Shown piece by piece: positions 1-64,000 of a stretch of DNA of 64,000 nt (the stretch's first letter is position 1; each line of letters starts with the position of its first letter). This stretch comes from Geranomyces variabilis (lineage: Eukaryota; Chytridiomycota; Chytridiomycetes; Spizellomycetales; Powellomycetaceae). A program made the translations under genes and the position numbers. The notes beneath the pieces were generated by a model, which was not told the origin of the DNA, did no database searches, and was given only the letters and a program-made list of their open reading frames with translations. The stretch lies in the NCBI GenBank assembly GCA_027603065.1, contig JADGJP010000003.1, forward strand, positions 892,417 to 956,416. The letters are read 5' to 3'.

Positions 1-2
1 TT

Positions 3-1538
3 ATCTTTGAGGTGCTGTCAATAAAGGGTGGTGTCGCGGGAGCATCCGAGTTGTTTGAAGACGAGGACAACGATAATGCTATGGACGTTGATGATCCGGA
101 AGGAGATGAGGAGGATGAGGAAGAAGACGACGAGGAAGATGATGACGACGACGAGAGCGATGATGAGGATGATGAAGATGCCGATGCCGCGGTGGACGAG
201 GAGCTGCGCTTGAAGATCAAAGAGGCGATGGGCAAGGCCGCCGCTGACGAGGACGAAGACTCGGAAGAGGAGGACTTTATGGGCGATGACGAGATGGGCG
301 CGTTTGACGACAAGCTCGCCGAAATCTTCCGTCAACGTAAAGACATCAAATCTGCCAAAAAGGACCTCAAGCAGCAGGTCATGCACTTCAAGTACCGCGT
401 TGTGGACCTGCTTGAAGTTTTCATCCGCAAGGCATCGGACAACCCGCTTATCATTGAGCTGATAATGCCGCTGTTGAACCTTCTCACTACGACTGGTCGC
501 AGCGCAGACGACCAGGAGCTGCACGTCAAGTTAGAGTCGCTGGTGAAAAACAAGCTATTCAAGATCAAAGACATTCCTTCCGAGCCTCAACTGGACGCCG
601 CTCGCGCAGTCAGCATTCTGAACGAGGTGCATGCGTATGCGCGAAAAGCCTCAGATGGAAACACAGTTGCTCTCTGCAGCGGCGCCAGCTTATTACTTGT
701 CAGGATCCTGAGCCACTGCAAGGAGCCCGCGGTAAATGAATCGACGCCAAAGAAGAGCCCGAAGAAGCAGAAGGTTGCGGGAGACCAGGTGGGTATTCCA
801 CGAGGTCGCACTTATAGTTGATTTGACATGCTAATCATCAATTCTGCCTTAGACCCAGGCTGTCAATGCACCGAAAAGCCGCGTCGCCACCATCTACCTC
901 GCGTCGCTGAAGGACTTCATGACGGCGCCCAAGAGCCGGGTCAAGCCTGTCCTGTTCCTCGACCTTGTCACACGGTACCCGAATTACGTTTGGGAGCTTT
1001 TGCCCGATCTCGTTGCATTCGCCGGAGCCGAGACGACCAAGCCATACCCGCTAGTTCAGGCGCACGCAATTGTCGTGCGTCTCATCAAGCAGATGCCGAA
1101 AAAGGACGAGGCGGACAGGATCCCCATACTGCAAAAGGTGTTCCCGGCTTTTATCGACAATGTCATCGCGATCTTGTTTGCGTCGGCGTCGACAGAAGAG
1201 GCCGAGACAGATGCGCGCCCGCTCAACAAGGACCGTGTCAAGGAGCTAGTCCGCGACTTGCTCGTGCTTGTGCGGCGCATGTCTAAGTTGGTGGATAAGA
1301 ATGAGGTACGTCCGGTGACGGTGTGCCGCTGTTATCATAAACCACACCGTTTGCTAACGAGAGATGCTTTCCCTTTTTCCCTAATTTACAGCTCCTGGCC
1401 CTCTGGAAAGTTGACGAGCTCCAAACGGCGCTTGACGCTGTCTGCGCAAGCGAAAAGTTTACGTCAATGCCGTCTCTGCCAAAAACAACAGAAACACTCA
1501 TTAAAGCCATCAAGACCGGGGGCAAAGACTCGAAGTAG
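3..1538 (+). CDS. POL5: Pol5/MYBBP1A-type nucleolar protein (5' part outside window)
   Basis: Partial gene: the frame is already open at the window edge and no start is visible. Exons 3-788, 853-1305 and 1392-1538 join in phase 0 and give 461 residues ending at a TAG. A long Asp/Glu-rich tract (about residues 20-65) is followed by the family's C-terminal helical region, with the characteristic stretch KLAEIFRQRK and a following run of conserved leucines. Members of the DNA polymerase phi/MYBBP1A family are not working polymerases; in yeast Pol5 is a nucleolar protein needed for rDNA transcription and 60S assembly. Both introns are short (64 and 86 nt), and the first carries a CTAAT-like branch point. 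The alternative of an unrelated acidic nucleolar protein is unlikely given the downstream homology. Confidence 0.85.
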
Positions 1539-1760
1539 TTCCTGCTCTGCGCGCCAGACTTTGGCCGACACCATTCCCACGCTGCCCCTTACATGCATTA
1601 CATATTTTTCCATTTCGTTTTTTATCATTATCCAAGTACAAATCGCAAACAGGTGCTCTCTGTACGCTGACTTAACACGATGCACGCTCCGCATACCGCG
1701 GTCCCCTTACCGGAAAGGGCTTGAAACGCCGGGTCGTGTGGTGTGATGGAGCTGGATTAT

Positions 1761-2735
1761 CTATTTCTTCTTTTTGCCCTTGGAGCCACCTTTGCCCGCG
1801 GACCCGCTACCAGCGCCTCCCGCCACATTTTTGGCCGCCGCCTTGACTGCTGCCTTCGCAGCGCGCTTCTTTTCCGCCTCCTCCTCACGCAGCAGCTCGT
1901 CTGCGAGTCTTTGGCGCCGCTCCTCCTCTGTCTCGGATGTAAGTGAAGTAGCAGATTCTGTCCGGCTGGTCGGTGTCGCGCCTGATGCTACTGATGCTGG
2001 TGAGCCGAGGTCTGATTCGCTCGTCGGGGATTCGGCCTCGGCTTGTGCGGCGGCTCGTGCGCGTTCTTGGATTTCGGCTTGCTGTTCTTGTGCGATGCGT
2101 TGCGCTTCTTGTTGTGCGGACATTTGGACCATTTGCGATGCTTCTTGGAAAATGGTTTTGCCCCAGCCTGGGCGGTACATCTCTGCCTCCTCCATTACCT
2201 GCAAAAACGGGAGGTACATCAGCTCACGCCTTGAGCCGCCTAGTTTTTTGACGAGAGAATATACCTCGTTGATCTCGCTTTGAAGGTCCGCTTCCGCCGC
2301 CACCAGCTTTTCCAACAGGTCTTCGCCAACGGTGCCCTTGTTAACAAGCGCCTGCAGCGGTGCCTTCTCCTCATTTATGTGGAACACGCGCTGCACGTCA
2401 GTCAGCGCACGCTTCATCAGCGAAGTCATCAAGAGCTTAAGGCCGTTGGGGTCTTCGGGCGAAAACATTTCGGCAAGCTCATTGTACTGTGTTCGGGAGG
2501 TGTGCGGTGGGAAGTAGCCGTCATCGTGCGCATCTATAGTTAGCCAAAGGCATGGAATTAGCGTCTTCTGTATGAAATGCCCTTTCCTTGCTTCCTCTTG
2601 TGTCAGATATCGATACTCACGCTGAACGGCGACGCGGGCCTTTGCGCGGTTCCATGTGATGTAGGCGGTGAAGAGCAGACCGACACCCGTGAGATACAGA
2701 ACGGGAAACCAGAATGCGGCGGTTGCAGAAGTCAT
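1761..2735 (-). CDS. SEC66: Sec63-complex subunit Sec66/Sec71
   Basis: Subunit of the ER post-translational translocon (Sec62/Sec63 complex). Exons run 2735-2621 and 2533-1761; the 87-nt intron keeps frame, so an unspliced reading looks open but inserts 29 residues that the family lacks. The 295-residue product has one N-terminal membrane segment (about residues 5-25), a conserved cytosolic part containing YFPPHTSRTQYNEL and GWGKTIFQEA, and then a long charged Ala/Glu/Lys coiled region ending in a Lys tail. The family is usually about 200-260 residues, so the basic tail is a lineage extension. The ATG at 2735 was chosen because the conserved protein begins there; open frame further upstream has no support. 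It is convergent with POL5, 222 bp apart. Confidence 0.88.
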   Translation of the reverse strand: MTSATAAFWFPVLYLTGVGLLFTAYITWNRAKARVAVQREYRYLTQEEARKGHFIQKTLIPCLWLTIDAHDDGYFPPHTSRTQYNELAEMFSPEDPNGLKLLMTSLMKRALTDVQRVFHINEEKAPLQALVNKGTVGEDLLEKLVAAEADLQSEINEVYSLVKKLGGSRRELMYLPFLQVMEEAEMYRPGWGKTIFQEASQMVQMSAQQEAQRIAQEQQAEIQERARAAAQAEAESPTSESDLGSPASVASGATPTSRTESATSLTSETEEERRQRLADELLREEEAEKKRAAKAAVKAAAKNVAGGAGSGSAGKGGSKGKKKK

Positions 2736-3207
2736 CGCGGGGGAGGAAGGCCTTGTATGTCTATATCCTGTTTCCTTCCGGAATTGACGTTTGTTTTGCG
2801 GGCCTGGAATGGCGAGCGGTTTGCGGGTTGGCGGATGCGAGTTGGTGGCATCCGTGGCTGTGCAAGTAATTACAAGTTGAGCGGTCTGCTTACGCAAGCA
2901 GCGAGTCACGTGGTTGTTTCTCTTCTTTCCCCCTTCGAACCGCACTCTCCCTCGAACCGCACTGGCAACCTCCCAACCAACACCCGGCTGGCAGCTTCTG
3001 ACAGCCCCCCCCACCCACAACTCATCGCTTCAACGTCAAAGCGTTCGTCCCGCTGCTACGCACTACGCCAGCTTCTACGCACTACGCCCGCCTCGTCGAC
3101 GGTCACGTTACGGCTCTCTCTTTCCCAAGGCTTGTTCCCTGACATCACACACTTTTCTTTTTTTCGTACGCGGGCCGCTTCGTCCCGCGCTCCTCTTGCA
3201 ACTGTTT
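2736..3207. other. Divergent intergenic region
   Basis: About 470 bp between the start of SEC66 and the downstream Gln/His-rich gene. It is pyrimidine-rich on the + strand near 3000-3160, as expected for a 5' leader. An open frame runs through part of it ahead of the downstream start but shows no recognisable protein character. Confidence 0.5.
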
Positions 3208-4995
3208 ATGGAAGGCCCTCTTGGTCAGGCATTCGTCAACCTGTCCCAAATGACCAGCGAAGATGCTCAGCTCCAACAGCATCCACATCTGCAGCACCAC
3301 CATCTCCAGCAGCCGCAGGAGGTGGAGGAAGACGAAGCTGTACAAGGAGTTGAGAGAGATCAGGTGCTGCAATCGCAGCAACAACAGCAGCAGCATGAGC
3401 AGCATAGGGCGGAGCAGGCGCAGCACCATGAGTTGCATCTGCATCCCGAGCACCTTACACCCGAGGGTCAGGCCTCTCCGGAGTTGCATCACCATCTTCA
3501 GCAGCACCATCATGAACTGCAACTCCCTCACGATGGCGCGGCCGAAGCGCAGGGCGCTTTACCGTCCACTCCGAATCTCGACCTCGACTCTCTCGGCACA
3601 CAAACAGAGGAAGAACATCAGCAAGCTCGAGAAATGATGATAAATGTCCTGCTACCCCATATACCCGCTGAAGCCTCTGCCGTCCTTTTTGACGCCGGAT
3701 ACGAGACTCTTGATGCGATCAGGACCTTAAACGTCGATCTCTCGGATCCGTCGAATGACATTTCCTCCGCAGAGTACTACACCAAAACGCCCATCAAACC
3801 CGGTCACAAAAAGCTCATCACTCAGGTACGACCTCCAATTATGCATTTTGCTTTGTCTACCGTTGGCAAGCGGGCTAATTTCAATCCCCTTGTATAGTTT
3901 GTCAATGGCCCAGCATTTGTCCTTGATCCAAGCGACCCGTCTCACGCAGGCATGATTGCTGCGCTAAGCGCAGCACAAAGCCCCACCCAGTCTGCTCAAC
4001 CACCTGCGAAGAAACGGCGGCGAATCTCTCAAAAATCCCCACGACCGGCCAAAGCTGAGTTGCCGGTCATCGACAACGGCTCTCAGCCAGGTCTGCCAGA
4101 CCTACCAGTGCTTCTTGCGGCGCTGGAACGACACTTGGCTGACTCCCCTGTCACGCGCGGCTTGCGGAAGGATGTCGATTTTAAAGTGACCGTGCAGAAC
4201 AAACGAAATGGTGCACCCGGCGCGGAAGGCATCTGGAAATGCATGTCATGCAACTCGCGGCCGGTCACCATCTCTTTGCGGAATCAAGGGCGGCAGCCGC
4301 AGCTGTCCAATGTCGGCACGCACTTGAAAACCGTCAAACATGTGCAAGCGATCAGCGCACGGTCTGCCAGCACGCAGTTTCTTGCCGCGGCTCAAGAAGG
4401 CAGCGCGGTTGAAACTGCGGGACCAGCCGCTGCGGGCGATGCAGTTGCTGCGGCGATCGCTGCGGTGCAGAGTCAACTGGAGCAACAGCAACAGCATCAT
4501 CAGGAACAGCTTGAGCAGGCTCAGCAGGCGGAACGACAACTTCAGCAAGAGCAACAACAACAACAACAGGAACCTGCATCGCAAGAAGAACATCAGGAGC
4601 AACAGCATATCGCACATCAAGAAGAACATATACCACATCAGGAACAACATATCCCGCATCAAGAGCAACACATCCCGCTCGTGCTGGCTCTGCCATCAGC
4701 GGACATGGCCGAAAATCAAGCCGCTGCTGACGGTGCTGCTCGCCTGGTCGTGGGCGGCCAGGAGCATGACGAGGACGAAGCCGAGCAGCAACAGCGCCTT
4801 GTTGCCGCGCACGAAGCCGAGCGGAGACTGGCGGCGGAGCGCGCGTTCCAGCACGCGTTGTTGCAGTCGCATGAGGCGATGCAGCAACTTCGACGACAGC
4901 TCGCGCCGCAGCAGCATGAGCAGATTGTGGAAGGGCCGGAGAACGAGCATGACCATCAGCACCTGATTCACGAGGATCACGCGCAGCTCTCGTGA
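3208..4995 (+). CDS. Gln/His-rich protein with a zinc-finger-like CxxC...HxxxxxH motif
   Basis: Unrecognised gene. Exons 3208-3825 and 3898-4995 join in phase 0 (72-nt intron ending TGTATAG) and give 571 residues. The N-terminal third is rich in Gln and His with several QQQQ and HHH runs. A basic KKRRR segment follows (about residue 230). A compact region has WKCMSCNSRP and, about 28 residues on, THLKTVKH, an arrangement that could bind zinc as in BED-type fingers. The rest is Gln/Glu/Ala-rich and contains a 7-residue tandem repeat. The basic segment and finger suggest a nuclear, possibly DNA-binding protein, but that is inference. The start is uncertain: an in-frame ATG at 3250 is equally possible. 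Confidence 0.6.
4606..4677 (+). repeat. 21-bp coding tandem repeat (His-Ile-x-His-Gln-Glu-x)
   Basis: Just over three consecutive 21-bp units encode the heptad H-I-(A/P)-H-Q-E-(E/Q) inside the Gln-rich protein. Units differ mainly at synonymous third positions, so the repeat is kept at protein level or is not recent. Confidence 0.8.
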
Positions 4996-5319
4996 GGAAG
5001 GGAGAGAAAGTCTTATTGGGCTCGCCAGCCTGCGTCTTATAACAAACCTTGCTGTATACTTTAGCGCGTCGTCCTTTTACACAGAATATATACAGATGCT
5101 GAATAGGATCTATCAGTTGTATGCACCATGGAATTAGAAGCGGTTCTCATATTGGGCCGGTTTCCTGGCGCCAAGATTTCCCCATGGTTCGAACAGGCCT
5201 GCCGCTAACGGGAATTATTGACTGCTTGTGGGGCGGCGCTCGCGTGAATGACGCGTCCGCTGCGCATTTATCCTTAACGTGATTTTTTGACAGGCGACAA
5301 CGATTCAAAAACGCAAATA
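4996..5319. other. Intergenic region
   Basis: A 324-bp gap between the Gln/His-rich gene and DNAAF6. A possible acceptor (TTTTTTGACAG, ending at 5293) lies just before the DNAAF6 start, so a short 5' exon cannot be excluded. Nothing else was recognised. Confidence 0.4.
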
Positions 5320-5977
5320 ATGGATATCGACGGAGCCACGATGATGGCGCTAGCCAACATGCTGCGTGGGCCAGGCGAGGGAACCAAGAATGATCCAGAA
5401 CCAAAAGGCTGGCCGCGCCGGCCAGAACCACAACTGTCCGGTCCCGGTTCGATCGGAGGCGCAATTGGTCACCCGCAGCCAAAATTATCCGACCATATCA
5501 GACCAACAGTCACTCGCACACTGAAGCGCGAGACAAAGGATATTTGGGATGATGACGAGGTGGCGTGTTCAGAGGATGTTGGAGAGGATCCGCGGCTTGT
5601 ACCCGAGTAAGTTTCTTCTTCCGGGTTTCGACAGCCAGCGTTAACGCGCATAAACTGACTATGCATCGCTTCCGTCTAGATATAACATAAAGTACAGCCA
5701 GCGAGTTTCAGCCGAAGACATGTACTTCCCCACATCATCAACATCCATGTGTAAATCTGTGCACGACGCAGATTCACTGAGCATCACGGTCGAATTGCCT
5801 CAAACACGGCTTGCGGATGTGGACCTAGAGGTTTCGCAATGGGAACTAAATGTGCGCACGCCGTTGTACAGGCTGCAGGTTCCGCTGCCGAATCCTGTGG
5901 ATGAGAAGCGGGGCAATGCGGTGTGGGAGAAGGAGCATGCGCAGCTGGTTGTTCGGGTGCCGATATTGCGGGACTGA
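5320..5977 (+). CDS. DNAAF6: Axonemal dynein assembly factor DNAAF6 (PIH1D3-like)
   Basis: Cytoplasmic co-chaperone that helps preassemble axonemal dynein arms with HSP90/R2TP-type machinery. Exons 5320-5606 and 5680-5977 (73-nt intron, donor GTAAGT) give 194 residues. The product matches the family in order: an N-terminal MMALANMLRG helix, a DIWDDDEV acidic element just before the PIH1/CS region, the PEYNIKYSQRVSAEDMYF segment, and a CS-like beta domain ending in VVRVPI. Human PIH1D3 is of similar length. The protein has a role only in cells with motile cilia, so it is strong evidence for a zoosporic fungus. The alternative of PIH1D1 or PIH1D2 fits less well because those carry a longer N-terminal PIH domain. 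Confidence 0.85.
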
Positions 5978-6446
5978 AGAGAATGAAATGCATGACTATG
6001 GATAAACGGCTAGCACATTTTTTTATTATGACTGGGGATGTTGCCACTGTCTAGGATTGATTCGCGGAATTGGGCATAGAGAAGGCGGAGACGATTCCCG
6101 GAGCCCTTCTCACTGCCTCAGACAAATACTTAAATGCTCGCAAGAACAAGTGTTGGAACTACTGCCAAGACCCGCCTTTCCTCTCGATCAACCCGCCCCC
6201 TCACCGCGACATATATAGCAGGCTCCCGTTGCCCTCAGGTCGCTGCAAGGTCCCTCGCTGCTCCTGGCAAGTGCCACTGGCGGAATATAGTGGTTTTTGC
6301 CCTCTGCGCTTGCTGTTATAAACACTCGAATCTGAGGTGACTCAGAACTCCTTTTGACTTATCTTGCTTTAATCAACGCCGCCCAGAGAGTGCGCAGACG
6401 TTGCGTCGTCGCGCGCGAGCCCGTCCCTCCTCGTCGTTCGTCAGAA
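5978..6446. other. Promoter-side gap upstream of the G-patch gene
   Basis: A 469-bp non-coding stretch. It holds a TATATA-like run near 6210-6216 and a TGACTCA site (6338-6344, the AP-1/Gcn4-type consensus) about 105 bp before the ATG of the next gene. No credible coding exon was seen. Confidence 0.4.
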
Positions 6447-7472
6447 ATGAGTTCGTCGCCGGCTCCCTCAGACCTGCTAACCAGAACGCCTGTCGAGGTT
6501 ATTGATCTGGATAGTGATTCGGAGGACGTGCAGGCAAGAACGGTCCAAGCCAGCGCCGAGGTCATCGACCTTACCACGCTGCCGGAGTCTAACGCCGATC
6601 AGGAGCTGCGATTCAGTGCCATCACTGGACTGGTCCCTGTGCAGTTTGTAAAGCCGGGCTCTTTTCGGTCACCGTCGCCGGCGCCACCTCCGTTGCAAGG
6701 TCCAGCAGGACCCTCCGCCGCAGAACTTTACCGCGCCCTGATTATGCCAGAACTCAACGCAAAGCCCGTTACAAAGACAAGAGCTACTCTTTGTTGTGAT
6801 TCGCCTGATGTCATTGTCATAGACAGCGACAGCGATGACTGCGGGGATGCAAGAGAGATACCGCCGAGGGTCTCAACGAACACTCTTGGGAACGACCACA
6901 TTTTCATAGGATTGAATCACGAGCAAAGTGCCGTTAGGACCGTTGGGAATGGTAGCAGCACAAATCACGCCACACTCGATCCGCCTACGCCGCACATGCA
7001 GCATGGGCGCGCACGCCGATGTGACATTTGCGAGATTGATTTGCCTTCAGACCAGACATACGCAGCGCACAACTCGTCGATTGCGCATCTGCACGCCCGA
7101 AGTGCACTTGCTGACGCCCTTGCGCCCGCACCAGCACCGACACCGATAAGTAGCAGCGTACCGCCGGAGAGCATAGGCCTTCGCCTTTTGAAAATGTCGG
7201 GATGGACACCCGGTACAGGCCTTGGAGCGGAAAATCAAGGACGAGTGGCACCTATTGATGTGCATTACAAAAATGACATGAAGGGTCTTGGCGCGCCCAC
7301 GAGAAAGATCATAGTCGGTGGTGCCGGGCAAGGCCCAATGCCTGGTGTGGATCCCGCTCACGATCTTCGGCGACCCACCAAAGAGCAGGCCGCTTCTATA
7401 AAAGTGCGCGAGGCGGCACGGCTAGCTGACAAGCGCGAGCAACAGCAGATTCTTGCTTATCTGAAAAGTTGA
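6447..7472 (+). CDS. G-patch domain protein with C2H2-like finger and SUMO-interaction-like motifs
   Basis: Single-exon gene of 341 residues. Three hydrophobic-acidic clusters, EVIDLDSDSED, EVIDLTTL and DVIVIDSDSDD, resemble SUMO-interacting motifs. A CxxC...HxxxxxH element (CDICEIDLPSDQTYAAHNS plus downstream His) lies around residue 190. A G-patch follows at about residues 245-290, with LLKMSGWTPGTGLGAENQG; G-patches typically bind RNA or activate DEAH helicases. A charged coiled tail closes the protein. The finger-then-G-patch order recalls GPANK1-like proteins but no ankyrin repeats were found. The start is the first ATG in a good context; the open frame upstream lacks one. It is likely a nuclear RNA-processing factor regulated by SUMO, the latter being inference. 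Confidence 0.75.
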   Translation: MSSSPAPSDLLTRTPVEVIDLDSDSEDVQARTVQASAEVIDLTTLPESNADQELRFSAITGLVPVQFVKPGSFRSPSPAPPPLQGPAGPSAAELYRALIMPELNAKPVTKTRATLCCDSPDVIVIDSDSDDCGDAREIPPRVSTNTLGNDHIFIGLNHEQSAVRTVGNGSSTNHATLDPPTPHMQHGRARRCDICEIDLPSDQTYAAHNSSIAHLHARSALADALAPAPAPTPISSSVPPESIGLRLLKMSGWTPGTGLGAENQGRVAPIDVHYKNDMKGLGAPTRKIIVGGAGQGPMPGVDPAHDLRRPTKEQAASIKVREAARLADKREQQQILAYLKS

Positions 7473-7779
7473 GCGTTGCAGCTCGTTTTCGTGTAAAGTC
7501 TTTCTGCCTTTCCACACTTATACCCTACCCTGTACATACATATATCCGTACGAAGTATATCTGTTTTTGCTTAAACTATTTTGGTAAACCACGCCTGCAC
7601 TCTGATTATCCATGTTATTTCGAGGATGCAAGGGCGTTCAGAAAAACAAGTGGAGAATGTCATACAATAGCTAGGTGCCGTGGTATTTCCATGGCAACAA
7701 CCACTGTCTGTCAATCCTCGCCTGGGCAACTCGCAGTTGCTCGCCATCCTTCGAGATCTCCATCATCGTCGTTCGCTTA
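7473..7779. other. Intergenic region
   Basis: A 307-bp gap between the G-patch and RNPS1-like genes. An open frame in phase with RNPS1 extends back to 7675, so a longer N-terminus is possible but has no SR character. Nothing else was recognised. Confidence 0.4.
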
Positions 7780-8832
7780 ATGGTCGAAGATCCTCCGCGC
7801 TCCCGCTCACCACCGCGCCCACCGCGCCGAAGCGGTCCTCCCGCAGCGCGAGGGCGCAGCATCTCACCCCGCTCGCGCTCGCGCTCCCGGTCTCGCGGTT
7901 CGCGCAGCCCGTATTCTAGCCGCAGTCGCAGCACAGGCTCCTCCTACACCGGATCATCCCGCTCGCGCTCCACCGGGTCTAGGAGTTCGCGGAGTCGAAG
8001 CCGTTCTTGGTCATCAAGGTCGAGGTCGCGCAGTGTCAGCAGGTCGAGGTCGAGGTCGAGGGGTCGTGGGAAAGCACCAACCGGCGCTGCGGACCCAAAT
8101 AACAAGCGGTAAGCAGGCCTGTGGAACTTCTGCAAAGGTCTTTTTCCTCTGTTGCAAGCCTAGGGAAATATCTTACACCGCTCCGTCCTCTTTCATTTAA
8201 ATCTCTGCAGTATTTTTATAACTCCCATTTCCAAAAACGTAACACCCGCCCATCTCCGTGAGATCTTTGGCCTGTTCGGCAAGGTCGTGGACGTGGCGGT
8301 ACCACCTGCACCACCGCCACGCCTGCCTGGCCCGCCACTGGTCGCCATCTCAGGTGGACAACTCAACGCCGGCATCGCACTGGTAACTTTCGAGAAACGC
8401 GAGGACGCCGAAGCTGCCATTACAGGCATGAACGAAGGTTGGATCGACGGATGCCTGCTTCGCGTGGTTTTTGCGGAACCACAACACGAACGCCGGGCCG
8501 CGGAAGCGCTTGTTCGCGCTCGTGGCGATCTGCCGCACAGGAACCGAAGCCCGAGTCCCCGTGGACCCAAGGACCGACGCGGCATGTACAGGGATCGGTC
8601 GAGGGATGCTGTGCGGCGGACCGGCGGCGGCGGTGGTGGCCGAGCTTACTACCGTGATGACCGGCGATACCCTGCAGATGACCGTGGTGGACGAAGGGAC
8701 TTTGATGATCGTCGCCGTAGACCTAGCTTGGACAGACGTCCTCGAGGATATTTGGCGAGGCGCAGGAGCAGAAGCCGCTCGCGCAGCCTGAGTCGCAGTC
8801 GTAGCAGGACTCGCAGCCCTCGTCGGCGTTAG
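7780..8832 (+). CDS. RNPS1: RNPS1-type SR protein (exon-junction/ASAP complex)
   Basis: RNA-binding protein that links splicing to the exon junction complex through ASAP/PSAP. Exons 7780-8108 and 8211-8832 (102-nt intron, donor GTAAGC) give 316 residues. The order is an N-terminal RS domain of dense Ser-Arg dipeptides (about residues 5-100), one RRM (about 110-205) with RNP2 IFITPISKNVTPAHL and RNP1-like AGIALVTFEK, then a Gly/Arg/Asp-rich region and a terminal RS tail. The RS-RRM-RS layout is that of RNPS1. The RRM contains a Pro-rich loop, PPAPPPRLPGPP, between beta 2 and beta 3, which is longer than usual. Other single-RRM SR proteins remain possible. Confidence 0.8.
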
Positions 8833-9316
8833 AAGGCTCTGGTGTTGGTTTGGTGTATCGAGATGGGGCACGTGCTTGGTTTGCAGTTGAACGAGACTTC
8901 TTTTGGTTTTCAGTTGGATGAATTTAGCTGTAATGGGGTAGCAAATGATGTAAATACTTTTGAGCGTTGGGATGTTGGAAGATATGCACAATGATGTGAA
9001 TTTATGCACGGAGCAGGAACTTTGTGAACCTTCGTCACTATCTTTGGGAATAAGAGAGGTGCTTCCTACGTTTTCTACCTGCCTCTTTGCGCACACAAAA
9101 CAAGGGGAGATAGCTTTTTTTTCTAACGACCAGAGGAGCCGACCCGGCGGCTTCAAAGGGTGATGTGGGTATTTGGAATCAAATCGCGCCCAGTGGACCT
9201 TATGTACAGTGAATGTGCCCCAACGCAGCAGTACTGTGCCACAGATCTCCGTCAATAAGCGAAAAACCAGAGAAAACTATACACAGCCAACGGGTGTCAG
9301 ATAGGCAAAGCCCATC
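8833..9316. other. Convergent 3' region
   Basis: A 484-bp gap between the 3' ends of the RNPS1-like and WD40-CCCH genes. It is T-rich, as expected for 3' UTR. Long open frames here on both strands lack protein character. Confidence 0.4.
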
Positions 9317-11104
9317 CTAGGTCCAACGCGGGGACGGAGGCGCCGGCTCTCCCCCATCGGCTGGCTGCTGCTGTTGCTGTCCTTGCTGGCCCTGTTGGGG
9401 CCGATGTTGCTGTTGCTGGTGCTGGCCGTTGAAGTTTGGCCCACGCTCGCCGCCGTTGGTTGCAACAACGTGAGCAAAACGGCAACTGTCGCCGTAACGG
9501 CAGGCACCCCGCGCAAAGAACTGGCATGGAATGGCCGGTCGTCCCACACCTATATTGCTATTCCCAATTCCGTCACCACCATGCCGAGACATCGCTGGGC
9601 TGCTGTGATGCGAAATCTGCGGAGATCTTGCGAAATCTTGATACGGCGAAGCCGGTGGGGCTGGAGACGCGGCGCCGTTGTGTTGCTGTGTTGGCGGCGG
9701 CGGTTGGTGGTGCGGGTGCTGCATGTGGGGGTCGTGCAGTGGCGGCTGCGAGGGATGCATGGCCGGGTGCGGGAAATATGGGCCTTGGTTCGCATACGGA
9801 ATGTGGAGCTGCTGTTGCATGTGGTGAGGCGGTTGGTAGTTGTGCTGTCCTCCGTACTGTGGACGAGAATGGAAGCCTGCGGGCGGATAACCCGACATGC
9901 CGTGGTCTTGCCCACCGAAAATTGGTCCTGGCGATGCGATTGGCGTTGCCAGCGATTGGTTTTGAACTGGAGGCGGTGGGAGCGAAGCTGTGAACAGGTT
10001 TCAGCGGTAAGATGGGATCAGCATGTATTCTGGAAAACGTTGTTAGCTTCAACAACATACATAAATCCCAGATCTTGATTGTTCCTTCAGCGCCAGCAGT
10101 AATAAGCCGCTGCCTATGTACTGCAACAACGTTGACGCTGAGGCGATGAGCTCTTATCATTGCACTAAGACGGCCTGAGCGCAAGTCCCACAAGCGGACG
10201 AATCCGTTCCAAGTTGCACTGATAAGGCCGGCTGTGCTGGTCAGGTCAATAGCAGTCACGTACGCTCCATGGTCTTCGAATCTCCGGAGCATGAGTGTTT
10301 GACCCCACTCGATGACAGCTTGGTCGTTTCCACTGGTAAACATGGCGCCGGTGGAGAGGAGCTTGATGTCCGTAGTTTCTGAAGTGTGCCCTTCTAACAT
10401 GGCAAGCTGCTGGCCAGTCTGCATGGCGAAAACAGCGAGAGTCCCATCGCTCAGACCAACGACAAGGCGGATGCCGTCGCCAGCCATGCACGCAACGGTT
10501 CCAGAACCTTCTCCTGTAATTGGCAACTCATTTATAGGACCACTTTGGTCGCAAGTGGCGAGGTCCCATTCGTAGACCGTGCGGCCCTCGCCGCTGCCAG
10601 AAAAGAGGCGGCCGCTTGGTGAATCGTAATGCAGAGCATGGGTCGCTGGGCTCGAGAGGACGTGGCGACAGGCACCGGTGGCAAGATCCCACACGCGTAG
10701 AGTGTCGTCCCAAGAGCCACTGAAGAGGAGGCCGTCGCCAGCGGCCAGCGCGCGAATCCAGCGAGTATGTCCCTTGAAGATGCGCGCCTCGGTGTGAGTT
10801 TCCAAGTCCCATTCCTGTCACAGCACGAAAAAGGAGGAGGAAGCAAATTGGCGTTCCAGGAGAAGGGGTAGAAGTAAGCGCCACAGGCCGGCTTGTGCGT
10901 AAAAGTCCAAATCGCTCGCGCACTCGAAGAGAGTCTCGGTCCTGCACTGCATACATGCAGAGACCGTTTCTAACGTACGCGAATCTCCTTGTCTTTCCCA
11001 GCCGAGTAGAGCTTGCCGTCAAAGATGCAAAGAGTGGAGATGGAGTTTGAGTGGCCTCGCATCTCGGCGACCGGCGCCGCGACCTGCAGCTCTGTTTCGT
11101 TCAT
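9317..11104 (-). CDS. WD40-repeat protein with C-terminal CCCH zinc finger
   Basis: Exons 11104-10979, 10814-10061 and 9987-9317 join in phases 0 and 1 to give 516 residues. The first two exons encode about seven WD repeats (residues 1-293), with repeated GH...W/D signatures such as VRLWDL and IKIWDL. The third encodes a Pro/Gln/His-rich linker and then, near residue 450, a CCCH finger, CQFFARGACRYGDSCRFAH (C-x7-C-x5-C-x3-H), followed by a Gln-rich tail. CCCH plus WD40 occurs in plant ZFWD proteins, but there the finger precedes the propeller. A role in mRNA binding with protein scaffolding is inferred. The second junction is the only tested one that avoids an immediate stop and enters the frame encoding the finger. 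Confidence 0.78.
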
Positions 11105-11332
11105 TGTTGCGAGGGCCGAGAGAATGAAAATCTGGGAGCGATGAGGGGCCGTCGATAGCGACACCGGGGGGCGGGTTGCGGCGCTGGACGAGAGCCAATG
11201 CAGCGGGCAGGCAGTCACGTGATCCGCGCCACCTGTCAAACTATTGTAACTCAGCTAAACGTCTCAATTTGGATAGCTCAAAGCCCCGGACTGTCTACAA
11301 GACTCACGACTCGCTTCACTACAAGACTCGCA

Positions 11333-14300
11333 ATGAACAGCGAAGGGCCAGTACGCCGTGTAGCCGCTTCGGCTAAAAAGGATGCTTCTCAGAGCTCTGC
11401 CGGCTCTGCTGCTCCGCGCCACGCTTCGCAGACGAAAAGCAAATCTCGCGCTTCGTGGGCACGGTTGCCGCTTGTCGTAACGATTCTGGCTGTAATCGGT
11501 GAGAGTCTGCTGCTGTCGCCTGTGGCGAGCGCATCTCGTTCTTCTGTACTTAGTCCGATTCTATTTCTGTCCCGTAAGTTCCATTGGCCATATGGCTTGG
11601 ATCCTCTTCTGACGGAACAGGTACCTCTAGACGCAGGACTCGAAGTCCGATCAAGCGCGACCAGGGGCCGGAATCTGCCAGGGGCACCCCGTCCTACTCG
11701 TGCAACCCTGCTACATGCGTCCTTCCAAATTGCCATTGCCCGAGGCAGACACCACCAGGAAACTTGGCTGTCGAAAAGTATGGAACTCCTCGAGTCGCTC
11801 CACTTGCGTAAACACTGTCAGCTTCCTGACGCTTTTCTCGAAAGCACTCCACAATTTGTGCTCCTGACGTTCGATGATGCCGTTCAGATTGTCACATACC
11901 CGCTGGCAGTGAATGCGACCGCAGGAACGACCAACCCGAACCACTGTCGCATGCCCGCGACCTTCTTCGTGTCAACGCAATATACGAATTATCACATGGT
12001 CCAAATGCTCTATAAAAGCGGGCACGAAGTACAAAGCCTGTGTGTGGTATACGCGGTGTTTCATTAAACAACATTGACAGCTGTCGATCGTGCCTTCCGC
12101 CAGATTGCAGCCCACACTATGACACATGTGGGAAACCCCATGACTCCCGAGATCAATGGCAGCCGGGCCGCCATCAATGGTGGGCAGACCTTTCCCGAAT
12201 GTCTTCGCCTTTCAGAGAGCTGAAGTTTTTGTTTTTGGGTCCAGCGTTCGCCGGGATTCCTTTGTCCGACCTTCGTGGCTTCCGCGCGCCTTTCCTTCTC
12301 TACAACCTCTCAACTTTGGAAACGATTCACGATCTTGGCTTCACTTATGACATCTCCAATCCGGTCGATCCGCCGGGGGACGTATATTGGCCCTACACCC
12401 TGGATAACGGCTGGCCTGTTCCATGGTGAGCTCATTGCGAATTAGACGAGCGAAGGAACATAGGCACAAACATCTCAACAACTTCTTTTATTTTTGCGTA
12501 TTCGCAAAGCTTCACCGGGGACTGTGGGGATTACTCGCGGCGGTTCCCGGGTCTGTGGGAGATCTCTATGAATTCGCTGATCGACACGAATGGTTACGAC
12601 TACGCTTCTATGGACCCGCCGGGAACTCCTGAGTTCCTGATGGATCTCATGCAGCACAACTTCAAGCTGCACTGGGATAACGGTCGTTTGCCATTTGGAC
12701 TATGGTAAATTGCCGCGGTGGCAGTGGTTATTGCGACTCTATTTACAAATGGTTTGAAAGGCTGCACCCAGCTTGGTTCATGGACGACCCTGCGCACGAC
12801 CGCATTGCGCTGTTAACGGATTTTTATGCCTGGGTCAAGAAATACACGGACAATCAGGTATGCACGAGTCATTGGAAAAGTGTAACGGATGCTTGCTGTT
12901 GACAGCTCGCAAAGCTCTGCTAACATTTGTTAAATAGACCTGGTTTGTTACTGCAGCCCAACTAATCGAGTGGACGCGGAATCCGATCGGCCTGGACAAG
13001 CCAGACGCCCTGGCTGACATGTTCGATTGCCCATGGGAAGATCCGGTCGAAGCGTTTAACGCCTCTCATACATCTGTCGAGGTCTGTAATGGCATTGACG
13101 ACAATCTCAGTAAGCGCATCAAAAATTTGGTTCTCGTTATTGGGCGCGGATCCAGAAAGAGTAATGTTGACTCCCTTTCAGACGGCCGCATTGACGAAGG
13201 CGTGTTACTGTCCTGCAATCTCGGCACGTACTTTACCGATACCTGCTGTTACTGTCCAAAAACCGAACCCATGCCGGACAATCCCGTTCCGGATCCGCTC
13301 CCAGGGTCCGGACTGGTCCAACCCTCAACTTGCGTCAACGTGATTCCCGAAGGCGGCTGCGTACAAGGCACGTGGTCAGGCACGGCCTGTGAGTGCGTAT
13401 GCATTGGGAGCGGCAACCAGGCAAGCAATGGATTTTGCCAGGACGAGCACGGCGCGTGCACGGTGGTCAAGACGTACGATGCTACGAAAAAACTGTTTTT
13501 GTGCCCTGGTGAGTAGACGATAGGAAAATGCCGCTTGCATATTCAAACCTAGGTATTGACATGGAAAACGCACAGGTGACGTTCCGGCCACGCCTACTGC
13601 GGCGACTACTGCGGCTGGCGCATCCGCTTCTTCGGCTGCGGCCCCAGGTATGCAGATTTTGACTGTTCGCCGCAAACCAAGGCCATTTTCTTCCTTACCT
13701 TGTTAATATCTTTTCCACAGGTGCAGTGGGCACAAGCACTTCTGGTAAGAGACGCCGCAAGCCATTGTCCGCCTCTCTTGCTATTCGGTGATTGACGCCG
13801 TTCTCTGCCGTCTATTTAGGTGAAGTGCAAGCGCCGAAAGGTTCTAGTGTGCAGGCTTCTGCAACGCCGACATTCGCACCGTCGGTGCCGTCCTCCCCGT
13901 CTCAAATTCCATGCCCGGCTCCATCTGGAGGATGCATGGAAGGCGCGTGGCTAACAACGTCGTGCAAGTGCGTTTGTAGCGGGGCCGGAAATCCGCTGAG
14001 CGCCGGCTACTGTCTGGATGCGCGGGGCGCATGCACGATCCCTAAGGTGTGGGACGCAGCGGGTGGTTCATACCTTTGTCCTGGTAAGACGCATGGCAGT
14101 TTGATCTGAATGAACCATGTGACAAGCTTTTCAACATTTCCTTCCTTCGCACTAGGTGATGCGACTGTCGGAGTGTCAGCTGCAGCCGGATCTTCACAGA
14201 CATCTTCGGCGCAGACATCGTCGACGACGGGTGCAGCAGGTGCTGACGCCGCGAATCGGGCCCACGCCGGAAGCGCTGTGTCCCGCGGGTGCACCAAAAA

Positions 14301-14367
14301 TCGCCCCGGTTGGATGTTGATGTTTGCAATGACTGCGGCGCTTGTGGTTTGGACATACGCCAGATGA
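11333..14367 (+). CDS. Chitin deacetylase (CE4) with two Cys-rich modules and GPI-type tail
   Basis: Secreted or wall-anchored polysaccharide deacetylase converting chitin to chitosan. Proposed exons: 11333-11573, 11621-11777, 11845-12028, 12104-12179, 12245-12425, 12510-12704, 12761-12857, 12938-13109, 13182-13508, 13576-13647, 13721-13744, 13820-14083, 14156-14367 (733 residues). There is a hydrophobic N-terminal signal/anchor, then a Cys-rich lead (CNPATCVLPNCHC). CE4 motifs follow: TFDDA (metal Asp), HTMTH (metal His pair), RGFRAPF and LWLHPAWF. Two copies of a Cys-rich module (about residues 515-570 and 620-670) share GC-x-x-G-x-W, C-x-C-x-C and LCPG. A Ser/Thr/Ala-rich stretch and a C-terminal hydrophobic segment suggest a GPI signal. 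The first intron could instead start at 11499, shortening the signal region by 25 residues. Confidence 0.82.
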
Positions 14368-14561
14368 GAGTGTTTTGGTGAATACAGCGGTGTCCGAGTT
14401 TCGGCTCACCATGACTCACAGGTCATGACTCACACCCTCTTTGTGAAAAGCCAAATATCGCACTTGTATGAAATTGTTATATCAAAATTTTCTGCACTGG
14501 GTAGTGGCTAATCTGTTTGCTATCATATGGCAACGGCCGGTACGCCTTCATCGCGAGTAAC

Positions 14562-17500
14562 CTACACCCTCGTTCGCTTGAGCTGCTCCTCCTCGCGAAT
14601 TTCTGAAAGAATCTCTTGACAAGTTTGCACTGTGCGCTGGAGGAAACGGTTTTTGCCTAGTACGATGGACGCACATCCGGCACAACCAAGCATAGGGTTA
14701 GAAAACGGTGACAAAGACAAAGGTGGTGACGGCTTCAAACCACAACTTACTAAGTTGAGGTAAAATGCCTGTCAGAAGTGCGCGCTTTGGCATGCCCTGT
14801 TTGTCAAGCCTGTTAGCCCAGATTCAAAAAATCAAAGGACGCAGAGGCGGAGATTATGTACCAGAATGAATGGGTTCCAGTCTGTATCGTTCAAGCCAGG
14901 CGATCCCGTAGTTGGGCTGAAAAGGCACGGAGAAGTATGCTTTAGGGTGGATGCAAGAATGTGGCACGATTGCACGATACCCTTCCCACCTGTGCCGCGG
15001 GCCCAAAAGATCATCGCACAACTCCTGCGTTTTTGATATGGCGCCCTCGTCCGCTAGCTTGATAGCGTACCAGTTCAGCCAGCGCTGATACTCCTTCGCG
15101 GTGCGCATAGTAGCCGCGCATGCCATGTGATTCTGAAAAAACAACCCTCGTTTGAGTACCGCGATGTCTTTTCCTTGCTTGGCTCACGTCATTTTCCTGC
15201 ACTTACCTCTAGCTGTGCCAGCGTCTTACTCCCGAGGGCAGCTTTACTCAAGTGCAACGCGGGCAGCTCGGCACCGCCGCCGATCTTCATCCACGCTTGC
15301 ATGTTTGGGTGGTACGTGTATGACTCATTTGTCGAGGTTGTCAGCACCGGCATGCCCTCGCGGCGGAGATATGCCGATCGTATCACGATGGCTTCACCGT
15401 CATCTTCCGGACTGGCGCCATTTTCGGTTTCGGCAGATGGCGGGCGCAAGAGATGTATGATGCTCGTGCGACTGATCGTGGTCGTCTGTAACACAACGTT
15501 CCAGACGTTGAGCGTCCCAATGGCAGTGAGGCACATGAGATAGTCGCCCTGTGAGGTTAGAAACGACGTCGGCGCCTCCAAAAACATGCATGGCAGTAGT
15601 CTGCAAATTGGCAACATCAGAAATCCGAAGGTTGCACGTGGCCTACTAATCAACAAGGTCCCGTACCTTCGGCCCGCTGGTGAATAACAGTATACGCTGC
15701 CATCCACGCAAGCGACCGCGACAAATGCAGGCGTTCCAGTGATCTGCAGCACTTTGGATGGTACTGTGTCTATCCATAGGGTTTCGGGTTCCTTTCCTGG
15801 TGCTGCTCCTCGGTTGCAGCGGATCTTGGGTATTGCTGTGAAAGTGCAGTTGATGTGAATGGCAGAGCACGTTGCCTAAATCTCCCGGACTCAACGCACG
15901 TTTCGCATTATTGTCGCATTCCAACGAGAGCGACTCCATGTCTTTCCCGGTTGGAACCTCGATCACGATGGAAGGTCGCAAACTCGGGATCGCCAGATTT
16001 ACCGGCCGGCGCGCGTCCATGACTGTTGGAAGAACGTAGCGCACGGCTTCGGTCTCTCCGCTCTCCACTTCGGTTCGTTTTCGCTTGACGCTGGCGGCGG
16101 GAATTCCAAAAGATGAGGGCGAGCTCTCCAAACTGTCCGTAAGCTCGCTCATACGATTGCTGAACCCATTCTTCGGGGGTGCGTGCACGTTCTTTGAAAA
16201 TGTCGTTGCTTCGGGGCCACTAATGCGAAGGACACTCCAAGATTAGATAACGCAGCCATGCCCCGGAAAGGTATCTACGTCGGCAAGAATTGTAACTCAC
16301 GCGCTGAGAAATGTGGGTGTAATTCGCTTCCGACCGTCAGGTGTTTGACTAACTCGTTGCGCGATAGGCTTTGCTGGTCTTGCGGCAGGCGCAGCTTGAG
16401 GAGTGAACGGACCCGACATCGGCTGAGATGAGCTTCCAGGACCCAAGAGGGCAGAAATTCGAGTGGAAGAAGCCTCTTTATCTTGCGCGCGAGCAAGCTC
16501 CTCGAGCTCCAGCTGAGCAACGCTCTCAATCACAGCTTTGCGTTTCACCCCCAGTGTTGTAAGAGCCCGCTCCTATTGCCGAACCTTAGGTCAGCCGATA
16601 GAACTCATGTTTGAGGCAACGAGTGGCACCTGCCTTTTCTCCTGGTGGCAAAAGCACTCCCAATTCGTCTTTGTCAAAGGCCAAAACGCCTATTGTTCCA
16701 TCATACGAGCAAGCAAACAGACACTCTCCGCTTGGCGCCCTGTGAATTGCGGAGGGTGGGTCATGCTCAAGCTTGGTTAAAAGGCTTGATGCTCTGCTTA
16801 CCAACAAAGGTCAAGAATGCTGTGGTGAAAGAAGTCTTGGCTCACAAGTAATGAATGCGCACTTGCCGACTGCCAAATAGATATTGCATTGTCTTGACCA
16901 CCGACGGCGCATATAGCTGTCGTAGTAGTCGACCCGTCCGCTGCTTTGCCTTCGAAAAGTTGGGGGTTGAATGCCTATATAGCGGCTGATCAAAACGAGC
17001 CGTCCGACGCCGATCTGCAATAAACCACTGATGATCTTACCGCGCATTCAATCGGACCGCGGTGGCCGACCAAGCTCAGATCCGTGGTCCAGCCGTCTCT
17101 TTGGATCATTGGCGCCACAGGACGATTCCCGCTCTCTCCGTTCGCGGTGATCAGACAGCTTCCTTCTGGTGACCAGCTTAGCCGTCGGAAGAATGTCGTG
17201 GACGCTGCCGCTTCGTAAGGCTTTGTGATGGACTTTTCCTCGCTCCAATCCGCAACTCGCCAAATCTTGGTTGTCTTGTCATCAGACTGCCATACATGGG
17301 TCAGTGACAACGGCTCGAACGCCCCACCTTAAGTGATAGAGCATACCTGAGATGCCAAGTATTTGCCGACCGGATCCCAAGTGACTCCTTTTACAAACGC
17401 AGTATGCGCTGATAGCTTTCGAATCAAGTCTGAAAACGACGCAGAGGGGTCTCAGCCTATCTGGAAGGTGTTTGCTCATCCATTTTGCAAAAACTCCATT

Positions 17501-18268
17501 ACCGAATCCTTGGCCATCCCAAATATACACCGTCGTCTCAAACCCGCACGATGCAAGATATTTGTTTTCGGGTGACCAAGCCAAATCGGCCACGTCTGTG
17601 TTTGAGGCCAAGTCAGCATCAAGTGCCAACTTCCCCAACAACCGAGTGAGACATGCACCTGATTCATGCCCGGTGAGCACTTTTACAGCTCGCCATGATT
17701 CCACAGGCGGACCAGAGTCCGTGTCGATTAGCAAATTCCGTGAGATCATGGTCCTGGTGATAGATTGATTGATCAGTCCTGTGGAGGCGAGCCGGTCAAA
17801 TGGTTCATATCGCGCTCACTTGTCTTGCTTCCACAGTACAATTTTGAAGTCGTCCGCCCCAGAAGCCAAGTAAGTTCCATCATCGTTCGACCAGCGTACA
17901 CAGAGAACAGAGCCTAGACAGCCAAAAGACCTGTTTAGGGCTTCGCGGTCGTTTCCAGACGCCGTCGACACTCCGACCCCATACCACTGTGAGCAGCTAA
18001 TGTTGCTAGCAGCTTTGGGGTGTTGCTGTCACTTTCGAGTTTATCTTCATATACAGGATCCAGGTTCCATAGCTTGATTTTGGAGTCTTGAAGACGAGAA
18101 GCGTAAGCCTGCGACCGCGGTACCAGCAATGTCCTCAACGCCCCACGCGGTACCCTGTCCTCCTGTTGCGAGCCGATTGCCTAGCGGATGGACAGCCAGG
18201 GAATATATGGGCGTCAGGTGGCTCTTGTCATTTTTGTGAGCTATCCATGGCGGACTGAAAATGAACAT
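14562..18268 (-). CDS. HIR1: Histone chaperone HIRA/HIR1
   Basis: Replication-independent H3/H4 deposition factor and histone-gene corepressor. Seventeen exons: 18268-18154, 18086-17985, 17913-17820, 17753-17659, 17595-17503, 17429-17347, 17286-17041, 16974-16802, 16739-16658, 16572-16301, 16219-15900, 15835-15667, 15600-15207, 15132-14990, 14916-14862, 14796-14751, 14656-14562; the sum, 2577 nt, closes into 858 residues. N-terminal WD repeats include ATGGQDSKIKLWNL and GHESDVADLAWSPENKYLAS. A B-domain-like ASF1-binding motif follows (VSQTPDGRKRITPTFL). The C-terminal Hira domain has YSPAGRR, the NHMACAATMRTAKEY helix and a terminal NRFLQRTVQ helix. Length fits fungal HIR1. The donor of exon 9 is the weak point: the conserved VLLPPGEK after it reads as coding but shifts frame. 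Confidence 0.88.
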
Positions 18269-18715
18269 TGTGGCCAGGCGACAGAGGCAGCACGGACAAC
18301 GGAAGGATGTCACCGTCGCCGAATTCGAGGTGCGAGTCACTTGCTGTCCGAGAGAGTCCGCCTCGCTCTTGCGGAGACTGCTTTGTGCTTCATTCCCATC
18401 CCATTCCTTCCCTCCTCAACATCTCAAGAACGACCGTCTTGGCTCCCTCGGGTCGGTTACGCTAAACACCCTTCTTTGCCGGCCAGCGACGACGCAAAAA
18501 GCGAAACGGACAGCGTCACCCGCGTCGTCTCCCAATAGGAAACCCGCACCTGTCCTGCCACACACAAACTCGCGCATTGGCTTCGACGTCCATTGCACAA
18601 GGTCTCGTGCCTGGGCGTCCGTCCTCCTCAAGCACCGCTTCTCGGTCTTCGATACCCTCCTCGTCTCACAGCCTGTGAGGCTTGATCAAGATACCCGGTA
18701 TACCCACCACCCACG
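18269..18715. other. Divergent promoter region
   Basis: A 447-bp region between the starts of HIR1 (-) and the next gene (+). It is pyrimidine-rich on the + strand. No exon or conserved element was recognised. Confidence 0.45.
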
Positions 18716-20325
18716 ATGATGTCAATGGACTTTGACACGGCCGCGGCTCCCACCGCACCGGCGTCTACCGGACCTACCATTAAGAGCCTCTCGGCCACTT
18801 ATGCTGCAATTTTCACACGTCCCGAGCTGTATACCCGTCCTCAATACCACACGCTGCGTGCTGAAACGCCGGCCCCACTTTCAAGGACCCCGTCAGGGCT
18901 TTCGGACACTCCCAGCGCGGCCTCGTCGACTTCTGCGTCACCCATCGTCTCTTCTCCGTGGCCAACTTCACGCAGCGGCGGAGGAGGTGACGGCGCTATG
19001 GACAACGTGGCAGCTTTCTTCTCACGCTCCACGCTTGCAGAGCCTCAAGAGGGTTTGTGGGATATGGACGAAGACCAACCGGACCACGAACTCGCAGGCT
19101 CTGAATTCGACAAACTTCCCGAACGATCAGCCAATATACCCCTCGTTCCTGCTGCTTTTACTCGCGGCATGTCCGACTCGTCTCCGGTTGCCAGCCGCGC
19201 TGTCAAAAGGGTTTCGATAGCTCGAGGGACCAAGACCGCTGGCCCAAATGAACGCAACCAAATTACCAATGTGAGCAATGGTGCTACAATTAAGCTTGCG
19301 ATTCCCTGCCTAACGCGATGATGTCTTTTACCAGTACTTCGATTATTCGCCCGTTGCTTTGACACCAAAACCCGCCAATGTTGTTGCGAACCAGAACAAG
19401 CCCAACGTCTTGGAACTGCCCATTACAAAGCCAGGTCGTCAGCAGAAGCGCAAGAGCAAGGACTTGTGCAGCACACCCGCCGTGCCACCGCGCGAGGACA
19501 AGGTGATCAGGAGCAAAAACCGAACCTCAGCTGCGATTTCTACAGCTCCAAGCACGTCGGCTCGCACGTCTACTACTAGCTTTGCACCCTCGGTTGCTGA
19601 GCGTGACACCGACGTCGCAACTAGACCCGTCCGTCAAACCTTTGCTAGAACCGTTACTGTTGGGACATATTTGTCCTGGTCGCGCAAGACTACACCTAAC
19701 ATTAATGTCGCACCGCGTCGCATCCCGCGCCCCGCCCGTCCAGTGCTTCCTGCCACAGCTGACAGGCTTGGCCCGCAGAGTTTTGCAGGCACGCCTGGCC
19801 AAGATAGCATCCATGAAGATGTATACTCACACGTGTCGAGCGATAAGGAAGATGAGGAAGATTCCGCGAATCTGGACATGTCTCCAACTCACGCCAGCCG
19901 CCCGCGCTACACCAGATCAGTCACCGTTCCAATTATAACTGTCTGCTCACCGCCCAGGAAGTCTTCCATGTCGTGCCAAGATGATCTTTACCTTCGCAAC
20001 AACCTGCGCACGCCATCGCCCGCCCGCCCTGCCAGACACGCTGCAAGTGCCGCTGCTGCGAGGCCCAATAGTAACGTCTCAGGACCTATTGACGTCCCGA
20101 GCAGGAAAAACAGGCTCATGAGGCCGATGCCCATGGCCTTAATCACAAGCAACGACATTGCCGCGTCGCCGGACAGCTTGAACTTGATTGCAGCGCTGCA
20201 GTGCGGGTACACAGCAGCCGCCTTCAAGTGTCCCGACCGCAACGTAAGTGTCCCTCCCATAGCACTTCTGATGCTCAAGCGCCGCAGGGTTCTGACTTCT
20301 TTCTTTGCGACAGCCTTTCCTGTGA
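18716..20325 (+). CDS. Unassigned Ser/Pro/Arg-rich protein
   Basis: Not recognised. Exons 18716-19270 and 19335-20243 join in phase 0; a third, 20314-20325, adds PFL and a stop after a strong GTAAGT donor (491 residues). If that last intron is kept, the protein ends at 20354 with a basic tail instead. The sequence is low-complexity, Ser/Thr/Pro/Ala-rich with many basic patches (KPGRQQKRKSKD, WSRKTTPNINV, RYTRSVTVP) and short acidic stretches, so it is probably disordered. Several RxxS/T sites suggest phosphorylation. The N-terminus carries a short repeat-like element (FTRPELYTRPQYHTLR). No membrane segment or catalytic motif was seen. It is divergent from HIR1, with 447 bp between. Confidence 0.65.
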
Positions 20326-20779
20326 AGCGTTCGCTCATTGCTCGTGTGTTTTGACTGGGTCGCGGGTGTCCTAGAGAAATCGTGGGACCGCTGGGACGCG
20401 GCCTTAATTTTGGGATTTGGAGGTATTTATTGTATTTTAACGATGAACGCTCCGGCGCTGTGCGCGCAACGGGTGTGAAAGGCCTTGTTTTTGAGTTTGG
20501 CAAATATATTTATTGCACATGGAAACGCAGGTGGTGCTTTCTTTCCAAGCACGAAGTCTGCTCGGGCTGGTCGACAGCAGGGTCGACAGCGGGCACGGTC
20601 CAGCGAGCGCAACTCTATAATCCCTAAAATGGTCAAGTGAACAATGGTGACTCATGCTGCGCTTTTTGTTGCGAACGGTTCTCCCCCGCGTTCGCTTCGG
20701 CGTTTGCCGCGACTCAATCCTTCCTGGCCAGCAGCCATGGTGGTAGGTCGAAAGTCGTCCTGCCTGCTTCAGTGAGGGC
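20326..20779. other. Intergenic region upstream of TMEM115
   Basis: About 450 bp. It contains a TGACTCA site (20648-20654) roughly 125 bp before the TMEM115 start. No recognisable exon was found, although an upstream 5' exon for TMEM115 cannot be excluded. Confidence 0.35.
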
Positions 20780-22297
20780 ATGTCAAACTCATTTGTTCTG
20801 GCTTATTGGCGGCCTGTTAATGTCCAGAGCTTCGACCTCCGTACGGTGCCAGTAGCGACGCGGTTGCTTTTACTCGCGGCGGTCGTGCTGTCAGCGGCCT
20901 CGCTTGTCGTACCCCTTCAATATCTTGCGCTTATCCCGGCATCCTCGGTCTTTTGGATATGGACTTTTGTTACGGCCGGCATGTGGGAGAGTAACCCCAT
21001 TTCGGTGCGTCGGCATGCAGGAGAGTTGCCACCGCGACAAAGACCTGACCACTCACCGTCGATCCTGAACGATCGCTTCAGCTACTTATAAACAGTGTCG
21101 GCCTCCTCCTTGCCGGAAAATATTTTGAGCCACAGTGGGGCTTGAGGTGTGTTCTTGGCCCTGTCGTACGTTATCGGCAATTTGCACCGGTAGTCCTTAC
21201 ACCCACGCAGATCTTTCATCAAATACGTCCTCATCGTCAACGTCGGCACTTATATCGGAGTATTTCTGGCAATAGGTAAAGTCCTCTTGCAAGCCTTTGC
21301 CGCTTTTCTATGGTTGGCTCGTACTCATCCCATGTTTTGATGTCAGTAATGGAATATGCGGTCACGATGAACTCCAGCTGGCTGTAAGATCCGCTCTTGT
21401 CCTGTCTCGTTCGATTTCGATTCCTTCTCACTCATAACCCCCGATTCTCTAGATTTGATTCAATGGCAAGCGGCCTCGCCGGGCTTCTCGCAGGATTCCT
21501 GGTGTCCTTCAAGCAGGTTAGAGCTTTCATTCAGCATGCATAATCCAGCGAATGGGGCTCTAAGACTCGCGACAGGCCGTCCCAGAACATTCTATCAAGC
21601 TTTTTGGAGTCATATCGATTCGGGCAAAGGTATGGCGCTCCATGCACGGGGCAGTTTCGCCGGCCATGATGAGACTTACGTTCCTGCAGCACCTTCCGTC
21701 CGTTTACCTACTAGCAAATCTGGTTCTTTTCATATTGCAAGTCATACACGTGCATTTCTTCATAGTCCTCTTTGGCACTCTGGTCTCGTGGGTGTATACA
21801 CGCTTCTATAAGAGGCAGGACGGGATCAAGGGCGATCGGAGCGAGACTTTCTCATTCGCCTCGTTTTGGCCAGATCTGCTTCAGTGAGTGTCAACGTACC
21901 CACAAGGCGTGCAGAAATTCGTTCCCTGCTAACGCGACAGACAAAGGCCCTTCATCAAACCCATCTCCAACGCTGTCTTCAAGTTTGCCGTCTCGATAAA
22001 ATTGTGTCCGCCCCTCACGTCGCAATTGCCGACCACCAGACATGACGCTGCTAGCTCTCCGGCTGCGGCTTTGGCACAGCAACCGACTCCGGCCGACGCA
22101 GATGCTGAGCGACGAAGGTAACGGCAGCACTGTCGTTCGTAGCTGCATGTAATCACGCTTCTTCCTCTGACTCTTCTCCGTTGACCTATAGGGCGCTGGC
22201 GTTGCGCGCGTTGGACGTGCGGCTTTCCGAACCAGTACCGGCACCAGTGTCCGTACCCATACCACCCACTGTTGCCGTTAATGACGCGCCAAAATAA
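20780..22297 (+). CDS. TMEM115: TMEM115-family rhomboid-like Golgi membrane protein
   Basis: Inactive rhomboid-like protein of the Golgi, implicated in retrograde transport. Nine exons: 20780-21004, 21082-21146, 21211-21275, 21347-21383, 21453-21516, 21576-21629, 21690-21883, 21941-22117, 22192-22297; total 987 nt, 328 residues. Family marks in order are FWIWTFVTAGMWE, GLLLAGKYFEPQWG, GLLAGFLVSFKQ, the PEHSIKLF loop, SWVYTRFYKR, and FSFASFWPDLL followed by RPFIKP. Multiple membrane helices lie between residues 25 and 240. A C-terminal RRRALALRALDVRL helix is like that in vertebrate TMEM115. No rhomboid catalytic Ser/His pair is apparent. Exon 4 is only 37 nt. The start lies close to the first helix, as in yeast homologues. 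Confidence 0.85.
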
Positions 22298-22469
22298 GAC
22301 GCATGCTTACACTTGGCTTTATAAAGTAATTTAATGTTTTGCGTGGACGAGAAGCGACATTTGTCCGCGGAGCAAACAGGAGGGTTAAACTGACGGTCGT
22401 CTAGTATGCAGGGGTTTCGCTCGGCTCAACCATGGCCGAAATCGTGATTCAGAAACGTCGGATGGGGTT

Positions 22470-22966
22470 TTACTTCTTGCCAGACTTCTTGATACCACCT
22501 CCGCCTAGTTTATAAACCCGATCGTTAGTTCCACTGCTTCACGGGCTCATATCTCGCCGCGAATGCTGCCAATGCTCTTACCGAGAGGTCCACCCTTCTT
22601 TGCTGTTTCCGCAAGCGCCTTGAGCTTGGCGGCCTCTTCCCGCTGCTTCTGCTTGAAAGCAATGTCGGTCTGTAGATGCAAGGGACGTTAGTGAGACTCG
22701 CGCTTTTGACGGTTGGAAAATCAGGCATTCCTACCTCGTCCTCGTCGTCGGCGGGTCCCTTCTTCTTTGCCTGCTTAAGTGGCTGAAGTTTTTCCAAATA
22801 TGAGCGTTAGTCATATCGCAAATGTCAGACTTGACAACCCCGCTGCATGTTCGGCACCTTCAGCTTTCCTCCTGCAAAGTTGAAGTGAACGTTAGAAACT
22901 GAATTTTGGACTCGCACAGCTCTGAGGGTCAGGCCGACTGCCTTGTATACCTTGGCGTCCAGACAT
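22470..22966 (-). CDS. TMA7: Translation machinery-associated protein Tma7
   Basis: Tiny, basic ribosome-associated protein. Five exons: 22966-22951 (16 nt), 22871-22858 (14 nt), 22782-22735, 22669-22582 and 22504-22470; together 201 nt, 66 residues plus stop. The product begins MSGRQGGKLKPLKQ and ends GGPLGGGGIKKSGKK, matching the universal TMA7 pattern along its whole length. Each junction uses GT-AG sites. The second exon is a 14-nt microexon whose inclusion is needed to supply the conserved GGKLK. Introns outnumber codon blocks: four introns in a 66-codon gene. It is head-to-head with mitochondrial uL15, whose start is 186 bp away. Confidence 0.92.
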
Positions 22967-23152
22967 TGCGGGTTTTGGAAAGAATTGGGAAAGGTCAAAG
23001 CGCTGAGCGCAAGGTCGACGGACAGGACAAAGTGATGAAGCCTGCACAGCCACCAGCGTTGCCCCGCGCAACAACAAATTAAACTTGACAGAAGTGCCAT
23101 CCTGCCCTTGTGCGGTTTGCAGGACGGGCCATTACATTCTCCAGTAGCGATA

Positions 23153-24207
23153 ATGTTCAGTATTTGCCAGCGATTGAGCCTGTGCAGCATTCGTGCAACG
23201 GCATCTCGCCATGCAGCAGCACCATTTCGCCATTCCCCGGTGACATCCGTCTTCCAACCTGTCCGCTCCGCCGCAGCCTCATTTCATGGCGTCGTGCGGA
23301 AACCGACCGAGTTTGTTCACGCTGGAAACGTGAAGGACAACAATGGCGCTCGGCGAAAGGTGCGCGGACTTGCGTTCGGTGCTAAAAAATGCCTTGATCA
23401 AGTACTAACTCAGCGGAATCCGCAAATAGCGAAAAATCATTGGACGCGGAGAAGGTGGCAAGGGCAAGACCGCTGGGCGAGGACAGAAGGGTTACAACGC
23501 GCGGCAGAACCGGACGGGCCCGACGCCAGGATTCGAGGGAGGACAGACAGGTCTAATCAAGGCGATCCCGCATATCGGTCGGAGGGGTTTTACCAAGCCG
23601 CGGTATGCCCGCTTGTACCTGGATACGCTTCAGCATTATGTCGAGACGGGCAAGCTGGATGCGTCAAAGACTATAACGATTCGAGAGCTGGTGGAGGCAA
23701 AGGCGGTTGGAAAGATAAAGGATGGCGTTGTGCTGTTGGGAAAGGTGAGCACGACGCTGCGCGGCAGTGCCACTGCGAATGCCGGCTGGAAGCTAAACTC
23801 GTTTACTTAAAGGGCGGAGAGTTTTTCAAGAGCAAAGTCAACATTGAGGTGACTCGGGCAACACAGCCGGCTATCAAGCTGGTCGAAGAGCATGGTGGAA
23901 CGGTGCAGGCCGTGTATCACGGAAAGGAGGCCCTTAAGGCCATCCTTCGGCCCGACCGGTGGGCCATCCAGCCTAAGAATCCGATGCCCACGCGTCCCGC
24001 GGACATTGGTATGTGCAAAGAAGTGGGGTGACATAGCATGCTGGGAGCGGCCGGATTGACGCATTTGTCATGTTTTCAGCACGATACACAGACTCTTTAC
24101 GACGAGGGTACCTGGCCGACGAAGCGGCAACGCTTGACAAACGGCAGCTTGTTAAGGAGCTGTTGACCAAAAGCAGACCGTCGGCCGTGCCGTCAACGAC
24201 ACCTTGA
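23153..24207 (+). CDS. MRPL10: Mitochondrial ribosomal protein uL15m
   Basis: Large-subunit mitoribosome protein of the bacterial L15 family. Exons 23153-23359, 23430-23744, 23813-24008 and 24080-24207 give 281 residues. The first exon encodes a basic, Arg/Ser-rich leader lacking acidic residues (a mitochondrial presequence) up to the NNGARRK element. Exon 2 has the hallmark Gly/Lys loop GRGEGGKGKTAGRGQKG, then FEGGQTGL and RRGFTKP. Exon 3 holds the C-terminal globular part (IKLVEEHGGTVQAV). A fungal mitochondrial C-extension follows (about 60 residues). The length suits fungal MRPL10. The ATG was chosen because it opens the presequence; no other in-frame ATG precedes it. Confidence 0.88.
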
Positions 24208-24298
24208 AAGGGCGTATAGTAATGTGTCGATAGAATAATATTTACAAACTCGTGCATCTCTGCTCTAGATCTGCTGAAATGTCCGTAGGTTTTGGCGG

Positions 24299-24991
24299 TC
24301 ATTTTTCTTTGACCAGGTATCCGATATGACACTTCTCAAGCAGACCGTCTACGTTTACCCATGGATGCACCTTCATAAACAAGTCTGTTGCGTCTTTTCC
24401 CGCTCCACGCATCAGCTGGCCGGCGCCTCCCGGGTGAAACTTTACGTACTGCGTCACGTTGTACACCTTGCCCTGTAGCGCCATCCAGACGTCGTCTCGC
24501 TTGCGATGCTCAGCAAGCTCCTCTGGTGTGAATCGCGCTAGCTGTTGCACTCCGCCACGCATATTCCGCCCTGATGTCAAGAGCCGCGCCCAGTCGAGTG
24601 GCGAGCAGCCTGGCGCTAGAGGGACCTTGCGCCGGAGGCCGGAACCACTGCCTGCTCTTTGAGGTCCGCCTAGCATTGGAAATGCGTTCAAGCGGGATTC
24701 CTTGTCGACTGGGAACGGAACTTTAAACCCGTTCGAAGGTGGTGTTTGTGCCGGGCGGGCGGCGTACGCAGAGGAAGGGGAGAGGGACGAGGAGGATGAG
24801 AGTGACGAGGAGGATGGCGGCGGCGGTTGAGATGGAGATGGAGATAATGATAAAGATGGTGGTGCTGCTGGCGGTTCGCTGATTGTGAGCGTCTCTAGGT
24901 CAATGGTCTCGCCCTCCTCGCTGTCCAAGTCGGAGTCCGAGTCGGACAGCTCGAGGTTGAATTGAGGGAGCGGCGGTGGCGTGGCTTGCAT
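24299..24991 (-). CDS. Cytochrome b5-domain protein with Ser-rich N-terminus
   Basis: Single-exon gene, 230 residues. The C-terminal half is a cytochrome b5-like haem domain (about residues 155-230) with HPGG in KFHPGGAGQLM and a second axial His in FMKVHPWVN. It is preceded by RKVPLAPGCSPLDWARL, the linker found before the b5 domain of NCB5OR/Irc21-type proteins. The N-terminal half is acidic and then Ser/Pro-rich (disordered). No reductase (FAD/NADH) module follows, so this would be a free b5-type electron carrier like yeast Irc21. The start ATG is the first in the frame with good context. It is divergent from the PCI-domain gene, 261 bp apart. Confidence 0.82.
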   Translation of the reverse strand: MQATPPPLPQFNLELSDSDSDLDSEEGETIDLETLTISEPPAAPPSLSLSPSPSQPPPPSSSSLSSSSSLSPSSAYAARPAQTPPSNGFKVPFPVDKESRLNAFPMLGGPQRAGSGSGLRRKVPLAPGCSPLDWARLLTSGRNMRGGVQQLARFTPEELAEHRKRDDVWMALQGKVYNVTQYVKFHPGGAGQLMRGAGKDATDLFMKVHPWVNVDGLLEKCHIGYLVKEK

Positions 24992-25252
24992 TTGCCTAAC
25001 GTACAAGGCGGACGAGGCGAAGAGGAAAGATGGATGCTGGCACAGCAACGGACGGTCGATGGTCTTAGAAAGAGCAAAATGCTTTTGCACAGAGTGTGTT
25101 TGTAATGTTGGCAGCACTTGAGTATTTACCGCCTGGGGACTTCGCAGGAAGAGCGAACGGAGCAGGAGTCGCCAGCCACGCCGGCCCGGAGGTTCGCATC
25201 GCCAGAAATCTTCCCCAGCTGCCCGGCGCTGTCATCCGGCAAACCCCACAAT

Positions 25253-27220
25253 ATGAACAACCAGGAAACCGTCCAGGCATATCTCAGTCGCGTCTCGGCC
25301 GCGATTGGGGCAGAAAACGGTCCCGAACTCGCATCATTATTACGTCTCGACGGGCCGCATAGTGCTGATCTACACCAGGTCACTCGGATGGTCAAGGTAC
25401 AATGTTCAAAGGAGTCACGGCAGCTTCAGTCCCCTTGAATGATGTCGCTGATACTCCAAACCTCTCGTTCGTTGCAGGCTGGAGTTGTTGAGAGCTCCGT
25501 CCGAAGAAACCTGGACGAAACATGGTCGGACGTAGTGTGGGGACACATACGAGTTTTGCGGCTCGTGAGGACTGTTTCTCATACCTCGCGAGGCGAACGG
25601 GAGCGATTCGAAGGAGAGGTTACTGCAGCAGCGGAACTGCAAAACACAGTCGTGCAGTACGGGACTAGTTCGACGGTTTCGACGGTTTTGACGAAATGAA
25701 GGCTACACGACTGACTTGACGTTTCCGTGCAGGACATTTCATCAAGTGTTTTCATCCCAGACGAGGTGGTGCTTGCCTGTGCTATATTCTGTGAACGGAG
25801 ATCTGCGGTCGCTCAGCATTGAGGTTGGTGACGACGCTATAGAGACGTCTGGAACGACGCGAGGAATCTAACTGCATGAATTATGCACAGGCGGACGCGT
25901 TATTACGGAGCAGAGGCGAGAAGGCAGGGAATTTGGAGGAGGCCGCCCGAACAATGAACAAAGCATTTTCATACTGCGTCACAGATCGGTACGCGATCTG
26001 ACGAGCGTGCATCAAATGCATCAGGACGGTCATGTCTAATAACCTTCCGCCTATAGCTTCTCGCCGCCGGACAAGTCCCGGAAATGGGGCACATATCACG
26101 TCGTGAATCTCCTCTTCAAGACATATTTCAGAGTAGGGGCTCCATCGCAGTGAAATTCCGACGTGGTCTCTTACTAACGACAAACCAAACTCACAGTTGA
26201 CGCAAACAAATCTGTGTAGCTCCATCTTGCGATCTCTATCCGCTGGCGACTTACCTGCGCTAGAAAGATTTCCAATTGCTGACCAACTGACGTTCAAGTT
26301 TCACGTTGGCGTGCTCGCGTTTTACAACGAGCAATATACCAAGGTAGCGTCCCGACCGTCTCCGCTGCTTGACAAAGACACAGCGTGTACAATTTGTTCA
26401 TCGACATACCCAGGCCGAGCAGGATCTGTCATTTGCTTTGCAACATTGTCCTCGTGACGACACCGACGGCTCTCCGTCATCACATGCGATGGAGATCAAT
26501 AAACTGTACAGTTCCTAACCGACTTCCTGACCGCAACGACTCACCCAGACATTCACCACAAACTTTTCATAACCAACCGCAGTCTGATTCTCAACTTTTT
26601 GGTTCCGACTCGCATGATCCTGGGCGTGCTACCACGACCCGAGCTGCTGCAAAAGTATCCTGCGCTGGAATACCTCTACGGTTACTTTGTAACAGCGATC
26701 CGCACTGGCGACATCCGTCTGTTTGATGAAAGCTTACAGCGACTTCAACGCGATTTGATTGCACGCGGCACGTACTTGACGGTTGAGCGGGCGCGCGCGC
26801 TTGCCGCTCGCATGCTGTTCAAGAAAGTGTGAGTTTTTCTTCCCTATACCTCGTTGAAAGCAAACGCGAGGCGCCTTTTTGTGGCATGCTTTGCGGTAAA
26901 ACGCTGATCTTTCTTTTTGGTTTCCATATAGGTGGCTGGTGCATGACGGCAGCTCGCGAATCCCGATGCAGCAGTTTCAGCGCGCGATGCACTTGGCGGG
27001 ATCTGACTCGAGCATGGATTCTGTCGCCTGCATGCTCGCGAATATGATAGATAAGGTAACGGCGCGTCCTCACGCTTCATGTGGGAAGCGGTAGCGGACA
27101 ATACTCACCAACTTTCTTACAAACTTGCAGGGATATCTCAAAGGGTATCTATCGCACGAAAAGCAGATGGTGGTGACTGGTAAGGAACCATTCCCAAATA
27201 TCAAGGCAGTGCCCATGTAG
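25253..27220 (+). CDS. PCID2: PCI-domain protein of the PCID2/Thp1/CSN12-like family
   Basis: Component of TREX-2-type complexes linking transcription with mRNA export. Ten exons: 25253-25396, 25478-25656, 25733-25823, 25891-25988, 26057-26132, 26197-26343, 26414-26505, 26583-26828, 26932-27055, 27131-27220; 1287 nt, 428 residues. Helical N-terminal repeats lead to WCLPVLYSVNGDLRSL and KWGTYHVVNLLFKTYFR. The PCI region follows, with LLILNFLVPTRM, YLYGYFVTAIRTGD and FKKVWLVHDGSS. The winged-helix tail contains GYLKGYLSHEKQMVV. Human PCID2 is about 400 residues, in agreement. The seventh intron was set to 77 nt (26506-26582) because a shorter one breaks the conserved NK-LIL-LVP segment. It is convergent with the ATPase gene, about 200 bp apart. 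Confidence 0.87.
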
Positions 27221-27416
27221 AAGTGCAGACGCGGCTATGACCGTGCCAATTGGCCCGCCTTTGTCACATATTGATAATCAAACGACGCGGACCCGAACCC
27301 GCTGAAGACACACATCTTGTTCAAGCCAAGAGACATCTGGCTGTGCTGCACAAATTTATTGAATGGTCAAGAAATAGAAGAGAAAAACAGCGTCCCCAAC
27401 TCAATGTACCATGGGC

Positions 27417-30400
27417 TTATACCCGCACCTCCTCCGCCATCTCTGTATACAGTCCACCGTCCCTGCCCAGTATCGCGGCCCTGCGTGTCCACGCTCTATG
27501 CATCGCTTTAAGTGCCTCGACAGTCGCGAATTGTATCGCAACACAGGCGAAGACAATGCCCCAACCGGGTCCGCCAATGTCGGTCAAACCCAGAAGGGTG
27601 TTTAGTCCAGGAATATACGTCGCCAGCACGATTGCGCCAAATGAAAACACAAACGCGCCGACCAGCCACTTGTTTCCCCACAGTCCCACAGTAAACGTCG
27701 ACTGCGAGATCGAGCGCGAAAAGAAACTTTGCGCGAGCTGCATGACGGTAAGCGTCATGAACGCTAAGCTGCGCTGTTGGTCCAGGCTCGTTGGGCCGTC
27801 GACGCCGTGATCGCGGGATATCATGTACACGCCAAACGTTATCAGTGCTAGCATGAAGCCTTGCGCCATGACGAGTAGCGCGGTTGGGATGGATAGAACA
27901 GCTTCGTCGCGTGACCGTGGGCGACGAGCCATCAGATCGCTTTCGTGGGGCTCGACGCCCAGAGATAGAGCCGGAGGCACATCGGCAAAGATGTTTGCGA
28001 CAAGAATTTGAATGGTGGTAAATGGTGTGTCCAGGTCGCATATAGATGTGCTGAAGGTTGAGGATTTAGTTCAGGTCGCAAGAGTTAAAGATGAGCGCAA
28101 ACCCACAACCGGCTACTTACATCAGAAACAGAAAAATCTCGGCCGAGTTACAACTTAGCAGGTACACAATGAACTTTTGGATATTGTCAAACACACCGCG
28201 GCCTTCCTTGACCGCATGTACGATTGTCGAGAAGTTGTCGTCTGCAAGAACAATGTCGGCGGCTTGCTTGGTAATCTCCGTGCCCGAGATTCCCATCGCT
28301 ACTCCAACATCGGCCTGCTTGATCGCCGGTGCGTCGTTCACGCCGTCTCCCGTCATCGCTACAGAGTTCCCCTTTGATTGCAACGCTTTCACGATCTTGA
28401 GTTTGTTGTCGGGCGAAACGCGTGCAAACACAACCGGAAATGGATTTAGCGCCGCAAGTTGCTCCTCGGAGAGGAGGTCGACTTCGTATCCTTTCATCGC
28501 GCGGGATGTAGCGGCACGTGTAGTGTCAAGAATCCCAAGCTGGCGGGCGATGGCAGATGCAGTGGCAATATGGTCACCAGTAATCATGATGACACGGATG
28601 CCAGCGCGTTTGCAGGTCGCAACACTTTCGAGGACACCCTTTTTCGCCGGGTCAATCAGACCAATCAGACCGACAAACGTAAGCTGCTGTTCTGCGGCAT
28701 TCTCCTTCTTTGCTTCGATAATGCCGGCGGCTTCCGCGGGTGTCACGCGTCGCATTGCCAAAGCCAGAACGCGTAGACCGCTGGACGCCATGGTTGACGC
28801 TTTGTGAGAGACAAGCTCGATAAACTCGTCAGACATTGCTTCCGGAACGATGTTCTGAAGAAATGACAGAGGGCTCTTGGTATCCGGATGTGAAGGCGGA
28901 AGATAGTGCGTTGATTTGGCAAGGACACCCTCCGGGGCGCCTTTACAAAAGATAAATGATGCTTTGGCCGGAAACGCGCTTTGAAGTTCGCCAGCGCCCT
29001 CCGTTTGCTCGTACACCACGCTCATAAGCTTGCGGTCACTATCGAACGCGTATTCGCCGATTTTCTTCAGGCCAAGCGTGTCGTGGAACCACTCTCTTGG
29101 AAAGCCAGCTTTCTGCGCGGCAATTATCATAGCCACCTCCGTAGGATCTCCAATCAGTTTCCAAGACTTGGTCTCTTCGTCCCACGAAATCTGCGAGTTA
29201 TTGCATAGACTCGAGACCATAGTGCTAGCAAACAAGTGGCTTGGCACCTCGTTGAGCTCTTTGGTCAAGTCTCGGCCTTCTCGTCTGCTCTCTTCGTCGA
29301 ATGCTGTATTTTTCGGATCCCGTAATGCTTCGTCCAGCGGCAGGTATTTTCCTATTCGCACGTTTCCGACGTTTGGGTCCATGTCGGTCGAGTTGGTTAA
29401 CGTAAACAGGGCATTGTCGCTAGTCCATAGCTCCGCCGTGCCCATTTTGCCTTCAGTCAAAGTTCCGGTCTTGTCGGAGCAAATGACATTCACCGAGCCT
29501 AACGTTTCGACGGATGGAAGTTTCCGCACAATGGCGTTTCGTTTTGCCATCCTAACGACACCGAGCGCCATTGTCACTGTAACGACAGCGACGAGACCTT
29601 CAGGGATGACAGAGACAGCAAGCGAGACGCCGACCTTAATGACTTCGAGCGTATCTCGCTTATATGCGATGCCAATCACGATGATAAGCGCGCAGAGACC
29701 GACTGACAATGCGACAAGCCACTTGCCAAGCTTGGCGAGTTTGATTTGCAGAGCTGTCTTGCGCTTTGGAGCCGCTGTAATGGCGCTGCTGATGCGGCCA
29801 ATCTCGGTGTTGTTTCCAGTACGGACAACGAGACCCTTCGCGCGCCCGCGCGCAACGGTTGTTGTCATGAAAGCGTTGCCTTTGCAGTCACCGAGAGGGA
29901 GGCGGCGGGTTCGTTTGCGAATCGTGTGAGTGCTTTTTGGAACACCGAGGGCTTCACCAGTGAGGATAATCTCGATAACCTCGAGTTGTGCGATTTCGCA
30001 GAGACGTAGGTCTGCTGGTATCGCGTCGCCCTCTTCGAGAACAACGAGGTCACCGGGAACGAGCACGCTCGAGTCTACAATCTCCTGCTTGCCGTCGCGG
30101 ATCACGCTTGCTTTGGGGACAGTGAGCGACAGCAGGGCCTCCAACGCCTTGTTGGCCTTGTACTCTTGCATAAAACCGATGGTCACGTTCATAACGACGA
30201 CAATCATCAGAACCGTGCCTGCCTTGGCGTCATCGGTGGCGTACTGAACAATCGCTGCGGCAATCAAGATGAGGACCATAAAGTCAGTCAACTGCGTCCA
30301 CAGCATCGCCCATGGAGACTCGCGCGCGGGAGTGGGTAACTTGTTGGGACCGTAGTGAAATGTCAAGTCGGCAATTCTCTCCGAGGGCAAACCCGTCTCT

Positions 30401-30978
30401 AGACTGCTGCCAAACATCTCGGCGAGCTGAACAACGTTCTTGTCAAAGTACAAGGCCTGGGGTGGCAGCACCTTCTCCGCCAAGGGCATGGCCGGGTGTT
30501 CAAACTTGCTCTGATACTCCCGCATCAGCTTTTCCACGTCATCATGCTCGTCCGAGTCCACCAGTTCGCGCCAGTCATGCTGCGGGCAATGGCGGATAAG
30601 GAGCGCAAGCACTCCAGCACAGTCTTCCCTCTGCTCGTCAGTCGAAGAAGGCTGGCATCGGCGGTGTATCTTGAGATGGTGGCGCAAATCCGTAGCCGAC
30701 TTGCGATTAACCGCCTGACGGAACTCTTCAACCTCTTCAAGAAACTCGCCAAAGAGAACAAACGCAATGTCGGCCTCGGCAGTCGGGCGCTGTCTGAGCA
30801 GGTTGCCCTGCAGGTGACCCATATTTTGAAGCAGGCCCTCTAACAGGCGTTCCATAAGCGGCGCATCGAGATTGCGCATTTTGCCGCCTTTAATGCGGTA
30901 CTCGGTTACATATTTGAGACCCTGAAGGACGTCGTCCAGGGAAATATCTGCATTCTCCTTTGCGTCAACTAGGTCCAA
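27417..30978 (-). CDS. P2-type cation-transporting ATPase (substrate unresolved; 5' end uncertain)
   Basis: Ion pump of the P-type ATPase superfamily. Exons 30978-28121 and 28050-27417 (70-nt intron, donor GTAAGT) give about 1163 residues. Marks present: phosphorylation site [12 protein letters not shown] in M4 ([12 protein letters not shown]), KGAPE for ATP binding, GDPTE, and the hinge [15 protein letters not shown]. The actuator loop reads TGEAL, so the usual TGES serine is alanine. M6 reads [14 protein letters not shown], retaining the cation Asp. A helical N-terminal domain of about 200 residues precedes the transporter core and is longer than in SERCA or Ena pumps. The first in-frame ATG is at 30879 but protein-like sequence runs further upstream, so an upstream start exon is likely (an ATG at 31158 is a candidate). 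Na+, K+ or Ca2+ transport cannot be decided. Confidence 0.82.
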
Positions 30979-31558
30979 GACGTGGATATCGAGTTGATGT
31001 TCAATACTGGCTAGGAGCGGAGCGGCACACGGAGAAGAGGGGCGCTTTAGCCATGGTAGAATAAGAATTGAAAACTTTGAACGGAACGCTTGTGCTCGCT
31101 GTACCTCTTCCGTCGAGCCTCACGGAGACTGAACGTAGTTCTGAGCGGGACGGGTCATGGTTGGCCATTCACTGAAAGACAGGGGAAACGATGAAAAAGA
31201 AGACTGGTGATTCGGGGAGGGTAGCGGGCTTCGGGCAGACGACGATGCTTAAACAGCGAGGCTTGCTCTGGTAGATGTGAATGTGGATGTGGACGGGACG
31301 TTGGGGAGGTCGTTGAACTTGGCGACAAACCTTCAGCGGCACGAGGTTTTTTAGGCGGAGGGCTGTGACGTGGCAGCGAAATCCCAAACAAACTTAACAA
31401 ACCTTCAAGTTTCGACAGGACGCGGCAACGACAGCAAATGACGTTCGGGTTATGCGGGCTGGGTAGTAATGTAATTAAAAAAGAGAAACGGAACAGAAAA
31501 ATAAAAATAAAAAGATGGTGCGGAGAGGGAGGTATCAGCGACTTTTAGGTTCGTTTGC
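30979..31558. other. ATPase 5' region and DENND6 3' flank
   Basis: The frame continuous with the ATPase stays open to about 31107 without an ATG, so a first exon and an intron probably lie here. An A-rich tract (31476-31515) sits next to the end of DENND6. Nothing else was assigned. Confidence 0.4.
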
Positions 31559-34500
31559 CTACCCCGCCCCGCCTCTTGCCCCGCGACCCATGCCTAGGAC
31601 GCTCCCTCGGAGATCGTCCGGGAGCACTGCAACAAGTCGCTGCAGCTGCATCTTCAACTGCGCATACTGCGCGGGTGTCGGCACCACACCGCCCATGACG
31701 CTCACGGGACCCGGAGAGCTAGGCGCTGGTGCCGTCGCGCAGAGCGTTGACGCCCATCCGGCGTCAGCTGCTCCCGTAGACAGATCCAAATACGCTGACG
31801 AAAGACGCGAGGTGATGGATGGCCGCGCGACGGGTGGCGGAGGCCGCGGGGTGGTGGTTGATGCCGCTGGCGTGGTCGACACGCTCGCCGGCGTCAATGA
31901 ACTGGTGGAAGATGACGCTTGTGATCCCGCAGTAATGGAGGCGGTGGCGGCAAAATACGGCGCATATTTCACAACCTCGTCACGGACGCGAAGAATCAAA
32001 TCAACGCATTCGATGTCTCCAGCGCCGCTGCCGCGTCTCACAGGTGACCTCCTGGACGGACTGCGTGCCACATCGCCAAGTCTCTCACGCGCCCAGGCGT
32101 CCACATCGTGAGTGCACAATACCGCAATGTAGCGTCGCCGCCAATCGCGAAAGACATCCTCGGTCCGATGTTGCAGCCAAGCAGCGAAATTTGGTGAAAG
32201 GAGAAATGCTCTGTACAAATCCTTCAGCGGGCGTTTGGTTGCGACCGGGAGAAAGCTTTGCTTTCCCGCCGTTAGACCATCCACCAATTCAAGAAATGAC
32301 TCTTGCCGAAACGGGCGGATCTCAGGCCGCGCGCGAATATTGGACAAGGTCATCGTTTGCGAGTTACCGACTACCAGTGTCTGGAAATACTTATTCAATG
32401 GCTGAATAAAACGCTCGGTAAGATCCATGAAATGTCGGCGGAGCATGTTGTTTAGGATGTGCGTCGGCTTCCCTCGTATCGCGGCCTCCACAACCTCCTT
32501 AATCAGGGCGCGGTCTTTGTGTAAGAATGGCTTGTGCTTGCAAGTAATACTCTCGATCCGCACACCGTCGGGTGCAGGCGCGCGATGATGTTTCTGATGT
32601 AGCGGTGCGGAGCGATTTGATGTCCCGTTGGACGGTGGTGGTAAGGTTTTTGATGCCTTTGATGAAAAAGGGGACAAAAGGCCACTCTTGCTTGGTGGGG
32701 AGAAGGCGTTTATGTTTGGTGGCGGATTTGAAAGACGGGAGCGCCTGAAGTACAACAAGGGTCAGCCCGGGTGCTTCACGTGGGATGATAATCCAGCGGA
32801 CATACGGAGAGGCAGCACCAAGTGCGTTCGTTGGTGGAGCTTCCGAAGACGGGCAGGGAACATGTTTCGCTGCCCGCAGAACATGCGGCCAATGTTCAAG
32901 GACTTTTGTGAATACTGGATTCGTCACACCTAATATGGTGGCGGTAGTGGGCAGCTGTGCCTTTGTTAATATAGAAATCGCCTTATGACCAGCTCAGCAG
33001 GTTCGGCTTCTTTACCCGTTGTCTATTTGCAATTCCCTTGAAGTCAGAATCTTGAATGGTAAAATAAGGTCGGAAGTCTCCGCCAAATGGTATCTGATGG
33101 CGTCCGAAAGCGACTTTTAAAGGACCGTCGGGCAACTGACAAAACCAGTGATATGCGGCTGCTTACCGGTTTCAGCAGCTCAACAAGCCCCCAAATTATG
33201 TCGCTGCACGCCTGCGGCGTCTCAGCCACAACCAAGAGAGACTGCCCAACCAGAAGCAGCTCCCAGGCTGTCCACATTAGTTCAAGCGAGCCATCAAAAA
33301 GCTCGTAAAATCGTCCCGCAGTGCAATTCGTTGCCGCTGGCGGGTCGGTGGCTCCGGGACAACCTTTCGGTGGGCCATCCATGAGCTGGGCAAACCGTGC
33401 ATTTGGCGGAAAGGAGTATTGCGTTGCGGTCCCGAGAAATGGTAGAGATATTGGTATCGGTATATAGGTGGTTTCGGACGAGAGGGTACATGGAGGTGGC
33501 GGCCTGAATAGCAACGGCTTATTAAGCACCCACTGTCTTTGCAAGTTCTAGCAAAGTCCCAACTCATGAGAGATGACTTACCAGGCCGCAATATCAAAAC
33601 ATGCGGTTTCCAGCAGCGTTTTAGCGACCGAGCTGACCGACGCATAAGATAAATCCGAGGACATGGTTATAGCCCGGCGGTCCTCGTAAAGAGAGTCCAT
33701 GTACGCGGGGCCAAGCGTCGCAATCAAATCCAAAAAAAGGCCGGGCCAAGGATGTGGGGACAGTATAACAAGCGACTTTTGAAAATAACCTCGCCGTAAT
33801 TGCGTGTCTCGTTGTTGCCGAAAGAAAACATATCCATAGGTGTGTCCATCCGTATCCACAGGCAAACCAGCGCCGGGATGCAAAGTGTCCACTCCAGTGG
33901 CACCCGCCACGTTCCCTCGGGCGGGTGAGGATGCGAGAGAAGCTCCATTCACATCCGCAAGAGGTGGCCGCTGCTGTTTTCTGTACAGCTCTGTTGTGAA
34001 GTGGCCACTCCGCATCCGAAAGGTGAAGCGGCTATCTCCAACATGAGAAGTAGAGTTTGAATCCGGAAACGCAGAGAACGCAATGTTTTTTCTCTCATCC
34101 TCGGAAAAATCGATTGGCGGGTATACGCATTCGAGCGCTTGGCCCGTGTCAAGATCAAAGGTAACGACGCATATGCAAAGAATCCATTGCCAAAACATGC
34201 GGAGATTCAGAGAAAGGAGTGCATAGTCCATTGGATTTGGAGACACCAGCGCGCCAGCGGGAGAAAGTGGTGACCGAAAGTTTGTAAGGAGCGTATGTTG
34301 CGGCGACGGCAAGGGCGGCGGGAGATGTAATGGCGTAGGAAAGTTGGTGTGTCTGGATGGGACGGCATTTGCGGATGAGTTTTTTTCGCCAGCATTCGCA
34401 GCTGGCAGCTCCCCCTCGGAGGCCGTGCTGTAGTTGGATGCCGTGTCGTCCGAGGTGCGTAATTCGCCGTGCAGCGCATCCTCCGATTCTTCACGAATAA

Positions 34501-34753
34501 CTCCCTTCGTCGCCACAAGCTCCCTCTTTCTTTCCTCCACAGATGATAACCGTACGGCATGCGCACCGTTGCGCGGCGACGGCACTTGTGGCGGCGTCCA
34601 CGTACGGGCAGCTGCTCCCGTACTGATTGCGTTTGGTGGAGACAGAGAGGCAACAGATGCCTCATCAGAAAGATCGCACGGCGCCGAATCTGTGCGGACC
34701 ATAGTGCGCCGCCTTTGCATGGCGGGGCGTGCCGGACTCGCTGGTTCCGACAT
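31559..34753 (-). CDS. DENND6: DENN-domain Rab exchange factor of the DENND6 family
   Basis: Guanine nucleotide exchange factor for endosomal Rab GTPases. Exons 34753-33582, 33503-33167, 33093-33016, 32954 to about 32676, and about 32593-31559. The N-terminus is a Ser/Pro-rich extension, then the uDENN start WQWILCICVVTFDLDTGQ, YPPIDFSEDE and FPDSNSTSHVGD. The middle has AAWPPPPC, FRPYFTIQDSDF and TILGVTNPVFTKVLEHWPH. The C-terminus has KHKPFLHKDRALIKE, LRRHFMDLTERFIQPLNKYF and FLLSPNFAAWLQHR, all DENND6/FAM116 hallmarks. The first three junctions are clean. Junction 4 is inferred: only a weak GTCCCC donor allows frame closure. A Ser/Thr/Ala/Pro-rich C-terminal tail (about 130 residues) is unusual for the family. 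Total about 966 residues. Confidence 0.85.
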
Positions 34754-35411
34754 GATGGCTCGCGCCACTAATTTGCGCGAGGTCTTGCAAAGACCGTCTC
34801 ACAGCGGTAGCACTCACGAAAACCTGAACTGCAGCGAACGGTGAAGCACACGGTTGCAGATTGAAAACGATTCGGTAGCAACGGGAGGAAATTCAGGTAG
34901 TCCACGTCGTTCGTCGGCAGCTTGCGAGAAGTTTCTAGCGACACTTGAGACAAAAAAAATCAAAATTCCTTGACACTGCAAGAGGCAGTCTCTGGCGATA
35001 CAGAAGGGAAGTGCTCAGAGTCGCGAGCACTACACTGCGATACGGGACTGTCGCAACTGTGGATGGCGCGATGGGCGAATGCCCGAAATGCCAAAAAGCG
35101 TTGAGCTCATCGCGGTGGGGACCGTGACACATACAAGCCACCCGCCTCCCGGCGCCTTTCCCGGCGATCGGCCCGCTGTCGAAAACAGAACGAACCACTG
35201 TCGATGCAACACCATTAACACTAGGCAACGGGGGGCTGGCACGGTGGCAAATGCTTTGGCCTCGCCGACGAACGCTGTGTGAGGCTGTCGATTGAGCAAC
35301 ACACGGAAGAAATGTTTGATCTTCAGTGCATTAGCGCGTCGTTTTTTCCTTTTTTTACTCCTGCGAGTTTCTAGTCATTTGGACGGTCAACATAATACAG
35401 CTTGAGCCAGT
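34754..35411. other. Region upstream of DENND6, unassigned
   Basis: About 660 bp. Several short open frames exist, including one on the + strand (34945-35127) with a CPKC pair near its end, but none shows convincing coding structure. A T-rich stretch lies at 35338-35360. Confidence 0.3.
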
Positions 35412-35672
35412 ATGAATGGGCACCGCTTACAGAAAATTGACGACATGAAAGTGCTTATGATTAACCTTTCAAACGTGTTTGTGCGCAGGGTTTCAAAGAT
35501 TTCGGACACGAGTGCGGCATGGGACTCGCAGGCCGCGTCATACAAATCGAGACAGTTCGTTCGCGGACATCTGCAGGAGGATACACCGCAGCTTGCAAGC
35601 CTACTTGCGCATCCATCAGTCTCCTCAGGCAAAAGTGAACCCGACCAAAAAAGAAAGACCCACTGCGACTAG
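35412..35672 (+). CDS. Possible small gene, unassigned
   Basis: Weak candidate: an 86-codon frame starting at an ATG, hydrophilic, Ser/Gln-rich, ending KRKTHCD. The overlapping frame 35479-35706 is also open and ends in RAGQQQ, and a frame change at an internal CAG is possible, so the coding frame, if any, is unclear. No family was recognised. It lies between DENND6 and the 3' end of the V-ATPase gene. Confidence 0.25.
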   Translation: MNGHRLQKIDDMKVLMINLSNVFVRRVSKISDTSAAWDSQAASYKSRQFVRGHLQEDTPQLASLLAHPSVSSGKSEPDQKRKTHCD

Positions 35673-35979
35673 AGTCAGCCAGTCTCGCGCTGGACAGCAA
35701 CAGTAAATGATGATGCCTCTCATCAACTACGGACAGCAAGTCGTTACCACCATTGCAGGTCTATCAGGCAACGGGATCCGATCTACATATGGCGCCTGCG
35801 AGGATATCAATGCTTCAGACGGGAGCCTAAGCGAACGCATAGTTTGTACTCGCCGGCACGTTGCGGCAATTGGATTTAGCATATTAAGAGTACATGATGT
35901 TGGAATGCTATACGTGGCTTCGCCATATGCATTTGTCCGCGCGGCAAGAGTACATGACGGGTTTCGCTACGAGTCGTTT

Positions 35980-37040
35980 TCAGCTTATTTCGAAATCCCG
36001 GACCTTCGAAGTCATCAATAGTCCGATGATGAGACCGAATAGCCCAATGATGGAGCCAAAGATCTCAATCACCAGAACTTTGACGAACAGCACGGGGTCT
36101 GCGGCATCAGCAATGGCGCACGTAGACCCAGTGATGCCAACTGCAATTCCACAGAACAAGTTTGAGAACCCGACTGTGAGACCAGCCCAGAATAGCGCGT
36201 ATCCTGGAATCACGATAGAAGGACGATTAGGCGCAGGAAAAACGCATAGTAACTTGGCATTGCTAAGCGTACCCGAGAAGTACGCGGACTTTGGCCACGT
36301 CGCACCCTCTGGAAGCTCCGCGTCGTTAAGCTTTGAAGAAAACACAATGGCGATAATGAGACCGTAAATCGCAACTACTTCGCAGAAAATGATGCTGCAA
36401 ATTCAAAAACCGGTCAGCTTCACTTTACGAGGGACAAAAAAGTCTTCAAATTCATACCTGATCAAGTTTTTTGTCCGGATACGCGGAGCGCGGACTGCCG
36501 CGCCCAGCAGACTAGATCCCGTTGCATAGATACCCCTAAGTGACCAAAATGTTTTCTTAATATGACCGATCGTCCTAACGCCTAGCGGATCTCGGAATAT
36601 CGAGAGGCGTACCACGCGGCGCCGACAACGCTGAGACCAACGGTCAGGGTGGTGCCGAGCAGGGCCCACATGTACGGAGACGTTTCCGTTAAGAACCGAC
36701 CGACATTGAACTGCTCGCCGTTGCCGGTGAAAAGCAAGTTGAGAAACACAAAGAGCGCGAACGCGCCGATAAGGTACGAGATGTACGCCGGCTTTGAATA
36801 GTAAAACATCTTGACGAATCTATTCTCGACTGTAGGCGGCGGCGTGGGATGCGGATCGTCAAGCGAGTTGGAAGGGGAAAGTACGGATCGGTGACGGTTT
36901 CGAGAATTTGTCAGAAAAGGGTTGTAACCGGATGCCGAGGGCGAAGGGCGGTAAGCGGATGTGGGCAGGAGCGGGTATACCGAGTCGTCGTCGTCGTCAA
37001 GAGGAGTTGAGTTTCCAGAGGTACGTCCTCTTCTCAACAT
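35980..37040 (-). CDS. VMA16: V-type ATPase proteolipid subunit c''
   Basis: Membrane rotor subunit of the vacuolar proton pump. Exons 37040-36613, 36535-36458, 36394-36273 and 36203-35980 give 283 residues. The conserved part has five membrane helices, including [29 protein letters not shown], the essential buried Glu in [12 protein letters not shown], and [12 protein letters not shown] with [12 protein letters not shown] near the end. The 69-nt third intron is a multiple of three, so an unspliced read stays open but inserts 23 residues in a tightly packed helix hairpin. The N-terminal 85 residues before the first helix (Ser/Pro-rich, with an acidic DDDDD patch) are an extension not present in yeast Vma16 (213 residues). 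It is divergent from the GLTP gene. Confidence 0.9.
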
Positions 37041-37280
37041 GTGCCAGCCGAGCGGGGACCTGAGTGTGCGTCAATACAAAGTTGCGCACTGTGTCTGCCT
37101 GTCTGCCGGTTGGTGGGTCCTCTGCGAATGAACAGAAAGAACAGCGGGGATGAGCGCTGCAGCCGGTCCGTGTCATCATTGGCCTCATTGGACGCGCCCC
37201 GTTAAGACATCTTTCCCGGCCGCAGCCTTGACCATCTTATACACCAACTTCCTACAGCCTTCTCCGCGCAACTTTGAGCA
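37041..37280. promoter_or_regulatory. Bidirectional promoter between VMA16 and GLTP
   Basis: A 240-bp region separates the two start codons and must hold both promoters. No TATA box stands out. The + strand is pyrimidine-rich before the GLTP start. Confidence 0.4.
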
Positions 37281-38084
37281 ATGCCAGACTTCTTCGAAAC
37301 CATGCAGCGCTCGTACGTCGACGTGCCTGTCGGCGCGAACGCTTACATTGAGGTCCAGCCTTTCCTCGAGGCAACCGAGTCGCTCACGAAGCTATTCGGT
37401 ATGTCAAAGGAACAGTGCGGAAGCCTCAGACTTATTATATTTGGAGACGCAACTGATGGCAAGCTGCTTTCCAGACTCAATGGGAGCTGCTTTTGGACCG
37501 GTCAAGAGCGACCTTCTCGGAAACATTGCCGTAGGTGGCGCCTTGAAACACAGGCGCTCTGAGCTCACAGTCGCTTATGCCCCGCAAACGTATAGAAAAT
37601 CCGCACCAGATACACAGAGAACCCTGCAAAGAACGCAACTCTGCAGGAGCTTGTCATTACCGAGCGCGCGGAAGGCAAGAAGACCGCCACCGAAGGTCTC
37701 CTGTGGCTCAAGCGCGGCCTCGAGTTTACTTCCAAGGGTCTCCGCCGCAACCTCGACGACAAGAACGAAGAGTTGAATGTTTCTTTTAACAAGGCGTATG
37801 AGGCCACCCTGTCGAAGCACCACAGCTTCATGGTTCGGCCCGTGTTTGCTGTACGTTTTGACACGGAGCGCCGTTGAGTGAGCGCGAGGCTTGCCAGACT
37901 AACATGTAGTTTTGCCTGCCAGCTTGCTATGAAAGCTTGTCCCTACCGGAAAGACTTCTACGCACGTCTCGGTTCTGACGAGACCAAGGTCTACGCTGAT
38001 ATGGAAAAGTGGCTCTCCTCTCTGGAGCGGATTGTGGGAACTCTCAACACATTCTACACGCAAGGAGGGTATGAGAAGGTGTAG
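37281..38084 (+). CDS. GLTP: Glycolipid transfer protein (GLTP fold)
   Basis: Cytosolic carrier moving glycosphingolipids or ceramide phosphates between membranes. Exons 37281-37398, 37475-37530, 37596-37850 and 37923-38084 give 196 residues, typical for the fold (human GLTP 209). Headgroup-site residues are present: Asp, Asn and Lys in KSDLLGNIAKI, and the stacking Trp in GLLWLKRGLEF. The later helix YEATLSKHHSFMVRPVF and the conserved ACPYRKDF are also there. The last helix ends GGYEKV. All junctions close in frame. Which lipid is bound cannot be read from sequence alone. Confidence 0.92.
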
Positions 38085-38897
38085 ATGGTGGACAGTATGT
38101 TACGTCTAGCCGCTGGGCGTCATTTCTGCTGTCGCTGCGAATCGGACGCCCCTCCTATAGCTTTGTTTTTGCTATAAAGTTTGGCGTACTCAAATTTCAA
38201 ATGTGGCCTTGCTGTTCCTCCTTATCCACCATGGAGCATCCGTGCCTGGGCGACGATTTGGTCAGCTCCTCGGCCTATCACCGCTGCCAGTTGACAGAGT
38301 CCGGTCGTTGTTTTTTTTTTTTGGCCTCCTGCGCACACATCGCCGCACGCTCCAGGAGCAAAAAGTTTCTCCGTTCGCATGACTCCGAATCTGGTAGCAA
38401 AGCGGAAAGTTTTGGGGACCGTGTGCGCCGGAAGGTTTGGAAACGTTTGCGCCGAGCCTCTATCAGCTACGCGGTGGCTTTACCGCACTAATAGGTGCAC
38501 TTCAGATAGTAACCACCAAGCCCAGGCTGGGCGTATTTTTCCGGGGTGGACGAATACTTTGGCGCCCACGCCTGTTGGTGAACATAAAATTTATGGCCTA
38601 AGTAATAGTAACAGACCTTCAGCCTGTCAGGTCCCGACCGGCGCGAAATTATACTAATAACGCCACCCGCCGTATGAGAAAGTCGGAGTTGCAAACAACA
38701 AGGAGCCTCCGAGTCCCCCGTGACTCACCACTGAATCCATGAGCCACACAAGCGGTATGCATATATAGACCGGCTCCCTCATCCCCGGCAACTCCGCCGG
38801 CGATTGTGATCCAAACGAAGCTGTCAACTTTCTATCGTCTTTCCCTAGCCTTCATAATCCATTTACCTCCGGCACTGGTTTTGTCTGAATCGCTAAA
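38085..38897. other. Large intergenic region with TATA-like element
   Basis: An 813-bp gap. It contains a T10-plus tract near 38313, a TGACTCA site (38721-38727) and a TATATA element at about 38760-38767, the latter about 130 bp before the next start codon. No RNA gene or coding exon was recognised. Confidence 0.45.
38758..38768 (+). promoter_or_regulatory. Probable TATA box of the seven-helix gene
   Basis: The string GCATATATAGA lies about 130 bp upstream of the ATG at 38898, a plausible position for a fungal TATA box given a leader of roughly 100 nt. Confidence 0.4.
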
Positions 38898-40294
38898 ATG
38901 GTGACAATCACGCCGCCGCCCGCAAACTTTTCGGCAGCGTGCGTGACCGGATACCTTGCCCTTACGAAGTCACAAAATGCGGCAGACGGCGTTGCCTTCT
39001 GCACCGAGCAGTTTAAACTTTACACGGCGAGCGTAGCAGACACTATATCGAATGCTTTTGGCGGACCAGCCCTAGTATTAGGCGCTTGCTGGCCATTCTT
39101 GATGGTCAGCCTTCTCATCTCGATTTCGAGACTCATCAAGATTATCAACGCCCGATCTGTGTTTCTGGTGATCAGCTCGCTCGGAAATGCGGTCTTTGTG
39201 CTGGCGGTGGCCTACGCCTTGCACAGCTCCAACTCCAATTTTCTGGCATCTGATCAAGCTGGTCTCGTTGGCCTTGTTATTATGCTCGTAGGTCACATGA
39301 AGGGTTGCTTACAAGCTGGTGCGCTCAGAACTAAAGAGACGGCGTTTACTAGATTTTCGTTTGCATGGCCGGGGTAGTACGCTTTGCGCACGTAATCACT
39401 AAGACACGATACCGGAATATGTTCCTCCGCGGCATGTGCGCCGGCTATTTACTTTACGGAGGGTTTCTCGCTTGGCAGGCCGGAAAAGAGATTGCCGACG
39501 CACCCGTCTATCCGACCATTTTCTCCCAGCGTTTCGTTTTCTTGTTTTTGATTCCAGTGGTCGTATATTTACTGGGCGGACTGTTTTGTTTTTCATGGAA
39601 CCTGCCCTCAGCGAGAAGCACAGCTGTCTCATCGGGGGCAACTTCAGGAGCGGAGCAGCCTTTCGCTATGCTGAGGACTCTACGACTTGTGAACGATGTT
39701 ATGATGGGAATCATCTTGGCTGTCTGCATATCGCAACTCGGCGTGGCCTTTCCGGTGCGGAGTAAGTGACAATTCGTGCTGCTACGGGATCTGTCGGCCG
39801 CAGACACCAGCTCACTTATCATCATTCTTTCATTAGAAACAACTTACAACAACTCGGTCGTATGCCTGCACGTCTCAATTCTCCTCTTCATTGAGAACAT
39901 ATTCGAGACCGTGACGAATGCTCTTCGCGGGCGAGGAGTCTTCTCGCAGCCCTCTGAGCTGTCCACTTTTTCACGCCAACACCCACACCCTTATCAAAAC
40001 ACGTCGACAACTAGTTATCCACCCGGCGCTGGTGGCCCCAGCGGGAAGGTCGTGCCGGAGCCCGCAGGTGGCTCGTCGTCCAAAGTAGGGCCTGCCGGCT
40101 CCTATATCGGGAGGGAGTCGTGGGCTTTTAAGGGCCAAGAGCCGGGTTATGGAACAGCGGGACCGAGCTATCCTCCGCAAGGCAGAAGTTACGACGGGCC
40201 CTCACAAGGCAGGAGTTACGACTCGCCCAATTATCCTCCCAATTACCCTCCAGCAAGGAGCTATGAACGGCCGTCCGGGAGCAGAGGCGGATAA
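38898..40294 (+). CDS. Unassigned seven-helix membrane protein with Tyr/Pro/Gly-rich tail
   Basis: Not recognised by family. Exons 38898-39287, 39404-39761 and 39837-40294 join in phases 0 and 1 to give 401 residues. About seven hydrophobic segments can be counted: around residues 50-78, 87-107, 120-130 (cut by the first junction), 137-155, 167-190, 218-240 and 253-270. A short soluble N-terminus with two cysteines and a long hydrophilic C-tail flank them. The tail is rich in Ser, Pro, Gly and Tyr with the repeated pieces QGRSYD and NYPPNYPP. The topology resembles fungal GPCR-like proteins but no diagnostic motif was found. The acceptor of intron 1 is inferred; one earlier candidate changes frame. 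Confidence 0.72.
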
Positions 40295-40326
40295 AAACAA
40301 CATTTAATATAAATATCAAATGCGTT

Positions 40327-40533
40327 TTAATGCTGCAAAGAGAGGTCAACGGGTGTAGGTTGAAGAAAAACTTCGACAGCTTGTGCCAATGCGCAGCGTG
40401 CAATAGTGCGTGGGATGACTCTTCGCTGCTTGCGTAATGCTGACAAGCGATCGATGTCCAAATCGACAACATCCTCCGCCCCGTTCGGCTCTGCCTTGTG
40501 GTGGCCATCTTCGATAAAATCCCCGCTGCCAAC
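40327..40533 (-). CDS. Open frame lacking an ATG; possible terminal exon on the minus strand
   Basis: A 69-codon open frame without a start ends in a TAA. Its translation is protein-like, hydrophilic then amphipathic (DLDIDRLSALRKQRR and ARCALAQAVEVFLQ), and a TTGGCAG acceptor-like site stands at its upstream side (exon from about 40525). It sits between two + strand genes, in the 5' region of PDB1. If real it would be the last exon of a gene whose earlier exons overlap PDB1 on the opposite strand, or a gene with a start lost. No family was recognised. Confidence 0.3.
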   Translation of the reverse strand, partial: VGSGDFIEDGHHKAEPNGAEDVVDLDIDRLSALRKQRRVIPRTIARCALAQAVEVFLQPTPVDLSLQH

Positions 40534-40608
40534 TTAGACGTCCGCCCCACTACTGCTCAGGGGTTTCCGAGCGTCGCATTCCTTCACTCCCGCACACGAT
40601 CACTCATA

Positions 40609-42092
40609 ATGTCATCCTTCTTTGGGCTGCGTGCCCTTGCGCGTCGTCCGGCAACGGCCTTGCGCTTTTCATCCACACCCTTCCGCGCAATGGCCTCATC
40701 CTCCGGCAACCAGGTAAAGCGTTGTTGCCGCATGGTGTTCGCGAGCAGCAGTATCTGGCGAGTCTGATGCTCTTGCTGTCTTGCGGAAAAAAATCTTATC
40801 CAAAAACGTGCGCTGTTTTGACCGCACTCCGTCCTACAGTTGACAGTGCGTGAAGCGCTTAACCAGGCAATGGACGAGGAGATGAAGAAGGACAAGACAG
40901 TGTTTTTGCTTGGCGAGGAGGTCGCGCAATACAACGGCGCCTACAAAGTATGGATTTCCGCGATGTTGGTTGTGCATGTTCTTCAGTTGTTGGTATTTAT
41001 CGCGCTGCTTTTAGGTCTCCAAAGGTCTGCTGGACAAATACGGACCGGACCGTGTTATCGACACGCCGATTACTGAGATGGGATTTGCTGGACTGGCTGT
41101 CGGAGCAGCTATGGCTGGCCTCAAGCCAATTTGCGAGTTCATGACGTTTAACTTTGCCATGCAGGTAGGCAAGCGCAGGCGTGTGTCAGGGCGTTTTGCG
41201 AAGCGTGCTTGGACAGAATATGCATTGTCAAAATGAACTTTAGTACTAACAGATTTTTTTTTTTTCCGCAGGCAATTGACCACATTGTGAACTCGGCCGC
41301 GAAGACGCGGTACATGTCAGGTGGCATGGTGAACGTGCCGATCGTTTTCCGGGGACCCAACGGCGCTGCGGCGGGTGTCGCAGCACAGCACTCGCAGGAT
41401 TACGCGGCGTGGTACGGACAGATTCCCGGCCTGAAGGTCGTGAGCCCATGGAGTGCCGAGGACGCAAAGGGTCTGATGAAGGCGGCGATCCGGGATCCTG
41501 ACCCGGTTGTCGTGTTGGAAAACGAGATTATGTACGGACAGACTTTTGAGGTGTCTGACGAGGTCATGAAGGACGACTTTGTGCTTCCCATCGGAAAGGC
41601 AAAAGTGGAGCGGGAAGGAACGGACGTGACAGTCGTGGCGCACTCGCGGGCCGTGGGCCAGAGTCTTGAGGTTGCGGCGGCGCTGGAGAAGCAGGGTATC
41701 AGCGTCGAGGTGATCAACCTCCGCTCCATTCGCCCGCTGGATATCGACACGGTCATCAAGTCGGTCAAGAAGACCAACCACCTGGTCACAGTGGAGGGCG
41801 GTTTCCCGCAATACAGCGTTGGTTCGGAGATTTGCGCGCAAATCATGGAGAGTGAGTTCACACTGGCGGAATCAACTTGGTTGTGAGGTTTGCATACGGG
41901 AGCTGACTTTCTCTTTTGTTTACTTCTTCCTGATTAGGCGACGCATTCGACCACCTTGATGCCCCAGTTGCGCGTGTCACTGGCGCTGACATCCCAACTC
42001 CATATGCCAAGAACCTTGAGGACCTTGCATTCCCGCGCCTCGAATCGATCGAGAAGACAATTCGAGCGACCGTCAACAAGAGCAAGAAGTAG
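40609..42092 (+). CDS. PDB1: Pyruvate dehydrogenase E1 component subunit beta
   Basis: Mitochondrial enzyme subunit; with E1 alpha it decarboxylates pyruvate using thiamine diphosphate. Exons 40609-40713, 40840-40947, 41015-41164, 41272-41851 and 41938-42092 give 365 residues. The first exon is an Arg/Ser-rich mitochondrial presequence. The mature part starts [15 protein letters not shown] and includes [46 protein letters not shown] and [17 protein letters not shown]. The C-terminal domain has [12 protein letters not shown] and [16 protein letters not shown]. Length and order fit yeast Pdb1 (366). The final exon joins after IMES to give [17 protein letters not shown]. Confidence 0.96.
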
Positions 42093-42684
42093 AGTAATTA
42101 GCCTCTTTATTTTTTTTTCTCTGCGTTTTACCATGTAGCCCTCCCTCCCCCACATGCATGTGCCCTTTTGCAAAAACATACACCGCCATCCTATCTGTTG
42201 CTGCGTTTTTTTTTGTCTAAGGAAACTTGAGGCGGATACCTGGCGCGGTGGGGTTTAAACATGACGCGTCCCGTGGTCTCCGTCCCTGCCTCCCACTGCA
42301 CCTCTAAACCGCCTTGTCCTTCGTAGCCTCTTCCTTTAAAGCACTGCTTCGTGATTGTAGCCCGGCCCCTTTGCAACTCCGCCCTCTCTGCCAACGCTAC
42401 CGCGTCTTACTCCCACTTTTCGCCGATTTCCGACCAGTCCGGCCATCTTGAGGTTCGACCAAGATTTATGTTGAGCCAAACGCTGAGCTCGACGGTCGCT
42501 TCGCTGCCTGCGGAGCCACATACTCACGCAAGCTCGTATACTTGCAGGAGATCTCCGGCTGATTATACCAGCTTTTGCCACTCGTATCTTTTCCTGCGTA
42601 CTGTTCAGTCGTGCGTGCGTACCCTGTACCGAGCTTCCTTCCCACTTTTTATTTTTCCCTTCCGCCTACAACAAAAACACCGCG
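42093..42684. other. Intergenic region before ENSA
   Basis: A 592-bp gap. It is strongly pyrimidine-rich on the + strand in its second half, a pattern seen ahead of several starts here. A T9 tract occurs near 42206. No exon was recognised. Confidence 0.4.
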
Positions 42685-43252
42685 ATGCCTCCGAAGCAAG
42701 AAGTTGACGTTTCGGTGAGCTTGAGTTGGTGTTGATGGGGCGGCTAGTTTTTTTTTCCTTCGCTACCGACTGGGTCCTATGGCGCGGCGCGCGGTCAGGA
42801 CCGTGGACAGACGAAGAGGATCCAGCGCGCATTGAGAGAGAATGGCACTAAAAATCTCAATCGTTTCTGGTTACGTAGACCCTCGGCCCTGAGGAAAAGG
42901 CATTTTACGAAAAATATGGCCGCTTGCCGCCAGCAAAGAAGGCTATTCTCGGACAGCGCATGAAGGTACCCTCTCAATGGCCCGAACATTCTCACCGCCA
43001 GCATTTTGTTGACAAACAATGTTTCTCGAACAGGGCGGAGACCGAAAATATTTTGACTCGGGCGACTATGCCATGTCCAAAGCCGGAAAGTCCTCCTCTA
43101 ACGAAGTCGGGTCCGAACACCCAAGCCCTGAGCGCATCCCGCACTCTGTGCCCAGCAGCCTGAAGAAAGACGCACAGCCTCCCGTTGAGTCGAGCTTGAT
43201 CCACGAGGCCAAGGTTGACCCAGCCGCGCCCGCCGCCACGGTACCGAAATGA
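42685..43252 (+). CDS. IGO1: Endosulfine/ARPP19 family (Igo1-like) PP2A inhibitor
   Basis: Small disordered protein that, once phosphorylated by the Greatwall/Rim15 kinase, inhibits PP2A-B55 at mitotic entry or quiescence. Exons 42685-42714, 42879-42965 and 43034-43252 give 111 residues. The diagnostic core is intact: EEKAFYEKYGRLP, a Lys/Arg-rich middle, and KYFDSGDYAMSKAG with the phosphoacceptor Ser in FDSGDY. The microexon start encodes MPPKQEVDVS. The C-terminus is Ser/Pro-rich. The stop lies just inside a possible donor (GTACCG at 43241), so a longer isoform using exons further on is possible. IGO1 is used as the fungal symbol. Confidence 0.9.
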
Positions 43253-43686
43253 TTCAACTTTTAAGATAAGCTCAAACCATTCGCGCTCCGGCGTCGCAGT
43301 GGATGGACGAGTCGGTCAGCAATATGGGAGCTCTAGTAACGTTGAGCCGCTCGCGCGAAGCCATGTACCTTTTCGTTGGCGATTTGATGTATGAATTTTT
43401 CTCCACTCCTCTGTTTTCTTTTTTTAATACTGCAAACGAAACTCTTTAAGCGCACATGAGCTTTGCAATCTAGTGTGGAGCTGGGAGTTGCAATAATTCC
43501 AGTCATTAATATGTTACGCCTTTGCCAGCCGGCAAACTAACTCTATAGGCGCAATGGCGAACCAGCTCCTCCGCGGCATTAGACTCCAACGACGACGAGG
43601 TCGCGGACTTGCTTGACGTTAACCAGCTCTTAACGTACGAAGTCGAGGTGGGCTCCGCAAACGATAAGGTCGAGCTTGCTACATAA
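43253..43686 (+). other. Possible extra 3' exons on the plus strand
   Basis: Two coding-like stretches follow ENSA. The first, after an acceptor CGTCGCAG at 43298, reads WMDESVSNMGAL onward; the second (about 43549-43686) is acidic, containing SNDDEVADLLDVNQLL and ending in TAA at 43684-43686. They could be alternative C-terminal exons of ENSA or a separate small gene. The junction between the two could not be closed in frame. The second overlaps the 3' end of CCDC25 by 8 bp. Confidence 0.3.
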
Positions 43687-44588
43687 AGTCCTCCTCCAAC
43701 TCGTTGATATGCCGGCCTTCCCGGCCCTTAATGGCATCCTTGTTGCTGGCCATCTTTTCCTCGTCAAAGAGGTGGGACATGCTGCGCGATTCGGCTTCCT
43801 TCTTTCGTTGCTCCTGGATTTTGAGCTCCGCTTGCCGCTTTGAACAAGAACATACACGTCAATTCTGAAAGCCCCACATTGAAGCAAACTTAGGAGGTTT
43901 CGCAGCTTACCAGCTTTCGAGCCACCTCCCTCGCCTCGGTCCTCGACTCACGATCCCGCTCAATCTTTTCCTCCGCCAGATCCGGGTGCCGCTCGACTTT
44001 TGTCTTGTTAAGCCGGTTCACAATGGCGTTATCCCGCTCCTTGACATGCACCCGCTTGACCATCGTGCTCCGGAAAAAGGTCACCTGCCCAGTTTCCATA
44101 CCCGCCGTCTTTTTCAAGTTGCTCCATGGAGAGTAGATGATCGTCAGGTTGTTCTTTTTGTTGCCCTCGATGGAATTGGCTTTTGTCAGCTGGGCAAGGT
44201 CACTGAGCAGCGCTTCGTCAATGTCTTCCCAGGACTGCCCCTTTGGAAGGCGGAGGTACACATGGGCGGAGGAAAGCTTGTCAACGTGGAACCAAACGTC
44301 TTCGGGCCAGCCGTATCGTATTAGCTCTTCATCTGAAAACGTCAAGGAAGTGCAGAAGTCGAGGAACGTTGGATTGTCAGCAGCTAGACCACGTCCTCTG
44401 CGGCCGCCTTCTTCACGAATTGTCGGAGTGGCAAGAAACTCACTTTCGTATTTATCTTTTCCCATATAAATCGCTGCTGGCGGGTCGGTAACTGCGAGGA
44501 AACCATCACAGTTAACATCCAAACGGTGGGAAGGAGAAGTCAAAAAGCAGCAAATATCCGTACCATTGCTTGTGAAGTAAAAAACCAT
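43679..44588 (-). CDS. CCDC25: CCDC25/Jlp2 (NFACT-R domain protein)
   Basis: Conserved eukaryotic protein with an NFACT-R (DUF814) domain; yeast Jlp2 is the counterpart. Exons 44588-44564, 44491-44444, 44332-43911 and 43837-43679 give 217 residues, close to human CCDC25 (208). The N-terminus is MVFYFTSN joined to [16 protein letters not shown]. The domain core has [30 protein letters not shown] and the Lys/Arg/Glu coiled coil. The conserved end is LEEDFM. The first exon is 25 nt. Its start is 101 bp from the start of the divergent 3-HAO gene. Human CCDC25 is described as a membrane sensor of extracellular DNA, a role not expected here. Confidence 0.93.
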
Positions 44589-44689
44589 GGCGGGCGAGCA
44601 TAAAAAAGTGACCAGAGCTTGCTCGGCTTCACGCTCAACCGTCACTTGTTTCCTCCGCACTTCCCTTGCATCCAAGTGTCCCCATCAAC
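44589..44689. promoter_or_regulatory. Short bidirectional promoter, CCDC25 and 3-HAO
   Basis: Only 101 bp separate the start codons of two divergent genes, so core promoters and leaders must overlap. No TATA box is visible. Confidence 0.5.
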
Positions 44690-45282
44690 ATGGCCCCACT
44701 CCTACCACCACTCAACTTTCCCAAATGGCTATCAGAAAATGCTCATCTCTTGCAGCCGCCGGTCAACAACTTCTGCCTTTATAACTCTGCCGACTTCACC
44801 GTCATGGCCGTCGGCGGGCCTAACGCGCGTACAGACTACCACATAAACGAAACAGAGGAGTGGTTTTATCAGCACCGCGGTGCGATGCTGCTTAAAGTTG
44901 TCGATGACGGCGAGTTCAAAGATGTGCATATTGGAGAAGGCGATATGTTTATGCTGCCGGGCGGCGTGCCGCATAATCCCGTGCGGTTTGCCGACACGAT
45001 TGGGATTGTAATCGAGCGGAAACGACCTGCCGAGTCGCTTGGTGCGTGTTTTGTCAAGCTCGGCTGCATCTTGCGAGGGAACAGGGCATACTGATTGATC
45101 GTTTCTCCATTGATTTAGACCGTTTGAGATGGTACTGTGAAAAATGCAATCAAGTCGTCAACGAGGATTCTTTCCACTGTGTGGATCTTGGCAAGCAGCT
45201 TAAGCCTGTTATTGAGGCGTACTATGAGAGCGAGGAGAAGCGAACGTGCGCAAATTGCTGTCATTTGAATCCTCGCAAGTGA
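44690..45282 (+). CDS. BNA1: 3-hydroxyanthranilate 3,4-dioxygenase
   Basis: Cupin-fold, Fe(II)-dependent enzyme of the kynurenine route to quinolinate and NAD. Exons 44690-45041 and 45119-45282 give 171 residues, normal for fungal and bacterial forms. Iron ligands can be placed: His in [14 protein letters not shown] with the following Glu, and the second His in [10 protein letters not shown]. Substrate-binding Arg residues are near RTDYH and in IERKRP. The C-terminus keeps the rubredoxin-like Cys pairs, CEKC and CANC. The intron lies just before DRLRWYC. There are no neighbouring kynurenine genes, so it is not clustered. Confidence 0.95.
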
Positions 45283-45497
45283 GCAGGCGATCGTTGGGTT
45301 TCCGCCTGTACGATATCTGTATCATAGGTTTATATTAGCAGCCATTTTCAATCACTGCTTCCAGTATTTAACATTAGGGAAACTGCATATTTTCTATTTT
45401 AGACTGAGTCCTGACAAGCAACACAAAAAGGTATATACACACAGACGATATTAGCAATCCCGAATCCTACTGCTTGAGCACGGAGAGGCCGCTGGAC

Positions 45498-48400
45498 TCA
45501 GAGCACGAACAGGAACCGCAGGTCCTCCTCGCTCAGTTTGGCCAACGCTTCCATGTCCTTGCCGACCGTCGACTGGAACAGCATCTTTTTCTTTTCCTGC
45601 AACTGCAAAATTCGGCTCTCGATCGAATTGCTGACAATCATGCGGGTAATCTTGATAGGCCGAACCTGGCCCAGCCGATGAATGCGGTCAAACGCTTGAT
45701 CTTCCGTGGCCTGGATAAGATGTAAAAATGAATACCTGGAAAAAGTTGGCGATACACAAGACAAGTTATCAAAAACTTACCCTATGGATGCGAGAAACGC
45801 AATATAGAAAAGAGGAATCGTCAATTAGTATCAAGTGAATATATGAATTGCAATATGGGGGCTTTGATGCTTACGGGTTCCACCATCTATGTAGGCAAGG
45901 ACGCGTGGAGAAAGTTGCAGCCAGAGGTGAGTATGGTACCAGATGTGACATTATTTGAATGGCAGCCACTTACGGATCCATAATATAAACACGGTTGGCT
46001 TCAGTAAGGTTGAGTGCAACTCCGCCAGCCTTCAGCGACACGAGGAACACCGTGACCGCCGGGTCCGTCATAAATTGCTTGATCACTGTAGCGCGAACGG
46101 CCGGCGTCATTCGCCCATCAAGTTTGACAAGATTGAAGCCCGCGCGCGACAACCGCCACTGAATTAGATCAAGGAACGACACAAACTGCGAAAACACGAT
46201 CGCCTTTGCCGTGCTGTCTTCTTTTTGAAGTGCCGTAAGTTCCTCGACCAATGCCTCGATCTTGGTGCTGCTGCGCCATTTTGACATGTCTATGTAGTTG
46301 ACGATGGACCGCTTAACCGTGTCCCCGCCGGTTTTGGGAAACACCTCCGGCATTGACAGATCGATAGATAAGGGCTTGTAGCAGACAGGGCAAGTCGGCG
46401 TTTCATCTTCGGGCGAGCTTTGCAGATACTGTCGCGCATCCTCACGGCAGAAGGTGTGTTTGCATTTTGATGAGATTGCATCTTCAGCTTCCTCGCCACA
46501 AATTCCGCAAACAAGGATTTCTTTCGCGGTGTTGGCATCTAGAGCAAGGCGGGTAGTAACGAGATCAGGATGGTTGACAGCAAGACGCATGCGAGACAGC
46601 AGCGAAAAGATAGACGCATAGTTGTTAAGAACTGTCTCGGCCTGAACGTAGGTGGAAAAGGTGCGCGCTGAATCGCTGTACAGCGATTCGTACAGCTCTT
46701 CTTCTGCCTCGTTAAATACGTCGTTTCTGACGGTCACCACCCGCGGAGGTAGACCCAGCTCTTCGGTGCGTTCAACCTTGGTTCGTCGCAACATGATGCG
46801 GTCAAGAAGGGTGCCGAGCTTTTTGAATGCCACGAGGCCTTCGCCTTCACCTCCAAAGCGCTGGATCGGCTTCAAAATTTCGGCGTTCCACCAACAAAAG
46901 TGTTGATGGCTAATGTGACCGCATCCATCGCAGTGCCGTCTATTGCTGAATGACCAAGTCTGCATCTTGCATGGGCATTGCTTGCAAAAGTAGTAACTGA
47001 AAGGGTCGGCGTTCATAAACCTAATGAGTGAGTAAAGCTCTCCTACACGATTTTGGAGCGGTGTGCCCGACAACGACCATTGTTTTTCGCGCTGAAGGTT
47101 GAACACGGCTCGCGCTAGATGTTATTGGAGATGTAGGTGAGCTTCCACCCAAGCAACGCAAAGAGGCCTGCGCAGACTTGCTTACCAGTGCTGCAGGATC
47201 TGTCTTTGATGGCATGTGCCTCATCCAGCACAACTCGAGCCCACGGTATAGAGTGTAGAAGAGACTTCTCGTGGACTTTTTCGCCCTTTCGTGTGAATCC
47301 ATAATGTTCCTTCCGATAGCCTTGTTCGATGATCGCATATGTGGATAGGACAATGTCGTACTCCATAAGCTCGGCCTTCTTAAGTGGCCGGTTGGCGCCG
47401 TGGTGAAGCAAGACCTTAAAGGTTCCGGGCGCGGTGCGTTCCTGAAGCTCGGTCATCCACTGCATGATGGCAACGGTGGGTGTGAGGATGAGATTTGGGC
47501 GCATGCGCTTCGATACGAGTAAAGATATTGTTTCGAGGGTCTTGCCCATTCCCATCTCGTCGGCAAGGATTCCGCCATTAAAACGGCTTTCTTCCTGCCT
47601 CATCATCCAATACAGGCCCTCCTGCTGGAATGGCAGAAGCGTGACTGTGACTTCTTTGGGTTGCTCCGCGCGGACTGGTACGATGACCTCCATCTCGGTT
47701 TCCAGTTGTTCCCAGACAGTGAGCAGTTCAGGGTGGTGGTCATAGATCGCCTGCTTCGCCTTGTCCGCCTTTGCCACACGACGAGCGGCGGCAGCAGCGC
47801 CACGATTATTAGTCCTCCTTCGCGTCGGTGTAGGTGCCGCAACCGCCTCCTCTTCGGCATTAGATGCGTCTTCGTCCGACACCTGTACTTCTGATAGTTC
47901 TTCCGCTTCAGATTCCTCAACAACATCGGATCCTTTGAAGTCGCTCTCGCTGTCATCATCGTCCACGACCGCGGCAGCTCGTCTCTTTCCCTTGGCCTTT
48001 CGAGATCGCGGCGATGTGTTTTCCAAGTCATCCTCCGAGTCATTGTCAACGATGCCAGGCTTTGACAGCGCACGAACTTTACTGGCGCGTCTGGGCAGTG
48101 CGCGAGTGGTGCGCGGCTTTGGCTTGGAGGACGAGGATGACGGACCAATATCTTGGCCAAGCTCGTTGTCTGATTCCACTTCTTTCAAAACAGTCTTGCC
48201 TTTGCCTTTGACATCCTGCTTTTTGACAGCGCCCTTTGCTTTTGTCAGGCGAATACGTTTGGGATGTGGCTCGTCTCGCTCGCGGGATGAAGCCGATAGA
48301 GCGCCGACATCGGAAAGTTCTGAATCGCTGGCGGCCGGCTCAGCTTTCAGGTCCACGGCTGGCGCCTTGCTTTTTGCTTTGCGAGCGGAGGACCTGGTCT

Positions 48401-48608
48401 GGGGCGGTGGAGATTCGGGCTCTGCCTTGAACTCAAACGGATCACTGTCTTCAGGGTCGCTGTCCTTGCGCAAAGGAGTGGCAGGCTCTTTCTTGACGTT
48501 GGACCGCCGTGGTCGTCGCTTAAGAGTGGGAGTGCGATTTGGCGGAGCGGGAGATGCTGACGCAGACGCAGACGATGCCAGACGGGAGGATGAGCGCTTT
48601 GGAGGCAT
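45498..48608 (-). CDS. RAD16: Rad16-type SNF2 ATPase with RING finger (global-genome NER)
   Basis: DNA-dependent ATPase/E3 acting with Rad7 in global-genome nucleotide excision repair. Exons 48608-47186, 47114-45974, 45886-45875 (12 nt), 45781 (1 nt, proposed) and 45710-45498; the sum 2790 nt gives 929 residues. The N-terminal 290 residues are disordered, acidic/basic. SNF2 motifs follow: ADEMGMGKT (Walker A), VVLDEAH (DEAH box), LSGTPLQNRVGE. An inserted RING finger, CGICGEEAEDAISSKCKHTFC...CPVC, separates the ATPase lobes. Lobe 2 has AIVFSQFVS, KLDGRM and DRIHRLGQ. The MDPWWNPATEDQAFDR segment is continuous in the family, which is what forces the two tiny exons. It is divergent from the mitochondrial gene (270 bp). 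Confidence 0.9.
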
Positions 48609-48877
48609 CCTTTGCAGCAATGTCTTTGTCTAGCCCGGGCTACAAACGCAGGACGGCGGTAAAACTGGGAAATGATGAATGGCTGGATCAATGGTGGGGA
48701 GGTTCAGTGGCTGGCAGCTTCATTACGCCGACAGCTCGGTGCAGCCTGCTTATCCAACGCCATGGACTCGGTAACACATCCTGACATCACTCCTCGCTCC
48801 TCTCGCTCGCATCTTCTTCTTCCAACGCTGCCAATTCATCTTACTCCTGCACTGCACAAAGCACAGCAAAAACAACC

Positions 48878-49578
48878 ATGTTTGCCCGAAACGCATTCCT
48901 CCGAACATCCCGCATCGCTCGCTTCGCGACCTTCCAGCCGCGCTTCTACTCCTCGCGGCTAACGGCGTCGGAGTTACGCGACGCGCTGCCGTCGTCTTCC
49001 TCTGCCTCCGATCGCGATACAATCACCTTCTCTGTGCGCTCCAAAACGGAAATGTCGCAGTCTGGCACGGGCGACTCTTACTCAGTGGGCATCAAGGACC
49101 TCCGCGCCGCGCTTGAAAATGCGGCGAAAGACAAGACGGAGGCCACGCGTTTTGAGTACAGCAAAGAGCAAAACCGCGTAGAGCTGCTGATCAATTCGAC
49201 TTCGTCTTCTGACCTGGCGGCCGCGATCAAGGCTCATGCAAAGCCGAATGCATCCAGGTTAGAGCCTGCAAGATGGGTTGGGCTCGGCGGTCGAGAAACG
49301 GGAGGGCCGGGGTGCGTCCGCCGAAAGTGGGTTTTGGACTATACTGATTCCCACATCTGCTCTCTTCTCAGTAAGGACAACGGGTCTGGCCAGAAGAGCC
49401 TTGAGAAAGAGTTTGACGGGGAGTACGGTATGTGGTTTGCGCGTTGGTCTTGTTCTTCAAGCGTCTTCCCGGCATCTGACCATTTTTTTCGGGCATGCAA
49501 CCCAGGCGCTTCGAACCCGGCTATGTCAAAGACAACAAAGGGCAAGCAGCCTGCCAATATTTGAACAGCCATCATTGA
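48878..49578 (+). CDS. Unassigned mitochondrial protein
   Basis: Not recognised. Exons 48878-49257, 49372 to 49422 or 49427, and from 49506. The N-terminus, MFARNAFLRTSRIARFATF, is Arg/Ser/Phe-rich without acidic residues, a clear mitochondrial presequence. The mature part (about 130 residues) is Glu/Lys/Asn-rich with a stretch VGIKDLRAALENAAKD. The last junction is ambiguous: with donor 49423 (GTACGG) the protein ends in NKGQAACQYLNSHH at 49578; with donor 49428 (GTATGT) it ends in KGKQPANI at 49564. The former looks more protein-like. It is divergent from RAD16. Candidates such as small mitochondrial ribosomal or respiratory-assembly proteins could not be confirmed. Confidence 0.6.
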
Positions 49579-50052
49579 ATTAAAATGAGAAATATATTTA
49601 TTTGAAAACGGCGCCTGGCCACACACTCTGCTTTCCTCGATAATCTTCAAGAGCCGCTAAAGTGGTAAATACCCACTCTTTGAGGATCGCTTTGTTTTAG
49701 CTGGCTATCACTGGGTGCTTCAAAATGCTTTGTGACCGCTGCAAGCTTTCGACCCGGCGGTTGTCGGAAGTTGCAGTCACCGGTGACTCACCCGCGTGGC
49801 TTTGAACGCTGACGTGAGCTTGGAGTGAATAGATCGTTGGAGCTTAAGCGCACAATACCGAGGCAACGGAGAGTCCTGCCTGTATTTAGACATCATCTGT
49901 CAGCCGCCTCGAGGTCTTCATTACATTATTCCCGCAGTTGCAGCTTCAAATCCGATTATTGCCAACCTGACTGACTGCTTTGCAAAAAATCCGATAGCGA
50001 AGCTCGAACTTTTTTTCGCTCTAGTGCGACTGCCCTCTTTTCAACAACCAAT
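49579..50052. other. Intergenic region
   Basis: A 474-bp gap before the RhoGEF gene. It contains a TGACTCA site (49784-49790) and is T-rich before the start. Nothing coding was recognised. Confidence 0.4.
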
Positions 50053-53000
50053 ATGGCAGCGCATGTGAGATCCCTGACGTCGTCCAGAAGCACGGAGGAC
50101 GTCCGCGTGCCCAGCCTCAGCGATGGAACCAATTTAGCGGTCCCTATGGCCACTATGCCAAGAAGTGGGTCAGGTCTGCCGCGACACGTCGCGACATCGT
50201 CAGCGAATCACACGCGGGAAAGCACGGCGGTGAAGGTTCTGCGGCCGCTCGTTTTGAACTGGTATGAGCTGCTGAGAGCGTGATTGCGAGTACAGCAGGG
50301 CGTTGCTGACACGCAGAATGTGGGTGCGAATAGGATATCGAAAGTGTTGCAAGCTGAGGATGACGGAGAAGGCACACAACCACCAGTATCGCTACCTCAG
50401 GATGAAGAAGCTGCGTGGAACGAGCTGCGCTACGGAGCGCTACTGTGCGCCGTCATCAACGCATTATCACCGAGGCTTGTGCGGCATATCGCAACGGAAC
50501 GCACAACAGTCGCTGCACTGGAAAATCTGGGACAATTTCTGACAGGTGTGTGTCAAGAGCACACAAAGCATTCCAGAGGATGCCCGAGCCTCAAACATCT
50601 TGCACATCTTCAATCTTGCGTGCCCGCGGACATTTGTAGCTTTGACAAGTTATGGCGTCGACAAACGGTATACATTCCGCCCGATGGAATTCGTGAATGC
50701 GACTCCGACCGGCGATGAGACAATGGCGCGGGCGCTGGCTGCATTGGCCGTGCATGCAACGCTTGCAAAAGGTGCATCTGTCCCCGCGCTGGCATCAGAT
50801 GCGATCGAGCAAATGGCGTCAGTGCTGGAACAGCGGCGAGGCGAAGCTTCTGACGGCACAGGAGGGTTTTCCGATGAGAACTTGCTTGAGGCAATTATGG
50901 AAAAGCTAGAGTCCGTCGAAAGCACACAGCGAACAGTATTTGCAAAATCTCAGCTTGTGCAGGCCAAACTGGTGAGAGCAGGCACTGGTTTGACGACTGA
51001 ACGTCACCGGCAGCGTCAATCTCATGATGATTTTGTGTGCGCAGCGGCATACCATTCGGGGTCTCTCCGAACCATCATATCGGCAGCAGGAGGCTCTTGA
51101 CGCAGCCTCACAGTTGGCGCTTTCCGAAGCAGAGTCTCTTGCGGACCAGTACCTCTCGACGCTGACCTCACTGCAGCAGCAAGTCCATGTGTTGGAGCAA
51201 ACACAACATCAGCTCCTCAGCCGCATAGGCACTCCATCGTTAGCCTCGCACGTTGCTCAACAAGCTGCTTCAGGCAGCGAGTCGCATCTGCATGAAATGG
51301 GCAGCAAAACGTCAATGATGGAAGATGCTGGCGCGGCGATCGCGGCGGCCGCCGCTGCCAAAGGCGCACACAGGATGTCTGCCCTCATCAATTCTCCCGG
51401 ATCAGAAGCAAACCCTGCGCAATCAGCGCAGATGCCCAAATCGATGTTTTCGAAACTCCCGCCAGAAGTCAACAATGCGGGTTTACCCAAGCCGGAATTA
51501 ATGAGATTGTCGGTGGTCTACGAGATGATTGAGACGGAGGCGGACTATGTTCGGGATTTGGAGCTGATGATAAATGTGAGGAACCGGTCGTATGAAGCCC
51601 TTATCGAGTAAAGAGTCCGTGTAAGATTGACATTCAATCATGTGATGTGCGTGTTTTTCCAGTATCACAAGCCGCTTCTTCAGCAAACGCTTACGCCAGA
51701 GGAGATAAATACTCTGTTTTCAAACACCGAGGAGCTTGTGCCGGTTAATCAGGTATATTGCCCCATCAAGCAAGGGCGGCTAGAAGCTATCTTGTTGACC
51801 ATTCCCATTTCCGTAGCATCTTCTGAACCGATTGCGAGAGAAACGTGACGCCGACCCCTTCTTGCCAGAAGTTGGTAAGCTTAGGGCACTTTGATTTAGT
51901 TGAGCACAAATCGCGAGACGAACTTAAATGCGGCTACTTAGGTGATGCAATTGTGGACGTTTCCGAAGTAAGTGAACCTTGGCCACCGTATCTGCCGCGT
52001 TAGGGCGCGTTCGCTTATATCTGCTCGATGCCCAGTCACTGAAAGTGTACACAACATATTGCGGAAACTACCCGGAAGCAATGAAGCTGGTGCACAAGCT
52101 GCAGGCCGGTGCAGAGACGAAGGACGAGTTGCAGGTAAGTTATGCGGACGTTCGTTATTTGTATATTTTGATACCTTGCTCATTTTGCCTGCGCTATAGA
52201 AAATGATGAACAGCACAGAAGGTCGAGGGCTTAGTTTAGAGTCCTTCTTGGTAAGGGACCGGTCAAGTACCTGCAATTTGGAAAAACATGGTGACTGAAG
52301 ACCGTTTCCATGGGTGTCCAACAGATCAAGCCCGTTCAGCGCATCTGCAAGTACGTTTCGTGTGACGTTTGGCATCCTGCAAAGATTGACCTAGGGCATA
52401 ACATTCATTGGCAGGTATCCGCTGCTCATCCGTGAGCTGCAAAAGCACACCGACAAGCTCAGCAAGGACACAATCTCGCTTAACCTGGCAATGACAAAGA
52501 TTGAAAGTGTGGTGGCGCACGTCAACGAGTACACTCGGCAGCTTGGCGAGCGGGACCGTCTCGTTGGGCTGCAAGCGAAAATCGATGCCCCGCTTGTGAG
52601 TCTTGTCTAAGATGAACATTGAAAGTCAGAGCGTACAAAGGCTCATGACCTGATCACCTTCATCTTGAATGTGCTTAGCAATTAGCGTTGCATGAAAGGA
52701 AGCATGTGCGGGACGGTCTCCTGTCCCGAGGATTCAACGGAAAGGCGCGCGAGCGCTACGTTCTGCTCTTTGCGGATGTGCTGCTCATCTGCACACCACT
52801 CAAAGGCGGGCGCTTCATGCTCGAGTCAGTCCACGATGTCGCCGAACTGGTTGTGCAGCCCGACGGGAAGGGGGGTAAGAGCCATATGCCTTCCGCGTAC
52901 TCCACTTGCTTTTAGAGTCACTCACATCTACTTGGCCGCAAACATGTATGAAGAACCAATTCCGAAATCCCTCAAATTCGCATTCCAGCTCAGCGGGGCG

Positions 53001-54109
53001 GGCGATGCCCCGTCCACGCGACAATCACTTGTCTTCAGCGCCGCAAGCGAGCCGGAACGGCTCAAGTGGATAGAGGCGTTTCATTCAGCCATCAAGTCTG
53101 CCTCTGACGAGTCCAAACGGACTGAGCATGTAAACAAGCGAATGTCAACGGGTGCATACCTCGTGCAGCAATTTGCCGCTGCGCAGGATGAGTTGGCCGG
53201 CGGCGCCGCGTTTTCAGGGGCAGCAGGAGACAGGATGAGTCTGCGGCCAACAAGCTGGGCGATGACGATGGGTGGGAAACGACCTGTTTCAAGAGCCGGC
53301 AGTAATTTGGGTGTCGGAGGGACTTTGAGAGGAACCATCAAGGGATGGGTAGGTCCGATTTGCTTTCTTTTTGATGTCCGACACCTGGGACACGTATCTC
53401 ATCGCTTGCAACTTTTAGAGCTCCTTGAAGAAGAGAGAGCAAGACCTTGCGAACGTAAGGAACCAGCGGTACAGGCCAGAGATAGAATGTCGCTCACTGA
53501 TATCCTATACCGCGTTCATAGGAGTCTCAGGACCCTGGCGCAAATATCAGCTTCTCGGAATTGGTGAGTGCCTTCTCGTTTCGATTGCTGTGCGGAGCAC
53601 GAACTGCATTCTCATTGCGAATGCCCAATCGTGCAGTCCAACGATTACCAGGAACACGTAGAACCCGATATGGTCGACATTGCTGGCCAGATATGGCGGA
53701 AAGCAATCTCAGCGATGGGAACGTCATATTACTAGTGAGTTGCCCGCACACTGCGACACGTCTTTAATCATTGCTGACCGAATCCTCTTCTTGTGCTTGC
53801 AGTTCGGCAGAGAGCAAGGAAACAATTTGGCGGCTCCCAGAAGTATACACGCCGCTTGACCCGGAAACCGGCAAGCCGTTCTCGGCGGACGACGGTGATT
53901 CGGAGGACGCGCTAGATGAGGCATCCGACGAAGAACTTAACTCTACTGGCGGCGAGACTGGCGTCGAGCTTGTCGAGTCCCATCCGAATTGGCGGAGGGT
54001 GGACAGAGGCGACGGACAAATTTATTACTTCAATGTCACAAACAATGAGACGGCATGGGTGCTGCCTAAAGGCGGCGGCGGCGCCGCAGCGGTTGAGGCC
54101 GCCGCATAA
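50053..54109 (+). CDS. RhoGEF with N-terminal CDC24/CH-like region, PH domain and two WW domains
   Basis: Rho-family exchange factor. Clear exons: 50053-50261, 50334 on, up to 50971, 51045-51575, 51663-51752, 51817-51874, 51942-51967, 52036-52134, 52200-52250, 52325-52350, 52415-52595, about 52689-52874, 52918-53348, 53419-53454, 53522-53563, 53637-53734, 53803-54109. Domains in order: a CH/CDC24-like region (GALLCAVINALSP, ALENLGQFL), a Gln-rich coiled coil, the DH domain (VVYEMIETEADYVRDLELM, NTEELVPVNQ, IKPVQRICKYPLLIREL), the PH domain (ERYVLLFADVLLI, LKWIEAFHSAI), and two WW domains (WRKAIS...ETIWRLP and WRRVDR...ETAWVLP). The PH entry near 52600-52689 and the frame at 50530-50545 are unresolved. 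Over 1000 residues. It probably acts in polarity or zoospore motility, which is inference. Confidence 0.78.
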
Positions 54110-54441
54110 ACATGGACCCAGGGGAGCAGGGGCATCGGTTTCTTTATTTTTACTACTTTGGATTTAAATGAGGCATGAAAAAAAAATCGTCATCTTTGCA
54201 CTGTCATTGCCAAACTTCATTAAGTCAACGGCGAGATTTCGACGGCGCCTTCAGCCGTGAAGAAAGAAGGAATTAGTTAAATACCCAGACCTTTGAGAAC
54301 CTTAAGCACTTTCAGTTATGCGTAAGGTAAAGGAACGAGAAAGCGGGATGAGCGCTGACGTGATCTGTCGAAGGTCGATTTCTGACAGCTAATTTTTTTT
54401 CGACATCACGATACCCTCATTTTCATTTCTTTTCTGACAAA
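54110..54441. other. Intergenic region
   Basis: A 332-bp gap between the RhoGEF and EFCAB5-like genes; A/T-rich just after the RhoGEF stop (a poly-A-like run at 54178-54186). Nothing coding was recognised. Confidence 0.4.
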
Positions 54442-57400
54442 ATGTCTTCGGCAGACATCCTCTCGCATACGGCAACTCCTTCAGATTCCACTTCCGATGC
54501 CGCGCAGCCACCATCCGCCAAAGCGAGCCTTCCGCTTGAATTCACAGCCGCGATTGATCTTCAACGCCTTTCGCACCCGCGCACGTCTCTTGACTCCGAG
54601 ATCCGCAATGCAGCGCTGTCGGCCCTCGCAGATGATTTCTTAGCGGTTCCTGACATGGACCTGAGCATGCGGGCTTACATGCTGGAGACCGCCCTGCCGA
54701 CATTACTGTTTGCGTTGGAAAAGCTGCTGAGGGAGGTGGAGCGGCGGAAGCTAGTGGGAGGCGCTGAGGACGCAGAAAAGCAAGAAGGAAGGCAGGAGCT
54801 GGCGAAAGCGGCGGATGACGGGTTGGAACCGCAAAACGACAAGCCAAAAGACCAGTTTGACTCTATCAATTGGCTCGGTGCGTGCGGTCTTGCCGTTAGG
54901 GCCCATCTACCGCTGGACGAGTCAGGCTGACCACTTTCTTCCCGTCGCCCGTCAACGTTTCTTGTCTATACAGCGCAATTCCTCTACCGCAACAACCCGC
55001 GATTCTCCAACTTTTCCACAGCAACTTCATCGCCATACGCGCAAGCTCTCACTGCAGCTTCACAGACTCTCAAGTCACGCCTCTCGTCGCTCGAGGCCGC
55101 GCGCCGGGCGCGCTTGTGGGCAGATGAGGCCGCGCGACGGCAGGATGAGGACCGCGCGGCAAGGGTACGGAGTGCTCAGGTTGCCGAACGGCATCGGAGC
55201 TTTGAGGAGCTGCTTGGCGCGGTGTTTGCGAAATGGGTACAACGGATATGGCGAGGTCCGGCGGGGTATGTTTTACAATGTGAGCTGGTAAGCGCCTTTG
55301 GAAACTGCGACAACAGAGAACCGGAAGATCATAAGACTATTTGACTGACTTTCCTTGACATTTGTCCACTCCAACTATCGTCAAGCTGGATGTGTATAAG
55401 CAGGTCTTCCGTACACCAGCGCTGCAAAATAACCCAGAGCTGATGATCAAAGTGGATGCGCTCATAACGGCGCAGACACCCGCTGCCCGTCCGGAAACCG
55501 GGGGTGGTGACTCCACCTCACGCGCCTCCCTCTTGGGTAGCCGCGACGGCGCCGGTCGCAACAGCGGACGAGGAACGGCAAACAGCAGCGTCTCTAACCT
55601 CAACAATGCAGCCGACGAGCCCCGCTCTTCAGCGAACACACCTCCATCTTCATCTTCCGCGCCCTCCCTGACCGCCAAACGCTATCGAGCCGACTACGTT
55701 GCCTCGCATATGACGCTTACCGCGTCATGGACGCTTGAAGACCTGTCAGCGTTTCTCAAAGAACTCAGCGCACAGCTGGACGTTACGTCCAATGATATCG
55801 ACGAGCGGTATCGGGCCGCATTTTATGTACCTAGAATCCCATCGGCGACGACGCGGGACGACTGGTTCGCGGGTCTGAGCGAGGCGTTGAAGGACTTTGT
55901 GACAAGTAGAGAGGATGTGGACATTGGAGCGTTGCGGCGTGAGTGGGAGAAATTCTTGGACGGAGATACCAAGTTTGTCGATGCACACCGTCCAAAGCTT
56001 GCAGTCGCGGAGGCGCGAGCGAATGATGACGGTGGGGACAACATGGAGGCCGATGTCAATGGCGCGGAAGAACCGAGCGTGGCGGAAGAGACACCTGTTT
56101 CGGAAGCTGAGCGCGATTACACGAGGTTTACGGAACACTTGGTCGCAGAGCAAGGCATCGCGGCGGCGGAAGCGTTCATGGGATACCTTGCGGCATGCTT
56201 GGGCCGCAACGAGGACGCATCAGCGCAAGCAGCGGCATCTGCGGCTCAAGCTGCAGAAGCAACGGCAGCGGAACGCGCTGCAAAAGCTGAGGCTCTCTAC
56301 AATGCGGTCCTGGCTTCCCGGAACGAGACGGCCGATGGCACGATCGCGTTTGTTGACGCTAGCGTTGTTCGCGGCGTCGCTGACCGCGCAGAAATGTTAT
56401 TGTCGAAATCCTCTGACTCGGATGCAGCAGCTGCGGTTGCCGCAATCAAAGCACTGCACGCTGCATTACCCACCTGGCCTGAAGGCCGGCCACTTACTCG
56501 CACGGAGTTTAGTCGCTTGGTAGTCGCGGGGCTCGGCGCGAGCATATCCGACGGTGCTTTTGCCGCAGCTGTGGCCGCGATGACCAGTTCCGCGGCCGAG
56601 CCATTACCACCGCCAGCGCAACCCGCCCCAACTACCGCAGCCGTCGCAGATTCCACGGTAAAAGCCGACGAGCCAGCTGCGAGAGCAGCCGTCGATCGCT
56701 CAGAACGGGAGCGCGCCGCGATTGCTGACATTATCGCTTTGGGCAGCGACCCGGCCCTTACGACTGCTGCGGCATGCAATGACGCTCTGCGAATTCTCAC
56801 CACAACTTTGGCCAGTTTCCACCCCGATGGTGTTACCTTCGCAGGGAAAGTCTCGCTGCTTGAGCGCGAGAGTGGGGTCGCGTCGCTACGGTGTGTTGCG
56901 GCGACGGCAGCGCACTTGGTTGGCCGGAGCGTCGAAACAGGCGGTGAAGGCTTTGAGGCCAGAGTTGTGAGCGCTGGAGTTGTTAAAGATGACGGCGGGA
57001 ATGTGGACGGCGTCGACGGTAATTGCGTGGGGGTCGCGATGCGCGCAGATGATTCTGTTGTGGGCGTTCTTGTGCTTGGTCTTTCGGGCGAGCAACTCAA
57101 GGCAATCGAAGACGCGGATGTTGCCTTCCTTCAGGTGCGTGTCATAATAGATGTTCACACAATGGTGCTCGGCGTGTTGATTTTGCTTTTGCTTTCCAGT
57201 CGGCCCTTGCAGCACTACATTCGACACTTCTCCGCATATCTCTGCGCGAAAAAGCTATGATTCTCGCTCATGCAGCTCGTCGCTGGGCGCAAAGTCAGTG
57301 CGACGGCGGTGCCGAAGTCGATGTATATCTTCCCGAGCGGGCGCTATCGCTTGATACCGCGCCTGGAATATTGTTCCGACTCGAGGATTTTGTCCCGCCG

Positions 57401-58871
57401 GCCAACGACGCGCTGGACGCGGCGGTAATGGCTGCATCAAGCTGGTTGAGACCCAGAAGCTCCAAGCTCGTCAGGCCCGAGACAGCCGATTCGGAAAGGT
57501 AAGGAGGCCGAAATGTCGCGGTACGAAAAAGTGGGTCATGATGACTCACAACTTCTTTCGCCTCGCCCAGCACGACGCTCCAGGCGGCAAGCTCTTCTGC
57601 AACGCCAATCGAAACGACCACCCCAGATGGCCGCACAACTACCTACATTCCGGTCGCGGACCCAGGATCCGGAAATGTGATAGCAGTGTTGCGCGTGACA
57701 CCACGGCCGCCCGCAACAACTCTTGCGACGGAAGACATGGACGAGATGATGCGGACTGCCCGCGTGCTGGGCGCGGCAATGGCGGCTGCTGCGAACGAGA
57801 GATTGACTGGCGGGGAGGGCTTTATTGCTGATTCGACTGCTCTGGGTAAGCTCAAACGCTGATACTGCCGGCGTAAAGGGGTTGCGCGCCGCTAAAATCT
57901 GTGGCCTTAATCTTCTGTTTCCCTGATACAAATAGACGCCGAATCGCTTGATGAGTCCACGCGATCGCACCTTCTATTCCCCAAACTCCTGCTGCAGTCG
58001 GCGCGCACGGCGCTTGGCAAAGTGGACAACAAAATGCTGTCGGAACTTCGCAGCTACCGCAAGCCACCGGCGACAATCCACAAGGTTGTCAAAGGCGTGT
58101 TGTACTTGTTTGGCAAGCTGCCTCGCGAGGTGGAAAAATGGGCTGACTGTTGCCGGGTAAGTATTTTCTGCAGATCCTTTTAGCTGGCGAAGGCCCTGCA
58201 CAAGCGCGCTCCTCATTTTGGTGGCTGACTTGCTTCCATACGATAACAGATGATCAACATGGACCTGTTAAAAAAGATGATCGACTATGACCCGACCGCC
58301 GTGCAAAAGAAAGTTCGGTTTGCGCGAGTCAAGCGCGTTCTCAAGTGTAAGCTGGACGAAAAGTCTAGGCCGTACCACATCCCTCCTTTCTGATCATTAT
58401 ATTTGCCAATACCAAACAGCCATTCCGCACGGTGACGTACGAAAGCGCGGGTCCATTCCGGCGCAGACAATGTCAGACTGGCTAGTGGTGTCGGTTGACC
58501 TACGCGAGGAATCGCTCAAGCGACGCAAAGCTCGTGCGAAGGCCACTGCAACGGCCGAATCGGTGGAAGAAGAGGAGGAGGAAGAAGAAGAGGTTGAGGA
58601 AGAGACTACAGAGGGTGTTGACGAGGGAGGAGACTCGGACTCACGAGTCGGAACCGCAGAGAGAGAGGCGGAAGAGGCCGCTGAGGAACATGCGAAGACA
58701 AACGAGTTGACTGTTTCTGGAGGGGGAGCACAAGCCGGAGAGGAAGACCTTGGCGAACGAACTACAGTCCCCGATCCGTCCCACGCGAATGAGCCAGATG
58801 CCACCCCAGGCGAGGCAGCCTCCGAGGCGATGGTCGAGAGTGACGAGACTGCCGGGGACAGCGCAACATAA
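54442..58871 (+). CDS. EFCAB5: EFCAB5-like ciliary protein
   Basis: Large protein of motile cilia. Exons 54442-54877, 54974-55287, 55386-57134, 57200-57498, 57571-57845, 57936-58156, 58250-58346 and 58420-58871; 3843 nt, 1280 residues. The N-terminus has a helical LEKLLREVERR segment and then INWLAQFLYRNNPRFS, typical of a family of ciliary proteins. A long helical Ala/Glu-rich body follows. A GAF-like stretch comes next (TTYIPVADPGSGNVIAVLRV). A dynein-stalk-like coiled coil then has LSELRSYRKPPATIHKVVKG and LKKMIDYDPTAVQ. The tail is acidic (EEEEEEEEE). Canonical EF-hands were not found, so this is the EFCAB5 architecture without certain calcium loops. EFCAB5 is a tentative name; another ciliary GAF/coiled-coil protein is possible. 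Confidence 0.7.
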
Positions 58872-58985
58872 AGCGGATAATTGAAATGTTTACCAAAAGT
58901 GCATTTTTATTTACAATAGGCTTTATGCTACAAATAGGGGAAGCGATAAGTTCTGAGAGAATGAGGGCGTTCTACACACAAAAAT

Positions 58986-59876
58986 CTACAATCGCTTGCG
59001 CGGTCCGAATGTCCGTCCCCGGTTGGAACGGAACTGCACGACCATTCCGATCGCCGCGAGCACCGCAGTCGTTACAAGCAATGCAGCCACCTTGCCTTGG
59101 CTGACATCAGACTCGACAATGGTGCGCTTTATGAGGATGGCCTGGACGGTCTGAGCGAAGCCGGTCCGAGCGAAGAAGTCAATTCCAAGCGTGATCCCGA
59201 ACGCCCCGGCGATTGAGGTGAGCACGATAAGGGCACTCTTGATGACGAAATGAATAACAATCGCCCCAACGATGATGCACGCTATAATAAAGATTGCACG
59301 GCCCAGGTCGGCTACAGGCAGGACATTCGGAGAAATGAAGAGCGTTAACGACGAGAAAGAATTGTTAAAGCGCTGCTTTGTGGTCTTACATTCAATGACT
59401 CCGCCAGACCTCCAGCTAAGGACAAAGAGAGCGAAGGCAAACCCGCCCGCGGCACCGACGAGGGTTATTCCGAGTTTGACGAGACACACAGAAAGCAGAC
59501 CGCCTATAATGCCAGCCACAAGCACGACACACAAGATCAAAGTGCTACGATTCGAATAGCCCGAAGTCGGTTCGGCGTTGACAATGATAACGTAGGCCAA
59601 ACTTGCAAAAGTGAAAAACCCGCCGACGAACAAGGTTGGATAGAACAAACGGTGACCAAAGAAGAGAACAAGGCTTCCGGCTATTATAAGAACCACTGCC
59701 GCGACCGCAGACTGTACAGTAACGTGGTTGGCGAGGGCGTTGGTGACGTTGGTTGCAGGAGCAGAGTCGTCGCCGGTGGCGTCGTCGGCACCAGCGGCAC
59801 AGACTGAGACGATAAAGGCAGATAATGCGAGGAGGGTCCGCCTCGAAGGCAGCAGCGCGAGGGCGGCGGTCGACAT
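58986..59876 (-). CDS. Multi-span membrane protein with signal peptide (TMEM198/DUF4203-like)
   Basis: Exons 59876-59390 and 59311-58986 give 270 residues; the 78-nt intron is a multiple of three, so unspliced sequence stays open, but splicing removes a hydrophilic 26-residue insertion. An N-terminal hydrophobic signal (about residues 12-28) ends near CAAG, followed by a short Asp/Thr-rich luminal part. Six or so helices follow, with Gly-rich packing such as LVAGIIGGLLSVCLV and GAAGGFAFALF, as in DUF4203/TMEM198-type proteins. The C-terminus is basic (RSNRGRTFGPRKRL). The function is unknown. It is convergent with the EFCAB5-like gene (114 bp between stops) and divergent from RAD54. Confidence 0.75.
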   Translation of the reverse strand: MSTAALALLPSRRTLLALSAFIVSVCAAGADDATGDDSAPATNVTNALANHVTVQSAVAAVVLIIAGSLVLFFGHRLFYPTLFVGGFFTFASLAYVIIVNAEPTSGYSNRSTLILCVVLVAGIIGGLLSVCLVKLGITLVGAAGGFAFALFVLSWRSGGVIECKTTKQRFNNSFSSLTLFISPNVLPVADLGRAIFIIACIIVGAIVIHFVIKSALIVLTSIAGAFGITLGIDFFARTGFAQTVQAILIKRTIVESDVSQGKVAALLVTTAVLAAIGMVVQFRSNRGRTFGPRKRL

Positions 59877-60103
59877 GATGGCGAATAGAAAGATACTGTA
59901 GCTGGCTTTTGTTATGAGGAAGGCGCTGGCATGCACCGGTTTTTATAAACGAAATTTGGAGGATCAACGGCGGGGGGTTCTTGAAACAGCGCCAAGCTTT
60001 TAACTCTGAGGTTAAGCTTTCGAACGCGAACGCGCGCCGCTACTACACACACACACACAGCCATCTTCTTCTTTCCCACCCGCGAGCACCTTTACAAGCA
60101 AAC

Positions 60104-63079
60104 ATGGCTCCGCGGCGAGGGCGTGCGACAGCAAAGAAGGAAAGCGATGATTCAGACTCAGATGGCGGCGTCGGCGTCAAAAAACCCGCCAAGCGCGCCA
60201 AGAGGGCCGGGAGTGACTGCGACGACTACAGCGATGGCGACGGCAACTGCGTGCGGACACCGCTAGCTTCTCGTGGGAACCGAGACAACATACCCGCGGC
60301 GACCCGGGTCATAGATAGAACAACTCTTGTGCGCAAGTTCAAGGTATCTGGCACGCGATAGAATGTTCCGCAATTTTCACCGCCTTTTACCAACTGAGGC
60401 TGACAAAACAGTTGTTTTCAGATACCGACATTTACTTCTGGCCAGCCAATCGGCGGCGGAATTAGAGTGGGAACTACATTGGGAACACGACCCAGGTCTA
60501 ATGTCTACAAAGGACCGATATACGACCCCGAGGCGGAGGACGCAATCGTGCTCCACCACCCGCGGGTTATGTCTGCAACTGAGAAGCTCGCTGCTCTGTC
60601 ACTCAAGTCAAAGTTGGGATCAAAGGGCGGGGTCGAGGAGGAAATTCACGTGGTTGTGGATCCTATGCTAGGCAGGATCTTGCGACCTCATCAGATCGAG
60701 GGCGTGCGGTTCCTCTACAACTGCGTGACGGGAAAAACAAAGGAGGGCGCGTTCGGTTGCATTATGGCGGATGAAATGGGACTTGGAAAGACCTTGCAGT
60801 GCATTGCGCTGCTGTGGACGCTGCTAAAGCAATCGCCCCAGCCTGGCAAGCCTACCATTGACAAGGTAGGATATCACTTGAACTCGTTGTCGCAACAGAT
60901 GGGAAGACTGATCAGCGTCAACTGACCGATTTAGGCTGTTATCGCATGTCCATCAAGTCTTGTCAAAAATTGGGCAAACGAGCTTGTCAAATGGCTTGGA
61001 CCAAACAGCATTCGGCCCTATGCATGTGACAATAAGGGCAGCAGGGAGCAAACAGAAAAGGACATGAAGAAGTTTGTCTCAGACAAAGGAAGGGCGATCG
61101 TACAACCCGTCCTGATTGTCTCTTATGAGACTCTGAGAGCCTATAGCGACATCCTTTGCCAGACAGAAATCGGCTTGCTGTTGTGTGACGAAGGTGCGCC
61201 ACGGCTGTCCAATACTTCGCCGTGAACCTCTCCTTCCACGGGCTCAACCGTACCCTTTATAGGTCATCGATTGAAGAACGCAGAGTCGCAAACATATGTG
61301 AACCTCAACCGCTTGAACGCAAAGCGGCGAGTGATCCTGTCAGGAACTCCTATCCAGGTTTGTGTGCGGCGAATGCCATATTTTCCATTTTGTTCAACGT
61401 CAATAACTCAGATTTCATTTAGAATGACCTGACTGGTGAGTGTGGCTCAATCTGTCGATCGCATTGATTTCACCACGCTGATGCATAGGGCAGAATATTT
61501 CGCACTGTTGAGCTTTGCAATACCAGATGTCCTCGGCAGCGGCTCAGAGTTCCGCAAAAACTTTGAGTTGCCCATCCTGCGCGGTCGTGACGCCGAGGCA
61601 TCAGACAAGGACCGTCTGATCAGTGAAGAAAAGCTCAAGGAGCTGTTGGCCATCGCAAACCAGTTCATCATCCGACGCACCGCAGAACTGCTCACCAAAT
61701 ACTGTAAGTACATCGTACTCGCTGATACCACAAGCTTGGCAGCTAAGTCGCTGGACTACTGATGTTTCTAGTGCCTGTCAAATATGAGCACGTCGTTTTC
61801 TGCAAATTCACCGACGTGCAGTCCAAACTATACAAGCTGTTCACGGTTTCAAAGGAGGTCAAAAAGCTACTATCGGGAAAAGGAGCTCAGCCTCTGAAAG
61901 CCATCACATTCCTCAAAAAGCTCTGCAATCATCCGGCGCTGATTGATCGCCAAGTTCTGGGATCTGAGGCGGACGAAATGATTCCAGCGTCGTTCAATTG
62001 GGATGGTTGTCAGCCAGAATTCTCCGGCAAGATGCTTTTACTCGAGCAGATGCTCCGCAAAATGAGGTTAGGGTGTGGAGCCGAACTGCGAGCATGTTAT
62101 TATGTTTCCTCATACATTGCCGGCTTTCATTTAGACAAACCTCTTCGGACAAAATCGTGCTCATCAGCAACTACACACAAACGCTCGACTTGTTTGAAAA
62201 GATGTGTCGACAGCGTAAATGGGGCTTGCTGAGGCTAGACGGATCCATGAATATCCAAAAGCGTCAGAAGCTGGTCGACAGGTTCAACGACCCGGCTGGC
62301 CCGGAGTTTGTTTTTCTCTTGTCAAGCAAAGCAGGCGGCTGCGGAATCAACCTGGTGTGATACGTGACAAAGTTCTCAGAGCGATGCGTACTATGGCTAA
62401 TGTTGTCATTCTCATGTTAGATTGGAGCGAACCGGCTTGTCCTCTTCGACCCCGACTTCAATCCGGCGAACGATGCGCAGGCGCTTGCGCGAGTCTGGCG
62501 AGGTGCATTTGCACCGTGTGTGGCGGGCCTTAGCAGACCAGCTGGTTTCTAATCTTCTCTGTCTTTGCTTCAGATGGACAAAAGAAGACATGTTTCATAT
62601 ACCGCTTCATTGCGACAGGCTCCATTGAAGAGAAGATCTTCCAACGTAAGAATGACTTCACTGCCCGTAATGACGCTCCAAACAATGGCTGTTCTTGACG
62701 TAATTTACGTTCTTCAGGTCAAGCGCACAAGCAATCGCTGTCTAGTTGTGTGGTGGACGCGGAGGAAGACGTCGAACGGCATTTTACCCTCGATAACCTT
62801 CGACAGCTCTTCCAGCTCAACGAAGACACGCTATGCGATACACACGATACGTTTAAGTGCAAGCGGTGTGTACGTGGCATGCAGATGAAAAAGCCGCCAG
62901 AACAGGAGGTGAATACCGGAGCACAGGCGGCCGACACAAGCAACTGGAACCACTTTTCGCAGCTTGAGCTACATAAGGTTCACGACCCCCTGCTGAGAGA
63001 GGAAGGCCTTTCATCCAAGCTGGCGACATACGTGTTCCAGAACAAAAGCCACGAGCAGCAGATTGTGAAGCTGAAATAA
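60104..63079 (+). CDS. RAD54: Rad54 SNF2-family translocase (homologous recombination)
   Basis: Rad51 partner that remodels chromatin and stimulates strand exchange. Eleven exons: 60104-60343, 60422-60865, 60935-61193, 61263-61357, 61423-61435 (13 nt), 61494-61703, 61772-62066, 62135-62354, 62421-62502, 62574-62645, 62718-63079; 2292 nt, 763 residues. After a short charged N-terminus come [24 protein letters not shown] (Walker A), [22 protein letters not shown] (DEGH box), LSGTPIQNDL, then lobe 2 with [32 protein letters not shown] and [17 protein letters not shown]. The C-terminal Cys-rich element (CKRCVRG) is the usual Rad54 zinc site. The RING finger and DEAH of Rad16 are absent. The stop lies within a few bases of the copia relic. 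Confidence 0.95.
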
Positions 63080-63555
63080 TCCAATTCCTGTGCGTAGTTC
63101 TTCAAAGAGCGGCCTTTGCAGCGGCTTCGTGAGCGCATCGGCAATCATGAGCGTTGATTCAATGTATTGCAGGAGGATCTGGGAATTGTGCACGAGATCA
63201 CTGAGGAAGTGATGGCGTACATCGATGTGTTTTGTTCTTTGATGCTGCGTGGGATTTGATGCCAGTTTTATCGCGGCCTGGTTATCTTCGTAGATGAGGA
63301 CGGCTCCCCCATCTCGGCAGAAGGCCGATTTCGGCTAGTAGACCTTCGAGCCAGAGTGCCTCTTTTGCGCATTCGGCAAGTGCAATGTATTCTGCCTCAG
63401 CCGTTGAGAGAGCGGTTGACTTCTGTCGGTGCGACTTCCACGCAATCGCGGATGCGTATGTTTCGTTGAAGTCGATGCCTTCATGCCTTCGCGTTGAGTA
63501 AAGCCGCGTGCAACCGTGACTAAACTTGAACGCGCTTTGAACTTCTTAATCGTGC
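63070..63555 (-). mobile_element. Ty1/copia retrotransposon relic, internally deleted
   Basis: On the minus strand, reading from about 63550 down, fragments match the copia pol polyprotein: the early reverse-transcriptase motif VARGFTQREG, then directly the RNase H region (KSTALSTAEAEYIALAE, EDNQAAIKLASN, KHIDVRHHF) and the C-terminal ADALTKPL. The catalytic part of reverse transcriptase and early RNase H is missing, and at least one frameshift near 63300-63320 separates the first and second pieces. No LTRs or target-site duplications were identified. The element is dead. Its last codons overlap the end of RAD54, so insertion or truncation occurred right at that gene's 3' boundary. Confidence 0.8.
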
Positions 63556-63700
63556 CCAACCATTCCCTCCTTTCCCACGCAGACATCTCTTTTTCTTGTG
63601 TCGCCCTCCTCTGCCTGCCTTTGCCTACTACGCTGCAAGGTAATTGTACATACTGGCAGCGCACTCCGCGCACAGCAGTGCCTAACCATTCCCTCCTTTC
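63552..63700. repeat. Direct repeat flanking the relic's start
   Basis: A 23-bp sequence (GTGCCCAACCATTCCCTCCTT plus TC at 63552-63574) recurs with one mismatch at 63678-63700. Both copies are followed by a CAG, so they may be duplicated acceptor-like sequence or part of the relic's boundary. Significance unknown. Confidence 0.45.
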
Positions 63701-63722
63701 TGCAGCTTAATGCTCCACAGCC

Positions 63723-64000
63723 ATGTCTCGTCGCCGCCGCCGCTCAGTTAACCTACAATCTCTTCCACGGACGCCACCTCTCGGCTCGCCTCCACCGCTC
63801 AAGCGTCAACGTTGGAATGAGGAGGCCGCCCGCCATGCTGCAATTTTCGTAGGAGACGCTGGCGCACAGCTGGACGCTGGCGCAATGCAGCTGGACGAGG
63901 TTGAAGAGGTGGACGCTGGCGCACAGCTGGACGAGGTTGAAGAGGTGGACGCTGGCGCACAGCTGGACGAGGTTGAAGAGGTGGACGCTGGCGCACAGCT
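63723..64000 (+). CDS. Repeat-containing protein, 3' part outside window
   Basis: Partial gene: an ATG at 63723 opens a frame still open at the window edge (92 codons seen). It begins MSRRRRRSVNLQSLPRTPPL, a basic/Pro-rich lead with KRQRW, and then enters 36-bp repeats encoding the 12-residue unit AGAQLDEVEEVD. No family was recognised. The acidic repeat could form a helical or interaction array. The total length cannot be known here. The gene lies just beyond the copia relic, so it may belong to an unstable region. Confidence 0.6.
   Translation, partial: MSRRRRRSVNLQSLPRTPPLGSPPPLKRQRWNEEAARHAAIFVGDAGAQLDAGAMQLDEVEEVDAGAQLDEVEEVDAGAQLDEVEEVDAGAQ
63858..64000 (+). repeat. 36-bp coding tandem repeat reaching the window edge
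   Basis: Perfect 36-bp units start at 63915, 63951 and 63987 (the last cut by the edge). Before them are an 18-bp half unit at 63858 and a 39-bp unit at 63876 with one extra codon. Perfect identity implies recent expansion or homogenisation. The frame is kept in all units. Confidence 0.9.

Follow-up and report, generated by a model that had tools for sequence, protein, structure and literature searches.

A predicted one-nucleotide exon behind a 12-nucleotide exon in a RAD16-type gene

Introduction

Does a single guanine, G45781, form an exon of its own in the RAD16-type gene that runs along the minus strand (48608-45498) of this DNA? The stretch of 64,000 nt that was analysed is referred to here as the window. 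One-nucleotide exons fix the lower limit of spliceosomal exon definition, and they are easily overlooked in automated annotation (PMC12940212, PMC8831610). Nuclear examples are described for plant APC11 (PMC4674806), plant VPS55 (PMC8831610), and Fusarium CYP621A (PMC12940212). Mitochondrial single-base exons are described for placozoan cox1 (PMC5436844) and for the fungal rnl gene in Ceratocystis (PMC8208691) and Ophiostoma (PMC12308204).

A preliminary description of the locus placed the end of one exon at 45974, a 12-nt exon at 45886-45875, a one-nucleotide exon at 45781, and the start of the last exon at 45710. All of these coordinates and their flanking motifs are present in the sequence. 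Its introns identify the window as eukaryotic; the chytrid placement is a judgement of the preliminary description. The analysis below suggests that G45781 is probably a real spliceosomal internal exon located behind the 12-nt exon, a prediction that rests on the DNA sequence.

Methods

A gene finder was trained on the window alone. Its first two settings over-predicted or merged genes and were discarded, and the third was used. Of the 48 introns predicted, the 21 with well-coding flanks were kept as references; a second set of 28 was formed by swapping one RAD54-type intron among the 21 for eight that were checked by hand against family motifs (all eight are 58-72 nt). The introns of RAD16 itself were excluded. 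The acceptor-strength, insert-composition, and shuffle tests used the 21 references, and the parse, intron-score, split-control, and intron-GC tests used the 28. The reference set is small and mostly self-trained, and some of its members are doubtful.

For the junction, all GT-AG paths, together with those using GCAAGT donors, were enumerated with one to three introns, allowing donors within 45995-45721 and acceptors as far as ~45641; the paths that were in frame and free of stops amounted to 104 parses. In the parse scores each intron costs 8 bits, a value that we chose, and the homology score was obtained from a family HMM built from bacterial relatives.

Results

The RAD16-type gene encodes a putative SNF2-family helicase whose two helicase halves flank a RING finger. 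The Pfam matches follow the order SNF2-rel_dom (PF00176), zf-C3HC4 (PF00097), and Helicase_C (PF00271), which is the order of the RAD5/RAD16 branch (SNF2-N, RING inside, Helicase_C). The best PDB sequence match was RAD5 (6l8n, 1.8e-38), and none named RAD16 was present among the best 60 of the 79 PDB matches. An NCBIfam scan gave matches that were all far below the curated cut-offs. The Cys-rich stretch FCKQCPCK...CDGCGH appears to resemble RAD16; the name RAD16, which is that of the preliminary description, is tentative as against RAD5. The coordinates of the gene and of its neighbors are collected in Table 1. Introns 0 and 1 were straightforward.

Table 1. Features of the RAD16-type gene and neighboring genes, in positions of the window
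Feature	Position	Strand	Evidence
RAD16 exon 1	47186-48608	-	Start codon at 48608; open frame; Pfam SNF2-rel_dom PF00176, 106.9 bits
Intron 0, 71 nt, GTAAGC...TCTAG	47115-47185	-	SCST joined in frame to ARAVFNLQREKQW
RAD16 exon 2 (SNF2-N end, RING finger, most of Helicase_C), ending in ATGGATCC	45974-47114	-	Pfam PF00176, PF00097, PF00271
Intron 1, 87 nt, GTAAGT...ACATAG, just before WWNP	45887-45973	-	Splice-site reading
12-nt exon ATGGTGGAACCC, between ACATAG and GTAAGC	45875-45886	-	Family WWNP motif read exactly
Intron 2, 93 nt, GTAAGC...CATCCATAG	45782-45874	-	Length and score inside the reference range of the window; its AG is the first after TACTAAT
Branch-point-like TACTAAT in intron 2, A at 45825	45824-45830	-	7.0 bits; 44 nt before G45781
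One-nucleotide exon G (predicted), third base of the proline codon CC/G	45781	-	Sole AGNGTAAGT of the window; frame and motif
Intron 3, 70 nt, GTAAGT...TTATCCAG	45711-45780	-	Score 5.89, inside the reference range
Top-scoring branch-point-like sequence of intron 3, CGCCAAC, A at 45746	45745-45751	-	4.4 bits; 36 nt before 45710
Exon stretch under the rival acceptor TTTTTCCAG, adding YSFLHLIQ	45711-45735	-	25% GC over 24 codon bases
RAD16 last exon to stop, starting GCCACGGAA after TTATCCAG	45498-45710	-	Frame and parse ranking
3-hydroxyanthranilate dioxygenase	44612-45091	+	Pfam
NFACT-R domain protein	43911-44330	-	Pfam
Transketolase-like, presumably of the pyruvate dehydrogenase beta type	41272-41851	+	Pfam
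P-type cation ATPase	28121-31008	-	Pfam

We examined the reading frame across the junction. Exon 2 closes with ATG GAT CC and the last exon opens with GCC ACG GAA; between them, the 12-nt exon contributes A TGG TGG AAC CC. The 12-nt exon completes the first proline codon, encodes W W N, and gives the first two bases of the second proline codon, which is one base short without G45781. Three exons would supply the 15 nt that encode P-W-W-N-P, in shares of 2, 12, and 1 nt, and the fourth exon would come directly after. The preliminary description had placed G45781 between an acceptor and the strong donor GTAAGT, and the 164-nt gap between the 12-nt and last exons indeed holds CATCCATAG/G/GTAAGT, in which the single base has AG upstream and GT downstream. 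As that description also claimed, the frame shifts when the base is left out: the direct join of 45875 to 45710 runs into a stop at the 24th codon past WWNP, and it was rejected because of this shift. A single 164-nt intron with its boundary moved by one base would, by inspection, need TA-AG or GT-CA ends, and to our knowledge neither is a recognised minor class.

With G45781 included, the coding sequence is 2790 nt (929 aa), divisible by three, and the family motif reads unbroken. The claim that divisibility by three is reached only with the G holds for the exon set first proposed, and the length argument is limited to that set because the reading that adds YSFLHLIQ is divisible by three as well.

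Exactly one of the 104 in-frame parses gives the unbroken family motif, and it is the one with G45781. By splice and coding score, with homology left out, this parse ranked first at 27.4 bits, compared with 16.2 bits for the reading with YSFLHLIQ; the next five parses by this score also take G45781 as a one-base exon. It was also first with the family HMM (142.9, next 130.1) and by total score (170.2, first by 25 bits; the next was the reading with YSFLHLIQ at 145.0). The one-nucleotide exon of the preliminary description is supported: it belongs to the top parse by splice and coding, by homology, and in total, and the split outscores a single long intron. In-frame parses that used an exon of 3 or 5 nt, or that left out the 12-nt exon, lost motif residues and had totals at least 25 bits lower. 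The insertion of YSFLHLIQ had been called the only other closure. An in-frame route of this kind exists, but six of the 104 in-frame parses keep WWNP, and the four besides this route and the one-base exon lose or alter motif residues and score worse.

Relatives were compared across the WWNP-A junction. None of the 31 bacterial SNF2 loci compared has a gap in the stretch aligned to the family motif; the search for these loci used the pattern YIMDPWWN among six, which favors WWN and leaves the NP-A spacing free. The five displayed PDB alignments, drawn from 79 matched sequences, have no insert at the junction and represent four proteins, as 1z5z and 1z63 are the same Sulfolobus-type protein. With the exact reading the Pfam Helicase_C match scored 77.2 bits, and the 8-residue insert lowered it to 70.3 bits. 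Eukaryotic relatives were sought in bacterial and archaeal genome contigs, which returned only the 31 bacterial relatives, and a search of viral contigs by pattern gave seven matches, none of them a relative.

The two introns that would flank G45781 fit the intron lengths (43-114 nt, n = 28) and the score range of the window, and their GC content is low. Among the unfiltered predictions, 5 of 48 introns exceed 114 nt, and one of these is a mis-parse of the RAD16 junction. Intron 2 scored 0.75, with 2 of the 28 references lower, and intron 3 lies within the reference scores of -5.9 to 10.9. Together the two introns total 6.65 bits versus -7.18 bits for a single 164-nt intron, so that the split gains 13.8 bits. 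As a control, 8902 GT..AG pairs spaced 154-174 nt apart were collected from both strands, and a one-base split gained at least 13.5 bits in three of them, all via G45781. In the scoring of the donor that follows G45781, the AG in front of this base was treated as exon sequence, and likewise in the control.

The individual signals vary in strength. The acceptors are weak, as only 3 of the 21 references are as low as that of 45781 and only 2 of 21 are as low as that of 45710. At position -1 the donors of introns 1 and 2 carry an unusual C, which only one of the 28 reference donors shares, although GTAAGT and GTAAGC are otherwise strong. The branch-point match TACTAAT in intron 2 is good and those in intron 3, CGCCAAC or TGATAAC, are modest; the best matches of the reference introns lie at distances of 10-52 nt. 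The acceptor CATAG/G contains the first AG after TACTAAT, and this argument is mild because only 19 of the 28 reference introns follow the first-AG rule. The acceptors at 45735 and 45710, both on the minus strand, are 25 nt apart and have similar scores after the one-base exon (5.0 versus 6.65 bits, with intron 2).

Run without homology and unprompted, the gene finder predicted 65 exons, of which a single one was 1 nt long, at G45781, and no other was shorter than 20 nt. Its third setting overlooked both intron 0 and the 12-nt exon and split RAD16 between two models, and the result is for this reason supportive rather than conclusive. Elsewhere in the window, on the plus strand, a RAD54-type SNF2 gene has a 13-nt exon at 61423-61435 (NDLT of GTPIQNDLTEYF) between introns at 61358-61422 and 61436-61493, implying that microexons in the window are not confined to RAD16.

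How often would such a site arise by chance? The string AGNGTAAGT occurs a single time across the two strands of the window, at G45781. When the 164-nt gap was subjected to 20,000 dinucleotide shuffles, AG.N.GT fell in a usable place in 1890, was passable in 50 (both sites above the third-lowest of the 21 reference values), and was as good as observed in 1. Real sequence was sampled as well: of 3114 stretches of 164 nt from the window, 651 contained AG.N.GT, 10 exceeded the less strict thresholds, and 2 reached the observed quality; these two are the RAD16 locus itself, because only GTAAGT reaches that donor score. The presence of AG/G/GTAAGT at G45781 is more than chance.

The composition of the gap bears on its origin. 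GC content is 37% in intron 2 and 33% in intron 3, and the 28 reference introns range from 37 to 59%. This shared AT-richness may reflect a common origin from one intron within which the one-base exon was recruited, and it is equally expected of one true 164-nt intron. A search for repeats in 45600-46100, as would be left by a duplication origin of introns 1-3, found none.

We weighed four other accounts of the junction. The first is compatible with a one-nucleotide exon at G45781 and holds that both routes are used: inclusion of the exon would yield the working protein, while use of 45735 or skipping would give unproductive transcripts that tune the level of RAD16. Joining G45781 to 45735 is out of frame and reaches an early stop, making this upstream acceptor a possible source of unproductive transcripts, and early stops were found in five of the seven alternative products examined. 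The scores of 45735 and 45710, less than 2 bits apart after G45781, fit such dual use, but near-equal scores from a small model are no evidence of use, and we regard this account as unlikely.

Second, a one-base assembly error could have struck the junction, in which case the 12-nt exon would be followed by a single 164-nt intron and the one-nucleotide exon would not exist. Errors of this kind exist, and the unusual AT-richness common to introns 2 and 3 is in keeping with one intron. Such an intron, however, exceeds the reference range and lowers the score by the 13.8 bits given above, and the error must hit exactly this junction with an unrelated AG/G/GTAAGT lying between, which the shuffles produced in 1 to 50 of 20,000 depending on strictness. 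The frame is not broken elsewhere, whether in the rest of the 2790-nt RAD16 coding sequence, in nine RAD54-type exon pieces, or in a 2.9-kb P-type ATPase exon. We consider an error at G45781 quite improbable.

The third account also dispenses with the one-nucleotide exon. The 12-nt exon would be followed by a 139-nt intron that uses the acceptor at 45735, and YSFLHLIQ would lie between NP and ATEDQ. The product is in frame, open, and 937 aa long; its acceptor TTTTTCCAG has the highest score of the three candidate acceptors (6.3 bits), and the parse is second of the 104 by total. It lies 25 bits below the best parse, however, and its intron is outside the reference range. The insert is 25% GC, lower than every one of the 921 in-frame windows of 24 nt in the RAD16 coding sequence, although its codon score is low rather than extreme (120 of the 921 windows are equally low). 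None of the relatives examined, neither the 31 bacterial loci nor the five displayed PDB alignments, has an insert at the NP-A junction, and the only AGNGTAAGT of the window would become a coincidence. This reading is accordingly very unlikely in our judgment. Lastly, that the gene is truly frame-shifted, as a damaged allele or one rescued by ribosomal frameshifting, agrees with the frame of the direct join but is hardly credible, as the remainder of the gene is open and conserved, a classical slippery heptamer is absent from the junction by inspection, and AG/G/GTAAGT is left unexplained.

Discussion

If G45781 is an exon, intron definition combined with stepwise splicing would be its most likely route into the mRNA. 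The 93-nt and 70-nt introns could each be recognised across the intron, which is feasible because both are short, and they would be taken out successively since two spliceosomes could hardly share one base. Removal of intron 2 first would leave ...CCCG/GTAAGT, a good donor for the second step; were intron 3 removed first, the acceptor CATAG would remain beside GGCC. Any base would presumably do at 45781, because CCN encodes proline, and selection would act on the presence of the exon and not on its identity. The order and efficiency of splicing are what we infer, and such successive removal parallels the proposal of intron definition and recursive splicing made for APC11 by Guo and Liu in 2015 (PMC4674806).

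A broader scenario can be drawn. Tandem 12-nt and one-nucleotide exons would spread a five-residue helicase motif over four exons, the introns would be removed stepwise, the competing acceptor would act as a switch between productive and unproductive RAD16 transcripts, and the one-base exon would have been recruited in a single ancestral AT-rich intron. Within the literature searched, it would be the first nuclear case to come from neither a plant nor Fusarium. We regard this full scenario as rather doubtful. The more limited prediction has consequences of its own. A case in one more nuclear gene, with short introns and an adjoining 12-nt exon, would suggest that one-nucleotide exons originated repeatedly, and stepwise, intron-defined splicing could be tested compactly on RAD16. 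The case also serves as a warning: in intron-rich microbes, what looks like a broken frame in a conserved gene may be a tiny exon rather than an error.

The literature searched, some of it by title and abstract and with preprints and most subscription journals outside, listed no one-nucleotide exon in a chytrid or in RAD16. In placozoan cox1 a one-base exon keeps a conserved residue, as in RAD16, but the gene is mitochondrial and belongs to another splicing system (PMC5436844). The rnl genes of Ceratocystis and Ophiostoma likewise have a one-base exon between two introns; they differ in being mitochondrial rRNA genes with introns of self-splicing type, marked by exon-binding sites or group II structure (PMC8208691, PMC12308204). 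For Ceratocystis, a ratchet-like order was proposed in which removal of one intron creates the site of the other (PMC8208691).

The plant cases are nuclear. APC11 has a single-base internal exon between canonical GT-AG introns, and in both APC11 and RAD16 a putative branch point lies 44 nt upstream; the identity of the base is not critical in APC11 and is synonymous in RAD16. APC11 differs in its base, A, in its 422-nt gap, and in its proof by cDNA and reporter constructs (PMC4674806). VPS55 shares with RAD16 a strong donor after the one-base exon, GTRAGT being conserved there and GTAAGT present in RAD16, whereas the VPS55 exon is conserved across land plants, is supported by RT-PCR, and is alternatively included in some species (PMC8831610).

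A close parallel is Fusarium CYP621A, reported with support from RNA reads of two species by Nelson and Syed (2026), who call it the first fungal case (PMC12940212); the Ceratocystis and Ophiostoma reports predate that paper, and their introns are not spliceosomal (PMC8208691, PMC12308204). Both CYP621A and the RAD16 locus are nuclear and fungal and have one G in AGGGT, an over-long gap, and a conserved motif that is restored by the single base. The CYP621A gap is 139 nt in F. graminearum, the exon is present in 20-24 genes and confirmed by RNA, and the proposal for its origin is recruitment inside one intron (PMC12940212). RAD16 is another gene, with a 164-nt gap and a full GTAAGT donor, the exon being predicted from one DNA sequence, in a lineage distant from Fusarium if the chytrid placement holds. 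One-nucleotide exons are thus already known, in fungi both nuclear and mitochondrial, and what RAD16 adds is the stacking of such an exon behind one of 12 nt.
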